Assembly (NCBI GenBank): GCA_028284905.1
Contig: JANQQU010000060.1
Location: 211,226-275,225, forward strand
Direction of reading: 5' to 3'
DNA: 64,000 nt
From: Calditrichia bacterium
GTDB taxonomy: Bacteria; Calditrichota; Calditrichia; RBG-13-44-9; J075
The position numbers were made by a program, and so were the translations under genes. Positions 1 through 64,000 of the stretch are shown here, in pieces. The notes under the pieces are model-generated. The model saw only the letters and a program-made list of their open reading frames with translations. It ran no database searches and was not told the origin of the DNA. Position 1 is the stretch's first letter. Every line of letters begins with the position of its first letter.

Positions 1-546
1 TTTAGCCGGGAAGTTTACATCGAGCGTAGTGATTTTATGGAAGATCCGCCGCGAAAGTATTTCCGCCTGGCGCCCGGCAAGGAAGTTCGCCTGAAGCATG
101 CCTATTACGTTACTTGCACAGATGTAATTAAGGATAGCGATGGCAACATCCTGGAAGTTCATTGCACCTACGATCCGGAAACCCGCGGCGGCTGGTCCAA
201 GGATGGCCGCAAGGTTAAAGGCACTTTACATTGGGTTTCCTGCGAACATGCCATTGATGCCGAAGTGCGCGTTTATGACAATCTCTTCACAGTCCCGAAT
301 CCGGAGTCCAGCGAAGAAGGTGCGGATTTTACCGATTCTCTGAATCCGGATTCATTGAAAGTGATTCAGGGCTGTAAGTTGGAACCCAGTCTGAAAGGGG
401 TTGCTGCCGGCACTCGTTTCCAGTTTCTCCGGAACGGGTATTTCATTGCGGATCAGGACAGCAGCGCAGACAAGCCGGTGTTTAATCGCACGATTGGCCT
501 GCGAAACACCTGGGCAAAAATTCAAAAGCAGCAGCAAAAATCTTAG
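1..546 (+). CDS. glnS: Glutaminyl-tRNA synthetase, C-terminal part (5' truncated by window edge)
   Basis: This enzyme charges tRNA-Gln with glutamine in the cytoplasm. Only the last 181 residues are visible, and the reading frame is open from base 1. The visible part is the beta-barrel anticodon-binding domain of GlnRS: an early [13 protein letters not shown] stretch, then [16 protein letters not shown] and a later [10 protein letters not shown]. The catalytic Rossmann domain with its HIGH and KMSKS motifs lies outside the window. The stop is 21 bases before the probable gltX start, so the two synthetase genes are probably co-transcribed. The presence of GlnRS suggests that direct glutaminylation is used. 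The identification is firm; only the start is missing. Confidence 0.93.
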
Positions 547-567
547 TTTAGAAAAGGAATGATGGAA

Positions 568-2019
568 ATGACAAAGGTACGGACACGATTTGCTCCCAGC
601 CCGACCGGATATTTGCACGTGGGTGGTTTGCGAACCGCCCTTTACAACTACCTTTTTGCGAAGCGCCATAACGGCACATTTATACTGCGCATCGAAGACA
701 CGGACCAAAGTCGCTATGTGGAAGGCGCCGCCGAGCAGTTAATGGAGAGCCTGAAATGGACCGGACTTAACTACGATGAAGGACCAGACGCCGGCGGCGA
801 TTACGGGCCTTATGTGCAGTCCCAGCGTACAGAAATTTATCAGGCACATGCACAAAAGTTGCTGGATAGCGGACATGCGTACCACTGCTTCTGCACTCCT
901 GAAGAGCTGGAAAAGATGCGCGAAGAACAAATGGCTGCTGGAAAACCGGTCAAATATGATGGCCGCTACCGGGACATATCCCCCAGCGAGGTGGCATCCC
1001 GTAAGGCCGCCGGGGAAAGTAGCGTGGTTCGCCTGAAGATGCCGTTGGAAGGTGAAACTGTTTTTGAGGATCTCGTTCGCGGTACAGTAAGGGTGCAAAA
1101 TGAATTGGTAGATGATCAAGTGCTTCTCAAGTCCGACGGCTTTCCGACCTATCACCTCGCGAATGTTGTTGACGATCATTACATGGAAATCACTCACGTC
1201 ATCCGTGGCGAAGAATGGCTGTTGAGCGTTCCCAAGCATTTGCAACTTTACAAGGCTTTTGGATGGGAGCCTCCGCAGATGGCGCATCTTTCCCTGTTAT
1301 TAAATGCGGACAAAACCAAGCTGAGTAAACGGCAGGGCGATGTCGCCGTAGAGGATTACATCGGCAAAGGATTTCTGCCGGAAGCGCTACTGAATTTTGT
1401 CGCGACCCTCGGCTGGAGCCCGGAGCAGGATCGGGAATTTTTTACGCTGGAGGAAATGGTAGAGCGATTTGATATCAGCCGCATCGGGAAGGCCGGCGCC
1501 GTTTTCGATTTAACGAAACTTAATTGGATGAATGGGAACTATATTCGTCAATTATCTGAAGATGCGATGACGGACTTCTTTCTACCCCACCTGTCAGCCG
1601 CCGGTGCAGATGTTAGCGATCGGAAATTATCGGCGAAGATTATCGCAGCGGTTCATAAAAATGTTAGCCGGGGAGATGAGATCTTTCATGCCGCCCGTAT
1701 TTTCTATAAGGATACGCTGGAGATTAATGATCCCGAGGCATTGGCGCATTTACAGCCGGATTCCGCCCGGGTAGTGCTGGAAGGATTTCTTGCCAAGGCT
1801 GCCGACCATGACACCTTAACGATGGCCGATTTCAAAACAATCATGAAAGGCGTTCAGCAGGAAAGTGGCATTAAGGGGCAAGAGCTCTGGAAGCCAATCC
1901 GCATTGCGCTGACCGGGGAAATTTCCGGTCCGGAACTACCGGCAGTCATTGAGGTGTTTGGTAAAGAAAAAGCCTGTAGCTACGTTCAACAAACGATTGA
2001 TCGGTACATAGATAAATAA
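568..2019 (+). CDS. gltX: Glutamyl-tRNA synthetase
   Basis: Cytoplasmic class I synthetase that attaches glutamate to tRNA-Glu. The protein opens with RFAPSPTGYLHVGG, where HVGG (residues 17-20) is the HIGH-type ATP-binding motif. The KMSKS-type loop is KLSKR at residues 251-255. The length of 483 residues is normal for bacterial GltX. Three in-frame ATGs lie at 559, 562 and 568. The purine-rich AAAAGGA at 552-558 abuts the first ATG but sits nine bases before the third, so 568 is chosen. The gene follows glnS closely and precedes ddl by 37 bases, suggesting one transcript for translation and cell-wall housekeeping. Nothing is unusual in the sequence. Confidence 0.96.
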   Translation: MTKVRTRFAPSPTGYLHVGGLRTALYNYLFAKRHNGTFILRIEDTDQSRYVEGAAEQLMESLKWTGLNYDEGPDAGGDYGPYVQSQRTEIYQAHAQKLLDSGHAYHCFCTPEELEKMREEQMAAGKPVKYDGRYRDISPSEVASRKAAGESSVVRLKMPLEGETVFEDLVRGTVRVQNELVDDQVLLKSDGFPTYHLANVVDDHYMEITHVIRGEEWLLSVPKHLQLYKAFGWEPPQMAHLSLLLNADKTKLSKRQGDVAVEDYIGKGFLPEALLNFVATLGWSPEQDREFFTLEEMVERFDISRIGKAGAVFDLTKLNWMNGNYIRQLSEDAMTDFFLPHLSAAGADVSDRKLSAKIIAAVHKNVSRGDEIFHAARIFYKDTLEINDPEALAHLQPDSARVVLEGFLAKAADHDTLTMADFKTIMKGVQQESGIKGQELWKPIRIALTGEISGPELPAVIEVFGKEKACSYVQQTIDRYIDK

Positions 2020-2056
2020 TGTCAGGTAACATCACTGCTAACCTGCAGGAAATTAA

Positions 2057-3052
2057 ATGAAAATAGCCGTGCTACTCGGAGGAACATCCGCAGAACGGGA
2101 TGTTTCTATTAAAACCGGTTTTGCCATTGCCCGGGCATTAAAAGCGAATGGCCATGAGGTTTTGGCGATCGATTGTGCCTTTGGCAACAAAACCATGGAT
2201 TTTGAATCCGAATTTCTTATCAAAACGACGCACTCCGATATCGAAGCACGCAAGCTGGAATTAGACCGCAATATTTTTAGCACGATAGACTTTTTATTGG
2301 CCGAAAAAATAGACCTGGTATTTATTGCCCTCCATGGCGGGTATGGAGAAAACGGTCAGGTGCAAGCATTGCTGAGTTTAGCGGGAATTCCTTTCACCGG
2401 GAGCGGCTATGTGGCCAGCGCACTGGGCATGGATAAACACAATTCCAAAGTGCTGTTCCATTCCCGGGAAATTCCCGTCGCCTCCTGGATGATGATTCAG
2501 CAGGGTGAAACGCCCAACTTGCATCGAGTCCAGGAATTGGGCTTGCCGCTGGTCGTCAAGCCCAACACCCAGGGATCTACGGTCGGACTAACCATTCTGA
2601 AAGATCTCGACAAATTGAACGATGCGCTGGAAACGGCCTTTCAATTTGACCAGCAGGTTATGCTGGAATCATTTATTCCCGGGCGGGAATTGACGGTAAC
2701 CATTTTAGGGAATGAAGCACTACCGATTGTCGAGATCATCCCAGAAAGCGGGTTCTATAATTATGAATCGAAATACCAAAGTGGGCGTACGCAATATATT
2801 ACGCCTGCGGAGATTCCTGCTGATCTGACTTCCAGAATTCAGGCATCGGCACTAAATGCTTTTCGGACATTGGGCTGTAATGGCTATGCCCGGGCAGATT
2901 ATCGCATGCAGCCGGACAACCAATTTTTTTGTTTGGAGGTAAACACGCTGCCAGGAATGACTCCTACCAGTCTGGTGCCAAAAGCTGCTAAAGCAGTCGG
3001 CATAGATTTTAATCAACTGATGGAGAGAATTGTTGAATTAGGGATGAAGTAA
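2057..3052 (+). CDS. ddl: D-alanine--D-alanine ligase
   Basis: ATP-grasp ligase that joins two D-alanines for the peptidoglycan stem peptide in the cytoplasm. The N-terminus has the Ddl signature VLLGGTSAERDVSIKTG. The middle carries LVFIALHGGYGENGQVQALL and the ATP-binding VVKPNTQGSTVGL. The C-terminal catalytic region includes YARADYRM and LEVNTLPGMTPTSLVPKAA, with the Mg-binding E-x-N. The length of 331 residues fits the family. AGGA lies about seven bases before the ATG. The gene ends eight bases from the convergent DUF2723 gene, with no obvious terminator hairpin between them. Confidence 0.95.
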   Translation: MKIAVLLGGTSAERDVSIKTGFAIARALKANGHEVLAIDCAFGNKTMDFESEFLIKTTHSDIEARKLELDRNIFSTIDFLLAEKIDLVFIALHGGYGENGQVQALLSLAGIPFTGSGYVASALGMDKHNSKVLFHSREIPVASWMMIQQGETPNLHRVQELGLPLVVKPNTQGSTVGLTILKDLDKLNDALETAFQFDQQVMLESFIPGRELTVTILGNEALPIVEIIPESGFYNYESKYQSGRTQYITPAEIPADLTSRIQASALNAFRTLGCNGYARADYRMQPDNQFFCLEVNTLPGMTPTSLVPKAAKAVGIDFNQLMERIVELGMK

Positions 3053-3060
3053 AAGCATTG

Positions 3061-5052
3061 CTAATTCCCGCCGCTTTGTAAACGCCGGCGCATATCCTGA
3101 ATTCGCTTGAGCATCGCTGGTTGCTGTCTCAAAAATTTTTCCGCAAAGGCCAGACAGGCATCCGCTTCCACGAACTCCCCTTTCGCAGCGAGAAATTGCC
3201 CCCGGCTGGCAGCCAAACCGCCATAGTAACTTTGAAAAACCTTCGCCATACGATCTAACGGAACAGTATCGTCTGTTAACCCTCGAAACTCAAATTCTTC
3301 AAGAGTGACTTTGCGTTTTGGCGTATTTGGAGGTTTTATTCGCAATGCAACGATTAACGGCTCCTTTTCATATTTTGTCGCAATGCCACGCGGTGGTGTA
3401 TAAGTAAAGAGAACGTCACGTCCCTCCCCTATTCCCTTGTCGATCATGGCATTAATCAGTTTCTCATACTTTTGCTGGATGAAATTCCCATTATAGGGTT
3501 GCCCTTCTTCGAAGGGTTTTACCGCTGCCAGAAATTCTTTTGTAGCACCATCAACACCCGCCATAAACGCCGGATAATGATCGCGCATCCACTGGATGTA
3601 CCAACTGCGACGCAACAATTGCTGATCTATAAAAATGACATCCAGGCGTTGGCCCTGCACGAATTGCCGATAATTACTGGGAAAATAGTACGGATCCCAG
3701 TTTGCCCAAATCAGTGCATTCTCTTCGGCGACAGCAAAAACATTGTCCAGGTAATCCTTTGCAAAATAATATTCACTCATATCTACCCTGGGCGCATTCT
3801 TCCAGGCAGCACCGACCGGCAACGTTAATAACAAGGTTGCAATGACTGCTTTAACAGTATTTGACAGGCGGAGTAAACTTAAGAGATAATAACTTCCCAG
3901 ACCTACCAACAAGGCAATGCAAACATAGGATGGAATGTAAAAGACCGAGACCAGCGCCCGGTGCTCCGCTGCGACGAATGCATCCGCGCCGGTAAGATCG
4001 AAATTCGTCATGTAAGTCGTTATCGGCGCTGCAAAGAGAAAGAAAATGCCCAGAAAAGCGAAAAGGCGTTTGTCCTTTTGAAACAACAACCAGATTGCCG
4101 GTAGTGCCAGTAGTGGCATAAAAAAGAGCCATTGATCTGAAAGCATTTCCAGATACGCTTGAAATTGGGCGGAGAATTTCGCAAAAGTCTGCGACTCATT
4201 CAGATTGTATTGATGGCGGCTAACTGTGCGCCAAAAATTCGTCCAATTCTCGGGATTGCCCCAATCCATCCAGGGGTTTCTTCGGGAAGCCAACGGGAGA
4301 TACAAATAGGGCAATAAACCGGCGCCCATCGCAATTAATCCGGAGAGGAAGCGGCGCCAGTCGAGAATATAGCGATAGTTTTCTACGACGATTAGCGTCA
4401 ATAAAATTGGGATAAACATCAGCGAGGTGGTATGATTACTAAGGCTCAACCCAATAACATAGCAGCCAAACAAAAACCAGCGATCCCGCTGCCTCACATT
4501 GTCACTTTTCAGCCAGTAAACGCCAACAAGTACAAGCAGACAAGTTAACAAGGTATTTAGTCCATACACTTCCGTAATAATCGACTGTTCCCAGTTTTCA
4601 AAAGCAGTAGCGACTAACAAACCGACCGTCAGGGCAATCAAGTATTTAGGATAAGCTGCAAGGTTTTTCTCACCACTGGTCTTTTCAGCAAACAGTAGTT
4701 CTATCAACAAAATTGTCGCCCAGGCAATGAGCCCCGCGCCGAGTGCAGACAATACTGCGGACATTAAATTCAAGCGATAGGCAACTTCCCCAACGGGCAG
4801 CATGGAAAAGATTTTTCCAATTAACGTAAATAGCGGATAGCCGGGCTGGTGCGGCACGCCTAAATTATAGGCAGCAGCAATTAATTCTCCACTATCCTCA
4901 AAAGTAACATCAGGTGCAAGGGTTAAGATATACAGTAACAGGCTACCCATAAAAACAAGTAGCGGGGTGCCGTAATCCAATGCAGATCGCTGCACGGAAA
5001 AATCTACGGGATCCGCAGGGCGTTTTGCAGATTTTTTCTTTGGGGAGGTCAT
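3061..5052 (-). CDS. DUF2723 multi-spanning membrane protein (GT-C glycosyltransferase-like)
   Basis: A long membrane protein of about 663 residues. A short basic cytoplasmic N-terminus rich in Lys and Pro is followed by about ten hydrophobic segments, then a soluble C-terminal portion of some 250 residues. The conserved beginning LYILTLAPDVTFEDSGELIA and the following LGVPHQPGYPLFTLIG are the hallmark of DUF2723. The Asp/Glu pair in the first periplasmic loop resembles GT-C lipid-linked sugar transferases such as protein O-mannosyltransferases. The substrate cannot be told. An upstream TTG at 5085 is possible, but the ATG at 5052 has AGGA at good spacing and is preferred. The 288 bases up to the next gene hold no recognisable gene, only a weak 7-bp hairpin near 5143-5159. 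Confidence 0.85.
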   Translation of the reverse strand: MTSPKKKSAKRPADPVDFSVQRSALDYGTPLLVFMGSLLLYILTLAPDVTFEDSGELIAAAYNLGVPHQPGYPLFTLIGKIFSMLPVGEVAYRLNLMSAVLSALGAGLIAWATILLIELLFAEKTSGEKNLAAYPKYLIALTVGLLVATAFENWEQSIITEVYGLNTLLTCLLVLVGVYWLKSDNVRQRDRWFLFGCYVIGLSLSNHTTSLMFIPILLTLIVVENYRYILDWRRFLSGLIAMGAGLLPYLYLPLASRRNPWMDWGNPENWTNFWRTVSRHQYNLNESQTFAKFSAQFQAYLEMLSDQWLFFMPLLALPAIWLLFQKDKRLFAFLGIFFLFAAPITTYMTNFDLTGADAFVAAEHRALVSVFYIPSYVCIALLVGLGSYYLLSLLRLSNTVKAVIATLLLTLPVGAAWKNAPRVDMSEYYFAKDYLDNVFAVAEENALIWANWDPYYFPSNYRQFVQGQRLDVIFIDQQLLRRSWYIQWMRDHYPAFMAGVDGATKEFLAAVKPFEEGQPYNGNFIQQKYEKLINAMIDKGIGEGRDVLFTYTPPRGIATKYEKEPLIVALRIKPPNTPKRKVTLEEFEFRGLTDDTVPLDRMAKVFQSYYGGLAASRGQFLAAKGEFVEADACLAFAEKFLRQQPAMLKRIQDMRRRLQSGGN

Positions 5053-5340
5053 TCTATTTCCTATACGATCATTTACGGAAATCAAAATTACTTTTCCGGC
5101 TACGATAGCCGGGATTAATGTCGGGGAAATAGCTTACTAAATTTGCTTTAGAAAAGCAACAACGCTGGAAAGGTAAGCGACAAAAAAATACCGCCACATC
5201 CAAAGCAGGTTGCAGCGGCATGTTCCATAGGAATTTATTAATCAAAGCACAGCATTCTTTTCAGATTCGTTCATCTTAAAATTACCAACAGAGCAATCAT
5301 CTCTAAACTTTAAGCCCTGAACACTGAACTTACTAAACAT

Positions 5341-7491
5341 CTACACTAAAGCATTTTCCATTCCGGAATCCTTCACATACAGGCAAGTGGTATTTGTCCA
5401 TTCAACGGCATTTCGCATAAAGTCAAACGACGGTTCTTCGCCGAGCCCAAAGATGTTTACGTCTGCCTTCGGCGCCGTTGCAAGCGCTTCCTGGAAATTT
5501 GCCTGGATGACATGGAATTCCGTCAAGGCTGGCAAGCGAGCCATTTCTCCTAACCTGCCGAGGAAATCTTCCATACGCTTTTTCTCTTCATCGTTTTTAG
5601 CGGTCGTTACCAGGTTCAGTTTGCCACCCCAATTCTGCTGAATATGTAAGCCAAGCAATACGGCGAGATGCCAGTTCGGGCTCTTTTCCCGCAGCCAGAC
5701 GTTGATATCCTGCTGCATACCAAATGCGACGCGGGGATGCTGCCGCAGCACGACAACGCCGAGTTCATCCCGGGCAGCCTCGATGATCAATTGGCGGATG
5801 ACATCATCATGCTTGTCGTCCATGGTCAGGAAAAGAACATTGGGACGGAAAGTGCTTCCTTTTAAGGTTTGCAGAACCATCTTCGCGCCATGGCTAAAAT
5901 TGTCGTCTTCCAGGACAGTGGAATTAACGAAGAGGTTTTGTCGCTTTAGCGGCTCCAGCAGAGCATCGAGATCTTTTTTATTTCTTTCTCTGTCAGTCTC
6001 GCTAACCGTAAAGGCAAAAACGCTGCCGGATGGATGGGTAATATCACGAATAAACAGCATCGGTCCGGACCATACCCGCGGATTATCTACCGGCAACAAG
6101 AGGTCCGGCTTCCAGGAAACCTGATGACGTGGAAAACGCGCAGCAATACGAGATGCCTTCTCTGCCAGCGCGAGGAACATACCTCCGCGAATATCACCAT
6201 CCTCTCCCTGCAGACCTCTTTTGGCAAGCCAGATATAAAGCAGGATGATGATACCAATAGCGACGGCACTAAAAACGGCATTGATCAGGAACATCATAAA
6301 GATACAGCCTATGCCGCCAAACAGCGAAACAAATCGGGGTATCTTAATCGTCGGGCGATAACTGATAATCTGCATACTTTGTTGAATAAAGACAACCAGA
6401 TTGAGCATACCATAGGTGATCAGGAAGAACATTGTAATCAGTGTTGCGAGCACATTCAAATTCCCGAGCACGATCGTAATTGCAATTACAATTCCGGTAA
6501 AGATGACCGCATTGCGCGGTTCGTTGTTTTTCGTGCGTTGGGCAAAAGTTTCGGACATCGGTACTGTGCCATGTTCGGCCAACGCCTGCAAGATTCTCGG
6601 TGAACCAAGGATACTCCCTAACGCCGAGGAAAATGTTGCTGCCAGAATACCGGCAAGAACGATTGAAGGAAAAGCGGATTTAGTTACCATTACCATTTGA
6701 TCGCCACGTAAATCTGCCGGGGCAATAAAAACGGCCATAACGACCGTTAATACAATGTAAACGACAAACGTAACTGCGATCCCCCACAGGGTTCCCCCGG
6801 GTATCGATTTCCGCGGATCTTTTAAATCGCCAGACATATTTGCCCCAGCCATAATTCCGGTAACTGCCGGGAAGAATATCGCAAACACCTGCCAGAAACC
6901 GGCGTCTTCAAAATTACCGAGCATCGGCACTTCCGTCACCGGTTGTTTTTCCAGCATGAAAAAGCTGACCAGGGATAAAGCGATGATTGCCATGATAACA
7001 TATTGAATACGAATGGCAAACTGGGTACTTACGGAAGATATCACCATTAGCACCAACCAGGTAAGCATGGAAACCGTCATTGGATTATGATCGGGAAAAA
7101 TCCCCAACCAACCTTCTGTAAAGCCGATAATATAGAGCGCTGCGGAAAGTGTTTGGGAAACATAAAAAGGAATACCAATACTTCCTCCAGCTTCCAAACC
7201 AAGCGATTTTGATATAATAGAATACGCACCACCTGCCCCTATCTTGATATTGGTGGTAATTGAGGCCATGGAAAGGCCGGTACAAAGCGTGATTGATTTC
7301 GCCAGCACAATTATCGCAATGGCGCCAACCAATCCGGCATTACCAACCACCCATCCCAGGCGAAGATACATAATGACGCCGAGAATGGTTAATACCGTGG
7401 GGGAAAACACCCCGCCGAACACGCCAAACTTATTGGCCAGGTTCTCATCTTTTTTATCGCTGCTGATAATCGCTTCTAAAGCACCGCGCAT
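5341..7491 (-). CDS. Cation-chloride cotransporter (SLC12-type amino acid permease superfamily)
   Basis: An inner-membrane secondary transporter of 716 residues. The first membrane helix reads TVLTILGVIMYLRLGWVVG, which matches the start of eukaryotic and bacterial Na-K-Cl and K-Cl cotransporters. It is followed by IGAGGAYSIISKSLGLEAGG and by FFPAVTGIMAGANMSGDLKD, both diagnostic for SLC12. About twelve helices occupy residues 20-430. The remaining ~280 residues form a soluble C-terminal regulatory domain. The likely role is electroneutral symport of chloride with K and/or Na; the ion set is not readable. The start codon is ATG with AGAGG nine bases upstream on the minus strand. The gene stands alone between a DUF2723 gene and a region of small ORFs. 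Confidence 0.88.
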   Translation of the reverse strand: MRGALEAIISSDKKDENLANKFGVFGGVFSPTVLTILGVIMYLRLGWVVGNAGLVGAIAIIVLAKSITLCTGLSMASITTNIKIGAGGAYSIISKSLGLEAGGSIGIPFYVSQTLSAALYIIGFTEGWLGIFPDHNPMTVSMLTWLVLMVISSVSTQFAIRIQYVIMAIIALSLVSFFMLEKQPVTEVPMLGNFEDAGFWQVFAIFFPAVTGIMAGANMSGDLKDPRKSIPGGTLWGIAVTFVVYIVLTVVMAVFIAPADLRGDQMVMVTKSAFPSIVLAGILAATFSSALGSILGSPRILQALAEHGTVPMSETFAQRTKNNEPRNAVIFTGIVIAITIVLGNLNVLATLITMFFLITYGMLNLVVFIQQSMQIISYRPTIKIPRFVSLFGGIGCIFMMFLINAVFSAVAIGIIILLYIWLAKRGLQGEDGDIRGGMFLALAEKASRIAARFPRHQVSWKPDLLLPVDNPRVWSGPMLFIRDITHPSGSVFAFTVSETDRERNKKDLDALLEPLKRQNLFVNSTVLEDDNFSHGAKMVLQTLKGSTFRPNVLFLTMDDKHDDVIRQLIIEAARDELGVVVLRQHPRVAFGMQQDINVWLREKSPNWHLAVLLGLHIQQNWGGKLNLVTTAKNDEEKKRMEDFLGRLGEMARLPALTEFHVIQANFQEALATAPKADVNIFGLGEEPSFDFMRNAVEWTNTTCLYVKDSGMENALV

Positions 7492-7571
7492 GATCGAATA
7501 CCTCTACATAAATTGAATGATTGTTTGGAAGGTGTATATAAAGAAAGTTGAAATTTCAGGAGAGAATTTCG

Positions 7572-7655
7572 ATGAATAGTTTCCGAAATGGAAAACAGCT
7601 GGCATATCATCGACAAAACAAAAGGATTCATCTAGCCTCTACTTTCGAGCAATAG
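7572..7655 (+). CDS. Possible 27-residue small protein
   Basis: A short ORF too small for ordinary gene calls. It has an ATG seven bases after AGGAGAG (7558-7564), which is a strong Shine-Dalgarno for this genome. The predicted peptide begins MNSFRNGKQLAYHRQ, is basic, and has no membrane segment or recognised motif. It is antisense to the end of the doubtful ORF at 7632-7937, so at most one of them is likely to be real in the overlap. The only support is the ribosome site. Confidence 0.25.
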   Translation: MNSFRNGKQLAYHRQNKRIHLASTFEQ

Positions 7656-7937
7656 AATCTGCATGTGTTTACATAGACGTTTGAGGGATGGTCCCATAAT
7701 GAACAGCGGAAAAAAACTGCAAGCAGCCACTATTTCAAGTCCATCTGATCCGGTGAAGCTTTGTAATTGCGGATAATACGAAAAGATCACTGCTAAAAAA
7801 GTGATCGGCGCAGAAAATACAAATTTTACAAATAAAAAATAAGTACAGCCCCTATTTATGGATATAAATGCGAAAATACAAATCGTCAGTACAAAAAGAT
7901 TGAAATTTATTTCATGAATAATTACATTCGCGTGCAA
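7632..7937 (-). CDS. Possible small membrane protein, unrecognised
   Basis: A 101-residue ORF with a TTG start preceded by GGTGA at short spacing. The translation has three hydrophobic stretches: FVLTICIFAFISI, then FVKFVFSAPITFLAVIF, then IVAACSFFPLFIMG. This would fit a small integral membrane protein. No family was recognised. AT-rich DNA can give such hydrophobic translations by chance, and the start is weak. If real, it would be transcribed in the same direction as the SLC12 gene and upstream of it. Confidence 0.3.
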   Translation of the reverse strand: MHANVIIHEINFNLFVLTICIFAFISINRGCTYFLFVKFVFSAPITFLAVIFSYYPQLQSFTGSDGLEIVAACSFFPLFIMGPSLKRLCKHMQILLLESRG

Positions 7938-8080
7938 TCTTCACCAATAAAAAACAAACGAGCCAAGAGGGAATCAGCATTATAGACTGGATAGGCTGAA
8001 TAAGCGTCCCACAGGCCTGGATTGTTCCGGGAACGCAAGAGTCATATTGATGGTGATATTAAGCATATAAATCGCCAGCG

Positions 8081-8101
8081 TTCAACTTATAACAAGTTGA
8101 A
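8081..8101. promoter_or_regulatory. Perfect 8-bp inverted repeat upstream of the DUF4345 and HTH gene pair
   Basis: TTCAACTT and AAGTTGAA are separated by five bases, 36 bases before the DUF4345 start. The position and symmetry fit an operator or a 5'-UTR hairpin. A small helix-turn-helix protein encoded two genes downstream is a conceivable but untested ligand. Confidence 0.35.
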
Positions 8102-8137
8102 ACTCTTAAAGAATCCTAAACTGGAGAAGGAAGTCTG

Positions 8138-8500
8138 ATGCTTCAATTGATCATTGTCGGTGCTGCATTTATCGCGATGGGCATTGCGGCGCTATTTTCG
8201 CCCAGGTTTATACAGAGCTTTTTTGGGATAGAAACCAGCACTGCGGATTTCCGGAATGAAATCCGCGCGGTTTATGGTGGATTTGGCATTGCTGTCGGTG
8301 GTTTGTTGCTGACAGTTATTAAATACACTGATTTACAGTTTGGCGTTATTCTGGCAGTGATGATCGCAACTTTAGGCATGGCCGCCGGGCGCTTAATCTC
8401 TTTACTTTTCGAAAGACCCGGTAAGTGGCCTTATATTTTTCTATTGGTAGAAATTACTGGCGGCGCCCTGTTATATACAGCGCTACCAACAGCGAACTAG
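8138..8500 (+). CDS. DUF4345 family small membrane protein
   Basis: A 120-residue protein with four predicted hydrophobic helices and short loops. The segment NEIRAVYGGFGIAVGGLLL and the later GMAAGRLISLLFERPGKWP are characteristic of DUF4345, inner-membrane proteins of unknown function. A GGAGAAGGAAG stretch lies just upstream of the ATG. The gene is 21 bases before the short helix-turn-helix gene, so the two are probably co-transcribed. Family membership is likely; no function can be given. Confidence 0.75.
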   Translation: MLQLIIVGAAFIAMGIAALFSPRFIQSFFGIETSTADFRNEIRAVYGGFGIAVGGLLLTVIKYTDLQFGVILAVMIATLGMAAGRLISLLFERPGKWPYIFLLVEITGGALLYTALPTAN

Positions 8501-8521
8501 CATGTTGCAAGGAGTAGATTT

Positions 8522-8737
8522 ATGATTTTAAAATGTAAAAAATGGACCAGCTATGACATCCAGGAATTATTGGAGAAACATAAACTTACCCACGAGCAAT
8601 TCCGCATGCTAACCGGTATTGAGGAAGCGGTTCTTACCGAGTGGCTACAGAATAACGACTCGATAAACAGTCTTTCCTGTTATGCGCTGGACCGAATAGA
8701 ATCTTTACTGAAAGGTTTTTTCATTAAACACGACTAA
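8522..8737 (+). CDS. Small helix-turn-helix protein (XRE/MqsA-antitoxin-like fold)
   Basis: A 71-residue protein without other domains. The segment HKLTHEQFRMLTGIEEAVLT followed by EWLQNNDSINSLSCYALDRI has the spacing of an XRE-type helix-turn-helix: 'LTQEQFA.LLGVS...v..WE.G...P....r.Ll'. The usual WE after the recognition helix appears as EW. AGGAG lies about seven bases before the ATG. No toxin partner is seen beside it; the gene upstream is the DUF4345 membrane protein. DNA binding is inferred from the motif only. It could be a regulator of this pair or a solitary antitoxin-like protein. Confidence 0.6.
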   Translation: MILKCKKWTSYDIQELLEKHKLTHEQFRMLTGIEEAVLTEWLQNNDSINSLSCYALDRIESLLKGFFIKHD

Positions 8738-8928
8738 TACCATCCCACCACATTTTCCATTCAGTAAGAATAATTGTAGGGAAAACATCCGTAACGGGCT
8801 ATATATTACAAGTAACCCGAGCAAAAATAAACGCTTTTATCCGGCCGGGTGAAGTCTACGGCATCAATGCTTCAGATCTATTGATATAAATAACATTATC
8901 CGAATAGTTGAATGACCAAGGGGATTAC

Positions 8929-11900
8929 ATGTTGCATTTAAGACTTGCAATTTTGTTTACAGTTATTGGTTTTGTAACCGTTGCATTTCCACAAAAACCT
9001 GATGCCCATTCCCAACTGGAAATCATTCCGGAGGCTATCCCCGAGTCTTACAAAATGGACAATATGCGTATTGACCTCGCACGCGGTATTCCTGTGGCGT
9101 TATACCGTTTGAACTACCCCCTGAAGGCGGCAACACCGGAAGAAATGGCCCGCCAATATTTAACGGAAAACAGTCACATTCTTGGCATTCGTTCCGAGAA
9201 ACACATTTTGCGTCATACCACTACCCGGGAAACACCCGGTGGTTTTCATGTACGATTCCAGCAATTCGAACAAAATTACCCGGTTTATAAAGCAGACTTA
9301 GTGGTTAACATTAATCGCCGGAATCAAGCGACGTTTGTTATGAACAGCTTTCAGCCGACAGCATTTCTCAAAGATGCAACGCCGGCAATTACGCTAGATG
9401 CGGCTGAGAAAACTGCTCAGGATTATTTAAGCATAGAAGGGAGAATTCATTATCGACATCAAGAGACCGTCGTCTATCATAACGACAATTCTAGCATATT
9501 AGCCCATAAAATCACCCTGGTGCCTGCTGAGGAATTAATTGGCGATTGGGAAATTTTGGTAGATGCCCGAACCGGTGAAATTGTAAGGGTTGAAGACAAG
9601 GCCGTTTATGGGCATTCCGAGAAACAACATGTTAATGGCTCTGGCTGGGTATTTGATCCGGATCCGTTAACCCATGCCCGAAAATCGTATCAAACCGGGG
9701 GGCAGTTTGGCGACAACAGTGATGCGAACACAGATTCCCTGACAGCGCACACTGTTGAAAGAACGCTTCTCGATATTACGCTCAACGGTGGCAACTATGA
9801 ATTAAATGGGCCTTACGCGAACATCGTTGATGCGGAGTCCCCATTTCGGGGCACCTTTAGCCAAAGCAGCAGCAATTGGCATAACCTCCGTAACGCTGCT
9901 GCCTTTGAGGCGGTGAATGTCTATTACCACATAGACAAGTCCATGCGCTACATCAACGAGACGCTCGGATTTACCTTAATGCCCTTCCAATACAGTGGCG
10001 GTGTACGTTCCGATCCGCATGGCCTTGGCGGTTCGGATAATTCACACTATATCCCCAGTACTGGCGTAGTTGCCTGGGGAGAAGGCGGCGTAGATGATGC
10101 AGAAGATGCCGACGTTATTCTTCATGAACTGGGTCACGGCTTGCACGACTGGTTGACCAATGGCAGTCTTTCGCAGGTGAATGGACTTAGTGAGGGATGC
10201 GGAGATTATTGGGCCAATTCATACAACCGTGCAACCGGTTTCTGGACCTCTGCAGATCCGCAATATTACTGGACGTTTCAATGGGATGGGCATAATGAAT
10301 TCTGGAACGGACGGATTACCAATTATTCAGCAACCTATCCGGGCGGGTTAACCGGAGCCATACACACCGATGGGCAAATATGGGCCACCGCCTTAATGCA
10401 GATTTGGGACGATATCGGGCGAACAGCAACTGACGCCAATTTTTTGGAGGCGTTATCCATGACAAACAGCGCCACAAATCAGGAGGATGCCGCACAGGCG
10501 TTTATCCAAGCAGATATCGATCTTCATGGTGGTGCGAACCTCGCTGCAATTGAACTAAGATTCACCCAGCGCGGATATGATATCACGATTCCTGGTCCAC
10601 CAGCAATGGTCAGTGTTTCTCCCACTTCGATAAGCACGAGTGTTTTGGAAGGAGGCAGCAGCACTGTCGACATTACTATAAGCAACACCGCAGCAGCCGG
10701 ATCGAAAAACTTGAACTGGAGTGTTTCTCCCAATGAAGGTGTCCTTGAGTTTTCCGATGGCCGCCAAATCCCGGTAAAGCTTTCCGGCAGCAACAATTTT
10801 AATCCATCCTTTAAATTAGCGAAAGATGCAGCGGATTGGCGAAAAGGCCCGCAAGTACTGGAGGGATCCGGCGGACCGGACCTCTTCGGCTACACCTGGA
10901 TTGACAGCGATGAAGCCGGTGGGCCAACATACAACTGGCAGGACATATCCAGCAGCGGCACCTCTCACAATCTTGGGGATGATGACTATGCGACTGTCTC
11001 GTTGCCATTTTCTTTCCCGTTTTATGGCAACAATTATTCTACAATTTACATTAGCACTAATGGCTTGCTTGGTTTTAACACATCCAATGTCGACGAATAT
11101 TTCAACCAGGCAATCCCCAATGGCAACACACCAAACAATTACATTGCGCCCTTTTGGGACGATTTAAACCCCAATCTTGGTGGCGATATTTACCACTACT
11201 ATAATTCGACCAGCGGCGAGTTCATCGTTCAATGGGATAATTTACAGCACTATGGCGGCAGTCTGCCCTATACCTTCCAGGTGATTCTAACTGCTAATGG
11301 GGATATTCTTTTTCAGTATGAAGACATGCAGGGAGGCGTGACCAGTGCAACCGTCGGTATAGAAAACAGTGACGCATCGATTGGCTTGCAGATGGTTTTC
11401 AATAGTGCGTACATTCAGGATGATCTGGCGGTGTTAATCCAGAATAGTGGCGAGGATTGTCCCTGGCTTTCCACCGATCCTTCCAGTGGCATTATCGCTC
11501 CCGGGAACAGCAGCATCGTAACGGCAACATTTGATGCGGCCAGCCTCAGTGCCGGCACATACCAGTGCACCCTGGTTGTCGCCACTGACGATCCGGACTC
11601 TCCGGAGGTAAACATTCCGGTAGAATTTACAGTGACCAATGCCGTAACTCTGCTCGGCACGCTAAACCCGCGGCCTTCGGCAGGATACAGCGACTGTTGG
11701 GGCTGGACAGCGCCCGATGGCAGGGAATATGCGCTTCTTGGCGTTAACAACGGCACCAGTGTCATTGATATAACGACGCCTGCCAGCCCACAGGAAATAT
11801 CCTTTATTCCCGGCCCGACTTCTCAATGGCGGGATATCAAGACTTATCAAAACTATGCCTATGTTGTTAACGAAACCAGTGGCGGTATGCATATCATCGA

Positions 11901-13980
11901 TCTTTCCAACCTGCCAACTTCCGCGACGTTGGCGGCGACATTTACCGGTTTTTCGACGATGCATAATCTATTTATCGATACCACTCGTGCATTGCTCTAT
12001 GCCAGTCCCGGCAGCGGCAACAGCCCCTGTATTGTCTACAGCCTGGCCAATCCTACCAGCCCCAGTCAATTATCGACCTTTGGTGGTCATAATCATGATA
12101 GTTGGTCATTAGGAAATCTGGTTTTTCTATCTGCCGGTAATAGCGGCACGGTAGACATTTACGATCTCAGCGATCCGGCCAGTCCTTCCCTGGAGACGCA
12201 AATTTCTGTGCCCTCCTCCGGTTATGTTCACAATGCCTGGGGCAGCCTGGACGGCAACTACCTGATGACAACAGAGGAAACTTCCGGCAAAACGATGAAG
12301 TTCTGGGATATTTCCGACCTCGACAACATTTCCCTCACCGACCAGGTACTTGGCAGCAGTGGTCTGGCACATAATACTCACATCAAAGGCGACTTTGCCT
12401 ATGTCTCTCATTACGCAGATGGACTAATCATTTTCGACATCACCGATCCGGACAACGTTGCCGAGGTTGGCGACTATGATACACACGCCGCCACCTCCGG
12501 ATTCAGCGGCGCCTGGGGTGCATTCCCCTTCTTCCCATCCGGAAACGTTATTATTTCCGATCAATCAACCGGTTTGTATATTGTGGACTTTGCAGGGGAC
12601 GATCCCGCCCAGCTCAATCTTACCGGGCAAATTTTATATGCAGACACTGCCGGCAATGGAGATGTCGCCAAGCCGGTAGCGGGCATCACGGTCGATCTTA
12701 AACAAAGTAGCAGTAACGTGAAATCGACATCGACAGATGCCGCCGGCAATTTTCAATTAAATGGCATAACCCCGGGAAGCAATTTTAGCCTGCATCCCCA
12801 CCTCAGCAGCACACCTGCGGGCAGTGTAACAACGCCAACGGATGCAATGCTTACTTTTAATGATTTCCTGGGCATATCGACATTAAGCGGCACACAAAGG
12901 CTTAGTGCGGATGTCGATAGCTCTCTGACCATAACCCCTGCAGATGCTTTACTAATCTTCCAAAGATACCTGGGTAACATCACCCAGTATACAATGTCCG
13001 ACTGGCGTATTTATCCGGCAACATTTGCTATTGAAGCGAACAGTAATTCCTGGCAATCAACGCCTGAGGAAATCACCTACGGCAATCTGACAACTGATAT
13101 GCCGAATCAAGATTTTAATGCGTTGTTAAAAGGAGATGTAAACATGGATTGGGCGCCCGCTGCCAGTGCACCGTCTATCGCCAAACAAAACAGCAACTCC
13201 CCTACCCTGAAAGTGAACACTATTGTCAACGATGATCAGGGGTTTTCAATTCAAATACACTTACTCAATGCGAACGCTGAAAATAGAGCACACGCCTTCG
13301 GTGTTGATGTATTGTACAATCGTCAGCAAATAAGACTGGGTGATGTAGATTGGCAACCGCTGGTTACAAACCGGCAATTCCAGACCGGTTCTCGGGAACG
13401 GGAGGCGGATGCCAGCGCACCTCCGGGTTACGATGGCCGTTTGCGCTTGGGCGGATTCACAACAGCGAACAATCCTCTGGAGAATAGCGGAGTCCTGGTA
13501 AAAATCGATTGTTACCCGCTTCACGACAGTGATGTTGTCCAGTCGATAGATTTAATACTTGCAAATATGTCTCTCGCACTCGACGCAGGTCAGTCCGCAT
13601 CGGCAGCCAAAATCGGTAAGCAACGCCCGATATCAGAAGTGCGTTTGGTGAATCTCGAAAAACGGTTTACACCGGAAACGCTCCCATCCCATTTTGCGTT
13701 GGATGTGAACTATCCGAATCCGTTCAATCCGCGCACGCATCTGCGCTATCAGCTTGCGGAAGCAGCAAACGTGTCGGTTGTAATATACAATTCATTGGGG
13801 CAGAAAATATCTCAGCTGCTAAATCACAAAACCCAATCTGCAGGGCAATACGAACTCGTTTGGGATGGCACGAACAGGCTTGGTGAAAATGTGGCGAGTG
13901 GCATTTACTATTACCGTCTTGATGCAACATATGGTAATAAACACTTTTCCCGCACCCGTAAAATGCTCCTGATGCGTTAG
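8929..13980 (+). CDS. Secreted multidomain M36/gluzincin-type metalloprotease with type IX sorting domain
   Basis: An exported protein of 1683 residues. The ATG at 8929 has AAGGGG five bases upstream and opens a signal peptide (residues 1-22); an in-frame TTG at 8908 is less likely. Next come an FTP/PepSY-like propeptide (about 45-200) and a zinc metalloprotease domain with HELGH at 399-403 and a third ligand Glu422 in GLSEGCGDYW. A later GAIHTDGQIWATAL recalls the VHxxGxVWA segment of fungalysins (M36). After ~555 follow an Ig-like segment, a nidogen-like beta domain (~665-830), a BACON/Ig-like domain, an LVIVD beta-propeller (~908-1220), a carboxypeptidase-regulatory-like domain, dockerin-like repeats (~1305-1410) and a cohesin-like domain. 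The last ~96 residues, beginning VNYPNPFNP, are the type IX sorting domain. Peptidase action on extracellular protein is inferred. The gene is monocistronic and closed by a terminator. Confidence 0.85.
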   Translation: MLHLRLAILFTVIGFVTVAFPQKPDAHSQLEIIPEAIPESYKMDNMRIDLARGIPVALYRLNYPLKAATPEEMARQYLTENSHILGIRSEKHILRHTTTRETPGGFHVRFQQFEQNYPVYKADLVVNINRRNQATFVMNSFQPTAFLKDATPAITLDAAEKTAQDYLSIEGRIHYRHQETVVYHNDNSSILAHKITLVPAEELIGDWEILVDARTGEIVRVEDKAVYGHSEKQHVNGSGWVFDPDPLTHARKSYQTGGQFGDNSDANTDSLTAHTVERTLLDITLNGGNYELNGPYANIVDAESPFRGTFSQSSSNWHNLRNAAAFEAVNVYYHIDKSMRYINETLGFTLMPFQYSGGVRSDPHGLGGSDNSHYIPSTGVVAWGEGGVDDAEDADVILHELGHGLHDWLTNGSLSQVNGLSEGCGDYWANSYNRATGFWTSADPQYYWTFQWDGHNEFWNGRITNYSATYPGGLTGAIHTDGQIWATALMQIWDDIGRTATDANFLEALSMTNSATNQEDAAQAFIQADIDLHGGANLAAIELRFTQRGYDITIPGPPAMVSVSPTSISTSVLEGGSSTVDITISNTAAAGSKNLNWSVSPNEGVLEFSDGRQIPVKLSGSNNFNPSFKLAKDAADWRKGPQVLEGSGGPDLFGYTWIDSDEAGGPTYNWQDISSSGTSHNLGDDDYATVSLPFSFPFYGNNYSTIYISTNGLLGFNTSNVDEYFNQAIPNGNTPNNYIAPFWDDLNPNLGGDIYHYYNSTSGEFIVQWDNLQHYGGSLPYTFQVILTANGDILFQYEDMQGGVTSATVGIENSDASIGLQMVFNSAYIQDDLAVLIQNSGEDCPWLSTDPSSGIIAPGNSSIVTATFDAASLSAGTYQCTLVVATDDPDSPEVNIPVEFTVTNAVTLLGTLNPRPSAGYSDCWGWTAPDGREYALLGVNNGTSVIDITTPASPQEISFIPGPTSQWRDIKTYQNYAYVVNETSGGMHIIDLSNLPTSATLAATFTGFSTMHNLFIDTTRALLYASPGSGNSPCIVYSLANPTSPSQLSTFGGHNHDSWSLGNLVFLSAGNSGTVDIYDLSDPASPSLETQISVPSSGYVHNAWGSLDGNYLMTTEETSGKTMKFWDISDLDNISLTDQVLGSSGLAHNTHIKGDFAYVSHYADGLIIFDITDPDNVAEVGDYDTHAATSGFSGAWGAFPFFPSGNVIISDQSTGLYIVDFAGDDPAQLNLTGQILYADTAGNGDVAKPVAGITVDLKQSSSNVKSTSTDAAGNFQLNGITPGSNFSLHPHLSSTPAGSVTTPTDAMLTFNDFLGISTLSGTQRLSADVDSSLTITPADALLIFQRYLGNITQYTMSDWRIYPATFAIEANSNSWQSTPEEITYGNLTTDMPNQDFNALLKGDVNMDWAPAASAPSIAKQNSNSPTLKVNTIVNDDQGFSIQIHLLNANAENRAHAFGVDVLYNRQQIRLGDVDWQPLVTNRQFQTGSREREADASAPPGYDGRLRLGGFTTANNPLENSGVLVKIDCYPLHDSDVVQSIDLILANMSLALDAGQSASAAKIGKQRPISEVRLVNLEKRFTPETLPSHFALDVNYPNPFNPRTHLRYQLAEAANVSVVIYNSLGQKISQLLNHKTQSAGQYELVWDGTNRLGENVASGIYYYRLDATYGNKHFSRTRKMLLMR

Positions 13981-13998
13981 CATGATCGCTTATCTTCT

Positions 13999-14029
13999 AA
14001 GGTTGGCAAATTTTTTGTCAACCTTTTTT
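13999..14029 (+). terminator. Intrinsic terminator after the metalloprotease
   Basis: AAGGTTGGCA pairs with TGTCAACCTT over ten bases with one G-U pair. The loop is T-rich and a T-run follows. It lies 19 bases after the protease stop and 54 bases before the first permease, which separates the two transcription units. Confidence 0.8.
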
Positions 14030-14083
14030 CATTTCTCCCGTCTCATATTCAACCGCTAGAAAACTATCCATGGGAGAAAGTAT

Positions 14084-16483
14084 ATGCTGAAAAACTACTT
14101 TAAGATCGCCCTCCGTAATTTAAATCGCCATAAAGGCTATTCACTTATCAACATTCTTGGATTGGCTTTGGGCATTGCCTGCTGCAGCCTGATACTGCTT
14201 TACGTCCAGGATGAACTTAATTTTGACAGTTTCCACGAAAACTCAGAAAACATCTACCGGGTTGTAGAAACCCGGGAATCTCCAGATAGAGGAGAACGCC
14301 ACACAACCATGACCGCAGCACCGGTCGGCCCCAAGCTGGTCGAAGATTTCCCGGAAATCACCAATAGCGTTCGTTTTATTCGCCCGGGTCGTTTTACCGT
14401 TCAACATGGTAATAATCGATTCTATGAAGGCGAATATCTGATTGCCGACCCGTATGTATTGCAATTCTTTGACTTCCAGCTATTACAAGGAGATCCGGAA
14501 AATGCTTTGGAAGCACCGAACTCTGTTGTAATAACCGAAAGTGCCGCTAAAAAATATTTCGGGGATAAGAATCCTTACGGTGAGATACTCGTTGCCGGCA
14601 ACTTCGGCGATTGCAAAGTGACCGGCGTTTTAGCCGATCCTCCGCCGAATTCTCACCTTACCTTCAGCATGCTTTTCTCAATACGCAGTGTAGAAGCGAA
14701 TGAACGCTGGCAGGCATTTTTAAGCAGTTGGAATTCGGACTATTTTTACACCTATGTGCTTGCTGAAAAAACGCATCAGCGTGAAGCCCTTTTCTCGAAG
14801 CTTGATGGTTTTCTGGAAAGCTACCGGGGTGCGGAAGCTGAAGGCAAACGGAGTATATATCTGCAGCCATTGCAGGAGATACACTTTTTGTCTGATCACA
14901 TAGAATATGATTTCAACAATAACAAAAGCGACATTTCCTATATTTACATCTTCTCGGCGATAGCCTTTTTTATTGCTATTATCGCCTGCTTGAATTATAT
15001 GAATCTGGCGACCGCACGCTCCATGAATCGCGCCAAGGAAGTAGGCATGCGAAAAGTGGTTGGTGCATACCGGTCTCAGTTAATTGGCCAGTTTTTAAGC
15101 GAGGCGTTGGTAATCTCTTTCCTGTCTATGCTGGTCGCTTTCGCAATTATCTATTTTATTTTGCCTGCCTTTAATGAGCTTTCCGGAAAAGCCTTTACCA
15201 TTGATCAGCTGGTGAGCACGACCAGCATTCTCGGCGTATTGGCAATAGCGCTGATTGCCGGCATACTATCCGGTAGCTATCCGGCCCTTTTCCTCTCAAA
15301 ATTACGCCCGGTATCTATTCTGAAAGGATATAGCGCCAGCAAAGGCGGCAGACTTCGTCAGGGCATGGTTGTCGTACAATTCGTGCTTTCCGTAACGCTC
15401 ATTATTGCCTCCCTGGTTGTCTACGATCAACTGAATTACATCAAGGAAAAGCGGCTTGGTTTTAATAAGGATCAGTTGGTTATTGTGGACATCAACAGTG
15501 GAGATGCCCGCAGATCTTTCCAGGCAATGAAGAATGAATTCGCACAAGGTCCCGGCGTGAAAGCAGTTTCCGTTTCATCCCGGGTGCCTGGAGAATGGAA
15601 AGATCTTACCGAGATCACCATTCGTCCGACAGCCGGCAGCAACGACAATCTGATAACAATGAATTTCATCGGCGCCGACCGTGAATTCCTCTCAACCTTC
15701 GAAATTGATTTAGTTCATGGAAAAAATTTCAGTGGCAATGCCGGCAGCGATTCTGCTTCAGTTATTCTGAATGAAACTGCAGCCGCTTTGCTCGGTTTCA
15801 ACAATCCGATTGGTGAAACAGTAACGATACCGGATGCGCCTTTTCAGGCGACGGTTATTGGTGTCGTTAAAGATTTTCATTTTCGATCATTACACGAAGC
15901 AATCGGCCCACTGGTTTTGGGAGGCTGGAAAAACCCGATTCGGGTAATCGATTATTTCACCATCCGGATCGATGGTAATAATACTGCGGAAGCGCTGAAT
16001 TATCTGCAAGGCGTTCATGAAAGTTTTGACCAGGGCACGCCGTTTGAATACAATTTCCTTGATGCGAAGCTTTCCCGTTACTACATCACCGATGTTCGTA
16101 CCGGACGGATGGTTTCCATTGCAACATTATTGGCAATCATCATCGCCTGTCTTGGCCTGTTTGGATTGGCAGCTTTCACCGCAGAACAACGCACCAGGGA
16201 AGTTGGCATCCGAAAGGTGCTCGGCGCTACCGTTCCCGGCATCGTAATGCTATTATCCCGCGAATTTACCCGATTGGTGGCGATATCCATTATTATTGCC
16301 GCACCGCTGGCTTACTTCTTAATGAACAGTTGGCTGCAGAACTTTGCCTATCGGACCACACTGGGGATTAGCACATTTGCGCTCGCCGGAGCGCTTGCGA
16401 TTATCGTTGCTTTATTAACCGTTGGATTTCAAGCATTAAAAGCGGCGTTAAGCAACCCGGTCGATGCTTTGAAGTATGAATAG
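14084..16483 (+). CDS. ABC permease, double MacB_PCD-FtsX (array member 1 of 11)
   Basis: An inner-membrane protein of 799 residues. Residues 1-42 hold the amphipathic start MLKNYFKIALRNL and membrane helix 1. A periplasmic MacB_PCD domain follows to about 285, with KYFGDKNPYGE near its end. Then come three helices (FtsX 1, coupling motif EVGMRK at 319-324), helix 5, a second periplasmic domain containing KDFHFRSLHEAIGPL, and FtsX 2 (EVGIRK from 706). It belongs to the MacB/FtsX mechanotransmission class, which works with a separate cytoplasmic ATPase. Substrates in this class include lipoproteins, lipids, peptides and drugs; none can be named here. GGGAGAAAG precedes the ATG. A terminator follows the gene, so it forms its own unit. 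By eye its closest sibling is member 4: both carry SSRVPG followed by W-K in the second periplasmic domain. Confidence 0.9.
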   Translation: MLKNYFKIALRNLNRHKGYSLINILGLALGIACCSLILLYVQDELNFDSFHENSENIYRVVETRESPDRGERHTTMTAAPVGPKLVEDFPEITNSVRFIRPGRFTVQHGNNRFYEGEYLIADPYVLQFFDFQLLQGDPENALEAPNSVVITESAAKKYFGDKNPYGEILVAGNFGDCKVTGVLADPPPNSHLTFSMLFSIRSVEANERWQAFLSSWNSDYFYTYVLAEKTHQREALFSKLDGFLESYRGAEAEGKRSIYLQPLQEIHFLSDHIEYDFNNNKSDISYIYIFSAIAFFIAIIACLNYMNLATARSMNRAKEVGMRKVVGAYRSQLIGQFLSEALVISFLSMLVAFAIIYFILPAFNELSGKAFTIDQLVSTTSILGVLAIALIAGILSGSYPALFLSKLRPVSILKGYSASKGGRLRQGMVVVQFVLSVTLIIASLVVYDQLNYIKEKRLGFNKDQLVIVDINSGDARRSFQAMKNEFAQGPGVKAVSVSSRVPGEWKDLTEITIRPTAGSNDNLITMNFIGADREFLSTFEIDLVHGKNFSGNAGSDSASVILNETAAALLGFNNPIGETVTIPDAPFQATVIGVVKDFHFRSLHEAIGPLVLGGWKNPIRVIDYFTIRIDGNNTAEALNYLQGVHESFDQGTPFEYNFLDAKLSRYYITDVRTGRMVSIATLLAIIIACLGLFGLAAFTAEQRTREVGIRKVLGATVPGIVMLLSREFTRLVAISIIIAAPLAYFLMNSWLQNFAYRTTLGISTFALAGALAIIVALLTVGFQALKAALSNPVDALKYE

Positions 16484-16494
16484 ATCTTGTTTCC

Positions 16495-16529
16495 AAACGA
16501 GCGAACCGAAAAATACGGTTCGCTCGTTT
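16495..16529 (+). terminator. Strong stem-loop terminator after permease 1
   Basis: A perfect 14-bp stem (AAACGAGCGAACCG with its complement) encloses a seven-base A-rich loop. It lies 12 bases after the stop codon and is followed by GTTATTCT. It is likely an intrinsic terminator that separates permease 1 from the downstream operon. Confidence 0.72.
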
Positions 16530-16703
16530 GTTATTCTCGCCGCCAAAGAACTTCGCTGGCTGAAAAACACCAAAAATAAATCCCATGCACATAACGATGA
16601 AGTGTTCACATCCGAACAATAATTGTATATCATCGAACAGTTCTTATTGATAACGCAGATAGGAAACTTACCTGAAACCGCGATTCTCGGCCAAAAACGG
16701 AAC

Positions 16704-16719
16704 TGGCATGCTTCTTGAA
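16704..16719 (+). promoter_or_regulatory. Candidate sigma-54 promoter upstream of permease 2
   Basis: TGGCATGCTTCTTGAA matches the sigma-54 pattern TGGCAC-N5-TTGCA with T for the C at -24 and A for the C at -12. The spacing is correct and the element ends 39 bases before the permease 2 ATG. It sits between the terminator and the long permease operon, where a promoter is expected. Single-site matches of this kind arise by chance, so support is modest. Confidence 0.3.
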
Positions 16720-16758
16720 ATATCGCTATCGGATAAACCGATACTACCGGAGTAGCTA

Positions 16759-19188
16759 ATGCTTAAAAACTATTTCAAGATCGCCCTGCGAAACTTTGCA
16801 AAATCAAAACTTTATTCTTTCATCAACATTTTTGGACTATCTGTCGGCATCGCCTGCTGCATCTTATTACTGCTGTTTGTTCGCCATGAGTGGTCTTTTG
16901 ATAATTTCCACGAAAAGAGTGATCGCTTATTCCGGGTCATTGTCAGCGAGAATTATGTCAAGCGAGGGCTCAACGAAATGTCCTATATGCCTTTGCCCGC
17001 CGGCAGAACACTCGCTGCCGAATATCCGGAAGTAGAAGCATACGCCCGCTTCCTGGAGTGGGACGCTGTTCTTGAGAACCAGGGGAATACCCATCGGGAA
17101 AATATTCGCTTTACGGATGCAGCGTTTTTCGAGATGTTCAGTTTCCCCTTACTTCAAGGAAGTAGCGAGCAGGTATTTGCTTCACCAAATTCAATTGTAA
17201 TTACACCGGCGCTTGCAAAAAAATATTTTGGGGAAGGTGACCCGCTCGGGGAATTTGTCCAGATAGATTTCGGCTTGGGAGAAACACAAAGTTGCCAGGT
17301 TACTGGTGTTATCTCACCCCCTCCAGCAAATTCCAGCATTACTTATTCAGCATTAATGTCGATCCCGGCCTACCCATATTTTGAACGCAAGCGGGACCAT
17401 TGGACAAACTTTAATGGCTCAACGATTGTGCTTCTTAAAGACAGTGAGCATCAAAAGACCCTGGTGGAAAAAATGCCGGCCTTTGTCAAAACTTATTGGG
17501 GCGAATTCATCGACAAGCAGATTTCACGGGGACAGTTTGTCGATGAAGCAGAACCAATGAAGCTTCGTTTTCAGCCGATTCAGGACATCCATCTCGATAC
17601 AGATGTCGCATTCTCGTCGGAGCCGGTCAGCAACCCGCGTTATTCCTACATTCTTGGCGGCATCGCATTTCTGGTCTTGTTAATCGCCAGCATCAATTTC
17701 ACGACGTTGGCAATTGGCCGTTCAGCGGATCGTGCCCGGGAAGTGGGCATGAGGAAAGTCCTTGGCGCGGTGCGCAGGCAATTAATTGCGCAGTTTTGGG
17801 GGGAATCACTGCTTTTATGCCTGATCGCTCTGGTTCTGGGCGTTGGACTGGCAGAATTACTGTTGCCGGTTTTTAACGAACTGGCAGAGACTCAGCTGCT
17901 AATCGATTATCAAGTGCAGGGTGTCGCAATTCTGTTCTTAGGGGCAATCCTTTTTCTTACCGGATTAATTGCCGGTGGCTATCCGGCCCTCTTCCTATCC
18001 CGTTTTCAGGCGATCGCTGTTTTAAAGCAGCAAACCCGCAGCGGCAGCTCCATGAAGAATCGGGTCATCAAAGGGCTGGTGGTGTTGCAATTCAGTCTTT
18101 CAATCTTTTTAATCGTCTGCACAATTCTCATGGCCGAGCAGCTCCGTTATATCAGCAATAAATCCTTGGGTTTTGACACCTCGCAAATTGTGGTAATTCC
18201 CACCCAATCGGAGTCCCGCGGGGAAGACTTGATGAATTTACTCCGGAACTCTCTCAGTGATTCACCGGAAGTGCTCAGTATTAGCGGCACAAGTAGTTCC
18301 TTTAACCGGGGCTGGAGCTATAATGGCTTTAAACATGAAGGAAAAGAATACGCCAGTTTCGTTTACAAGGTAGACCCGGACTATCTAAAAACCCTCGACA
18401 TCGAACTAATCGAAGGGCGCGATTTCCGGAAAGATTCCCCGGCCGAACGAACCGATGCAATCATTGTTAATGAAGCCTTCCTGAATGAATTGGAATGGCA
18501 ACTGCCGGTCGTTGGCAAGCAGTTAACCGGCTGGCCCGATGATGATAATTCTGTAGGTCCTAATATTGTCGGGGTTGTTAAGGATTATCATTTTCGTTCT
18601 CTGCACCACGAAATTATGCCGGTGATGTTGATTATGGATCCCGAGTGGCCAATCAGTCACATCCTGGTAAAATTACAATCCGAAAACTTCCAGGCGAACA
18701 TCAGCAAACTGGAAGCTTCCTGGCAAACCATTGCACCGGATCTCCCATTCGAATTCTCTTTCCTCTCTGATGACATTGACAGTCAATATCGCCTGGAGGC
18801 GCGCTGGAGCAAAATCGTCGGATATTCGGCAAGCCTGGCAATTTTACTGGGCAGCCTCGGCTTATTCGGACTAGTGACACTTTCCACCCAAAACCGCACG
18901 AAAGAGATCGGTATTCGTAAAGTGCTTGGGGCGCCAATTTTCTCTATCCTTCGCTTGATCTCCAGTGATTTTCTAAAGCTGGTCACTCTGGCAAACATTG
19001 CTGCCTGGCCGGCCGCTGCGATTGCAATGAACACCTGGTTATCCGGATTTGTCTATCGAATAGACATCGCCTGGTGGCCATTTGTATTAGCGGCATTGAT
19101 TGCGTTGTTTATTGCGCTTTCCGCCATTTTCTGGCAAGCCCTGCGGGCAGCGTTGGCCAATCCGGTCAATTCCTTACGCTATGAATAA
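16759..19188 (+). CDS. ABC permease, double MacB_PCD-FtsX (array member 2 of 11)
   Basis: An 809-residue member. It begins MLKNYFKIALRNFAKSKLYS and keeps the two coupling motifs EVGMRK (from 328) and EIGIRK (from 716). Its first FtsX block uses AIGRSADRAREVG and QFWGE, where most siblings have TARS and QFLSE or QFLGE. The second periplasmic domain has the extra element KQLTGWPDDDNS before VVKDYHFRSLHHEI. Member 6 shares QFWGE, the LTGW element and the acidic-aromatic HEW/YEW after helix 1, so the two form a subfamily. CCGGAGT is the ribosome site. This is probably the first gene of an operon running to about 36,990, with only short gaps. ATP hydrolysis must come from a protein encoded elsewhere. 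Confidence 0.9.
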   Translation: MLKNYFKIALRNFAKSKLYSFINIFGLSVGIACCILLLLFVRHEWSFDNFHEKSDRLFRVIVSENYVKRGLNEMSYMPLPAGRTLAAEYPEVEAYARFLEWDAVLENQGNTHRENIRFTDAAFFEMFSFPLLQGSSEQVFASPNSIVITPALAKKYFGEGDPLGEFVQIDFGLGETQSCQVTGVISPPPANSSITYSALMSIPAYPYFERKRDHWTNFNGSTIVLLKDSEHQKTLVEKMPAFVKTYWGEFIDKQISRGQFVDEAEPMKLRFQPIQDIHLDTDVAFSSEPVSNPRYSYILGGIAFLVLLIASINFTTLAIGRSADRAREVGMRKVLGAVRRQLIAQFWGESLLLCLIALVLGVGLAELLLPVFNELAETQLLIDYQVQGVAILFLGAILFLTGLIAGGYPALFLSRFQAIAVLKQQTRSGSSMKNRVIKGLVVLQFSLSIFLIVCTILMAEQLRYISNKSLGFDTSQIVVIPTQSESRGEDLMNLLRNSLSDSPEVLSISGTSSSFNRGWSYNGFKHEGKEYASFVYKVDPDYLKTLDIELIEGRDFRKDSPAERTDAIIVNEAFLNELEWQLPVVGKQLTGWPDDDNSVGPNIVGVVKDYHFRSLHHEIMPVMLIMDPEWPISHILVKLQSENFQANISKLEASWQTIAPDLPFEFSFLSDDIDSQYRLEARWSKIVGYSASLAILLGSLGLFGLVTLSTQNRTKEIGIRKVLGAPIFSILRLISSDFLKLVTLANIAAWPAAAIAMNTWLSGFVYRIDIAWWPFVLAALIALFIALSAIFWQALRAALANPVNSLRYE

Positions 19189-19225
19189 GCGGTGCTAATC
19201 GCCCGCACGCCGGGCAGGAGAATTT

Positions 19226-21595
19226 ATGCTTCAGAATTATCTGAAAATTGCTTTTAGGAACTTGTTTAAGCACAAATTTCATTCACTGGTTAACATCCTT
19301 GGCCTTGCCCTGGGTGTTAGCAGCTTTTTGGTGCTGGCGCTTTATGTCATCGATGAACTTACCTATGATCAATTTCATCAGAATAGCGATCGTTTATATC
19401 GCCTCACTTATGCATCGCAGAAAACGACTCCGCCGGAGCAATGGGCGATCACCACAGGCAAACATGGCAAGTTGTTGCCAGACGTTTTTCCGGAAATCGA
19501 AGCAGCGGTACGAATTTGCCCTTCCTGGGGAAACAAACAACTAGTGCAATATCAGGATAAAACCTTTTACGAATCCCGTTTTTTCTGGGCAGATCCGAAC
19601 GTGTTTGAAGTATTTGATTTCCTTTTGATCCAGGGAGATGCACAAACAGTATTAAGCAATCCTTATTCAGTTGTCATAACCCCGGCCATTGCCGAAAAAT
19701 ATTTTGGCGATGAAAACCCGATTGGCAAATCCTTTAAAAAAGATGCTTCGCTGGATTACACCGTAACGGGGATTGTCGCGCCAGCACCGGCGAATTCCCA
19801 CATCAAATATGATTTTATTGCGACGACAAACATCAATGTCGATTGGGAAGGCGCCTCAATGTGGGTTTACACTTACCTGCTCTTGAAGCAGTCAGGTGCA
19901 ACCGGGCTAGCGGAAAAACTAAACGCATACATCCATGATTATCATGGCGAAGCAGCGGCGGAGAAGTATCAGCTAACCCTGAAGCCAATCAGCAGCATTC
20001 ATTATGATACTGCCATAAAATATGACCTCGAGCCTGCCAGTGCGACAATCTATCCTTATGCGCTGGCATTGATCGCCATTCTCATTTTGGGTATTGCCTG
20101 CATCAATTTCGTTAACCTTTCTACCGCCCGGGCAACGATGCGCGCTCGCGAAGTCGGCGTGCGGAAAGTTGTCGGAGCAGCCCGCATTCAATTGATGGGG
20201 CAATTCCTTGGAGAGGCATTTCTATTCAGCTTTTTTGCAATGCTCATCGCGCTGGCGACAGTGGAAGTGCTTTTGCCGGCGATCAATGGGTTTACCGGAA
20301 AAGCATTAGCCCTCAATCATTTTGGCTGGCCGTCGCTACTTCTCGGATTGAGCATATTAACGATCGCAATATGCCTGCTATCCGGTGCTTATCCGGCATT
20401 TCTGCTTTCAGCCTTCAAACCGGTGGCGGTCCTGAAGGGGAAAATCGGTGTTTCCGGTAGCAGTAATCATCTCCGAAAAGGGTTGGTCATTCTCCAGTTT
20501 ACCATCTCGCTAACACTATTAATCTGTGCCGGTGTCATTGCTGCGCAGCTTGCCTATTTTCAATCCAAACCGCTTGGTTTTGAGAAGGAGCAGGTGGTCG
20601 TTACCCGCCTGGAGCAAAATGCCAGCGCCAGCGATATTGAAACGCTAAAAACTCGTTTGCTCAATCACCAAGACATCGTCTCCGTATCAAAGATGCAAAA
20701 TATGCCGGGTCAACTCATTCAGATGTATGTCGGCCTGGTTCAGCCGGAAGGCTATACTAATGAAGATGCATTCCGTGCACATCTCTATTATGGCGATTAT
20801 GACCTGGTAGAAACGCTGGGAATTACGCTGCTGGACGGGCGGAATTTTTCCCGGGATTTTGCGACAGATTCCGCAGAAGCCATTATCATCAACGAAGCGA
20901 TGGCAAACAAGCTGGACTGGGAATCGCCGATTGGCAAACAAATCCTGCTTCCCTCAACAAATCAACAAGGGACGATCGTTGCTTTAGCAAAAGACTTCCA
21001 TTTCGCCTCGCTGCACAATGAAATCCAACCGCTGGTAATGACTATGGCAAAAGGTCGCGGGAACATGCTTGCGATCCGAATTTCCGGCAAAGAGATTCCG
21101 GAAACATTAACCCACATTGAAACTCATTGGGAAACACTGAACAACGGTTATCCCTTCCAATACTATTTCCTCGATGAGTATTTCGATGGCCAATACAAAT
21201 CCGAGGAGCGGCTGGGCCTAATTGTTCGGGCCGCTACCGGACTGGCGATGTTTATCGTCGCTTTAGGGTTATTCGGACTGATCCTTTACACAGCGGAACG
21301 ACGCAGTAAGGAAATCGGCATCCGGAAAGTACTCGGCGCATCTGTTAGCAGCGTCATTTTTCTGCTTTCCCGTGAATTTTTTCTACTAGTATTGATTGGC
21401 AATTTACTAGCCTGGCCCCTTGCCTGGCTGGCAATGCAAAACTGGTTGGGCAATTTTGCTTACCGAATTCAATTAACGCCGGAAATATTTTTAGTCACGG
21501 CCATTTTTTCCCTGCTCGTCACCGCGTTAACCATTAGCTATCAGGCGGCAAAAGCAGCATTAGCAAATCCGGTTGAAGCACTGAAATATGAATAA
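19226..21595 (+). CDS. ABC permease, double MacB_PCD-FtsX (array member 3 of 11)
   Basis: The shortest member at 789 residues. It lies 37 bases after member 2, with GGAG near the ATG. The N-terminal helix reads LGLALGVSSFLVLALYVIDE and lacks the ACC found in members 1, 2, 10 and 11. The coupling motifs are EVGVRK (from 309) and EIGIRK (from 696). The second periplasmic domain keeps KDFHFASLHNEIQPL. The first periplasmic domain is reduced: the stretch before helix 2 (TLKPISSIHYDTAIKY) follows a short linker, which explains the smaller size. It ends ALANPVEALKYE, the common tail of the array. Its role as a membrane subunit of a MacB-like system is inferred from family. Confidence 0.9.
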   Translation: MLQNYLKIAFRNLFKHKFHSLVNILGLALGVSSFLVLALYVIDELTYDQFHQNSDRLYRLTYASQKTTPPEQWAITTGKHGKLLPDVFPEIEAAVRICPSWGNKQLVQYQDKTFYESRFFWADPNVFEVFDFLLIQGDAQTVLSNPYSVVITPAIAEKYFGDENPIGKSFKKDASLDYTVTGIVAPAPANSHIKYDFIATTNINVDWEGASMWVYTYLLLKQSGATGLAEKLNAYIHDYHGEAAAEKYQLTLKPISSIHYDTAIKYDLEPASATIYPYALALIAILILGIACINFVNLSTARATMRAREVGVRKVVGAARIQLMGQFLGEAFLFSFFAMLIALATVEVLLPAINGFTGKALALNHFGWPSLLLGLSILTIAICLLSGAYPAFLLSAFKPVAVLKGKIGVSGSSNHLRKGLVILQFTISLTLLICAGVIAAQLAYFQSKPLGFEKEQVVVTRLEQNASASDIETLKTRLLNHQDIVSVSKMQNMPGQLIQMYVGLVQPEGYTNEDAFRAHLYYGDYDLVETLGITLLDGRNFSRDFATDSAEAIIINEAMANKLDWESPIGKQILLPSTNQQGTIVALAKDFHFASLHNEIQPLVMTMAKGRGNMLAIRISGKEIPETLTHIETHWETLNNGYPFQYYFLDEYFDGQYKSEERLGLIVRAATGLAMFIVALGLFGLILYTAERRSKEIGIRKVLGASVSSVIFLLSREFFLLVLIGNLLAWPLAWLAMQNWLGNFAYRIQLTPEIFLVTAIFSLLVTALTISYQAAKAALANPVEALKYE

Positions 21596-21646
21596 AATAA
21601 GAATTCGCATTTCGGAAAAGTATAGAGAATTATTGATGGAGAAATC

Positions 21647-24082
21647 ATGTTCTTAAGTTATCTGAAAATCGCATTACGCAATTTTGCCAAAGCCCGGGTG
21701 TATTCTTTTATCAACATTTTTGGACTGGCGATCAGTATGGCTTGTGCCTTGATGATCCTACTCTATGTGCAGGATGAATTTCGTTTTGATCGCTTTCACG
21801 AAAAGTCTTCCCGTATCTACCGGGTAGTAGAAAAAATCACCGGTGACAATGAACGCCATATCGCCTACAGCAAAGGACCGCTTGGCAAGACAATCAGCGA
21901 AGCGTTTCCGGAGGTCGAAGGCTATGCGCAATTCTTTCGTGGTTGGAGAATCACCGTTAAACATGAAGAGAATCGCCAAATCGTTCGCGATTATTTTTTC
22001 AGCGATGGCAGCTTTACCGATCTTTTCGATTTTGAAATGATTGCCGGCGATCCGCAGACAGCTTTCCGGGATCCTCACGCCGTCGTTTTAACCGAAACAA
22101 CCGCCCGCCAACTTTTTGGCAATGCAGACCCATTGGGTGAGATGATCTCAATAGAAGCCGAAGATTTTCCCGAATTTGGCGAAGCGGCATTTCAAGTGAC
22201 CGGCGTGATGAAAGACACGCCGCACAATTCCCATCTCGATTTCCGCTTACTGATTTCCTATGCCAGCCTGAAGCGTTTCGAAGCGCAATTTCCCTGGCTT
22301 TACTCCTGGCAGAGCAGCACTTTTATTACTTACCTCCTCCTCGATGAATCTAGTGAAGTTTCTCAGCTCGAATCGAAGCTGCCGGCATTTGCAGAAAAAC
22401 ACATGGGCGAGGATGCCTGGGAAAAACGCCCCTTTTATCTACAAGCTTTGACGGATATTCATTTCTATTCCAACCATATCCTTTACGAGTATAATCAGCA
22501 CAAAGGCGATCTGAACGGGATGTATGTTTTAGTACTCATTGCCGCTTTGATTATCCTGATTGCCTGCATTAACTATATGAATCTGGCAACTGCGAGATCC
22601 ATTAATCGCGCCCGGGAAGTCGGCCTGCGGAAAGTCGTCGGTGCCCGCAAGCAGCAACTCACCGGACAATTTCTCAGCGAGTCATTGCTCACTGCCTTTT
22701 TGAGTCTCGTCGCAGCCCTGGTTATTGTCGAATTAACATTACCGCAATTCAATCAGTTGGTTGCTAAACAACTCTCTTTCAATTTTGTGGGCGATTATCA
22801 GCTTTTCCTCGGCGTATTGGGCATTGCACTGCTGGTTGGTTTTCTTTCCGGCAGCTATCCGGCATTACATCTTTCCGGATTTCAACCAATCAACATTCTT
22901 AAAGGCAGTGGTAATCGCCGTAGTGGCAGCCTGCGCTTCCGGCGCGTTTTGGTCGTCACCCAATTCACACTCTCTATGGTGATGATTTCTGCGACGATAA
23001 TCATCTTTCAGCAACTGCAATATATCTCCGACAAGCCCCTTGGTTTTAGTCACAACCAACTGGCAGTTATCGACATCAACCATGATGATGTTCAAACGAA
23101 TTTCCTGACCATCAAGCAGGCGTTGCAAAATCATCCCTCTATCACCTCCGTTGCGGTTTCCTCCCGGGTGCCCGGCGATTGGAAGAGTTTCCGGGAGATC
23201 AACGTTTATCGCGAGAATGATAGCGAAGAAGAATTCCTCGGGGCATTTTTTAATGCCATCGATGAAGACTTCCTGCAGTGTTATCAGGCCGAGATTGTCC
23301 AGGGCAGAAACTTTGATCGTGATAATCTTGCGGACTCCAGCGCACTGCTAATCAACGAAACTGCTGCCCGGCAGCTATTCGCCGATTCTCCCATCGGGAA
23401 AACATTGCGAATCTCCCGGGGCAATTTCGAAGGGCAGATTGTTGGTGTCGTCCGGGATTTCCATTTTCATTCTCTGCACAATCAAATTGCGCCACTGATT
23501 ATGGGTTTTATCCCAGCCTCCGGTAGTCATGCAGTGCATGGTATCGACTACTTCACTGTGCGCGTCAATTCGGAAGAGAACTTCCAGGAAGCATTAGCGC
23601 ACATCACTGCCGTGCACGATCAATTCGACCCGCTAAACCCATTAGAAGCCGATTTTCTCTCTGACTGGCTGGTGACGCTCTATGCGCAGGACAGCCGTTC
23701 CGGGAAAATCTTTGGCATCGCAGCGACCCTGGCCATTCTGATTGCCTGTGTCGGCTTGTTTGGTTTGTCCGCCTTCATGGCAGAACAACGCACGAAAGAA
23801 ATCGGTGTGCGGAAAGTATTAGGTGCGTCGCTTGGCAGTATCATCATTCTGCTCACGAAAGATTTTTCCCGCCTGGTGTTCATTGCATTTTTACTTGCAA
23901 TTCCCTTCGCATATCTGGCAATGAATAGCTGGCTGGGCAGCTTTGCTTATCGCATTCCCATCTCTTGGTGGGTGTTTGCAGTCGCCGGTAGCGCGACAAT
24001 GATAATCGCCCTGATGACCGTGAGTTGGCAGGCATTACGGGCGGCAACTACGAATCCGGTAAAAGCACTGAGGTATGAATAA
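21647..24082 (+). CDS. ABC permease, double MacB_PCD-FtsX (array member 4 of 11)
   Basis: The longest member at 811 residues. It starts MFLSYLKIALRNFAKARVYS; the first helix has the variant LAISMACALMILLYV. The coupling motifs are EVGLRK (from 324) and EIGVRK (from 718). The second periplasmic domain carries VSSRVPGDWKSF and RDFHFHSLHNQIAPL. Together with the ATARS-type first FtsX block this makes member 1 its nearest relative by eye, although two other paralogues lie between them. TGGAG lies before the ATG. The last codons overlap the translation start region of member 5, so coupled translation is likely. Its tail ATTNPVKALRYE departs slightly from the ALANPV consensus. Confidence 0.9.
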   Translation: MFLSYLKIALRNFAKARVYSFINIFGLAISMACALMILLYVQDEFRFDRFHEKSSRIYRVVEKITGDNERHIAYSKGPLGKTISEAFPEVEGYAQFFRGWRITVKHEENRQIVRDYFFSDGSFTDLFDFEMIAGDPQTAFRDPHAVVLTETTARQLFGNADPLGEMISIEAEDFPEFGEAAFQVTGVMKDTPHNSHLDFRLLISYASLKRFEAQFPWLYSWQSSTFITYLLLDESSEVSQLESKLPAFAEKHMGEDAWEKRPFYLQALTDIHFYSNHILYEYNQHKGDLNGMYVLVLIAALIILIACINYMNLATARSINRAREVGLRKVVGARKQQLTGQFLSESLLTAFLSLVAALVIVELTLPQFNQLVAKQLSFNFVGDYQLFLGVLGIALLVGFLSGSYPALHLSGFQPINILKGSGNRRSGSLRFRRVLVVTQFTLSMVMISATIIIFQQLQYISDKPLGFSHNQLAVIDINHDDVQTNFLTIKQALQNHPSITSVAVSSRVPGDWKSFREINVYRENDSEEEFLGAFFNAIDEDFLQCYQAEIVQGRNFDRDNLADSSALLINETAARQLFADSPIGKTLRISRGNFEGQIVGVVRDFHFHSLHNQIAPLIMGFIPASGSHAVHGIDYFTVRVNSEENFQEALAHITAVHDQFDPLNPLEADFLSDWLVTLYAQDSRSGKIFGIAATLAILIACVGLFGLSAFMAEQRTKEIGVRKVLGASLGSIIILLTKDFSRLVFIAFLLAIPFAYLAMNSWLGSFAYRIPISWWVFAVAGSATMIIALMTVSWQALRAATTNPVKALRYE

Positions 24083-24083
24083 T

Positions 24084-26498
24084 ATGATCGGTAACTTTTT
24101 CAAAATTGCGTTTCGTAATCTGCTTCGCCACAAAATCTATACGATTATCAATATCACTGGTCTGGCAATGGGCATGGCGATTTGTATGCTTATCCTCTTT
24201 TTTGTGCGCCACGAATTGTCCTACGACCGTTTCCATAATAACGCCGAGCAAATCTATCGAGTGACCAGCGAGATAAACTGGAGTGGCGGCCAGGAAGCAG
24301 CAGCGAGTGCCCAATTTCCGATTGCGGAAGTCATCGAGAGTGAATTCCCCCAGGTATCGTCAGTCTGCCGTCTCTACCGGGCAAATGTGAATGTTGTTCT
24401 GGAGTATCAGGAAAAACAATACAGTGAATCGCAATTCTTTTTTACTGACCCAGCTTTTTTGCAACTGTTTGATGTCGAAATGCTTAGCGGCGATCCAAAC
24501 ACTGCCCTGTCAGCACCGGGGAACGTGGTCATCACAGATCGAATCGCCAGAAAGTATTTTGGCGACGAAAATCCACTGGGTAAAGTCATTGAGCATCAAA
24601 ACAGCCGCACGCTAAAAGTAACCGGGGTGGTTCGCGCCTTTGATGAGAATGCTCATTTTACGTTCGATTTCCTGGTACCTTTCAGCTTTTATCCGAATAT
24701 GGAGCGACTGACCGGCAACTGGTACTGGAATGCCTTTTGGACATATATCACCTTACCGGCATCTGTATCACCGGCTACGCTGGAGGCGCAATTTCCTGCG
24801 TTAGTAAGCAAATATTTTCCCGAGTCTATTCGGGAAGGCACCTTTTTACATCTGCAGCCACTGGTTGACATTCATCTCTATTCCCAACTAAGCAACGAGA
24901 TTGAAAGCAATGGGAACATCCTCTATATCTACATCTTTGCGGCGATTGCTATTCTGGTTTTATTAATTGCCTGTATCAACTTCATGAATCTTTCCACAGC
25001 CCGTTCTTCGCAACGCGCCAAGGAGGTTGGGGTAAGGAAAGTGCTGGGGGCATACCGGCATAGCATTATCGGTCAATTCCTGGGGGAAGCAATTCTGATG
25101 AGCATGCTGGCATTCATTCTCGCACTTTGTCTGGTGGAAATTTCCCTGCCATATTTTAATGACCTTTTCGGTCAGAATTTGCAGGCCAGCTATTTTCAGA
25201 ATTGGTCAATCCCTTTACTTCTCGCCGGTATCACCCTTTTGGTCGGGATTATTTCCGGCAGCTATCCGGCCTTTTTTCTCTCCGCATTCCGGCCGGTCAA
25301 TATTCTCAAGGGTAATTTTTTTAGTAGCATTGGAAAACGCATTAATGGCAGCCAACTTTTACGCAAGCTATTAGTTACCGGCCAATTTGCGATAACAATC
25401 ATCTTACTAATTGGCATTGGGGTAATCTCCCAACAAATTGAATATTTTCAAAGCAAATCCCTTGGTTTCGAAAAGTCGTCACTGATGCTCATCCGCTCCC
25501 GCCCGGCGATCAATCAAAACTATGAAGCTTTTGAGAACATCTTGCAAGAACATTCAGCCGTCAAGGAAGTGACCCGCGCGATGGGTAGCTTCCCCGGCAA
25601 ACCCAGTTGGGGGTTTCGTTTCGTGCCGGAAGGGTATTCGCAGGAGCAGCCGGTTGCCATGCAAATCCTTTACGCCGATTACGACTTTGTCGAAACCATG
25701 CAGATGGAGATTGTCAGTGGGCGGGATTTCTCCCGGGAATTTCCCAGCGACAGGCTACAGGCATTCATCATCAATGAAGCAGCTGCCGAGATGATCGGCT
25801 GGGAAAGCGAAGAAATCATCGGCAAAAAAATGGCTTATTTCGGCTCTGGCAGCGAGGAGATTGAAAAATCCGGAGAAGTTGTTGGTGTAGTTAAAAACTT
25901 TCACAACAAATCGCTGCACACCCCGGTAGAACCCTTAATTATGACTTTAACCTGGCCACGAATGGGGCATGTCGCCGTAAAATTACACCCCGGACATAAT
26001 GCAGCAGCACTTGATTTTATCGAGCGCACCTGGCAACAGTTTGTGCCGGACTGGCCAATTGAATACAGCTTTCTGGACAACACGCTTCAGCAACAGTATG
26101 CCGGCGAGGAACAGCTTTCCAACATCATTAACCATTTTGCCTTTCTGGCGATATTTATTGCCTGCCTGGGGCTTTTCGGACTCTCTGCATACACCAGCGA
26201 ACAACGCACCAAGGAGATTGGCATTCGGAAAGTACTGGGTGCAAGCACGCCGGGTATTATTCACCTGATTTCCCGCCAATTTACGTCATTAATCATTTTC
26301 GCCAATCTCATCGCCTGGCCATTAGCCTATTGGGCGATGAATAGCTGGCTAGCAAATTTTGCTTATAGAATAGAGATTGACTGGCAGATTTTTTTCCTGG
26401 CAGGAATTACGGCATTTCTAATTGCGCTTGTGACGATTAGCTATCAGGCGATTAAAGCTGCAACTGCCAACCCGGTAAAAGCATTACGCTACGAATAA
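24084..26498 (+). CDS. ABC permease, double MacB_PCD-FtsX (array member 5 of 11)
   Basis: An 804-residue member. Two in-frame starts exist. The ATG at 24075 overlaps the end of member 4. The ATG at 24084 gives MIGNFFKIAFRNLLRHK, aligning with all siblings, and has GAGG ten bases upstream; it is preferred and leaves a one-base gap after the previous stop. The coupling motifs are EVGVRK (from 314) and EIGIRK (from 711). In the second periplasmic domain the usual FHF becomes KNFHNKSLHTPVEPL. A longer basic linker, SIGKRINGSQLLRK, precedes helix 5. Otherwise the architecture is unchanged. The near-zero spacing shows translational coupling with member 4. Confidence 0.9.
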   Translation: MIGNFFKIAFRNLLRHKIYTIINITGLAMGMAICMLILFFVRHELSYDRFHNNAEQIYRVTSEINWSGGQEAAASAQFPIAEVIESEFPQVSSVCRLYRANVNVVLEYQEKQYSESQFFFTDPAFLQLFDVEMLSGDPNTALSAPGNVVITDRIARKYFGDENPLGKVIEHQNSRTLKVTGVVRAFDENAHFTFDFLVPFSFYPNMERLTGNWYWNAFWTYITLPASVSPATLEAQFPALVSKYFPESIREGTFLHLQPLVDIHLYSQLSNEIESNGNILYIYIFAAIAILVLLIACINFMNLSTARSSQRAKEVGVRKVLGAYRHSIIGQFLGEAILMSMLAFILALCLVEISLPYFNDLFGQNLQASYFQNWSIPLLLAGITLLVGIISGSYPAFFLSAFRPVNILKGNFFSSIGKRINGSQLLRKLLVTGQFAITIILLIGIGVISQQIEYFQSKSLGFEKSSLMLIRSRPAINQNYEAFENILQEHSAVKEVTRAMGSFPGKPSWGFRFVPEGYSQEQPVAMQILYADYDFVETMQMEIVSGRDFSREFPSDRLQAFIINEAAAEMIGWESEEIIGKKMAYFGSGSEEIEKSGEVVGVVKNFHNKSLHTPVEPLIMTLTWPRMGHVAVKLHPGHNAAALDFIERTWQQFVPDWPIEYSFLDNTLQQQYAGEEQLSNIINHFAFLAIFIACLGLFGLSAYTSEQRTKEIGIRKVLGASTPGIIHLISRQFTSLIIFANLIAWPLAYWAMNSWLANFAYRIEIDWQIFFLAGITAFLIALVTISYQAIKAATANPVKALRYE

Positions 26499-26520
26499 AA
26501 CGGAATTACGGAGACAAACT

Positions 26521-28944
26521 ATGTTTTCAAACTATTTCAAAATCGCTATTAGAAACTTATTGAAGCAAAAAATCTTTTCCCTGATCAATGTGTTTGGTCT
26601 GGCTATCGGCATCACCTGTTGCTTGTTGATCTTTCTCTTTGTGCAGTATGAATGGCAGCACGATAAATTTCACGAGAATATCGACAGCATTTACCGCGTG
26701 TTGGTTAAGGAAACCGGTAGCGACGGTGCGATAAACTATTCAGGGTATCATCCAACCAGAATCGCAGAAGGCATGGAAGAAGCCTTTCCCGCCGTTTTGC
26801 ATGCCAGCAACTTCATTCGCTCCAACGCTGCTGTTTACATCGACAATCAGCCATTTGGAGAAACCATCGCATTGGTCAATGCGCCTTTTCTGGAAATGTT
26901 CACTTTTCCCCTACTGGCAGGCAATCCGGAGACAGCATTACAAGCGCCGGATCAGGCGGTTATCAGCGAAAGCGCCGCTCGACGTTTTTTTGGTGAAGAA
27001 AAAGAAATTAGCGAGATGATCGGCGAAACATTGCTCTTTAACAAGAATCGGCAAAGTAGCCAGACATTCATTCTCAGTGGCGTTTTTCAGGATCCTCCAA
27101 AAACTTCCAGCCTGGTGTTCGACATATTAATCCCGATAGAGAATCACCGGAATTATCCGGAAAGCGATGACTGGGGCGGTATCGCCTCGCTCTATATTCA
27201 GTTGAGCAATCCTGATGCAGTGAGCGAATTACAAGCAGCATTCCCATCTTTCGTCAATACCCAATATCAAGACCGGGCAAATAACTTCCGCGATTATGGT
27301 CGCGTTGTAGACAATGACGAGGGATTTCAATTGGAGTTACAGCCGTTGAGTGAAGTATATATGGGGCGCAGCATCCGCTCCAGCTATGAGCGGCGCAGTA
27401 AAGCGGTTTACTCCTACATTCTTGGTGGCATTGCCCTCTTAGTACTTTTTATTGCCTGCATCAACTTTATGACGCTTTCTATTGGCGGATCTGCAAACAG
27501 GGCCATGGAAGTCGGGATGCGCAAAGTAATGGGCGCAAAGCGATTTCAGCTGATAAAGCAGTTTTGGGGTGAAACCCTCCTGCTGGCACTACTTGCCCTG
27601 GCGTTGGGCATTTCACTTGCTGAACTTTGCCTGCCCGTTTTTAACGACATGGCCGGTAAAGAATTGAACATCGATTATTTGGGCAATGCCGGTTTTCTGT
27701 TGGTGTTAGTGTTTTTACTTGGTATTACCGGCATCATTGCCGGCAGCTATCCGGCATTGATCTTATCCGGCTTCTCCCCTACCCGGGTTTTTCGCGGCGG
27801 TGCTGGTTCCCGGGGAAAAAATCGCCTGACCCGCGCACTCGTCGTTCTGCAATACACGCTGTCGATCATTCTGTTGATCGGCACGATCTTGATCAGTCAA
27901 CAGCTGCAATATATGCGCAGTAAAGATCTCGGTTATACCAAAGACCAAATTCTGGTTGTCAATTTATCCGGTGACGATACTCAATCACTCAGCGATCGTT
28001 TTAAGACCGAGCTTCGCGCCAATCCGCAAGTCGCGGATGCTGCCAGCGCAGACCGTGCCTTTACCCGCGGCTCCAGCACTATTGGTTTTCAGGACGCGAA
28101 CGGCATCCTGCGCTATGCCCGGCGCATTCGTATTGACCAGGATTATCTGCGCACACTGGACATCTCCCTGCATCAAGGGCGAAATTTCGACAAAGATATT
28201 TCCAGTGACCCGGAACATTCGATTATCGTTAATGAAAGTCTTGTAAAAGCTTTTGGTCTGGAGGATCCGGTCGGGAAACCGCTTACCGGATGGGCAGATG
28301 GTGGTGAAGATCCAATTATCATTGGCATTGTAAAAGATTACCATTTTGACTCATTACATGACAATATTCAGCCATTGGTACTCACTATGAATCCTAATGG
28401 CAATCCGCTTAATTACACTATGGTGAAAATCCACCCGGACAACATACCGGCAACCGTGGAAGAGATCAAAGCGGCCTGGGCCGTAGCGGCCCCGAACAGT
28501 GCTTTCCGTTTTTATTTTCTCGATGAAGAACTGGCCGGCCAATACAATCAGGAAGAACGTTGGCAGACCATTTTGGGATACTCTACCGGGTTTGCACTGC
28601 TCATCTCCTGCCTTGGTCTTTTCGGCTTGTCCAGCCTGGCGGTTTCCCGGCGGATCAAAGAAATCGGCATTCGCCGCGTACTCGGTGCATCCGCGGGGAA
28701 TGTTATCATGTTGTTATCCAGCGATTTCATCCGATTACTGGTGATCGCCAACCTGGTCGCCTGGCCACTGGCCTGGTTCGGTATGGAACAATGGCTAAAC
28801 AACTTCGCTTATCGCATCGACATTTCACTCGGTGTATTCATATTCGCCGGCAGCCTGACAATCCTTGCCGCATTTCTAACGATTAGCTATCAAGCCATTA
28901 AAGCAGCGCTGGCCAACCCTGTAGATGCTTTGCATTACGAGTAA
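26521..28944 (+). CDS. ABC permease, double MacB_PCD-FtsX (array member 6 of 11)
   Basis: An 807-residue member, 22 bases after member 5, with GGAG before the ATG. It has the same special features as member 2: SIGGSANRAMEVG and QFWGE in the first FtsX block, the KPLTGWADGG element, and KDYHFDSLHDNIQPL. The coupling motifs are EVGMRK (from 330) and EIGIRR (from 714), where the second shows Arg for the usual Lys. The first periplasmic domain has an unusual ARRFFGEEKEISEMIGE in place of KYFGD-NPxGE. It is the last permease before the cytochrome c gene, which begins 31 bases downstream. A shared ancestry with member 2 by duplication is inferred. Confidence 0.9.
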   Translation: MFSNYFKIAIRNLLKQKIFSLINVFGLAIGITCCLLIFLFVQYEWQHDKFHENIDSIYRVLVKETGSDGAINYSGYHPTRIAEGMEEAFPAVLHASNFIRSNAAVYIDNQPFGETIALVNAPFLEMFTFPLLAGNPETALQAPDQAVISESAARRFFGEEKEISEMIGETLLFNKNRQSSQTFILSGVFQDPPKTSSLVFDILIPIENHRNYPESDDWGGIASLYIQLSNPDAVSELQAAFPSFVNTQYQDRANNFRDYGRVVDNDEGFQLELQPLSEVYMGRSIRSSYERRSKAVYSYILGGIALLVLFIACINFMTLSIGGSANRAMEVGMRKVMGAKRFQLIKQFWGETLLLALLALALGISLAELCLPVFNDMAGKELNIDYLGNAGFLLVLVFLLGITGIIAGSYPALILSGFSPTRVFRGGAGSRGKNRLTRALVVLQYTLSIILLIGTILISQQLQYMRSKDLGYTKDQILVVNLSGDDTQSLSDRFKTELRANPQVADAASADRAFTRGSSTIGFQDANGILRYARRIRIDQDYLRTLDISLHQGRNFDKDISSDPEHSIIVNESLVKAFGLEDPVGKPLTGWADGGEDPIIIGIVKDYHFDSLHDNIQPLVLTMNPNGNPLNYTMVKIHPDNIPATVEEIKAAWAVAAPNSAFRFYFLDEELAGQYNQEERWQTILGYSTGFALLISCLGLFGLSSLAVSRRIKEIGIRRVLGASAGNVIMLLSSDFIRLLVIANLVAWPLAWFGMEQWLNNFAYRIDISLGVFIFAGSLTILAAFLTISYQAIKAALANPVDALHYE

Positions 28945-28975
28945 TCAAAAACCGACGATCATCAGAGGAGAGATC

Positions 28976-29731
28976 ATGAATCGCAATTGGCAGTTACTTC
29001 TTATTTCAACCTTATTATTGGCAACAACCACTATCAGCTTCGCCCAGGTGCCCTGGCCGGAGAAAGCAAAGAACTTGAAAGTATTACCGGCAAACACCAG
29101 CACAGCACAGTTGCGCCAGACCATGTTTGCCTTTTCAAATGCGCTTGGGGTTAACTGCATCCATTGTCATGTTGCCGGCGAATTCAATGATTGGTCCACC
29201 TACGATTTTGCTGCTGACGACAAACCGACCAAGCGCATCGCCCGCATTATGTTTAAGATGGTCGACTACATCAACAACGAAGCGATGAGCGAAGTCAGCG
29301 AAATTCGCGAACGTTCGGTAGACGTCTCCTGCATGACTTGCCACCGTGGGAACACAACGCCGAAATCCCTGCAACAGACACTGGCGGAGGTTATCGAAGC
29401 TGAAGGGGTGCGTGCAGGGATTCGGGAATATCGTCGCTTAAAGGAGCGTTATCAGCATGGCATGGCTTTCGACTTTTCGGAAGCGCCGCTGAATCTCCTT
29501 GGCTACCAATTAATGGGCGAAGGCAAACTGGATGAAGCGATTGAAATATTCAAGCTCAACGTCGAAGAGTATCCGAATAATTTCAATCCGTACGATAGCC
29601 TGGCGGAAGCCTTCATGGAAAATGGTCAACATCGGCTGGCGGTGATCTACTATAGTAAATCTCTGGCCCTGAACCCGGAAAACACCAACGCGCTACAAAT
29701 GCTTGAACAACTGGAAGGTGAGCAAAAATGA
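28976..29731 (+). CDS. Secreted diheme cytochrome c with TPR-like C-terminus
   Basis: A 251-residue exported protein. The ATG at 28976 follows GAGGAGAG; the open frame reaches back to 28925 inside permease 6 but the ribosome site decides the start. A signal peptide (1-23, ending ISFAQ) leads into a domain with two heme c sites, CIHCH (61-65) and CMTCH (119-123), plus the conserved KPTKRIARIMFKMV between them. This pattern is that of the small PF02276-related (photosynthetic reaction-centre type) cytochromes of non-phototrophs. Residues ~170-245 form two TPR-like repeats (GKLDEAIEIFKLNVEEYPNN and GQHRLAVIYYSKSLALNPEN). It sits inside the permease operon, and its TGA overlaps the next ATG by four bases. 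Electron transfer in the periplasm is inferred; its link to the permeases is unknown. Confidence 0.88.
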   Translation: MNRNWQLLLISTLLLATTTISFAQVPWPEKAKNLKVLPANTSTAQLRQTMFAFSNALGVNCIHCHVAGEFNDWSTYDFAADDKPTKRIARIMFKMVDYINNEAMSEVSEIRERSVDVSCMTCHRGNTTPKSLQQTLAEVIEAEGVRAGIREYRRLKERYQHGMAFDFSEAPLNLLGYQLMGEGKLDEAIEIFKLNVEEYPNNFNPYDSLAEAFMENGQHRLAVIYYSKSLALNPENTNALQMLEQLEGEQK

Positions 29732-32142
29732 TTCAAAATTATTTTAAGATCGCCCTCAGAAATCTGAAAAAGCACAAACTGTTTTCGTTGATCAACTTCT
29801 TTGGGCTAACGATAGGGATGGCGGCCGGCATCATCATTCTGCTCCACGTCAGTTTTGAATTGAGTTATGACGATTTTCACGAAGGTAGCACAGATATCTA
29901 TCGGATAACGATGAATGAATCACGCCATGGCGTAGCCACGGCCGGGCGGGCGAAAGTGTATGGTTTTATCGCAGAAGATCTGCAGGAGAATTTCCCGGAA
30001 GTGATGGCAGCTGGCCGGATCATCAATCTTAGTGGGATCATGGGGAATTTTACTATGGGTTACCAGGATAAACAATTTGCACTCGACCGTGCGTATTATG
30101 GTGATCCATCGCTTTTCCAGATTTTTTCTTTCAAATCAAAAGCCGGAGATCTTCAACAGTCGTTGGCGGCGCCGTTTAGTGTCGTCGTTAGCGAATCATT
30201 TGCCCGGAAGTTTTTTGGGGATGAGTCGCCGCTGGGGAAAACATTAATCCAGAATGGCGGGGATGCATATCAGATAACCGCCATTATCGAGGCTTTGCCC
30301 GAAAATTCACACCTGCAATTTGAATGCATTTTTTCTCTCTCCTCATTAGCGGAAGAACGGATATGGCAGTATATGCCTGGCTGGGCAGATTGGCTAACCT
30401 ACATTCGTCTAACGCCCGACACAGAACCGGAAATTTTTCTGGAGAAAATGACCCAGGCGGATATTGTCGCGAATCATCTCAATAACGCAAGCGCAAATGG
30501 TCGCAGTAGCAGACTTGATTTGCAGCCGCTGGGGGATATACATCTCTATTCGCAACTGGAAGGGGAAGCATCGGTAAATGGCAATGCAACGCTCACATTC
30601 AGTCTGCTGATCATCGCTTTTTTCATACTACTGATTGCCTGGATCAACTATATCAATCTCGCCACTGCCCGTTCGATGGAACGCGCCCGGGAGGTTGGTA
30701 TTCGTAAAGTGGTCGGCGCCCAGCGGCAAGGATTGATCATGCAATTTGTGCTGGAGTCATTATTGCTAAACGTTATCGCCTCGGCGCTTGCCATACTGCT
30801 GGTGCGGGACCAGCTGCCATTCTTCGCCCAGCTACTGGGCCATCCACTGGAATTTTCGTTTTATGGGCAGCATTTACTCTGGGGCATCCTGGGCCTGTTT
30901 TTCATCGCCGGGGTCGTGCTTTCCAGCATTTATCCTGCCTGGGTGCTATCCGCGCATCAACCAATCACCGTATTGAAAGGGAGTTTATCTCATGGCCGGC
31001 AAACTTTCAGTTCCCGGAAAGCATTAATCATCTTCCAATTTGCTGCATCCATTGTGCTAATTACAATGACTGCCGCCATCTATCAGCAAATAAACTTCAT
31101 GCGCAGCAAATCCCTTGGGGTCAATATCGATCAGACACTGATTGTTGCAGGGCCGGCGGTTGTCGGCGACGATTACGTAAGCGACGTAAGCGGATTTCGC
31201 AATGACCTGGCCATGCAAAGCGCCATTAAAAGCACGACCGTTTCTACCAACATTCCCGGCCGGGAAAGCACCTGGGGCGGCAGAATACGGCTGCGTAATG
31301 CCGAAAGTGCCACACCGCTCGGCGCAGATTTTATGGGGATCGATTACAATTTCATAAACGCATACGAGATGCGCATGTTGGAGGGCCGGGCATTTTCCGA
31401 AGAATTTCCTTCAGATGAAAATGCAATTATTCTCAACGAATCAGCTACCCGGCAATTGGGTTTTACAGATTATACAGCGGCCATCGGGGAAGTTGCTCTT
31501 GGCTGGCGGAACCGCGAGTTTGAGATCATCGGCATAATGGCCGACCATCACCAGCTCTCCCTGCATGAGGCGATGCAGCCAACGGTTTATTTTCTCCGGA
31601 AAACGGGCAGTTTCTACTCCATCAAGTTGCAGAGCAACAACATCGCCTCGACTATCGAAATGATTCAGGCAAGATATGATGCTCATTTCCCCGGCAACCC
31701 TTTCGAGTTCTATTTTCTTGACAGTTACTTCGACCGGCAGTATCGGGCGGATTATCGCTTCGGCCAGGTATTCTCATTGTTTTCCGGCCTCGCGATTTTG
31801 ATTGCCTGCCTCGGGCTTTTTGCCTTTTCAGCATTCACCGCCAGCCGTCGCACCCGGGAAGTTGGCATACGTAAAGTACTTGGTGCCAGCAGCACCGGAA
31901 TCTTCCAATTACTATCGAAAGATTTTCTACGCATAATTTTGATTGCCGCATTATTTGCACTGCCAGCGACATTGTGGCTGGTAAACGCCTGGCTGGAAAA
32001 TTATGCCTTTCGCATCAATCCGGGATTTCTTCTCTTCACATTGCCACCGCTGCTGGTACTAATGGTCGCATTATTCACTATCAGCATCCAGGCGGTGAAA
32101 TCTGCACTGATTAATCCCGTAGAGGCGCTACGGCACGAATAA
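29728..32142 (+). CDS. ABC permease, double MacB_PCD-FtsX (array member 7 of 11)
   Basis: An 804-residue member whose ATG overlaps the cytochrome stop (ATGA), giving translational coupling. The coupling motifs are EVGIRK (from 322) and EVGIRK (from 711). It is divergent in several family positions: LINFFGLTIGMAAGIIILLH in helix 1, AWINYINLATARS rather than ACINFMN, and MADHHQLSLHEAMQPTVYF in place of the KDFHF-SLH-PL block. The replacement of PL by PT and the loss of FHF suggest a changed periplasmic contact. The second FtsX block has SRRTREVG. The tail is ALINPVEALRHE. Architecture and length are otherwise normal, so it should be a working membrane subunit. Confidence 0.9.
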   Translation: MIQNYFKIALRNLKKHKLFSLINFFGLTIGMAAGIIILLHVSFELSYDDFHEGSTDIYRITMNESRHGVATAGRAKVYGFIAEDLQENFPEVMAAGRIINLSGIMGNFTMGYQDKQFALDRAYYGDPSLFQIFSFKSKAGDLQQSLAAPFSVVVSESFARKFFGDESPLGKTLIQNGGDAYQITAIIEALPENSHLQFECIFSLSSLAEERIWQYMPGWADWLTYIRLTPDTEPEIFLEKMTQADIVANHLNNASANGRSSRLDLQPLGDIHLYSQLEGEASVNGNATLTFSLLIIAFFILLIAWINYINLATARSMERAREVGIRKVVGAQRQGLIMQFVLESLLLNVIASALAILLVRDQLPFFAQLLGHPLEFSFYGQHLLWGILGLFFIAGVVLSSIYPAWVLSAHQPITVLKGSLSHGRQTFSSRKALIIFQFAASIVLITMTAAIYQQINFMRSKSLGVNIDQTLIVAGPAVVGDDYVSDVSGFRNDLAMQSAIKSTTVSTNIPGRESTWGGRIRLRNAESATPLGADFMGIDYNFINAYEMRMLEGRAFSEEFPSDENAIILNESATRQLGFTDYTAAIGEVALGWRNREFEIIGIMADHHQLSLHEAMQPTVYFLRKTGSFYSIKLQSNNIASTIEMIQARYDAHFPGNPFEFYFLDSYFDRQYRADYRFGQVFSLFSGLAILIACLGLFAFSAFTASRRTREVGIRKVLGASSTGIFQLLSKDFLRIILIAALFALPATLWLVNAWLENYAFRINPGFLLFTLPPLLVLMVALFTISIQAVKSALINPVEALRHE

Positions 32143-32170
32143 AGAATTACTAACCATCATTGGAGCACCT

Positions 32171-34570
32171 ATGTTTGAGAACTTTTTCAAAATCGCTATT
32201 CGCAATTTAAGCCGTAACAAAGTGATCTCTTTGATCAACATTATCGGGCTGTCAGTCGGGATGGCCTGCTTTCTGCTCATTGGCATTTGGGTCTTCGATG
32301 AGTTAAGCTATGACCGCTTTCACCCGGAGGCAGATCGGCTCTATCGGGTAGTAGTTGACTACGAAGTACCTGGTGGTGTGCAGGACTATGCCGTCAGTGC
32401 AGCAGTAATGCCGAGAACGATGCGGGAAGAAATTCCGGAAATCGAATTAGGCACCGCAATGTCCTTCAACGGAATGACCATACGCAATCCTCAGCAGAAT
32501 GTCCCGTTTATTGAAAGAACCGTTTGTTTCGCCGAGCCTGTCGCTTTTGAGATGTTTGGCTTCGAATTTCTTAAGGGTGATCCGGAAACTGCCTTAAGCA
32601 CGCCAAATTCCGTAGTAATTACCGAGGAAATCGCGGAAAAGTATTTTGGTGACAGCGATCCAATCGGACAAACGCTGATAATGAATGGGCGCCCCCTTAG
32701 TGTCCCGGATGAGCGCGAATATCGCGTCACCGGATTATTGAAGAATCTCCCGGAAAACACCCACATCCAAAGAAACATCTTCTGCTCTTTTGCAACTCTG
32801 GAACTCTTTGCCGAACGCCAGATCAATCATTGGGGATGGCTGTTCTTTTACGGATATGTTCGCCTGAAAGAGGGTGTCAGTCCGGCACTTGTTGAAAGTA
32901 AATTTCCTGAGTTGTTAACCCGTCATGCAGATCCCAGAGATGCGGAAGGCGCAACCATTCGTTTACAGCCGGTGACGGATATCCACCTATATTCCGACCG
33001 GATGTTCGACGGCCAAAATGGCGATATGTCCAACGTATATCTTTTCTCCGCTGTTGCCTTGTTAATCATTCTCATTGCCTGTATCAATTTTATGAATTTA
33101 TCCACCGCCCGTTCGGTGAAGCGCAGTAAAGAAGTCGGTGTTAAAAAAGTATTGGGTGCCCGGCGCAAGCAGCTGATCACGCAATTTCTCAGTGAAGCAA
33201 TCATCGCCGGTTCATTAGCAGTTGTCATCAGTCTGGTACTGGTAGAACTGGCCTTGCCGGTTTTTAATGAACTGAGCCAAAAAAATCTGACCCTTCCATG
33301 GAGTAACATTTGGTTAATTATCGGACTGCCCACACTGGCAATTCTGGTTGGTGTTCTCTCCGGTATTTATCCGGCATTTTTCCTCTCGGCCTTCAAACCG
33401 GTAAACGTTTTAAAAAATACCCGTTCGCTAAGCAGTGGGGGTGGTTTGCTAAGAAAGGGACTGATCATCTTCCAATTTTCTGTTTCGGTAATTCTGATTA
33501 TCGGCACGGCGATTGTCCACTCTCAACTCGATTATTTCAAAAACAAGAAGCTCGGTTTCGAGCAGGATCAGATTGTCACAGTTGGAATGCCAGCCAATCT
33601 GGAAGAAACCCGATTCAATGCTTTGGAAAATGAACTCAAATCATTCTCTGGCATTGATGCCGTTATCCGGGCTTCATCTATTCCTGGCGGTAACACGATC
33701 CAGTTCGGATACACTTCGCAACAAAATCCGGATGCCAAACCGGGATTTATGTCGACATATTCGGTTGATTACAACTTTATCGACCTGCTATCTCTGGAAA
33801 TCATTGAAGGCCGTAAATTCCGGGAGGATTTCGGCACGGATACCTCAGCTTTCGTCATCAACGAAACCGCTGCCAGAGATCTTGGTTTTGAAACACCCCA
33901 TCAAGCTATCGGAGAAGAGCTAAGCATGGAAGAAGGCAAATCCGGCACGATCATTGGCGTAATGAAGAACTTTCATTATTCATCTCTCCGCCAGCCGATC
34001 GGTCCATTGGTAATGCATATTTCTCCACGCAGATATACCCTTGTCGCCTTAAAGCTACGGGCGAATGAGGTCGAAGAAGCATTAGCACATCTTGAGACCA
34101 CTTATCGCAGCTTCTTTCCCGATCGGGCATTTTCATTCACCTTTCTCGATGAACGCATTGAACGGCAATACCTCGAGGAAAACCGCCTGGGGAGCATCTT
34201 CGGCTACTTTTCCTTCCTGGCTATTTTTATCGCCTGTCTGGGATTATTTGGCCTGGCATCTTTCACGACCGAACAACGCACTAAAGAGGTCGGTATTCGC
34301 AAAGTATTGGGCGCTTCACAATTCTCTTTATTACAGTTACTCACAAAAGAGTTTTTGATCCTGGTTTCCATTGCGAATCTCATCGCCTGGCCAGTCGCCT
34401 GGCTTATTATGAACCGCTGGCTGGAGAATTTTGCTTATCGCACCGATATGGGCTGGGGCATTTTTCTGGTCGCCGGCGCTCTGGCGTTAATCATCGCATT
34501 AGCGACGGTTAGCTGGCAAGCTATCAAGGTTTCCCTGGCAAACCCGGTAAGCGCCCTGCGGCACGAATGA
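32171..34570 (+). CDS. ABC permease, double MacB_PCD-FtsX (array member 8 of 11)
   Basis: A 799-residue member, 28 bases after member 7, with TTGGAG before the ATG. It begins MFENFFKIAIRNLSRNKVIS. The first coupling motif reads EVGVKK (from 321), where Lys replaces the Arg found in all ten siblings; the second is EVGIRK (from 706). The first periplasmic domain contains an extra proline-rich insertion, GRPLSVPDEREYRVTG. The second has KNFHYSSLRQPIGPL. A Gly-rich linker SLSSGGGLLRKG precedes helix 5. The tail is SLANPVSALRHE. Position and spacing place it well inside the long operon. Confidence 0.9.
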   Translation: MFENFFKIAIRNLSRNKVISLINIIGLSVGMACFLLIGIWVFDELSYDRFHPEADRLYRVVVDYEVPGGVQDYAVSAAVMPRTMREEIPEIELGTAMSFNGMTIRNPQQNVPFIERTVCFAEPVAFEMFGFEFLKGDPETALSTPNSVVITEEIAEKYFGDSDPIGQTLIMNGRPLSVPDEREYRVTGLLKNLPENTHIQRNIFCSFATLELFAERQINHWGWLFFYGYVRLKEGVSPALVESKFPELLTRHADPRDAEGATIRLQPVTDIHLYSDRMFDGQNGDMSNVYLFSAVALLIILIACINFMNLSTARSVKRSKEVGVKKVLGARRKQLITQFLSEAIIAGSLAVVISLVLVELALPVFNELSQKNLTLPWSNIWLIIGLPTLAILVGVLSGIYPAFFLSAFKPVNVLKNTRSLSSGGGLLRKGLIIFQFSVSVILIIGTAIVHSQLDYFKNKKLGFEQDQIVTVGMPANLEETRFNALENELKSFSGIDAVIRASSIPGGNTIQFGYTSQQNPDAKPGFMSTYSVDYNFIDLLSLEIIEGRKFREDFGTDTSAFVINETAARDLGFETPHQAIGEELSMEEGKSGTIIGVMKNFHYSSLRQPIGPLVMHISPRRYTLVALKLRANEVEEALAHLETTYRSFFPDRAFSFTFLDERIERQYLEENRLGSIFGYFSFLAIFIACLGLFGLASFTTEQRTKEVGIRKVLGASQFSLLQLLTKEFLILVSIANLIAWPVAWLIMNRWLENFAYRTDMGWGIFLVAGALALIIALATVSWQAIKVSLANPVSALRHE

Positions 34571-34617
34571 TTAATGATTATAAATCAACGTATATTTAAA
34601 ATCAGGGATTTTATCAA

Positions 34618-36993
34618 ATGATTAAAAACCACCTTAAAATTGCCCTTCGCAACCTCTGGAAACATCGCATGTTTTCAATGGTCAACGTCTTTGGTCTGGC
34701 TGTCGGCCTTACCGTCGCCATCATTATCCTTCTGTTTGTTTCCAGCGAGCTAGCTTATGACGATTTTCATAAGAATGGCGAGACCGTTTATCGGGTATTA
34801 CGAAAAGCAGACCTGAACGACAGTAACTACCTCATCGGCGTCACCTCCGGGCCTTATGGAGAAGCGCTAAAAAATGATTATCCGGAAACCGTGCAGGATT
34901 TCACCCGGGTAATGCCAACCGATGGCTTAGTCACCTATGCAGACAAATCGTTCAACGAAGAAAAATTCTTTCTGGTAGACGAAAACTTTTTCGACTTCTT
35001 CACTTATCCTCTGGCATCGGGCAATGCATCGGCAGCGCTTACCAATCCCAACAACATCGTTTTATCATCGGAAATGGCCCGGAAATATTTTGGTGAGAAA
35101 AATCCGCTGGGGGAAACGCTTCGGCTGGATAACCAACTTGATTTTATCGTCACCGGCGTTCTGGCAGAAAAACCCGGACGATCTCATCTGGATTTCGACT
35201 TTCTCGCCTCTATCAAAGTGATGGACAATTTCAGCTGGTTCAGCAACTGGTGGAGCAACAGCCTTTACACCTATGTTCGCATCAATACGCCGCAGGAAGC
35301 TGCAGGACTAGATGCACAGCTGTCCGGGTTTATGGATAAATATTTTGCTGCGGATTTCGAGCGAAACGGCACCCGTGTTGATCTTACCCTGCAACCACTA
35401 TCGCAGGTTTATTTCCAGAATGAAGTCCGTTATGATCGGGTGCTGCATGGCGATAAAAACGCGGTTTATATTTTTATGGCCATCGCTGTTTTCATCATGT
35501 TGATTGCCTGTATCAATTATACAAATTTAACGACAGCCAGGGCCGGCCAGCGGGCGCGGGAAATTGGCGTAAGGAAAGCGCTGGGTGCTGGACGCTCGCG
35601 TTTAGTTATCCAATTTCTGTCAGAATCTTTTCTGATGACGTTTTCCGCGATCTTAATTTCTTTAGCTGCGGTCGAATTACTGCTACCATTATTCAACAGC
35701 ATATTTCAATTAGACCTGGTTTTCCCGCTAGGCAGTCTTTCTGTTCTCGGCCTTCTCGCTGCATTGTTAGTGCTGGTTTCCATCGTTGCCGGTAGCTATC
35801 CGGCCTTCCTGCTTTCTTCATTTCGGCCGATCGCGGTATTAAATCAGCAGAAAACCCGTGCAGGCTCTGTGGTGATTCGAAAGGGACTCGTAGTTTTCCA
35901 GTTCGCGATCTCAGTCTTCCTAATCATCGCAACACTATTGATCGGCAAACAGCTGAACTTTCTCAACGAAAAAGACCTCGGTTTTGATGACGAGCAGGTT
36001 GTGTTGGTCCGTATGAATAACAATGCAATTTTTAACCAGCGTGAAGATTTCCTTAATCGCCTGCGAAACGAGCCGGGGATCATTGAAGCCTCTGCCATGA
36101 CGGGAGAGCCCGGTGGTTTTCATGATGCAATGTCTTTTGATATTGACGGTATGGATCAGAACTATCGATTTCGCACTGTCTTTACAGATTACACCTACGC
36201 AGATGTGTTTGACCTGGAATTACTTGCCGGGAGAAATTTCTCGCGAGACTTCGGCACAGATGCCAATGAAGCAGTGATACTCAATGAAACCGCCGTTCGC
36301 ACCATCGGCCTGGACAATGAATCAGCAATCGGATTAACATTAACAAACACCATGATGGATACCACTCAACGGCGCGTTGTCGGTGTTGTTAAAGATTATC
36401 ATTTCTCGTCATTAAAAGATGAAATCGAACCGTTAATAATCATCAATCATTCCAGCGCCCGAACACTGGCGATAAAGGTTGCGGCTGAAAACATCGACAA
36501 TCAACTAAGCATCATTCGAGCACGGTGGGAAGTAATTTCACCATCTTATCCTTTCGAATACAAATTCCTTGATGATAGCTTCAGCATGCTTTATCAGCAG
36601 GAACAGAAGGAATCTACCCTCCTGAACATTTTCGCAGCAATTTCAATCATCATCGCCTGCCTGGGTGTCTTTGCACTTGCCGCTTTTACGGCAGAGGAGC
36701 GCACAAAGGAAATCGGCATTCGAAAAGTGCTCGGGGCAAGCACCGGCGGAATTATTAGTTTGCTCTCTTCGGATTTCATCAAGCTTGTGCTAATTGGCAA
36801 CTTAGTGGCCTGGCCGTTAGCGTATTTCGGGATGGAGAAATGGCTGGAGAATTTTGCTTATCGCACCGAGATCAGCCTGGATGTATTTATCGCAGCCGGT
36901 ATTGGCGCGCTCCTGGTAACGTTGCTGACCATCATCTGGCAGGCAGTCAGGGCCGCATTGGCCAACCCTGTCGATGCGCTGCGCCATGAATGA
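34618..36993 (+). CDS. ABC permease, double MacB_PCD-FtsX (array member 9 of 11)
   Basis: A 791-residue member, 47 bases after member 8 with only a weak GGGA ribosome site. It starts MIKNHLKIALRNLWKHRMFS. Helix 1 has LTVAIIILLFVSSEL without cysteines. The first FtsX block has TTARAGQRAREIGVRKALGA (E315 start of the coupling motif) and the second EIGIRK from 698. The linker before helix 5 is VLNQQKTRAGSVVIRKGL. The second periplasmic domain ends with KDYHFSSLKDEIEPLIIIN. It is probably the last gene of the operon that begins with member 2, because a long palindrome and a 185-base gap follow. Confidence 0.9.
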   Translation: MIKNHLKIALRNLWKHRMFSMVNVFGLAVGLTVAIIILLFVSSELAYDDFHKNGETVYRVLRKADLNDSNYLIGVTSGPYGEALKNDYPETVQDFTRVMPTDGLVTYADKSFNEEKFFLVDENFFDFFTYPLASGNASAALTNPNNIVLSSEMARKYFGEKNPLGETLRLDNQLDFIVTGVLAEKPGRSHLDFDFLASIKVMDNFSWFSNWWSNSLYTYVRINTPQEAAGLDAQLSGFMDKYFAADFERNGTRVDLTLQPLSQVYFQNEVRYDRVLHGDKNAVYIFMAIAVFIMLIACINYTNLTTARAGQRAREIGVRKALGAGRSRLVIQFLSESFLMTFSAILISLAAVELLLPLFNSIFQLDLVFPLGSLSVLGLLAALLVLVSIVAGSYPAFLLSSFRPIAVLNQQKTRAGSVVIRKGLVVFQFAISVFLIIATLLIGKQLNFLNEKDLGFDDEQVVLVRMNNNAIFNQREDFLNRLRNEPGIIEASAMTGEPGGFHDAMSFDIDGMDQNYRFRTVFTDYTYADVFDLELLAGRNFSRDFGTDANEAVILNETAVRTIGLDNESAIGLTLTNTMMDTTQRRVVGVVKDYHFSSLKDEIEPLIIINHSSARTLAIKVAAENIDNQLSIIRARWEVISPSYPFEYKFLDDSFSMLYQQEQKESTLLNIFAAISIIIACLGVFALAAFTAEERTKEIGIRKVLGASTGGIISLLSSDFIKLVLIGNLVAWPLAYFGMEKWLENFAYRTEISLDVFIAAGIGALLVTLLTIIWQAVRAALANPVDALRHE

Positions 36994-37010
36994 TTAAACC
37001 AATGCAAACC

Positions 37011-37095
37011 TTGGTTGTCGTTGGGGGGTATTATCGTAGAGAAAATTCATGAATTTTCTCTACACGATAATACAATACGCCCCAACGACACCCAA
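37011..37095. repeat. Long inverted repeat between permeases 9 and 10
   Basis: An 85-base near-perfect palindrome starts 18 bases after the permease 9 stop. The centre is the 18-bp perfect palindrome GAAAATTCATGAATTTTC at 37041-37058. The outer arms are TTGGTTGTCGTTGGGG and its complement with one mismatch. The right arm carries two small insertions, one of which makes the direct repeat GTATTGTATT. As RNA it could fold into a hairpin with roughly 35 paired bases, far longer than an ordinary terminator, and no T-run follows. It could be a REP/MITE-like element, an RNA-processing hairpin, or a bidirectional stop. Confidence 0.75.
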
Positions 37096-37178
37096 ATCAT
37101 CCCACCAGGCATTCCATGTAAACCATTTCCTGGTTCGGTTTGTCCAATTTTTAACAAACAAAGACAAATGGAGAACCG

Positions 37179-39578
37179 ATGCTTCGGAATTACATCAAGA
37201 TCGCCCTGCGACAGCTTTGGCGCTATAAGGGCTACTCATTTTTAAATATTTTTGGTCTCGCTGTTGGTCTGGCTTGCTGCATTCTCATCCTGCTTTATGT
37301 GCGTGATGAACTATCCTACGATCAATTTCACAGCAACAGCGAACACATCTATCGTATCACCGCAGAATTAAAATCGGCGAATCGGCCGACGGCACACCTG
37401 GCAGCAACCCCACCCGCGCTCGGTCCTGCTTTAAAAAATGATTTCCCGGAAATCTCTGCTGTCACACGTCTGAAAACTCAGCGTTTTTTTGTCTCCCGGG
37501 ATAACAACCAATATTATGAAGATAAGTTTTATTTTGCGGACGAATCGTTCCTGGAGATTTTCACATTTCCCCTGGAATACGGCAACGCGACAAATGCACT
37601 CTCAGCGCCTTTTCAGGTGATTCTCACCAGGGAAACCGCCCGGAAATATTTCGGGTGTGAAAATCCGATAGGCAAATCTTTAGTCCTTGAGGACACGCTG
37701 CAATTTATTGTTAGCGGGGTATTTACAAATATCCCTGCGCAGAGCCAATTTGATTTCGATTTTATCGCCTCCTTCCAATCCCTCGAACACCCGGCCTTAA
37801 AGCGCCAATATCCCTGGTGGAGTTTTAATACTTACACATTCATTCTTTGTAACCCTTCTGCCAAGATGGAACCCCTTGCGGAAAAAGTTGCGACCATTGC
37901 TGATCACTACATTGCCGGTCAACAAGCCACCTATGGCACACAGCAACGTTATCAGATTCAACCCTTTACCGATATTTACTTGCATTCGGACCTTACCCAT
38001 GAAATGACTGCCCTCGGAGATGGTTTTTACGTTTACCTCTTCAGCATCATCGGCATTCTCATTCTCCTCATTGCCTGTATCAATTTCATCAATATTTCCA
38101 CCGCCAGGGCAATCGGGCGCGCCAAAGAGGTTGGTTTACGAAAAACCCTCGGCGCATTTCGCAAACAACTGGCAGGTCAGTTTTTCGGCGAGATTTTTCT
38201 CGCAGTATTTGTCGCCATGCTATTCGCACTATTGCTTGTTAAGATAGTACTCCCCTATTTCAACGATTTTAGTGGCAAGCAATTGATGCTGTCGTTTTCG
38301 GGGGACTGGCAATTGAGCGGCAGCTTGCTTGCACTCATGCTCATCGTCAGCTTAATCGCTGGTGCCTATCCGGCGATATCACTTTCCGGGCTATCTTCCG
38401 TACGGGCGATTAAAGGTATGAAACAGAGCGGTAAAGCGGCCGGGCGCCTGCGTAGCGCACTGGTCATCGTTCAATTTGTTATCACCGCAATACTGATAAG
38501 CGGCACGATTATCGTTCAGGAGCAGCTCACTTTTATGCAGCAGTCGAAACTGGGATTCGAAAAGGAACGAGTGCTTGCTGTGCCGGTACGGGCACTACCG
38601 AATATCCATCAACGATTTGCAACAATTCGTGAACAGTTTATCGCCAACCCGGCAGTCATCTCTGCCGCAATTTCATCATCTGTACCGGGCAATAATCTTG
38701 GTGAAATCGTCTATATTCCAGAGGGCAGCAATACCACCGAAACACAAGCGATTAAGACATTGATCGTCGATGAACAATTTTTGGAAACTTACGGTATCCG
38801 CATGGCCGCCGGTCGCAATTTCTCCCCCTCTTTTGCAACGGATGCAGCCAGTGCATTTGTCATCAACTCGGCAGCAGTAAAACATCTTGGCTGGGGATCT
38901 CCGGAGGCAGCCATCGGTAAAGAGATCACCTGGGGTTGGCCGGGCAAAAAAGGCACGGTCATCGGTGTGACGGAAGACTTTCATCAAATCTCTCTGCAAA
39001 CCGCAATATCGCCGATTCTAATGCATATACAACCCTCGTGGTATGAATATCTCTCTATAAAAATTAACACGACTAATGTTGAGCACACTTTACAATCACT
39101 GGAAAACACCTGGCAGGCCCTGATTCCCAATCGCCCTTTTGAATACTTCTTTATAGATGACTTTTACAACAACCAGTATCAGGCCGAAAGTCGTGTTGGA
39201 GCAATATTCAATGGATTTTCAACTTTAGCGATTCTGATTGCCTGCCTGGGCTTATTCGGCTTAGCGGCTTTTACCAATCAACAACGGGTGAAGGAGATTG
39301 GCATCCGCAAGACCCTTGGCGCTTCGGTTAGCAGCCTGATAATCCTGCTGGCCAAACAATTCCTGATGCTGGTGTTAGTCGCGAATTTGATTGCCATTCC
39401 ATTGGCCTGGACTGCACTTTCCCGCTGGTTGGAGAACTTTGCTTATCGCACCGAAATTCATTGGAGCGTTTTTCTCCTAAGTGCATTTATTGCGTTCTTT
39501 ATAGCTCTCGCGACTATTGGCTGGCAAACGATTCGCACGGCTCTGGCGAATCCAATTGGGGCACTGCGTCATGAATAA
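37179..39578 (+). CDS. ABC permease, double MacB_PCD-FtsX (array member 10 of 11)
   Basis: A 799-residue member in its own interval, with GGAGA before the ATG. It begins MLRNYIKIALRQLWRYKGYS; Gln replaces Asn in the otherwise invariant RN. The coupling motifs are EVGLRK (from 317) and EIGIRK (from 706), each followed by TLGA rather than VLGA/VxGA. The second periplasmic domain reads VTEDFHQISLQTAISPI, a degenerate form of the KDFHF-SLH-PL block. The second FtsX block has FTNQQRVKEIG. The tail is ALANPIGALRHE. The long palindrome upstream and a hairpin downstream suggest independent transcription. It is clearly a paralogue, but among the more divergent. Confidence 0.9.
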   Translation: MLRNYIKIALRQLWRYKGYSFLNIFGLAVGLACCILILLYVRDELSYDQFHSNSEHIYRITAELKSANRPTAHLAATPPALGPALKNDFPEISAVTRLKTQRFFVSRDNNQYYEDKFYFADESFLEIFTFPLEYGNATNALSAPFQVILTRETARKYFGCENPIGKSLVLEDTLQFIVSGVFTNIPAQSQFDFDFIASFQSLEHPALKRQYPWWSFNTYTFILCNPSAKMEPLAEKVATIADHYIAGQQATYGTQQRYQIQPFTDIYLHSDLTHEMTALGDGFYVYLFSIIGILILLIACINFINISTARAIGRAKEVGLRKTLGAFRKQLAGQFFGEIFLAVFVAMLFALLLVKIVLPYFNDFSGKQLMLSFSGDWQLSGSLLALMLIVSLIAGAYPAISLSGLSSVRAIKGMKQSGKAAGRLRSALVIVQFVITAILISGTIIVQEQLTFMQQSKLGFEKERVLAVPVRALPNIHQRFATIREQFIANPAVISAAISSSVPGNNLGEIVYIPEGSNTTETQAIKTLIVDEQFLETYGIRMAAGRNFSPSFATDAASAFVINSAAVKHLGWGSPEAAIGKEITWGWPGKKGTVIGVTEDFHQISLQTAISPILMHIQPSWYEYLSIKINTTNVEHTLQSLENTWQALIPNRPFEYFFIDDFYNNQYQAESRVGAIFNGFSTLAILIACLGLFGLAAFTNQQRVKEIGIRKTLGASVSSLIILLAKQFLMLVLVANLIAIPLAWTALSRWLENFAYRTEIHWSVFLLSAFIAFFIALATIGWQTIRTALANPIGALRHE

Positions 39579-39586
39579 AACCATAT

Positions 39587-39620
39587 TTCGTTGATCGTTC
39601 TTCGTTCCTCGATCAACGAA
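39587..39620. terminator. Hairpin between permeases 10 and 11
   Basis: TTCGTTGATCG and CGATCAACGAA form a perfect 11-bp stem with a 12-base loop, eight bases after the permease 10 stop. No T-run follows on the plus strand, so termination is uncertain. It may instead protect or process the transcript. Confidence 0.5.
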
Positions 39621-39664
39621 CAAACATTAAATAAAACCAATCAATTTAACTGACTGGGGCAAAT

Positions 39665-42052
39665 ATGCTTAAGAATTACCTTAAAATCGCTTTACGAAAT
39701 TTACGAAATTACAAAGCCTATTCGCTGATCAACATTCTTGGGCTCTCAATTGGCATGGCCTGTTGCATGATCTTAATTGTTTTTGTTCGTCATGAATACA
39801 GCTTTGACCGCCATCATGAACATGCCGAGCAAGTGTATCGAATCGATACCCGGGCTAATATTTTTGGCCGGGAGCTCATCTGGACCTACACACAGGAACC
39901 ATTTACCAGTACAGTAAAAAATGATTTTCCGGAAGTGATCTATTCTTCCCATTTCGACCGGGCGCGAAATATTGATATTCGCATCGAAGACCGGGTCGTC
40001 CGTGAAGAGAACTTCTTTTGGGCGAATCAGGATATTCTGGAAATATTTACTTTTGAGATTCTTCAAGGTGAAAAGACATCGCTACTCAGCCGACCTAATA
40101 CAGTAATCATTACAGATGAGATGGCTGCCAAGCATTATCCGGATATCGATCCCATCGGTAAAACTTTCTACATAGATACAACAGCCTATGAAATTACCGG
40201 CATCATAAAACCGCAGCCGGTCAACTCACATTTTCATGCAAACTTCATCGCATCTTATCTCACCTTCCCGGAAGCAGAAATACCGCGCTGGTTCAATTTC
40301 AGCACCCGCACTTATGTCCGGCTGCAGGACGGCATCACCAGGGAGATGTTTGCCGCAAAGCTGCCCGACTTTATTGAACGGCATTTCGGGGAAAAGGCCC
40401 GGGAGTTTGGCTACCAATATGAATATATACCAAAACCATTACTGGATATTCATTTACACTCAAATATTCGTGGAGAGCTCGAAGCGAACGGCAATATAAA
40501 TTACGTCTATATTATGAGCATTATCGCGGCATTTATACTTGCCATTGCCTGCATCAACTTCATGAATCTTTCCACTGCACGTGCCGGGCGCCGGGCTAAA
40601 GAAATCGGTCTTCGGAAGGTAATGGGCGCCTACAAGCGCCGCCTAATCGCCCAATTTTTAGGAGAATCGCTTTTAATATCATTACTGTCATTTGGATTAT
40701 CTTTTCTACTAATTCGCCTCTTTCTACCGACCTTTAACCTGATGGCCGGCCGGGAAATCGCTTTCAGCAGCATCACTGATCCTCTCCTGTTTTTGCCGTT
40801 TTTGGGCATCGTATTAATTGCCGGCATTGGTGCAGGTCTTTATCCGGCTTTTTATCTCACTCGTTTTCAACCGGCACAGGTATTCCGTGGCAATGCAACC
40901 CCAGCGGGCGCAGCCAGCATTATTCGCAAGGGCTTGGTCGTTTTGCAATTTTCCATTTCTATTTGTCTGGTTATCGGCGCTTTGATTATCAATACCCAAT
41001 TGGATTTTATGCGTAATAAAGATCTCGGCTTTGCCAAGGATCATGTCGTGGTTATTCCATTGAAAACAGCAGATGTCATTAATAGCGCCCCGGCATTAAA
41101 GCAGGAGTTAAAGAACCAATCGCGAGTTGTAAATGTTACTGGCGCAAATCATTACCCTGGCACAGGCTATATGACCTGGGACCACTGGCCGGAAGGCGCG
41201 GGTGACGATGCCGGCATTTCCATTGATGCGGCATACATTTCTTACGACTATTTCGAAACTATGGAACTGCCAATTATTGAAGGAAGGGGTTTCTCGAAAG
41301 ATTTTTCCACCGATCTGGAAGAATCGGTAATGATCAATGTTACCGCAGCGCGCATGCTTGGCTTTGATGATGAAGCCATTGGGAAAATGATGTATACCGC
41401 CGGGCCTTCCCGGGAAGGCCGAACCGGGCGCAAAATAATCGGTGTTTTCCAGGATTTTAATGCCGGGTCGTTGCGAAATGAAATTAAACCCCTCATTGTC
41501 TATCCCCGGGAAAGTACCCGCAATCTTTTAGTGCGCATAGAAGCGAATAATATACAGGCTGGCCTGGCCCAACTTGAATCATCATTTGCTACAACCAATC
41601 CCGGTATGCCTTACGAATACCGCTTTATGGATGATATGCTCAACAACTTTTATAACGCAGAGCAAAACCTTTCCGAGATCATTAATACGTTCACAGTATT
41701 AGCCATCTTTATCGCCTGCCTTGGCCTTGTTGGTCTTATTTCTTTTACTGTAGAGCAACGGCGCAAGGAGATCGGTATCCGGAAAGTGCTAGGTGCATCG
41801 ACGAGCAGCATTGTCGGCATTTTATCTCGGGAGTTCTCACGCCTGGTTATTCTGGCGAATGTTATCGCCTGGCCCCTGGCTTATTACGCAATGCAACGCT
41901 GGTTGGAAGATTTCGCTTATCGAACCGAAATCCATTTCAGCATATTCCTCTGGTCCGGCATTTTGGGATTGGGTATTGCCCTGGCAACCATCAGTTTTCA
42001 GACAATAAAGGCGGCACTGGCAAACCCGGTACAGGCATTGCGCAGCGAATAA
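39665..42052 (+). CDS. ABC permease, double MacB_PCD-FtsX (array member 11 of 11)
   Basis: The last member, 795 residues, 86 bases after member 10, with GGGG before the ATG. It starts MLKNYLKIALRNLRNYKAYS. The coupling motifs are EIGLRK (from 313) and EIGIRK (from 702). The first periplasmic domain has MAAKHYPDIDPIGK instead of KYFGD-NPxG, and the second has VFQDFNAGSLRNEIKPL, in which the usual His is Asn. It also has a distinctive GANHYPGTGYMTWDHWPEG early in the second periplasmic domain. The tail ends ALANPVQALRSE. It converges on the ATP-grasp gene with only 13 bases between the stops. No ATPase gene follows, closing the array without its energy subunit. Confidence 0.9.
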   Translation: MLKNYLKIALRNLRNYKAYSLINILGLSIGMACCMILIVFVRHEYSFDRHHEHAEQVYRIDTRANIFGRELIWTYTQEPFTSTVKNDFPEVIYSSHFDRARNIDIRIEDRVVREENFFWANQDILEIFTFEILQGEKTSLLSRPNTVIITDEMAAKHYPDIDPIGKTFYIDTTAYEITGIIKPQPVNSHFHANFIASYLTFPEAEIPRWFNFSTRTYVRLQDGITREMFAAKLPDFIERHFGEKAREFGYQYEYIPKPLLDIHLHSNIRGELEANGNINYVYIMSIIAAFILAIACINFMNLSTARAGRRAKEIGLRKVMGAYKRRLIAQFLGESLLISLLSFGLSFLLIRLFLPTFNLMAGREIAFSSITDPLLFLPFLGIVLIAGIGAGLYPAFYLTRFQPAQVFRGNATPAGAASIIRKGLVVLQFSISICLVIGALIINTQLDFMRNKDLGFAKDHVVVIPLKTADVINSAPALKQELKNQSRVVNVTGANHYPGTGYMTWDHWPEGAGDDAGISIDAAYISYDYFETMELPIIEGRGFSKDFSTDLEESVMINVTAARMLGFDDEAIGKMMYTAGPSREGRTGRKIIGVFQDFNAGSLRNEIKPLIVYPRESTRNLLVRIEANNIQAGLAQLESSFATTNPGMPYEYRFMDDMLNNFYNAEQNLSEIINTFTVLAIFIACLGLVGLISFTVEQRRKEIGIRKVLGASTSSIVGILSREFSRLVILANVIAWPLAYYAMQRWLEDFAYRTEIHFSIFLWSGILGLGIALATISFQTIKAALANPVQALRSE

Positions 42053-42065
42053 TTTTGATCCGTTA

Positions 42066-43046
42066 TCAGCCACACATTCTGGCCGGATGATTTATATAAT
42101 GCTGCAAAAAGCGACTACTATATAAGTTATCCGCCAGAAAATTGGCAATCGCTTTCATTCCAGTAAGTTTTATGCCGGCAGCTAATTCTGCGGATTGATT
42201 ATAGTTGGTATTCACATTTACATCATAAGTATAATGATTGCCATAACGATCAGTGACGAACTCAATGCCAGCAGTATCGATGCGATTGTTTACCAAAAAT
42301 TGCTGATATGCCCGGATCAAAAAATCATTCCGAAAACCCCTTAGGATAGTAAATTTTTCATACCCAGCACCAGAAGCTGTTCGGCGATTTTCCAGGCTGC
42401 ACTGCCCGGCGGGACATAATTCAAATCCATCACGGGTATCAACTCTCATCGCGTAGAGAAATTTACCATCCACAAATTCGCAGCGGGTAATATACCCTTC
42501 CGGGTTTTCGATATACTCCTGCAGTAGCCAAACACCATCTACCGGACGCGGTTGAGAGGCATCGGTAAGAAATGCCCGAACTTCTTCCACATCGTAAAAC
42601 TTTTTCACGCCTGCGCCCATCCCTCCACGATTAGGCTTCAGGATAAATGGCGCCTTACCCAATTGTTCAGCTGCTTTTATCAGATTTTCATCACCGGCAA
42701 CGGCTGTCGTTCGCGGCGTTCTGATGCCTGCTTTTTTAAAAGCGAAATACTGGGCGATTTTATTGATTTCCAAATGCAGCGCCTCTACGCCATTAATTAC
42801 CCGACGGCCGTTTTCATCCAGCCAGCGAAGAATCGTATCGGTATTTTCCGGCGCATATCGATTTCCACGCAGATAGGAGGACGCCCCAACCCGGTTATAA
42901 AAAACCCCATTAGGCGGCGACTCTTCAAACGCTACGACGCCTTCAAGCGGAGACCATTCTGCCCAGGGAATTTCCAGATCATTTAAAGCGTCCGCCAGGG
43001 GAGAAATCCATTCAGGATTTTCGTGAATCACATAAACCTTTTCCAT
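42066..43046 (-). CDS. RimK/glutathione-synthetase-like ATP-grasp ligase
   Basis: A 326-residue soluble protein. The ATP-grasp fold is seen in ILKPNRGGMGAGV (136-147, flexible Gly-rich loop), LLQEYIE (174-180), and the metal site IEFVTDRYG with YDVNVNTNYN (274-283). ATP-grasp enzymes join a carboxylate to an amine or thiol through an acyl phosphate. RimK-like relatives add amino acids to peptides or proteins. A pair of cysteines in ELCPAGQC (209-216) looks like a conserved feature. AAGGAAG precedes the ATG. The start lies 43 bases downstream of a strong terminator that ends the Met/Cys-rich peptide gene, so expression may depend on read-through. The substrate is unknown; a peptide substrate is a hypothesis drawn from context. 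Confidence 0.8.
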   Translation of the reverse strand: MEKVYVIHENPEWISPLADALNDLEIPWAEWSPLEGVVAFEESPPNGVFYNRVGASSYLRGNRYAPENTDTILRWLDENGRRVINGVEALHLEINKIAQYFAFKKAGIRTPRTTAVAGDENLIKAAEQLGKAPFILKPNRGGMGAGVKKFYDVEEVRAFLTDASQPRPVDGVWLLQEYIENPEGYITRCEFVDGKFLYAMRVDTRDGFELCPAGQCSLENRRTASGAGYEKFTILRGFRNDFLIRAYQQFLVNNRIDTAGIEFVTDRYGNHYTYDVNVNTNYNQSAELAAGIKLTGMKAIANFLADNLYSSRFLQHYINHPARMCG

Positions 43047-43085
43047 TGCTTCTTCCTTTACATTGTCGATTATCGGGTCTATAAA

Positions 43086-43120
43086 TGAAAAGCCCGCTGC
43101 AAAGAACTTGCAGCGGGCTT
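43086..43120 (-). terminator. Intrinsic terminator between the 40-residue peptide gene and the ATP-grasp gene
   Basis: AAGCCCGCTGCAA and TTGCAGCGGGCTT form a perfect 13-bp stem with a five-base loop (43090-43120). On the minus strand the stem is followed by TTTCATTTAT. It lies 27 bases after the peptide stop and ends about 40 bases before the ATP-grasp ATG. Confidence 0.78.
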
Positions 43121-43147
43121 CCGTATTTGTTATCTGATTTAGATGGG

Positions 43148-43270
43148 CTAACCATCATCATTCACCAAAGCAAGACCGCTGCATACCTTACAGGCACACA
43201 TCATCATACAGCTGCACATCATCATGGCGCTGATTTGGTGAATAAATAATTGGTCGTTTAAAATTTGCAT
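43148..43270 (-). CDS. 40-residue Met/Cys-rich peptide (possible RiPP precursor, metal-binding or leader peptide)
   Basis: A small ORF with ATG five bases after GGAAAG. The translation has an ordinary N-terminal part (MQILNDQLFIHQ), then the striking SAMMMCSCMMMCACKVC, and a C-terminal SGLALVNDDG. It contains five Cys and seven Met in 40 residues, with two MMMCxC units. The core is encoded by repeated ATGATGATG-TGY triplets. The gene lies just upstream of the ATP-grasp gene and downstream of a second mini-gene with the same AMMMC core, and it is followed by its own terminator. A leader-plus-core layout suggests a modified peptide. The thiol/thioether density would also suit Cu(I) or other soft-metal binding. 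Met/Cys codon runs before a terminator would also fit attenuation. No known family was recognised. Confidence 0.6.
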   Translation of the reverse strand: MQILNDQLFIHQISAMMMCSCMMMCACKVCSGLALVNDDG

Positions 43271-43300
43271 AAATTCTTTCCGGTAACACTTCTATAAACT

Positions 43301-43336
43301 AAAAAACCCGCTAATTGTATGAAACGATTAGCGGGT
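43301..43336 (-). terminator. Intrinsic terminator after the 25-residue peptide gene
   Basis: ACCCGCTAAT and ATTAGCGGGT form a perfect 10-bp stem with an 11-base loop. On the minus strand it is followed by a T-run (43301-43305). It lies 27 bases after the 25-residue peptide stop and 31 bases before the start of the 40-residue peptide gene. Confidence 0.82.
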
Positions 43337-43363
43337 GAAATTTTGCGATGCGATAGATATAAT

Positions 43364-43441
43364 CTAATGAAATCCCGGTAATCGGTTGCTGTTCATCATG
43401 ATACACATCATCATGGCAATATTGGTGATCAGGGTTTTCAT
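43364..43441 (-). CDS. 25-residue Met-rich peptide related to the downstream 40-residue peptide
   Basis: A very short ORF whose ATG lies about nine bases after AAAGAGA. The translation starts MKTLITNIAMMMCIMM and ends NSNRLPGFH. The AMMMC core is identical to the first unit of the 40-residue peptide, and the DNA around it is similar (CACATCATCATGGC read on the plus strand in both). It has one Cys and six Met. A perfect intrinsic terminator follows, and a possible sigma-70 promoter precedes it with a short leader. The repeated core in two neighbouring mini-genes argues against chance, although simple ATG-repeat expansion is an alternative. It may be a second precursor or leader peptide, or a decayed copy. 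Confidence 0.5.
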   Translation of the reverse strand: MKTLITNIAMMMCIMMNSNRLPGFH

Positions 43442-43475
43442 TAATTCAATTCTCTTTCGTGTTAATGAACGGGAA

Positions 43476-43504
43476 AAGATAAAACGTGGTTTCACTGATT
43501 GCAA
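43476..43504 (-). promoter_or_regulatory. Candidate sigma-70-type promoter of the mini-peptide cassette
   Basis: On the minus strand TTGCAA (43504-43499) and TATCTT (43481-43476) are separated by 17 bases, each matching four of six consensus bases. Transcription would start near 43469, giving a leader of about 28 bases before the 25-residue peptide. The 180 bases between this element and the next gene hold nothing recognisable. Confidence 0.33.
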
Positions 43505-43684
43505 CTAATTTCTGGGCATTTCATTTTTATTTTAATGCTCTACTTTATTCCAGCAATATAAAACCCACTTTTTAAAAGCAGATTTTGACAATAGGTGCTT
43601 TTTCCGTATTCAGAATCTTCTCATAAATCCCTTGGCTATAGTTGTAAACTCCTTGCTAATAGTACCAACCGGGCAAAACCATAA

Positions 43685-45466
43685 TCATCGTATCAAAAGC
43701 ATCTTACCGACTAAGGATGCCGAATGGTCAACCTGCATTCGATACAGATACACACCACTTGCCAGTCCTTCAGCTTGAAATGCAATGCTATATGCTCCTA
43801 CTTCCCGAAAAGCATCCACTAACTCTATCACTTCTCTTCCGGCAATATCATATACTGCCAAATGCACATTCGCTGCTTTCGAAAGTGCATACTCTATTAT
43901 CGTACTACCATTAAAGGGATTCGGATAATTCTGAGAGAGCTGAAATGATGTTGTTATAGCATTTCTGGAACCATTTCCAATACCAGTTATCACCGGCAAA
44001 GGCGATATGCCACCTTGCAAAAGATTTTCCCCGGAATTACTACGAATGGCAAACAACAAAGAATCTGATTCTTCCCATCCGACATTTCCAGGAATATCGA
44101 TAAGAATACTATTACCCATTTCATCGGCAGTAATTAGGGTATCCAGTAAAACCGTTTGAGCAATATTGCTCAGAGAAACCTCAACGGCTATTTCAATTTG
44201 GGGGGTTACAGCAAAGATTTCAAATTGAACAGATCGCTCATTCTCATTAATCAGCTGAAAATCAACAACAGCTGCGTCACTGGCATGAGTGACGTTGCTT
44301 AAACCGGCGGTAGGTACAAAAACTTCACGCCAGCTATTTTCCGAATTCGCCGGAAAAATAGCCGGCACATTGAACTCCGAGGTAACACCAGCCCAGAGTT
44401 CGATAAAGGGCCGGGAAAAATAAATATCAGAGGGAAGATCGTTCGCAGGTGGCGGATTGAATGGATCGATTGTCGAAGAAATCGGGTAACCAAATGTCCA
44501 AATTTTTACATAAGGCGTTTCCGTATTTGCTGAAACGCGAATCAGTCCTTCCTGGTTATCCTGATTTATGACACCCCAGTAATTTTCGGAAAGCGCCGGG
44601 CGGGTAAACGCAGAGCCACTCCCCTCCCAATTAGCAAATTTGCGGAGTTTATCGAAGTAATAGGTGTTTGGTTCCCCGGGCACCGGATCTTCAATTCCGG
44701 TAATGCCTACTGCCCAGCTCGGTATTTTCAGCTTCTCTGCGGGGATAATCATTTCTGCACCAGCGGTTGCGCTTGCCTGATATGGTGTTGCATCGGAACC
44801 GGGCGCCATTCCTATGTTTGTCCAGTATTCATAGGGTTGATTGCTATTCCCGGTATTTCTGAGAACGATATCTGCGCTAAAAGCTGCTTCCCCGGAGACA
44901 AGCGTGATAATAAAATCGCATTCGATATCGGTTTGTCCATAGCGGGAGAATTGTGTAAAAGCAACATCATCCGCCCAGGACATTTTTACAACAAGTGTAT
45001 CGGCTGTTTCCTTAACAACTGTAAAATCCCAGGGAAGCAGCCAGGACTTGCCATGTTCCGGTTCAGTCAGAGTGGGGAAAATACCTCCGTATATCATCAG
45101 CCAATTATAATAAAATGTGCCTGTCCACCACCATCCGTATGGCGCGCCAACCGGGTTGAGGTAAAGTTGTTCATGCCCAGTGGGCTTATAAATCATTGAG
45201 ACAATCCTTCCACCAAACTCCGGCACGAGTGTCAATTTTAAAAATTCATTTTCAAGGATAATCGTATTGAATGTTTTTTGAACAATATTGGCAGGATCCA
45301 AAGAGTAACTCGCCATTGTATTATTTGCATTGAGAGTATAGTCATACGTGTGCCAGTTTATAGTAGAGTCGGATCTTGACACCTGCCCTACTGATATTGC
45401 GCTTACTAACATCAAAAGACTTATTATCCATGCAAACTCAATTTTCAAGCCACTACAGCGTATCAT
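43685..45466 (-). CDS. Secreted DUF5107/mutarotase-fold protein with type IX sorting domain
   Basis: An exported protein of 593 residues. GGAGGA lies before the ATG and a signal peptide covers about 1-27 (IISLLMLVSAISVGQ). The N-terminal half contains LENEFLKLTLVPEFGGRIVS and then YKPTGHEQLYLNPVGAPYGW. This resembles the beta-sandwich, galactose-mutarotase-like domain called DUF5107, found in proteins that bind or cut sugars. A second beta-rich region spans ~390-490. Residues 508-593, starting with FQLSQNYPNPFNGS, form the type IX sorting domain ending KMLLIR. It is followed, 121 bases upstream on the same strand, by another secreted protein with a very similar tail. A carbohydrate-related role is inferred. 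Confidence 0.75.
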   Translation of the reverse strand: MIRCSGLKIEFAWIISLLMLVSAISVGQVSRSDSTINWHTYDYTLNANNTMASYSLDPANIVQKTFNTIILENEFLKLTLVPEFGGRIVSMIYKPTGHEQLYLNPVGAPYGWWWTGTFYYNWLMIYGGIFPTLTEPEHGKSWLLPWDFTVVKETADTLVVKMSWADDVAFTQFSRYGQTDIECDFIITLVSGEAAFSADIVLRNTGNSNQPYEYWTNIGMAPGSDATPYQASATAGAEMIIPAEKLKIPSWAVGITGIEDPVPGEPNTYYFDKLRKFANWEGSGSAFTRPALSENYWGVINQDNQEGLIRVSANTETPYVKIWTFGYPISSTIDPFNPPPANDLPSDIYFSRPFIELWAGVTSEFNVPAIFPANSENSWREVFVPTAGLSNVTHASDAAVVDFQLINENERSVQFEIFAVTPQIEIAVEVSLSNIAQTVLLDTLITADEMGNSILIDIPGNVGWEESDSLLFAIRSNSGENLLQGGISPLPVITGIGNGSRNAITTSFQLSQNYPNPFNGSTIIEYALSKAANVHLAVYDIAGREVIELVDAFREVGAYSIAFQAEGLASGVYLYRMQVDHSASLVGKMLLIR

Positions 45467-45587
45467 ACTAGTCCTCCGGCAAAAAACTTATCGATTCAAT
45501 TTTATTTGAAACGCTTCATTTATATGCGATTTTTTCCTTGCATTTCCAAACAAATTCTTAGCAAGCACAAATTTATCGATAATTTTT

Positions 45588-47534
45588 CTAGCGGATTAAA
45601 AGCATCTTACCGGCTCTGTAATCTGTTTGCCCAATCTGCATCCGATAAACATACAAACCACTTGCCAGGCCTTCAGCTTGAAATTCAATACTGTAGGTTC
45701 CAGCTTCTTTAAAGGCATCCTCCAACACTGTGACCCTTTTTCCGGTTACATCGTAAATTGTCAGACACACTTCCATTGCCCTGGAGAGGGTATATTCAAT
45801 CGTCGTTCCCATATTGAAGGGATTTGGGTAATTTTGACGTAAGGAGAAAATTAGTGGTGCGCCATCACCATTCTCATTCGGGATTTCACAATCATTGGCA
45901 AGATAGCGTTGAACGGCCAGCCATTTCGGTGCGGTTAAGGTATCCTGATCAATATATTCCAGCAACCCAAAGCTCCCCTGCCCCGGACGACTAACATGAT
46001 TATAAAACACCATTGTTCCTCCCCCGGCATTTTGCCACCAATCAAGGTATTTGTAATACATCGTGCGCATCTGTGGATGACGGTTGACATCGCGAAATAA
46101 CAGGCTGAGATCGTCCGTTGGTCCACCGAAGAAGTTAAACAGGTGCTGCCCACCCTCATACGCCAAATACTGTAAAGACTTTTCAGCATATGGCGGCGAG
46201 TTCAGTAATGCGATTGCCTGTTCTGCCCAGTAAGGCCCGCTGTCTTCTTTGAACATATCAGCTTGTATGGCATCAACAACTTGAGTAACCGACCAATTTG
46301 CCAGGCCGGAGATATTCGAAATACCACCCCCAAAGTACGGCGCGCCGGCAACAGCATCGGCATACTGATATGCCGGTACACCATTCACTTCATGATCCAA
46401 CGTAAATGGTGTGGCATTCCCCGGCCCGTTCTGAATCGGCAACACCTTTACAATCCGATCTTGGTCATCCCCGAAAACGTCGTTCCAGATTTCAAAAATT
46501 TCAACAGAACGCTGGGCAACCCAACGGCCAATCGCCTCCCAATAAGAACAGCCGGGGCAATTCCATCCATACAAATCTCCCTGTGCCCGTGCATAACTGT
46601 ATTGCCCGGTTTGACCATTCCACCAGGCGTTGTCGGAGAAGATGTTATTCCACACTTCATTGGAGTATTCCAGGTAGATTGGTATCTCGGGTGCAAGCTG
46701 ATCTCTTACCTGACGGGCAAACTCCCGGACAAAATCATCATCCGCCTGATGCGGCATACAAAACCAGGGCGCAGCACCGGTTTCATTGCAGAGCGCAATC
46801 ATGATCTCCAAAGGCGCGCCGCCGCCTTCTCCAAAATTGGTAGACCAGGTTTGGCTGCTAAGGCGAGTGCGATCTTCCCAGTGTTGTAAAGGCGAAAAGT
46901 TCGTGCCCTGCCAATCCATAAAACGTAAAACCGAGAACTGTTTTAATCGCTCCAAAAAAATAGGCCGAAAGGGGGATGTCAGATATGTATTCCGGTAGTC
47001 CGTGCCAGATTCATCCGGTCGAATAATTCGTATATTCCTTACCGGATCTTCCGGATCGGTCGCCCGGATGTCGAGCATAATGCCTTCATTCGTCGTAGTG
47101 TTTACTGAAAAGTGTATCTCATTATCAACGCCATTATTCGTTACCAATTGCTGATTTTCTGCATCCATGCCAAGCTCAAGAACGCCAGTGCCATCATAAA
47201 ACAAGGCATAATCACCGGTCGGGTAATTTCCCTGCAACGCTTCTAACAGCAACGTGCGAGCTGCAAACCCTTCCTCTAACTCTTGTGGATATCCATCCGC
47301 GCTCAGAGAAAGCGTTCGACCGGTATCCCAAACATATTGATCCGGCCGCGACTCCCAAAATCTCCGCGCTGTTTTAAAGACATCTACTAATGCCCCATTC
47401 ATTTCACCAAGGTTTACCCCGACACTTTTTCTACAGTCTGCTTGTCCATAGTTTGGCGTTTGTAGAAAAAGCAGCATACCAAAGAGCAGCGTTTTGGAAA
47501 AGAACTTAAACCGGTATCTTATTGAGTCAATCAT
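45588..47534 (-). CDS. Secreted glycoside-hydrolase-like protein (TIM-barrel) with type IX sorting domain
   Basis: A 648-residue exported protein. The ATG at 47534 has AAGG at good spacing, whereas a GTG at 47540 does not. A signal peptide precedes QADCRKSVGVNLG. The central region looks like a clan-A glycoside hydrolase barrel: PIYLEYSNEVWN places Glu293 as candidate acid/base, and YEGGQHLF places Glu460 as candidate nucleophile, about 167 residues later. Several aromatic-rich stretches (WNCPGCSYWEAIGRW) fit a sugar-binding cleft. The final ~87 residues (IFSLRQNYPNPFNMG to KMLLIR) are the type IX sorting domain. The family number and substrate are not recognised. It is probably transcribed ahead of the neighbouring DUF5107-like gene. 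Confidence 0.7.
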   Translation of the reverse strand: MIDSIRYRFKFFSKTLLFGMLLFLQTPNYGQADCRKSVGVNLGEMNGALVDVFKTARRFWESRPDQYVWDTGRTLSLSADGYPQELEEGFAARTLLLEALQGNYPTGDYALFYDGTGVLELGMDAENQQLVTNNGVDNEIHFSVNTTTNEGIMLDIRATDPEDPVRNIRIIRPDESGTDYRNTYLTSPFRPIFLERLKQFSVLRFMDWQGTNFSPLQHWEDRTRLSSQTWSTNFGEGGGAPLEIMIALCNETGAAPWFCMPHQADDDFVREFARQVRDQLAPEIPIYLEYSNEVWNNIFSDNAWWNGQTGQYSYARAQGDLYGWNCPGCSYWEAIGRWVAQRSVEIFEIWNDVFGDDQDRIVKVLPIQNGPGNATPFTLDHEVNGVPAYQYADAVAGAPYFGGGISNISGLANWSVTQVVDAIQADMFKEDSGPYWAEQAIALLNSPPYAEKSLQYLAYEGGQHLFNFFGGPTDDLSLLFRDVNRHPQMRTMYYKYLDWWQNAGGGTMVFYNHVSRPGQGSFGLLEYIDQDTLTAPKWLAVQRYLANDCEIPNENGDGAPLIFSLRQNYPNPFNMGTTIEYTLSRAMEVCLTIYDVTGKRVTVLEDAFKEAGTYSIEFQAEGLASGLYVYRMQIGQTDYRAGKMLLIR

Positions 47535-47788
47535 AAACACAGCCTTGCAGAGTATGATTAATGCAGGATTTCTGATCTTAATTTATCATACCACATTTTA
47601 CAAGCAACAGCTTTTCCCGCAAGAAACAACTATTCATTTATCCCGATTAAATTTTCCAGTGTCGTTTTTTTTTAGTATTATCTCCCTTCAAGTTATTTAA
47701 CCATCGCATTGGCAGTGCATTTCAACAATGCCGTTCATTGGCACTCTGTAGAACATTTCCTTAAACACCTCAACTTAAGGCGACGAGA

Positions 47789-48670
47789 ATGCTCAATAAA
47801 AACATCACATTTTTCTCTCTCTTATTCTTTGCAACCCTAATTATTACATCGTTTGCTTGCCAGCAACCAAAACCGGCATCTTTAAAGATAATGACCTTCA
47901 ATATTCGTTATAACAACCCTGGTGATGGCGATAATGCCTGGCCAAACCGCAAATCTTCTGTCGTTGATCTTATTAAAAACAGCAAGGCGGATCTGATTGG
48001 TGTTCAGGAAGCATTGTTCGAACAAATCCAGTATCTGGAGAGCAATTTAGCTGAATACAACTGGATCGGTGCCGGCAGGGATGATGGTAAGCAAGCTGGT
48101 GAGTTTACTGCTATTTTTTACCGGAAGGATCGCCTGGAATGTCTACAGCAAGATATTTTTTGGCTTTCGGAAACATCGGACACCCCAAGTGTTGGATGGG
48201 ATGCTGCATTGGAGCGCATCGTCAATTGGGGAAAATTTCTGGACAAATCTTCCGAGAAAACATTCTTTGCCTTCAACACACATTTTGACCATCGGGGAGA
48301 ATTGGCCCGTCAGGAAAGTGCCCGTTTACTCATCCGCCGGGCAGAAGAGATCAGCGAGAAAGAAGCCGCTATTTTATTAGGTGATTTTAATTTTGATCCG
48401 GATGCAATTTCGTATGCGATTATCACCGATGATGCCAATGCGAATTCCAGAAAGTTTTATGACACCCGAGAAATCTCTCAAGCTCCTGCAAGCGGTCCTG
48501 CTGGCACATTTACAGGATTTGACATTAATGCCACCCCACAAAAGCCGATTGATTACATCTTTGTCCAGCAAGGGATTAAAGTATTAAGCCATGAAACAAT
48601 AAACACAACTTACCAGGGTAAACTTCCCTCAGATCACTACCCGGTAATGACGGAGATAAAGTTGCCGTGA
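47789..48670 (+). CDS. Endonuclease/exonuclease/phosphatase family lipoprotein
   Basis: A 293-residue exported enzyme. The N-terminus is a lipoprotein signal with Cys24 as the likely lipidation site (IITSFAC). All EEP metal-site motifs are present: MTFNIRY, GVQEAL, THFDHRG, LLGDFNFDPD, DYIFV and SDHYPV. The family cleaves phosphodiester or phosphomonoester bonds, for example in nucleic acids, inositol phosphates or sphingomyelin; the substrate is not evident. The stop overlaps the GTG start of the receptor gene (GTGA), showing translational coupling. It is the first gene of a four-gene group. The 254 bases upstream, shared with a divergent gene, hold the promoters but no clear element. Confidence 0.88.
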   Translation: MLNKNITFFSLLFFATLIITSFACQQPKPASLKIMTFNIRYNNPGDGDNAWPNRKSSVVDLIKNSKADLIGVQEALFEQIQYLESNLAEYNWIGAGRDDGKQAGEFTAIFYRKDRLECLQQDIFWLSETSDTPSVGWDAALERIVNWGKFLDKSSEKTFFAFNTHFDHRGELARQESARLLIRRAEEISEKEAAILLGDFNFDPDAISYAIITDDANANSRKFYDTREISQAPASGPAGTFTGFDINATPQKPIDYIFVQQGIKVLSHETINTTYQGKLPSDHYPVMTEIKLP

Positions 48671-50730
48671 GCACCCGACATTTCTTTCCCTGCTTCGTTT
48701 TCGCTGTTATCCTTTTCGCTCTACAATCCATGTTTTCTCAAACGGCTGATAGTATTGTTGTCCAATTGGATTCCGTGACTACATCTGCCACCCGATTTCC
48801 GGAAAAACTGCATAACCAATCGCGCTCCCTTAGTATCGCCGATCAAACAGTTCTACAATACGCGCAGCAGCAATTGTCACTGCAGGAGCCGCTTGCGAAT
48901 ATCCCGGGGGTTTTCATTTTGAATCCGGATAATTTCGCCCAGGATTTGCGCATTGCTATTCGGGGATTTGGCGCCAGGTCTTCCTTTGGTATTCGGGGAA
49001 TAAAAATCTTAGTTGATGGTATCCCGGAGTCAACACCGGATGGACAGGCCCAGGTGGACAATCTCTCTGCTGGCGTCATTCGCGAAGCGGAAATTTTGCG
49101 CGGACCTGCCAGCGCTTTTTGGGGTAATGCTGCCGGTGGGATCATCCTCCTGCAAACCGAGGAAGCACCAGGGCATCCTTTTCTCCAGGCAAGGCTCAGC
49201 AATGGTGCATATGGTTTTCAACAATTGCAGTTTAAATCCGGCCAACAATACGGTAACACAAATTATCTTTTTCATTTTGTCTATAACGGCACCGATGGTT
49301 ATCGGCCGCACAGCAAGATGCAAAACTACCTCGGCAATGCTGCTATACGCTGGAGACCGGATCCCGCATCTGCATTAAACATCTTCATAAACGCAGCCCA
49401 CAGCCCGATTGCTCAGGACCCCGGCGCCATCGACAGTAGCGCCGTTGCCAATAACCGCCGCCAGGCGCGCGAGCGAAACATCACATTTGATTCCGGAGAG
49501 TCTGTCACCCAGGAAAAGTTAGCCGTAACATACCAGCGGGAAAAGAATAATCACAGGTACTTTCTACGGACTTTTTTCCGGCACAGAGATTTTGCCAATC
49601 GATTACCTTTTGAATCCGGCGGTATCGTTAACCTTAATCGTTTTCATGCCGGCGGTGGCATTCAGATCGATGCTCAGACCAAATTGTTCGAGCGGCCGCT
49701 TCACTTCAGTATAGGGTACGACATTGAAAAGCAATGGGATGAACGATCCCGTTTCGACAATCTTGAGGGAAGAAAAGGCAACAAAGCCCTCGACCAAACT
49801 GAGACATTCCTTAGCAATGGATTTTATCTCCAGCAAAACTTGCGCTTGTCGCCTCGCTGGAAATTCAACACCGCCCTGCGCTACGATGCCATCCAATTAG
49901 CCGTTATTGACAATTTCCTGACCGATGGTGAAAATAGCGGGAAACGCAACTTGTATGATTTTAGTCCGAGTGTTGGCGCATTGTTCAAGATAACTGAGCA
50001 GGTTAATTTATACGGCAACATGTCCAGCAGCTTCGAAACGCCTGCATTAGTGGAGTTGAGCAATAATCCCAGCGGGGAAGGCGGATTTAACCCCACGCTT
50101 TTACCGCAAAAGGCGGCCAATTACGAAATTGGTTTTAAAGGATTGTGGCCAAAGCAATTCCGTTTTGCCCTTGCCCTTTTTCACATTAATCTTAGCGATG
50201 AATTAACGCCTTATGAATTAGCCGAATTTCCCGGGCGGGTGTTTTATCGTAATGCCGGCAAGTCTCAACGCAGGGGACTGGAAGCATCTCTTTCCGCAAA
50301 CATTCGCCCCGGATTGAACCTGAACGCTTCGTATAGTTACGCCAGATTTAAATACCGTCGCTTCACTATAGACGAGGCATCTCTGGCTGGTAACCGCTTG
50401 CCGGGCATTCCTGCCCATCTTGCAAACCTTGGCTTGTTTTATGCCACTGCTTCTGGCTTTTCTGCGAGAACAACACTTTCCTACACCGGTAATTTTTTCG
50501 CGGACAATTCGAACAACATCCAGGTTGATAATTACATCGTAGGGAATTTACGAGTCGCTTACCAATTTACACGGGACAAATGGGAATTAAATCCTTTTAT
50601 CGGTCTCAACAATTTTCTGAATAAAAAATATTTTTCCAACATTCGCCTGAATGCCTTCGGTGGCAGATATTTTGAAGCAGCCCCGGGCTTTCATATATTT
50701 GGCGGCATCCAAATAAACATTGGGGGCTAA
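48667..50730 (+). CDS. TonB-dependent outer-membrane receptor
   Basis: An outer-membrane barrel of 687 residues. It uses a GTG start that overlaps the previous stop. A signal peptide (about 1-24, ending MFSQ) is followed by a plug domain with TTSATRFPEKLHNQSRSLS, ANIPGVFI, and the hallmark LRIAIRGFGARSSFGIRGIK. Then come VIREAEILRGPASAFWGNAA and a barrel that ends with the aromatic-terminated strand FHIFGGIQINIGG. Such receptors take up siderophores, vitamins, metals or oligomers with energy from TonB. The flanking phosphatase-like lipoprotein and sulfatase suggest uptake of a phosphorylated or sulfated nutrient, but this is inference. TonB and ExbBD are not in the window. Confidence 0.9.
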   Translation: MSTRHFFPCFVFAVILFALQSMFSQTADSIVVQLDSVTTSATRFPEKLHNQSRSLSIADQTVLQYAQQQLSLQEPLANIPGVFILNPDNFAQDLRIAIRGFGARSSFGIRGIKILVDGIPESTPDGQAQVDNLSAGVIREAEILRGPASAFWGNAAGGIILLQTEEAPGHPFLQARLSNGAYGFQQLQFKSGQQYGNTNYLFHFVYNGTDGYRPHSKMQNYLGNAAIRWRPDPASALNIFINAAHSPIAQDPGAIDSSAVANNRRQARERNITFDSGESVTQEKLAVTYQREKNNHRYFLRTFFRHRDFANRLPFESGGIVNLNRFHAGGGIQIDAQTKLFERPLHFSIGYDIEKQWDERSRFDNLEGRKGNKALDQTETFLSNGFYLQQNLRLSPRWKFNTALRYDAIQLAVIDNFLTDGENSGKRNLYDFSPSVGALFKITEQVNLYGNMSSSFETPALVELSNNPSGEGGFNPTLLPQKAANYEIGFKGLWPKQFRFALALFHINLSDELTPYELAEFPGRVFYRNAGKSQRRGLEASLSANIRPGLNLNASYSYARFKYRRFTIDEASLAGNRLPGIPAHLANLGLFYATASGFSARTTLSYTGNFFADNSNNIQVDNYIVGNLRVAYQFTRDKWELNPFIGLNNFLNKKYFSNIRLNAFGGRYFEAAPGFHIFGGIQINIGG

Positions 50731-50734
50731 TCAT

Positions 50735-52435
50735 ATGAAGATTTTTGAACTGGTAGCGGTAATCGTTCTAATCGCTTCGCTGATTTTATTCAACTGGGGA
50801 TGCAACGCCTCCGATCCCCCGCAATCTTCAAACTCACCAGTGCTTGATTTTCAACCGAACATTCTTTGGCTGGTCGCTGAAGATCTCAGCCCCTATATAC
50901 CATCATTTGGCGATTCAACAATTACCACACCGACGCTCAGTCGCCTGGCAGCGGAAGGTGTTCGCTACACCCGTGTTTTCTCGCCTTCCGGCGTTTGTGC
51001 ACCGAGCCGGGCTGCGATTGCCACCGGCATGTATCCATCCGGCATTGGTGCTAATCATATGCGCACCGGCCCCTGGTATACAACTAAAATTAGCAAAGAG
51101 GCGCTGGAAAACAGTCGCAAACACATGCCGCCGAACACTTTTCCCTATGAAGCAGTGCCACCATCGGAAGTAGTGATGCATAGCGAGCATCTCCGTCGGG
51201 CCGGGTATTACACCAGCAACAACAGCAAAGAAGATTATCAATTTCGTAAATCCCTAACCGCCTGGGACGAAAGCGGTCCGAAAGCGCACTGGCGCAACCG
51301 TAAACCGGGGCAGCCGTTCTTTGCAATATTCAATTTTGGTGTTACGCACGAATCCCGAATCTGGGCAAAGTCGGCGGATTCTCTCTGGGTCGATGAAAAC
51401 CTGGACGTAACAGTACCTCCCTACCTTCCCGACACACCTGTTGGCCGCAAAGATATCCGGCGGATGTATTCCAACATTAAAGAGATGGATGCACAAATCG
51501 GACGTGTTCTCGCCGAACTGGAAAGCGATGGTTTACTCGATAGCACGATCATATTTTGGTATAGCGATCACGGTGGACCACTCCCCCGCCAGAAACGATT
51601 ATTGTATGACTCCGGCTTACAGGTGCCTATGATCGTTCGTTTCCCGGGTCAGTGGCAAGCCGGGCAAGTCGATAGCCAACTGGTTAGCTTCATCGACTTC
51701 AAATCGACAATTCTCTCTCTGGCAGGTCTTCAGCCGCCGGACTATCTGGACGGACGCGCTTTCCTCGGCAGATATGCAGCTGCATCCGACCGCCAGTATA
51801 TTCATGGCGCTGCCGATCGTTTTGATGAGTGTTACGACAATATCCGGGCTGTGCGGGATCATCGATTCAAGTATCTGCGCAATTACCAGTACAATCAAAG
51901 CTACTATCTGCCACTCTCCTACCGGGAACAGATGCCCATTATGCAGGAATTGCTGCGCTTAAGAGATTCCGGGAAATTAACCGACGCACAAGCGTTATGG
52001 TTTCGGACACAAAAACCACCGGAAGAATTGTATGATACAGTCACAGATCCCCACGAACTTCACAACCTGGCCAGCGAACCGGCGTATCAGAAAAAGCTGC
52101 TGGAGTTGCGTCAAGAGTGCGATCGTTGGCTGAAGGAGATTGGTGATCAGCCTCTACTGCCGGAAGCGCAATTAATTGAGCAATTTTGGCCCTCGGGAAA
52201 ACAACCGGTTACAGACGCCCCTACCCTTTTATGGGAAGCGCGCACCCTCACATTATCTGCCAATGCCGGTGCTGCAATTGGTTATCAAATATTAGCGGAT
52301 GGAGCTGCAAGTTTAACAGATCATTGGAAAGTGTACACTGGGCCGTTTGATATTCCTGAAGGCAAGACAGTTAGTATCGTCGCTCACCGTCTGGGATATC
52401 AACCCAGCGACACGCTTTTCATACCAGTGCATTAA
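50735..52435 (+). CDS. Sulfatase (arylsulfatase-type), probable lipoprotein
   Basis: A 566-residue hydrolase of the alkaline-phosphatase superfamily. The ATG at 50735 has GGGGG upstream and lies four bases after the receptor stop. The N-terminus has a hydrophobic segment ending at Cys23, a possible lipidation site. The active-site motif CAPSR (88-92) followed by AAIATG is the type I sulfatase signature whose Cys becomes formylglycine. An early LVAEDLSPY and a later YSDHGG supply calcium-binding Asp and His residues. The enzyme removes sulfate from an ester substrate outside the cytoplasm. A formylglycine-generating enzyme or radical SAM maturase is not seen here. A short beta-rich tail from about residue 490 resembles a chitobiase-type C-terminal module. 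Confidence 0.9.
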   Translation: MKIFELVAVIVLIASLILFNWGCNASDPPQSSNSPVLDFQPNILWLVAEDLSPYIPSFGDSTITTPTLSRLAAEGVRYTRVFSPSGVCAPSRAAIATGMYPSGIGANHMRTGPWYTTKISKEALENSRKHMPPNTFPYEAVPPSEVVMHSEHLRRAGYYTSNNSKEDYQFRKSLTAWDESGPKAHWRNRKPGQPFFAIFNFGVTHESRIWAKSADSLWVDENLDVTVPPYLPDTPVGRKDIRRMYSNIKEMDAQIGRVLAELESDGLLDSTIIFWYSDHGGPLPRQKRLLYDSGLQVPMIVRFPGQWQAGQVDSQLVSFIDFKSTILSLAGLQPPDYLDGRAFLGRYAAASDRQYIHGAADRFDECYDNIRAVRDHRFKYLRNYQYNQSYYLPLSYREQMPIMQELLRLRDSGKLTDAQALWFRTQKPPEELYDTVTDPHELHNLASEPAYQKKLLELRQECDRWLKEIGDQPLLPEAQLIEQFWPSGKQPVTDAPTLLWEARTLTLSANAGAAIGYQILADGAASLTDHWKVYTGPFDIPEGKTVSIVAHRLGYQPSDTLFIPVH

Positions 52436-52523
52436 TGCGATGAGAATATTTTTCCAGATGCTTTGATTTTACGCCTGCATTTATGTATTTTCGTTTTCAC
52501 CTATTTTAGCATTGAGGCATTTT

Positions 52524-54182
52524 ATGAAACTGACCATCCTCCTAATTCTGATCTCCATTCTCAGCTTTTCGCTCCAGGCCGAGAATAGCGAGCAAACCCG
52601 TCGTTTAAAGGTTTTCTTCACGAACGATATTCATGGCGGAATCATTCCACAAAAAGCGGAGTTTCTTAATCCGGAATTTCCACCCATTTTGGGCAACGGT
52701 CCTGCTGCGGCAAAAATCATCCGGGAAGCACGAGCGCAGGCGGAAACTGACGGTGCCGCTACGCTGTTGATCGATGGTGGAGACACTTTTCAAGGTACTC
52801 TGGTAGGCACCCTTTCCAAGGGGGAAGCGGTTGTTAAATATATGAACATGGTCGGTTATGACGCCGTTGTTCCTGGCAACCATGATTTTGACGAAGGGAA
52901 AGACAACTTTATTGAGCTGGTCAAGGCCTCCAATTTCGCCTGGGTCGCCTGCAACATCTACGACCAGGAAACCGGCAAACCCTGGGAATGGGTGAAGCAA
53001 AGCTTAATTGTGGAAAAAATGGGTTTACGCATCGGTATCACCGGCGCAGCAACAGTTGGCACTATGGCGATGAGTTTTCCGGAGAACATCAAGGGATTGG
53101 AATTTCGTCAGGAGATTCCCGCTTTGCAGAAATCGGTGGCGGATCTACGCGCACAGAATGTCGACCTTGTTGTAGTACTGGTTCATGTCGGTTTACCTTA
53201 CGATCCCCGTGAAGGTTATCAGGAATTGCTGAACCAGGACAGTGAGAGTATTTTATATGATCAATCGGTGAATTCCATGGAAATTGCACATTTCGTAGAG
53301 GGCATCGACATTTTACTTGGAGGACATTTACACAAGGGATACCAGGAAGCCTGGGAAGATCCTTCCAACCATACGATCTGCCTGCAAAATTATGCCAATG
53401 GCGGCAATCTTGGCTGGGTAGATGTGCTTATCGATATGCCAACCAAATCCATCGCCGGGTATGAATATGCCGCAGACAGAAACTCTCTGCTGTTGCTGCA
53501 GGAAGATCAGTTTTGGCCGGATAGCACCGTCGCAAAATTTGCGGCAGAGCAGCAGGAATTATATGCCCAGAATTTTCTTGGTGTTATCGGCGATACCCGC
53601 ACCAGCCTCAATCGGTCCAGCATTGGCGAAGCACCAATGAACAACCTGATTTGTGATGTTCTGCGGGAGCGTTGCAAGGCAGACTTTGCTTTTATGAATT
53701 TTGGAGGTATCCGTGCTAATATTAAGTCCGGTGCCGTTACCCGGGAAGATGTTTTCAAAGTACTGCCATTTGGCAACGAGATCGTCAGTTTTCAGGCGAA
53801 AGGTTCTTTCCTCAAGCTTATTCTGGAAACTAAGTTGAACGGGGGCGGACGTGGACTAGCGATTTCCGGTGCAAAGGTCACTTTCAATCGTTCTTTGGAA
53901 GATGGCTCAAGGGTCGTAAATGTCGAAATAAATGGTGAAAGTTTAGATCCGGATAAAATTTACAGACTGGCAACTACGGATTATTTACTGGAAGGCAATT
54001 CCGGTCTGTTTATGCTGCGTCGCATTAATCGGGACAAGGTTAGTTTTCACGGCACATTACTTCGTGATGCGATGGTCGATCATTTCACGCAAAACAGCCC
54101 AATTGAAGTATCGTTGAATGGTCGCTGGAAGAAAGATGACAATGCACAACCAACGAGTGAGTGGCAGGAAAAATTCAAATAG
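52524..54182 (+). CDS. UshA-type 5'-nucleotidase / metallophosphatase
   Basis: A 552-residue periplasmic enzyme. The ATG at 52524 is preceded by GAGG six bases upstream; an in-frame TTG at 52512 is less likely. A signal peptide (about 1-19) precedes the calcineurin-like domain with FTNDIHGG, DGGDTFQGT, PGNHDFD, VHVGLPYD and LGGHLHKG, which hold the dinuclear metal site. The C-terminal half is the 5'-nucleotidase substrate domain (NNLICDVLRERCKADFAFMN, then GGIRANIKSG and KVLPFGNEIV). It splits nucleotides or sugar nucleotides into nucleoside and phosphate. It follows the sulfatase by 88 bases and fits the scavenging theme of the group. A stem-loop lies beyond its stop. Confidence 0.92.
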   Translation: MKLTILLILISILSFSLQAENSEQTRRLKVFFTNDIHGGIIPQKAEFLNPEFPPILGNGPAAAKIIREARAQAETDGAATLLIDGGDTFQGTLVGTLSKGEAVVKYMNMVGYDAVVPGNHDFDEGKDNFIELVKASNFAWVACNIYDQETGKPWEWVKQSLIVEKMGLRIGITGAATVGTMAMSFPENIKGLEFRQEIPALQKSVADLRAQNVDLVVVLVHVGLPYDPREGYQELLNQDSESILYDQSVNSMEIAHFVEGIDILLGGHLHKGYQEAWEDPSNHTICLQNYANGGNLGWVDVLIDMPTKSIAGYEYAADRNSLLLLQEDQFWPDSTVAKFAAEQQELYAQNFLGVIGDTRTSLNRSSIGEAPMNNLICDVLRERCKADFAFMNFGGIRANIKSGAVTREDVFKVLPFGNEIVSFQAKGSFLKLILETKLNGGGRGLAISGAKVTFNRSLEDGSRVVNVEINGESLDPDKIYRLATTDYLLEGNSGLFMLRRINRDKVSFHGTLLRDAMVDHFTQNSPIEVSLNGRWKKDDNAQPTSEWQEKFK

Positions 54183-54210
54183 TAGATAGAATCCAAAACA
54201 ACCCGGTTTC

Positions 54211-54254
54211 GCTAATGGTTAAAAGATTTGAAGATTAATCATTTAACCATTAGC
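54211..54254. terminator. Stem-loop between convergent 5'-nucleotidase and Ni-SOD genes
   Basis: GCTAATGGTTAAA and TTTAACCATTAGC form a perfect 13-bp stem with an 18-base loop. It lies 28 bases after the plus-strand stop and 33 bases after the minus-strand stop, fitting a shared bidirectional terminator. T-runs are weak on both sides. Confidence 0.55.
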
Positions 54255-54287
54255 TCTACAGAATATCATATATTTTAACAACCTGTC

Positions 54288-54788
54288 TTACTTATGTTCT
54301 TCCAGGTGTTTCTTGTCCGCCTTACCAAAATAAATACCTTCAAATTTTTCTACCAACCCAAGTATTTTTTGGCAATGAGAAGCATCTGTTGTTTGTTTGG
54401 TTTTCATTGCATGAACCAGCATACCATGCAATAACGACAGTTGCTTCTTATATTTTTTGACGGCATTTTCATCATCATGAGCAGGCATTTTAATACGTTG
54501 TGTCATGAAATATTGGGTAACAATATGCTGAATTTCATTCGCATGATCTTCTTTGGTACTTACCCAACGAACGATTTGATTATAATTCTTTTCAGCTTCA
54601 GCATTCAAACTTTCGATCGATTTCATCGCCTTTTCGATAGTAGAGGCATGTTCTTTTATCAATTCTACCCGTAACTGATCATTGTATATGCCGCAAGGCA
54701 CCTCGCAATGTGCGCTTACATAAGTCACCCATCCGAAAACAATTAACGCCAGAATTCCTGCAAATTGAACGGCACGTTGCTTCATCAT
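54288..54788 (-). CDS. sodN: Nickel-containing superoxide dismutase
   Basis: The signature HCEVPCGIY matches the nickel hook HCxxPCGxY of Ni-SOD exactly, with His27, Cys28, Cys32 and Tyr35 of the precursor (His1, Cys2, Cys6, Tyr9 after cleavage). The start at 54788 has AGGAGA six bases upstream; a longer open frame reaching 54896 lacks support. Residues 1-26 look like a signal peptide ending VSA directly before the His, so export could create the free N-terminus that the metal site needs. In many bacteria a dedicated protease (SodX) does this on a short propeptide. The mature part is about 140 residues, longer than the ~117 typical of Streptomyces, with a charged tail ending KKHLEEHK. The helical body (IEKAMKSIESLNAEAEKNYN, then NQIVRWVSTKEDHANEIQ) fits the family. 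It would convert superoxide to peroxide and oxygen in the periplasm. Confidence 0.92.
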   Translation of the reverse strand: MMKQRAVQFAGILALIVFGWVTYVSAHCEVPCGIYNDQLRVELIKEHASTIEKAMKSIESLNAEAEKNYNQIVRWVSTKEDHANEIQHIVTQYFMTQRIKMPAHDDENAVKKYKKQLSLLHGMLVHAMKTKQTTDASHCQKILGLVEKFEGIYFGKADKKHLEEHK

Positions 54789-54809
54789 TTCATTTCTCCT
54801 GTTTTGTTG

Positions 54810-54823
54810 ATATCGAACGATAT
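54810..54823. promoter_or_regulatory. Palindrome upstream of sodN
   Basis: ATATCGAACGATAT is a perfect 6-2-6 palindrome ending 22 bases before the sodN start. The place and symmetry fit an operator for a dimeric regulator. It does not match the Nur or Fur consensus as I know them. Confidence 0.3.
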
Positions 54824-55033
54824 TTATCCTCTGACAACTTACGACGGAGGCATATTTACAATGGCTCAATAAAAGCATCAAACCGCCAATATTCAATACT
54901 TATTTCTTGTGAATCGAGGAATGTTCTTTTTTTTCCTGAATTTTGTCTGGTTCATAAATCTTTGCTACTTTCTTTGATCTCAAGACAACTTCAATCGAGC
55001 CAAGTCATTCACCTAAATCTATGGGGCAGAATC

Positions 55034-56368
55034 ATGAAAAAGATTAACCGTCGGGAGTTTATCAAAAATAGTGCAACAGCTGCAATCGGGATATCCCTTT
55101 TACCGACATCGATGTCGAAAGCGAGTAGTCGCAAAAAAGCGCGGCTGGGATTTATTGGCGTTGGGTTGCGCGGTACTAGCGTATTAGGATTAGCACTTCG
55201 CAGGACGGACGTCAGCGTCAATGCAGTATGTGACATTGTTCCGGATGCAGTAAAGAATGCCCAGAAGATGGCCCGGGAAGCAGGCTTCAAAGAACCGGCC
55301 GGTTACAGCGATGGCCCTGAAGATTATTTAAACCTCCTGAAAAGGGATGATATTGACGGCGTTATTATTGCCACCCCCTGGGTATGGCATACACCAATGG
55401 CAATTGCCGCCATGAAAGCCGGGAAATATGTCGGGGTGGAAGTACCGGCAGCAACCACAGAACAGGAATGCTGGGATCTCGTCAACACCTCGGAGGCCAC
55501 TGGCATGCCTTGTATGATTATGGAGAATGTTTGCTATCGAAGAGATGTTATGGCGATTCTGGAAATGGTTCGAAAAAACATGTTTGGAGAGTTGATTCAT
55601 TGCCACTGTGGCTATCAACACGACCTTCGCCATATCAAGTTTAACCCTGGCGTCTCTTTTGGCCCCGGCAGCAATGGAGAAGCGGTTTGGCGCACCCAAC
55701 ACTCTATCAAACGGAATGGCGACATCTACCCAACTCATGGTGTTGGCCCCATCGCGCAGTATCTCAACATTAACAAAGGGAACCTGTTTGTCTCGTTAAC
55801 ATCGACATCAACAAAATCCCGTGGATTACACGAACACATTGTTGCGACAGCTGGCGAGGATCATCCCCATGCAAAAATCAAATTTGCCCTGGGGGACATT
55901 GTCACTACGGTGATAAAATGCGCCAATGGCGAATCAATCGTCGTTAGTCATGACACGAATTTACCGCGGCCATATTCGCTTAATTTTCGGGTTCAGGGCA
56001 CCAAAGGACTTTGGATGAAAGATAACAACTCTATTTATATTGAAGGCGTCAGCCCCTCTCACCGCTGGGAGCCCTCCGAAGACTATTTAAAGAAGTATGA
56101 CCACCCGTTATGGAAAAAGTATGAGGCGAATGCCACCGGCGCTGGCCATGGCGGCATGGATTTTTTTGTTCTGCATGCTTTTATCGAATCGGTAAAGCGC
56201 CAGGCCCCAACTCCGCTGGATGTTTACGACGCTGCTGCCTGGAGCGTTATTACCCCCTTGTCCGAGGCATCGATTGCGCAGGGTGGCGCCCCGATGCAAT
56301 TCCCGGACTTCACCCGGGGGCGTTGGATTTGGCGGCAATCATCATTTGCGATGAATGATGATTATTAA
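55034..56368 (+). CDS. Gfo/Idh/MocA oxidoreductase, GH109-like, with Tat-type signal
   Basis: A 444-residue protein. The open frame extends upstream, but the ATG at 55034 follows GGGGCAG and begins with the twin-arginine signal NRREFIKNSATAAIGISLLP. The Rossmann domain has LGFIGVGLRGTSVLG and VNAVCDI, then VIIATPWVWHTPMAIAAMKAG and VEVPAA, the position of the family's EKP motif. The substrate domain includes GELIHCHCGYQHDLR, a motif of GH109 enzymes, which use bound NAD for glycoside cleavage. It could therefore be an exported N-acetylgalactosaminidase-like glycosidase or a sugar dehydrogenase. Its stop overlaps the end of the convergent creatininase gene by four bases. Confidence 0.85.
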   Translation: MKKINRREFIKNSATAAIGISLLPTSMSKASSRKKARLGFIGVGLRGTSVLGLALRRTDVSVNAVCDIVPDAVKNAQKMAREAGFKEPAGYSDGPEDYLNLLKRDDIDGVIIATPWVWHTPMAIAAMKAGKYVGVEVPAATTEQECWDLVNTSEATGMPCMIMENVCYRRDVMAILEMVRKNMFGELIHCHCGYQHDLRHIKFNPGVSFGPGSNGEAVWRTQHSIKRNGDIYPTHGVGPIAQYLNINKGNLFVSLTSTSTKSRGLHEHIVATAGEDHPHAKIKFALGDIVTTVIKCANGESIVVSHDTNLPRPYSLNFRVQGTKGLWMKDNNSIYIEGVSPSHRWEPSEDYLKKYDHPLWKKYEANATGAGHGGMDFFVLHAFIESVKRQAPTPLDVYDAAAWSVITPLSEASIAQGGAPMQFPDFTRGRWIWRQSSFAMNDDY

Positions 56369-57147
56369 TGATCATCTCTGGAAAGGTAGAGATTGTCGAG
56401 ATCTGCTTGCGCAAGCTCGACTAAAAAGTCAGCAATTTTTCGGGTAATATCTTCGAGGAAGATCAATCCTTTCATTGGTGTGGCTGCAGATGGATCACCA
56501 ACTCCGGTATCCAATGTGGCCTTTCGCCAGTCTCTTTGCGTCCAGGCAACTTTGTTACGCAGCCCCTTTAGCGCAAAAGGGATACCTTTTCCTGAACCTG
56601 CTTCTGTTAAGGGCAGCACCAATTCCGGTTGAATGTGCATCATAATGCTGGTTTCCGCCTCCCCACCATGATCATCCGGATGTTCAAAATATTTTTGTTG
56701 GTCCAGAATTTGGTACCAATTAATAGTGCAAAGAAACATATCCGGAAATTCCGGCGCCAGTTCCCGGATCATTTGCTTGAAGTCATTACCCCCATGACTA
56801 TTAAGAATTACAAATTTCTTGATTGACTGACTGGAAAGCGAACGAAGAACATCCCTCAACAGGGCCAATTGAGTGGATGGATTCATGTTAATGCAGAAAG
56901 GGATATCCAGTTGCCCGGTATTTACGCCAAATGGGATTGTCGGCAGCGCTGCAACCTTAGCGCCGTCTTCCCAGGCTTTTCGTGCCGACTCTTGAGCAAT
57001 ATAATCTGCCTCCATTACATCAGTAGCATAAGGTAGATGATAGTTGTGCGCTTCAGTAGCCCCCCAGGGTAAGATCGCTAGTTCGTATTTTGTTTCTTTA
57101 ACTGTTTTCCAGGTAGTTTCCGCAATAACATAAGGTCTTCCGGACAT
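56365..57147 (-). CDS. Creatininase-family amidohydrolase
   Basis: A 260-residue cytoplasmic protein without a signal peptide. Family motifs are present in order: LPWGATEAHNYHLPYATDVM with the metal-binding Glu, His and Asp; then LNSHGGND; and DDHGGEAETSIMMHIQPELV. AAGGAG lies before the ATG. Members hydrolyse cyclic amides or formamides in creatinine, riboflavin or mycofactocin pathways; the substrate here is not evident. The gene converges with the GH109-like gene and lies upstream of nothing else on its strand, so it is probably a single-gene unit. Confidence 0.85.
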   Translation of the reverse strand: MSGRPYVIAETTWKTVKETKYELAILPWGATEAHNYHLPYATDVMEADYIAQESARKAWEDGAKVAALPTIPFGVNTGQLDIPFCINMNPSTQLALLRDVLRSLSSQSIKKFVILNSHGGNDFKQMIRELAPEFPDMFLCTINWYQILDQQKYFEHPDDHGGEAETSIMMHIQPELVLPLTEAGSGKGIPFALKGLRNKVAWTQRDWRKATLDTGVGDPSAATPMKGLIFLEDITRKIADFLVELAQADLDNLYLSRDDH

Positions 57148-57284
57148 GCTAAGCTCCTTCTTGAATGACAGGTTTTTTGGCTGAGAAATTGGCGAACGCC
57201 AAGGGGAATGAAATAAATTTAGCGGATTGGGGAATGTTCGAGGTCAACTATCCTGTTTTTAAATATATTATAACGCCTAAGCAT

Positions 57285-57321
57285 AAAAACAGGGCGGCAT
57301 CTCCCAAAAGAAATGCCGCCC
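57285..57321 (-). terminator. Intrinsic terminator after the ABC exporter operon
   Basis: GGGCGGCAT and ATGCCGCCC form a perfect 9-bp GC-rich stem (57292-57321). On the minus strand it is followed by TGTTTTTATG. It lies 11 bases after the stop of the second exporter gene. Confidence 0.78.
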
Positions 57322-57332
57322 GCTTCTCTCCA

Positions 57333-59150
57333 TTAGGCAACGGCCTCCCTTGCCTGTCGGGTGTAAAGATTGTAATAGAATCCTTTCTGCTCGATCAGTT
57401 CCTGGTGGCTGCCGGTTTCTTTGATCTTCCCTTTGTTAATAACAAAAATCCGATCGCAGTTTTTAATCGTAGATAACCGGTGCGCAATGATGATCGAGGT
57501 TCGGCCACGAATCAGGGCATCAATCCCCTTCTGGATTCTCGCTTCCGCCAATGTGTCGACAGAAGCTGTCGCCTCATCCATGATAAGAATTTTCGGGTCT
57601 TTCAGAATAACCCGCGCAAACGAGATCATCTGCTTTTCTCCGATCGACAATGTGCCGCCCTCTTCTCCGATATTTTCCTGGAGGCGAGGCAGCAAGTCGC
57701 TCGCACCAATAGAGTTCAGAACATTAGCAATTTGCGCTTCGCTAGCCTCCTGGTTGCCATAGCGGATGTTCTCGATGATCGTTCCCGAGAAAACATGCGG
57801 CGTTTGCAGAATAATGCCTAACTGCCTCCGCAGACTGCTTAATGTCCGCGAGCGATAGTCGACACCATCTATCAGAAGACGACCGCCAGTCGGCTCATAA
57901 AAGCGGGAGATCAAACTGGCAATGGTTGTTTTCCCTTCACCGGTTGGGCCGACCAAAGCAATCGACTCGCCTGCCTGAATTGCAAAATTCAAATCTTGCA
58001 AAATAGGTTTTTCCGCGACATAGTGAAAATCTAGATGCTTAAATTGAATTTCACCACGGATGTCATCATAATCTGAAGCATCGACATCATCATTAATATC
58101 GCTTTGCTCTTCAATCAGCGAAAAGATTCTTTCACCGGCGGACATGCTACTCTGGGCCATCGCATAAAAACGAGTGATGTCCATGATCGGCTCAAATATC
58201 CAGGTCGCATATCCAAAGAATGCCGCCAGAATTCCCACGGTAATACCATTCTCTGCCAGGGTTAAATGTCCACCAAGATAAACAACCGCAGCGGCAGCGA
58301 GGGAACCAACCATGACAACTGCCGGAAAATACATCGCGGAGTAATATGAGGCCTTAAATGATGCACTACGCATATTTTCACTCATCATGCTAAAGCCTTT
58401 CGCAGCATTATCTTCCTGGGCAGTCACCTTGTTTACATCCACACCGTGGACGTGCTCATTAAAAACTGCGGTCATCTCACTGTTGATCTTTCGTGCTTTG
58501 CGGGAGAAGGTTATTACCAGTACTCGCAGCTTGTACGAAACAATCACCAGCAAAGGCAAGGTAACCAACACCACCAGGGTCAGCTGCCAGTGATAGAAGA
58601 ACATCGCTGCGAAACAAGCAAATATCATAACGACGCCCCATACCAACGAAAGGAAACCCCAGGAAATCACTTCTGCTACGCGGTCGGTATCCGATGTTAT
58701 TCGGGAGATTAACCACCCGATTGCAGAACGGTCATAGAAGGAAAAAGACAGGGTTTGCAATCGTTCAAACATTTCCTTTCGCAAATCATAAACGACCGTT
58801 TCCCGAAGTTTACCGGTGTAATAGATAAAAATGCCCAGGCTTGCAATTTGAATCACTGTCCATATCAGGTAAATAAAACCAAACTGATAGAGACCATCCA
58901 TTCCCGGGATGTTGGCACCATCATTTTCCAACGAGGCTTTGTATTCACCAACCATTGGTGTAATGACTTCATCAAGGAAATTCAGCCAGATCAACGGAAA
59001 CACTGCATCACACAATGCAACGACGGCAACCCCCAAAACAAATGCCCAGAACATTTTTTTGTATCGATAGCTGTATCCAAAAATTTGTTTCAAAAAAGGC
59101 CATAATCCGCCTTCTCTACCAAACTCCTGATCTTGAAATTGAACCTTCAT
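57333..59150 (-). CDS. Heterodimeric ABC exporter half-transporter, canonical Walker B subunit
   Basis: A 605-residue type IV ABC exporter subunit. Six membrane helices (about 35-330) precede a nucleotide-binding domain. The Walker A motif is GPTGEGKTT (near residue 398). The signature is LSIGEKQ (near 498), a noncanonical version of LSGGQ. The Walker B is LIMDEATASVD (near 518) with the catalytic Glu. A degenerate signature in one subunit and a degenerate Walker B in the other is typical of asymmetric pairs such as LmrCD, BmrCD and TM287/288. It lies 89 bases downstream of its partner and is transcribed after it. The start has only a weak ribosome site. Drug, lipid or peptide export is inferred; the substrate is unknown. 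Confidence 0.9.
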   Translation of the reverse strand: MKVQFQDQEFGREGGLWPFLKQIFGYSYRYKKMFWAFVLGVAVVALCDAVFPLIWLNFLDEVITPMVGEYKASLENDGANIPGMDGLYQFGFIYLIWTVIQIASLGIFIYYTGKLRETVVYDLRKEMFERLQTLSFSFYDRSAIGWLISRITSDTDRVAEVISWGFLSLVWGVVMIFACFAAMFFYHWQLTLVVLVTLPLLVIVSYKLRVLVITFSRKARKINSEMTAVFNEHVHGVDVNKVTAQEDNAAKGFSMMSENMRSASFKASYYSAMYFPAVVMVGSLAAAAVVYLGGHLTLAENGITVGILAAFFGYATWIFEPIMDITRFYAMAQSSMSAGERIFSLIEEQSDINDDVDASDYDDIRGEIQFKHLDFHYVAEKPILQDLNFAIQAGESIALVGPTGEGKTTIASLISRFYEPTGGRLLIDGVDYRSRTLSSLRRQLGIILQTPHVFSGTIIENIRYGNQEASEAQIANVLNSIGASDLLPRLQENIGEEGGTLSIGEKQMISFARVILKDPKILIMDEATASVDTLAEARIQKGIDALIRGRTSIIIAHRLSTIKNCDRIFVINKGKIKETGSHQELIEQKGFYYNLYTRQAREAVA

Positions 59151-59239
59151 AATTAAATATCCATGTTTTTAAATTTACTCCGCCGGCCCGGCCCTTTGGA
59201 ATGGGCATAAACCAATTGGCCATGGCCGGCTGGAGTGCT

Positions 59240-61090
59240 CTATTCTTTTTTTAGCGCCATGTCATCGAGTATTTCCGATTCCAGGCTGGTCTGGATTTCA
59301 TTGATTTGCCGATAGTAACCATCAATTCTCTCCAGGTCGTAATAACTGCCTTCCTGAACAATTCGTCCATTGTCCAGAACGATTACCCGATCCGCTTGTT
59401 GGATCGAAGTGATTCGATGCGAAATAATGATAGTAGTTATACTATCCATACGGTTTTCCAATGCGGAGAAAATCGCATGTTCCGTGTGGGTATCCACAGC
59501 GGAGGTTACATCATCCAGCACCAGTATGTCCGGGCGGGAAGCCAAGGTTCTTGCCAGGGCAACCCGCTGCTTTTGGCCGCCGGACAAAGTCACTCCTTTT
59601 TCACCAACGAGCGTCTCGTATCCATCCGGTAAGCTGTCCCGCACATTGTGCAGTTGAGCAGTTTTAGCCGAGGTGACAATGTCATCCTCATTCATTTCCG
59701 GATCGGCATAAGCGATGTTCTCTTTGACAGTTGTCGAAAAGAGAAACGGGGTTTGTAAAACGATACCCAATCGCTGTCGTAATTCCTGCCGGGCAAATTG
59801 ACGAATATTCTGTCCATCGATAAAAATTTCGCCTTCATCCGGCTCATATAATCCCGCAAGCAACTTAATAATTGTCGACTTGCCAGACCCGGTCGGACCG
59901 ATCAGGGCCATCTTCTCACCGGGGCGAACCAGGAAAGAGACATCTTTAAGCGTGTATTCTTCTGAATTATCATCATACTTAAAGCTGACATTGCGAAACT
60001 CAATTTCCCCGATAAAGCGGCGATAGATGCCTTTACCATCCAGCGGTTCTTTTTCCGCATCAAGGATGTCGTATATCCGGCTGGTGGCGACCAGGGCCAT
60101 ACCGATTTTTGAAAGCACTCGCCCGACTTGCCGCATCGGCCAGGCAATCATCAAGATGTATGCATAAAAGCTGATCAGCTCGCCAATGGTGATCTGGTGT
60201 TGAATAGCGAAATATCCACCAGCCATAATTGAGACGATGATTTGCAGATTCACCAACAAATCCGACAGTGGCCAGAAAAAAGTGTGTAAGCGATTATGTT
60301 TAATGCCTATCGCCAGTTTTTCCCGGTTTTGACGATCAAATTTGTCGATTTCAAATTGCTCATTCGCAAATGCTTGCACTACCCGAATGCCGTTCAGATT
60401 TTCCTGGACGATTGCATTCAACTTATCGGCTTCTTCTTCATGTTTTTCCCAAACCACACGTTCTCTTTTGAAGAAGATATAACTGCTACCGATAATCAAT
60501 GGCGATAATGCCACCGATATAAATGCGTAGACAGGATCGATATCAAACATCATGATAAAGGCGAAAACAAAGATCGCCGTTACCCGCACTAGTTCCACGA
60601 CATCCCCAAGGATAAAATTTCGAATAGTATCGATATCCCCGGTGCTGCGTTGGATCAATTCGCCTTTAGAGATGCGATTGAAGTATTCCAGCGGCAGCTT
60701 CTGGATATGGGCAAACAATTTATCACGCAAATGCTTCACAGACTTTTCACTACTGGCAGCCTTCAATGTATGAGACGAAATCAGGAGGCCTCCCCGCAGC
60801 AGGGAAATCACTACGTAGATCAGTCCGAGTGTCAGCAGGATAACAGTTAAGTTTTCTGCTGTTAACTCCGGTAAAACCCAATAAAACAATTTTGAGAAGA
60901 AATCGTCACCGAACTGTCCATTACTACCGTCGCTTTGATAATAGGTGACAACATTGTCGACGGTTATTTGCAGTATTTTCGGTTCAAGATTTCTTACGAA
61001 TATCGCAAGTATTAGTAATGCAGCGGCAGACAGGTATTTCCATTTCCAGCGCCCCAACAGACCATACAATCGTTGAAAATTTTTAATCAT
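59240..61090 (-). CDS. Heterodimeric ABC exporter half-transporter, degenerate Walker B subunit
   Basis: A 616-residue partner subunit. After six membrane helices the ATPase domain shows Walker A GPTGSGKST (near residue 396), the canonical signature LSGGQKQR (near 499), and Walker B LVLDDVTSAVD (near 521), where Asp replaces the catalytic Glu. Its own Walker site is therefore the probable inactive site, while its good signature completes the active site of the second subunit. GAGGGG lies before the ATG. The ORF is preceded by an intrinsic terminator and two small ORFs, a layout like the bmrB leader of Bacillus bmrCD, where translation of a leader peptide controls read-through. The export function is secure; the substrate is not. 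Confidence 0.9.
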   Translation of the reverse strand: MIKNFQRLYGLLGRWKWKYLSAAALLILAIFVRNLEPKILQITVDNVVTYYQSDGSNGQFGDDFFSKLFYWVLPELTAENLTVILLTLGLIYVVISLLRGGLLISSHTLKAASSEKSVKHLRDKLFAHIQKLPLEYFNRISKGELIQRSTGDIDTIRNFILGDVVELVRVTAIFVFAFIMMFDIDPVYAFISVALSPLIIGSSYIFFKRERVVWEKHEEEADKLNAIVQENLNGIRVVQAFANEQFEIDKFDRQNREKLAIGIKHNRLHTFFWPLSDLLVNLQIIVSIMAGGYFAIQHQITIGELISFYAYILMIAWPMRQVGRVLSKIGMALVATSRIYDILDAEKEPLDGKGIYRRFIGEIEFRNVSFKYDDNSEEYTLKDVSFLVRPGEKMALIGPTGSGKSTIIKLLAGLYEPDEGEIFIDGQNIRQFARQELRQRLGIVLQTPFLFSTTVKENIAYADPEMNEDDIVTSAKTAQLHNVRDSLPDGYETLVGEKGVTLSGGQKQRVALARTLASRPDILVLDDVTSAVDTHTEHAIFSALENRMDSITTIIISHRITSIQQADRVIVLDNGRIVQEGSYYDLERIDGYYRQINEIQTSLESEILDDMALKKE

Positions 61091-61140
61091 AACGTACCCC
61101 TCGTTAAACGTAATTTGCTTTTCTATTTTGTGGCGCAGGC

Positions 61141-61175
61141 AAAAAAAAAGCCGCGACCAGAGTTGATCGCGGCTT
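61141..61175 (-). terminator. Terminator or attenuator just upstream of the ABC exporter
   Basis: AAGCCGCGA and TCGCGGCTT form a perfect 9-bp stem. On the minus strand it is followed by a run of nine T residues (61141-61149), making it one of the strongest intrinsic terminators in the window. It lies 51 bases before the exporter ATG and 24 bases after the 74-codon ORF. Confidence 0.85.
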
Positions 61176-61199
61176 AAAAGAGAAAACTTTATAAAAAAC

Positions 61200-61424
61200 T
61201 TATATTTTCTTCCTTTGTCGTTCTAGACACCACGATTCATTACCCAAATCATCCACGGAAACACCGATGTTCCCCAAGACGGTGGACTTATATGCAGTAA
61301 AAAGGATAGCCATGCGCATACCTCTAACAGCGTTCATCCGCGGTCGTGAAAGGTTTGGTTGATTTATGGTGTTAATATTTCGCATAATCGATATCTTAAC
61401 AATTCGAAGTTTCCCGATCAACAT
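61200..61424 (-). CDS. Unrecognised 74-residue protein in the exporter leader
   Basis: An ORF with ATG but no clear ribosome site of its own. Its start lies four bases after the stop of the 16-codon ORF, so reinitiation or coupling could supply translation. The translation is basic at the start (MLIGKLRIVKISIMRN) and has one short hydrophobic stretch (MAILFTAYKSTVLGNIGVSV) and a single Cys in NESWCLERQ. No family was recognised. A terminator follows the stop by 24 bases. It could be a real small protein, part of a leader for attenuation, or the second half of a gene whose first half is the 16-codon ORF shifted by one base. Confidence 0.35.
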   Translation of the reverse strand: MLIGKLRIVKISIMRNINTINQPNLSRPRMNAVRGMRMAILFTAYKSTVLGNIGVSVDDLGNESWCLERQRKKI

Positions 61425-61428
61425 AAAA

Positions 61429-61479
61429 TTATTTTTCTTGAAAAAATTTGAATTTTCTATCAGAATGTGTATGTTTCAT
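61429..61479 (-). CDS. 16-residue leader peptide ORF
   Basis: ATG lies eight bases after AGGAG within AAGGAGATAAGGC, the best ribosome site in the region. The peptide is MKHTHSDRKFKFFQEK: short, basic, ending just before the next ORF. A well-translated mini-ORF followed by a terminator and a multidrug-type exporter suggests a translation-sensing leader. A frameshift in the A/T runs near its end would instead fuse it to the 74-codon ORF. Confidence 0.42.
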   Translation of the reverse strand: MKHTHSDRKFKFFQEK

Positions 61480-61611
61480 GCCTTATCTCCTTGATTAAAT
61501 TCTATTAATGGAGGCAGTCAAAAACTGATTTCTCTCATCTTATTTGCAAATCCGAAAATAAACTGCTGCACTTCGCTGCAGACAACGATTGAACATTCAT
61601 AAGGAGTCATT

Positions 61612-62310
61612 ATGAGTTTACATTTAGGCGCCAAACCGGGCGATGTTGCTGATACCGTTTTACTTCCCGGCGATCCTCTGCGGGCAAAATTTATTGCGGA
61701 TACTTTATTGGAGGATGTTGTCTGCTACAACGAAGTGCGAGGGATGCTCGGCTTTACCGGGAATTACAAAGGGAAACGTGTTTCGGTGCAGGGCACAGGG
61801 ATGGGCGTACCATCATTATCCATTTATGTTCATGAATTGATCAATGATTATGGTGCAAAAAACCTGATTCGAATAGGCACCTGCGGCGGCATCCGGGAGG
61901 ATATCAAAGTGAGAGATGTTATTCTCGCAATGAGTGCATCTTCGGATTCACAAATTAATCGCCTCATTTTTAACGGGATGGATTTTGCGCCGACGGCAAA
62001 TTTCGATTTATTGAAGAAAGCCTACGATGCTGCAATAGCAAAAGGATTGAATGTGAAAGTTGGTAACATATTTACCACCGATCGGTTTTACCACGAAGAT
62101 CCCACTTATTGGAAGAAGTGGGCCTCTTACGGTGTGCTGGCAATCGAGATGGAATCATCCGGTCTTTATACCCTCGCTGCTCAGCATGGCGTGCGGGCAC
62201 TGACTATCCTGACAGTTAGCGATGATATTGTCACAGGCGAACATGCTTCCGCTGAAGAACGGCAAACCACCTTCACCAGTATGATTGAAGTTGCACTGGC
62301 TTCGATATAG
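61612..62310 (+). CDS. deoD: Purine nucleoside phosphorylase, DeoD type
   Basis: A 232-residue cytoplasmic enzyme that splits purine (deoxy)nucleosides with phosphate into base and (deoxy)ribose 1-phosphate. Family motifs: [15 protein letters not shown] (phosphate and ribose site), [35 protein letters not shown] (ribose-binding Met-Glu) and [19 protein letters not shown], which carries the catalytic Asp. The length matches hexameric DeoD. AAGGAG precedes the ATG. It lies 36 bases before the nucleoside-recognition membrane protein, so the two are probably co-transcribed for nucleoside salvage. Confidence 0.96.
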
Positions 62311-62346
62311 TAAATTCACAAGAACAGCTATTGTAAAGGAATATCT

Positions 62347-63639
62347 ATGAATGCGATTTTTGCAGCGCTGATTTTTATTGCGGTTGCAGTAACCGGCTAC
62401 CGGCAAATTACCTGGGTAGCAACCTCCCCGGATATGGTTTCTCCGATGCAGGCACTAACGGAAGGCATTGTTTCTTCTGCGGAGGGTTCCGTGGAACTGG
62501 CGATAGGCTTGATTGGGATCATGGCTTTTTTCCTCGGATTAATGAAAGTTGCTGAAGATGGTGGCTTATTGAAAATTATCGCCAAGCTTGTCCGCCCGAT
62601 CATGATCCGGCTTTTTCCGGAAGTTCCCTCAGATCATCCGGCGATGGGGGCGATGATTCTGAATATCTCTTCCAATGCCATGGGTTTAGGCAATGCTGCG
62701 ACGCCCTTCGGGATTCGGGCAATGCAGGAACTCGATACCCTTAACAAGCAAAAAGGCACGGCAACAAATGCCATGGCACTCTTTCTGGCGATCAATACTT
62801 CCAGCGTGACACTATTGCCAACCGGTGTTATTGCGATACGTGCAGCGGCTGGCTCCACTGACCCGGCCGGTATTCTTCCCACAACACTTTTCGCAACGCT
62901 TTGTTCAACTGTTGCGGCGATTACAGCTGCGAAACTGCTGCAACGTTTTTCCCCAATGACCGGTGACGATTCTCCGGTGGAAGCGTCCGATGAGCCCCAG
63001 CAGTCTCAGGAAGAACTTCTCCCGGAAGAAGCTTCGGGTGCTTATCCCGATTGGGTTTCCTACCTGGCAATGGGAGCGATCGTCGGTTTTATTCCACTGG
63101 CCATCGTTTATGGACAATCGATCGGCCCCTGGATTATTCCCGGACTGGCAGTGTTACTGCTTGGTTTTGGTTTATATCGGAAAGTGCGCATTTATGAAGT
63201 ATTTGTCGAGGGTGCAAAAGACGGCTTCAACGTGGCAGTAAAGATTATCCCTTACCTGGTCGCTATATTGGTCGCCGTTGGCATGTTTCGTAACAGTGGT
63301 GCGATGGATATGATCGTCGGCTCCATCGGACAGTTTACCACAGCGCTGGGAATGCCAACCGAAGCATTGCCTATGGCGCTGGTGCGCCCACTTTCCGGCT
63401 CAGGCGCATTTGGCGTGATGGCTGAGATTGTCAACAATCCGGCGGTTGGTCCGGATAGCTATACCGGTTACCTCGTCAGTACTTTACAAGGTTCCACAGA
63501 AACCACTTTTTACGTGCTGGCGGTATATTTCGGTGCCGTTCAGGTCCGCCGCACCCGACATGCGCTGGCAGCAGGGTTAACCGCAGACTTTGTCGGTATT
63601 ATTGCAGCCGTTATTGGTTGTTTGTATTTGTATGGTTAA
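62347..63639 (+). CDS. Fused SpmA/SpmB-type nucleoside-recognition (Gate domain) membrane protein
   Basis: A 430-residue inner-membrane protein with two homologous nucleoside-recognition halves. The SpmA-like half includes GIMAFFLGLMKVAEDGGLL and ILNISSNAMGLGNAATPFG. A charged linker rich in Glu (about 205-235) separates it from the SpmB-like half with VEGAKDGFNVAVKIIPYLVA, ALVRPLSGSGAFGVM and STETTFYVLAVYFGAV. In Bacillus these are two sporulation genes; single-chain fusions occur widely in non-sporulating bacteria. The exact function is unsettled; transport or sensing of nucleosides is suggested by the Gate domain and by the deoD neighbour. AAAGGA lies before the ATG. Confidence 0.88.
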   Translation: MNAIFAALIFIAVAVTGYRQITWVATSPDMVSPMQALTEGIVSSAEGSVELAIGLIGIMAFFLGLMKVAEDGGLLKIIAKLVRPIMIRLFPEVPSDHPAMGAMILNISSNAMGLGNAATPFGIRAMQELDTLNKQKGTATNAMALFLAINTSSVTLLPTGVIAIRAAAGSTDPAGILPTTLFATLCSTVAAITAAKLLQRFSPMTGDDSPVEASDEPQQSQEELLPEEASGAYPDWVSYLAMGAIVGFIPLAIVYGQSIGPWIIPGLAVLLLGFGLYRKVRIYEVFVEGAKDGFNVAVKIIPYLVAILVAVGMFRNSGAMDMIVGSIGQFTTALGMPTEALPMALVRPLSGSGAFGVMAEIVNNPAVGPDSYTGYLVSTLQGSTETTFYVLAVYFGAVQVRRTRHALAAGLTADFVGIIAAVIGCLYLYG

Positions 63640-63664
63640 CAAAACCAGAGAATCAGGGAAAACC

Positions 63665-63697
63665 TGCAAGATAAAGATTTATGATCTTTATCTTGCA
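63665..63697. terminator. Stem-loop after the deoD operon
   Basis: TGCAAGATAAAGAT pairs perfectly over 14 bases with its complement around a five-base loop, 26 bases after the stop. It is AT-rich and not followed by a T-run, so it may be a weak terminator or an RNA-end hairpin. Confidence 0.5.
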
Positions 63698-63767
63698 ATA
63701 GGCCTATAATAACTCTATAATTTATAAGTAATCTGGCAGAGAGAATAAAAACTCCTCCACTAAAACA

Positions 63768-63825
63768 GGTTGCAACGAAAGTCCACTTTTTTCTACCCGG
63801 CGATTTTCGTTGTAACCTTTTTTTT
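63768..63825 (+). terminator. Intrinsic terminator upstream of the last gene
   Basis: GGTTGCAACGAAA and TTTCGTTGTAACC form a 13-bp stem with one G-U pair and a 24-base loop, followed by eight T residues. It ends 39 bases before the final gene. It may end the deoD transcript or act as an attenuator in the leader of the next gene. Confidence 0.7.
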
Positions 63826-63864
63826 ATCCAGAAAATCCCTCTAATAGAAAATCCGGAGCTCATT

Positions 63865-64000
63865 ATGCAATTTCTAATCCTTTCAATATTACTCCTAGCT
63901 TTTCTTAATCCAGCATTCGCTCAAATATCACTAAGCTGGGAAACACAGGATAGTGGTCTGGAAGCTTCCTTACGCGGGGCATCTGTTTTAAACGCCAACA
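63865..64000 (+). CDS. Secreted protein, N-terminal fragment (possible BNR/YCF48-like repeat protein; 3' cut by window edge)
   Basis: The ATG has GGAG six bases upstream. The first ~19 residues are a clear signal peptide (MQFLILSILLLAFLNPAFAQ). The visible mature start has SWETQDSGLEASLRGASVLN, resembling proteins with YCF48/BNR Asp-box propellers in which 'SLRG.SVV....WASG' begins the first blade. Only 45 residues are visible, so the family is tentative, while export is well supported. Confidence 0.6.
   Translation, partial: MQFLILSILLLAFLNPAFAQISLSWETQDSGLEASLRGASVLNAN

Follow-up and report, generated by a model that had tools for sequence, protein, structure and literature searches.

In a Calditrichia bacterium, the gene for a RimK-like ATP-grasp ligase is probably controlled by two trp-type ribosome-mediated transcription attenuators, arranged in series in the leader of this single gene and read through Met/Cys codons. 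We base this proposal on the sequence and predicted folding of one window (the whole stretch of 64,000 nucleotides that was analysed) and on homologous loci in other genomes. In the trp and his attenuators of enterobacteria, control codons in a leader open reading frame (ORF) select between an antiterminator formed by regions 2 and 3 and a terminator formed by regions 3 and 4. The same logic of control codons and 2:3 versus 3:4 pairing is proposed here, while the sensed amino acid, the serial duplication, the phylum and the regulated gene differ. What is new is the tandem layout, as single MetL leaders have already been published.

Each mini-ORF would encode a leader peptide, with its run of Met (and Cys) codons gauging charged Met-tRNA/Cys-tRNA, and the exact signal may be Met, Cys or both. 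When these tRNAs are plentiful, a translating ribosome would enter or pass the RLPG-coding (ORF1) or CSGL-coding (ORF2) segment; with this segment occupied, the intrinsic terminator would form and transcription would stop. When they are scarce, the ribosome would halt on the AMMMC.. run and leave the next downstream segment free to base-pair with the terminator's 5′ arm once this is made, and RNA polymerase would continue. Transcription of the ligase gene would need both gates to be open, which would make the response steep.

Putative leader ORFs and their control codons

The features on which the proposal rests are listed here, all on the minus strand:

43364..43441, minus strand: leader ORF1, 25 codons, MKTLITNIAMMMCIMMNSNRLPGFH (from sequence and Met/Cys enrichment)
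43374..43384, minus strand: candidate antiterminator arm 1 (region 2), CGATTACCGGG, ORF1 codons 20-23
about 43306-43336, minus strand: terminator hairpin 1 (regions 3 and 4; from MFE and constrained folds)
43148..43270, minus strand: leader ORF2, 40 codons, MQILNDQLFIHQISAMMMCSCMMMCACKVCSGLALVNDDG (from sequence and Met/Cys enrichment)
43172..43183, minus strand: candidate antiterminator arm 2 (region 2), TGCAGCGGTCTT, ORF2 codons 30-33
about 43088-43122, minus strand: terminator hairpin 2 (from the MFE fold)
42066..43046, minus strand: RimK-like ATP-grasp ligase, putative regulated gene, 326 aa (from Pfam, NCBIfam and AlphaFold)

A preliminary description of this DNA had noted two minus-strand mini-ORFs of 25 and 40 codons with a shared AMMMC core, and both observations are borne out. 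Met and Cys account for 6 of 24 internal codons in ORF1 (p = 1.6e-5) and 11 of 39 in ORF2 (p = 1.1e-9), as judged by a binomial comparison with the neighbouring genes, where they make up 2.3% of codons. The control codons are Met10-12, Cys13 and Met15-16 in ORF1, and Met16-18, Cys19, Cys21, Met22-24, Cys25 and Cys27 in ORF2; each ORF thus appears to have the concentration of sensed-amino-acid codons that marks a trp-type leader. ORF1 was also called in a longer form by the ORF lister, with a TTG start in the same frame. When short ORFs in the window were scanned for at least five Met/Cys in eight codons together with a purine-rich upstream site, only ORF1 and ORF2 passed, and one passing ORF arose in ten whole-window dinucleotide shuffles. 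The DNA pattern coding for AMMMC, GCNATGATGATGTGY, occurs at two sites in the whole 8.55-Mb genome, namely ORF1 and ORF2, with no further AMMMC-coding site found there. As for the ribosome sites, earlier called plausible, a purine-rich site does lie upstream of each ORF (AAAGAGAA for ORF1 and GGAAAG for ORF2), but both are weak and neither passes a strict Shine-Dalgarno filter.

Terminators, candidate antiterminator arms and modelled stalls

Each mini-ORF is followed by its own intrinsic terminator, as had been reported, placing one between leader ORF and gene in both cases. Hairpin 1 comprises a 10-bp stem with inner pairs, followed by TTTTTT at 43300-43305, and hairpin 2 a 15-bp stem with a 5-nt loop, followed by the imperfect T tract TTCATTT. 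Neither was listed on the minus strand by a simple terminator scan, and the palindrome of hairpin 2 was picked up on the plus strand by a pattern scan.

Both antiterminator arms, which the preliminary description had missed, sit inside their own mini-ORF directly 3′ of the Met/Cys run. Arm 1 is complementary to the 5′ arm of terminator 1, CCCGCTAATCG (region 3, 43325-43335), with one C/C mismatch, and 21 of 5000 dinucleotide-shuffled leaders equalled its RNA duplex of -13.9 kcal/mol. Arm 2 is complementary to AAGCCCGCTGCA of terminator 2 (region 3, 43107-43120), again with one mismatch, placed similarly to that of arm 1, and its duplex of -19.3 kcal/mol was equalled in 13 of 5000 shuffles. Pairing each leader with the other's terminator (leader 1 with terminator 2, leader 2 with terminator 1) gives unremarkable values, 523 and 529 of 5000 shuffles, respectively. 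Compared with random segments of the window, the arm 2 duplex is exceptional (13 of 4000 equal it), whereas that of arm 1 is only moderate (351 of 4000). Both leaders therefore have a predicted antiterminator that lies 3′ of the control codons and is mutually exclusive with the terminator, and these segments support attenuation by Met/Cys codon runs, which had previously been listed as an alternative. At equilibrium the folds favour the terminators over the antiterminators, so any switching would have to be kinetic.

Stalls were modelled by partition-function folding of each leader, cut off after the 5′ arm of its terminator, while a ribosome footprint was moved codon by codon; the RNA upstream of the ribosome was either masked or left free. 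In leader 1, stalls up to codon 15 leave region 2:3 pairing on (about 9-10 expected pairs), a stall at codon 16, the last Met, is marginal (7.3 expected pairs masked, 1.8 free), and from codon 18 to the stop the pairing is off. In leader 2 with the upstream RNA masked, the pairing stays on through codon 25, where MMMCSCMMMC ends, declines across codons 26-29 and is zero at codon 30 and beyond. When this RNA is left free, leader 2 responds irregularly from codon to codon, and a ribosome at the stop codon also allows the antiterminator to form, so the off state of leader 2 would depend on a competing hairpin over the Met/Cys run. In the MFE fold of the complete leader 2 (-65.2 kcal/mol), the terminator is favoured together with a hairpin that pairs the Met/Cys codons with region 2. 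Apart from its last control codon, leader 1 is thus predicted to behave as a fairly clean trp-type attenuator, and the modelling suggests that leader 2 is probably one too. A large potential hairpin (43160-43255), closed by TTCACCAAA / TTTGGTGAA, encloses the Met/Cys run of ORF2.

The ligase gene, its homologues and their leaders

That the next gene encodes a RimK-like ATP-grasp ligase, as first described, is upheld by its Pfam match (RimK, 8.9e-6). The gene is preceded by the ribosome site AAGGAAG at about 43052-43058 and meets a convergent gene at its end, so the transcript seems to carry one gene. The best NCBIfam match is a RimK family (2.3e-20, below that model's cut-off), and no graspetide ligase model is among the NCBIfam matches listed. 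The AlphaFold model (pLDDT 84.5) has ArgX/LysX as its best PDB structure matches and is also near RimK and Ddl, with the graspetide ligase PsnB ranking sixth; a PDB search by sequence gave a weak ATP-grasp match only. Beyond the ligase gene, positions 34618-42052 hold three consecutive genes for FtsX/MacB-like permeases, each about 795 aa long, which look like diverged copies of each other; the last of them converges on the ligase gene.

Homologues with 38-43% identity occur in Helicobacter, Campylobacter and Microbacteriaceae, and were also found on Pediococcus plasmids. In the first three groups, an SfnG-like FMN monooxygenase gene follows the ligase gene, an NtaA/DmoA-type monooxygenase gene often precedes it, and cysK, cystathionine gamma-synthase or a cystine-type binding protein is encoded nearby. 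From these neighbours of distant homologues in sulfur operons, we infer that the enzyme probably ligates amino acids or peptides as part of the supply of sulfur amino acids, and the locus suggests that an uncharacterised family of ATP-grasp ligases, present in several phyla, has a role related to sulfur. No SfnG-like monooxygenase was found in a search of the bacterium's own genome, and the relatives searched within the class had no orthologue of the ligase; only one genome is known to carry the locus. A search with the leader DNA across the phylum gave no match except one of 25 bases at chance level. Two further distant ATP-grasp homologues (L100 and L101) adjoin genes that read from sequence as siroheme-synthesis-like (CbiX-like and CysG-like), which would also fit sulfite assimilation.

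Three Campylobacter-family operons carry a Met/Cys mini-ORF with a ribosome site upstream of the ligase gene or of its partner monooxygenase gene. These are MQAQAQNLQTKFAFFMSAMMMCLLARK at L015, which includes ..FFMSAMMMCLLARK and contains SAMMMC (2 of 1000 shuffles give such an ORF), MSALSFNFKFSFFMTHTSYMCLCAQK at L017, with ..FFMTHTSYMCLCAQK (0 of 1000), and MQNFVASLFELCQMCVMRSS at L039, with ..LCQMCVMRSS (4 of 1000). The SAMMMC-coding pattern has one site in 153 Campylobacter-family genomes, at the homologous L015 operon, and the L017 and L039 leaders keep the Met/Cys codons but not AMMMC. Obvious intrinsic terminators were not seen in these three leaders, which weighs against the attenuation reading. 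The Met/Cys mini-ORF was absent at Helicobacter, Microbacteriaceae, Spirosoma and the other homologous loci inspected, and one ORF in Pediococcus was at chance level in shuffles. The motif FELCPA..C, to which the preliminary description had pointed, is kept in most of the ligase family. The recurring feature of these leaders is the Met/Cys codons and not a peptide core, which fits codon-reading leaders rather than RiPP precursors. At L039 (1198-1500), a long untranslated leader that folds strongly separates the mini-ORF from the monooxygenase gene; the whole stretch has a folding energy of -72.6 kcal/mol.

Alternative readings and related systems

The preliminary description had put forward a RiPP cluster, in which the mini-ORFs would be precursors modified by the ATP-grasp ligase; with their Met/Cys core they would form a new graspetide-like class. 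The layout of small ORFs, terminator and ATP-grasp gene is suited to this, the fold of the ligase model also resembles PsnB, and the AMMMC string is seen again in the Campylobacter leader of a homologous operon. We nevertheless reject precursor peptides as very unlikely, because the peptides are missing from homologous loci and antiterminator arms account for the C-terminal parts of ORF1 and ORF2. The description had itself named loci that keep the ligase without the mini-ORFs as evidence against precursors, and Helicobacter, Microbacteriaceae and others have such loci; most homologues belong to ordinary sulfur-assimilation operons of primary metabolism without any such peptide, and those mini-ORFs that do exist have only Met/Cys codons in common. 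The transcript also lacks a protease, exporter or leader-recognition gene, and graspetide models are missing from the NCBIfam matches listed. Neither ORF is rich in Thr/Ser plus Asp/Glu, which agrees with the earlier remark that the core is unlike graspetide cores. Graspetide clusters (PMC8939145) likewise place an ATP-grasp ligase beside small ORFs, whereas here we find no conserved core, no co-conservation and a primary-metabolism context. For genome mining, this is a caution that a mini-ORF, a terminator and an ATP-grasp gene can mimic a RiPP cluster.

Nascent-chain arrest would use the same terminator switch, with the AMMMC peptide itself, rather than codon hunger, stalling the ribosome on a sulfur metabolite. 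AMMMC is common to ORF1, ORF2 and the L015 leader, and the sole SAMMMC-coding site in 153 related genomes falls in a homologous operon, but the L017 and L039 leaders have Met/Cys codons without AMMMC and two occurrences across phyla are few, leaving this quite unlikely. Also unlikely is a serial two-gate attenuator with the AMMMC nascent peptide as a sensor conserved across phyla (here and in the Campylobacter operon), whose gates multiply to give a switch-like response to sulfur starvation. It is highly improbable that the ORFs are untranslated, chance ATG/TGY-rich intergenic DNA beside ordinary terminators: the weak ribosome sites and the lack of conservation in the phylum are consistent with this, yet the Met/Cys enrichment, the repetition of one layout in two copies, antiterminator matches found independently in both and the terminator separating each ORF from the ligase gene all argue against it. 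Least credible of all is the previously suggested binding of Cu(I) or another soft metal by secreted or cytosolic Met/Cys-rich peptides, which composition alone recommends; there is no evident signal peptide, family match or adjoining metal transport or regulation gene, and this reading would leave the terminators and the antiterminator arms unexplained. A SAM riboswitch or T-box leader was rejected, as the window has no Rfam match at the gathering threshold. A PADLOC search also gave no match.

For the favoured reading, tandem attenuation by Met/Cys codons, the closest known systems are the MetL leaders of Campylobacter jejuni and Streptomyces lividans. C. jejuni MetL, upstream of metBA, has 20 aa and 3 Met codons, and ribosome-stalling attenuation has been proposed for it (PMC3847290); Ribo-seq indicates that it is translated (PMC11955535). 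It resembles the present leaders as a short Met-codon ORF before a sulfur amino-acid gene with a transcript end shortly after the ORF, but it is a single leader with a biosynthetic target, whereas here two lie in series before an ATP-grasp gene in another phylum, with longer, mixed Met/Cys runs. S. lividans MetL (..ARCMCRRMCAF), before the methionine-supply operon metNIQ (PMC8079986), shares a mixed Met/Cys run in a short leader, yet is leaderless, single and without a clear intrinsic terminator. The Cys leader peptides of actinobacterial cys operons, with Cys codon runs before sulfur genes (PMC1262725), are similarly short ORFs, though with Cys only and no terminator or antiterminator found. 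These published MetL and Cys leaders establish that this kind of leader exists. Met or Cys leader-peptide attenuation is nevertheless rarely described, being known in the literature found from Campylobacter and Actinobacteria; our literature searches returned no paper on tandem or serial ribosome-mediated attenuators, and topical searches for methionine-codon attenuators were also empty. The locus is a ready test of whether two serial attenuators sharpen a response.

Several other candidates were set aside. AMMMC-coding sites elsewhere in the phylum gave no in-frame leader, and one TTG-start ORF of 20 codons lies inside a gene-like stretch. A CMMMC pattern in a family relative falls within long open frames. 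Before Cys/Met PLP-enzyme genes in the bacterium's own genome and its relatives, no convincing Met/Cys leader was found, with two SAM riboswitches there instead; in the own genome, a SAM riboswitch (S box) lies at L081:98-203 upstream of such a gene, a point against attenuation at the present locus. The Pediococcus plasmid operon is not evidence for Met/Cys, because the aligned specifier of its T-box is AUU or UUA. This T-box, on a Pediococcus acidilactici plasmid (L026:2798-3026; RF00230, 69.7 bits, E 2.8e-15, below the gathering score), lies upstream of genes for a thioredoxin-domain protein, an amino-acid symporter and the ATP-grasp homologue. Between the first two, at L026:3605-3700, sits a short ORF (MCRIRIRKVNNWLIFWRGSALGETVMCCVL) with a strong ribosome site and the C-terminal sequence VMCCVL.
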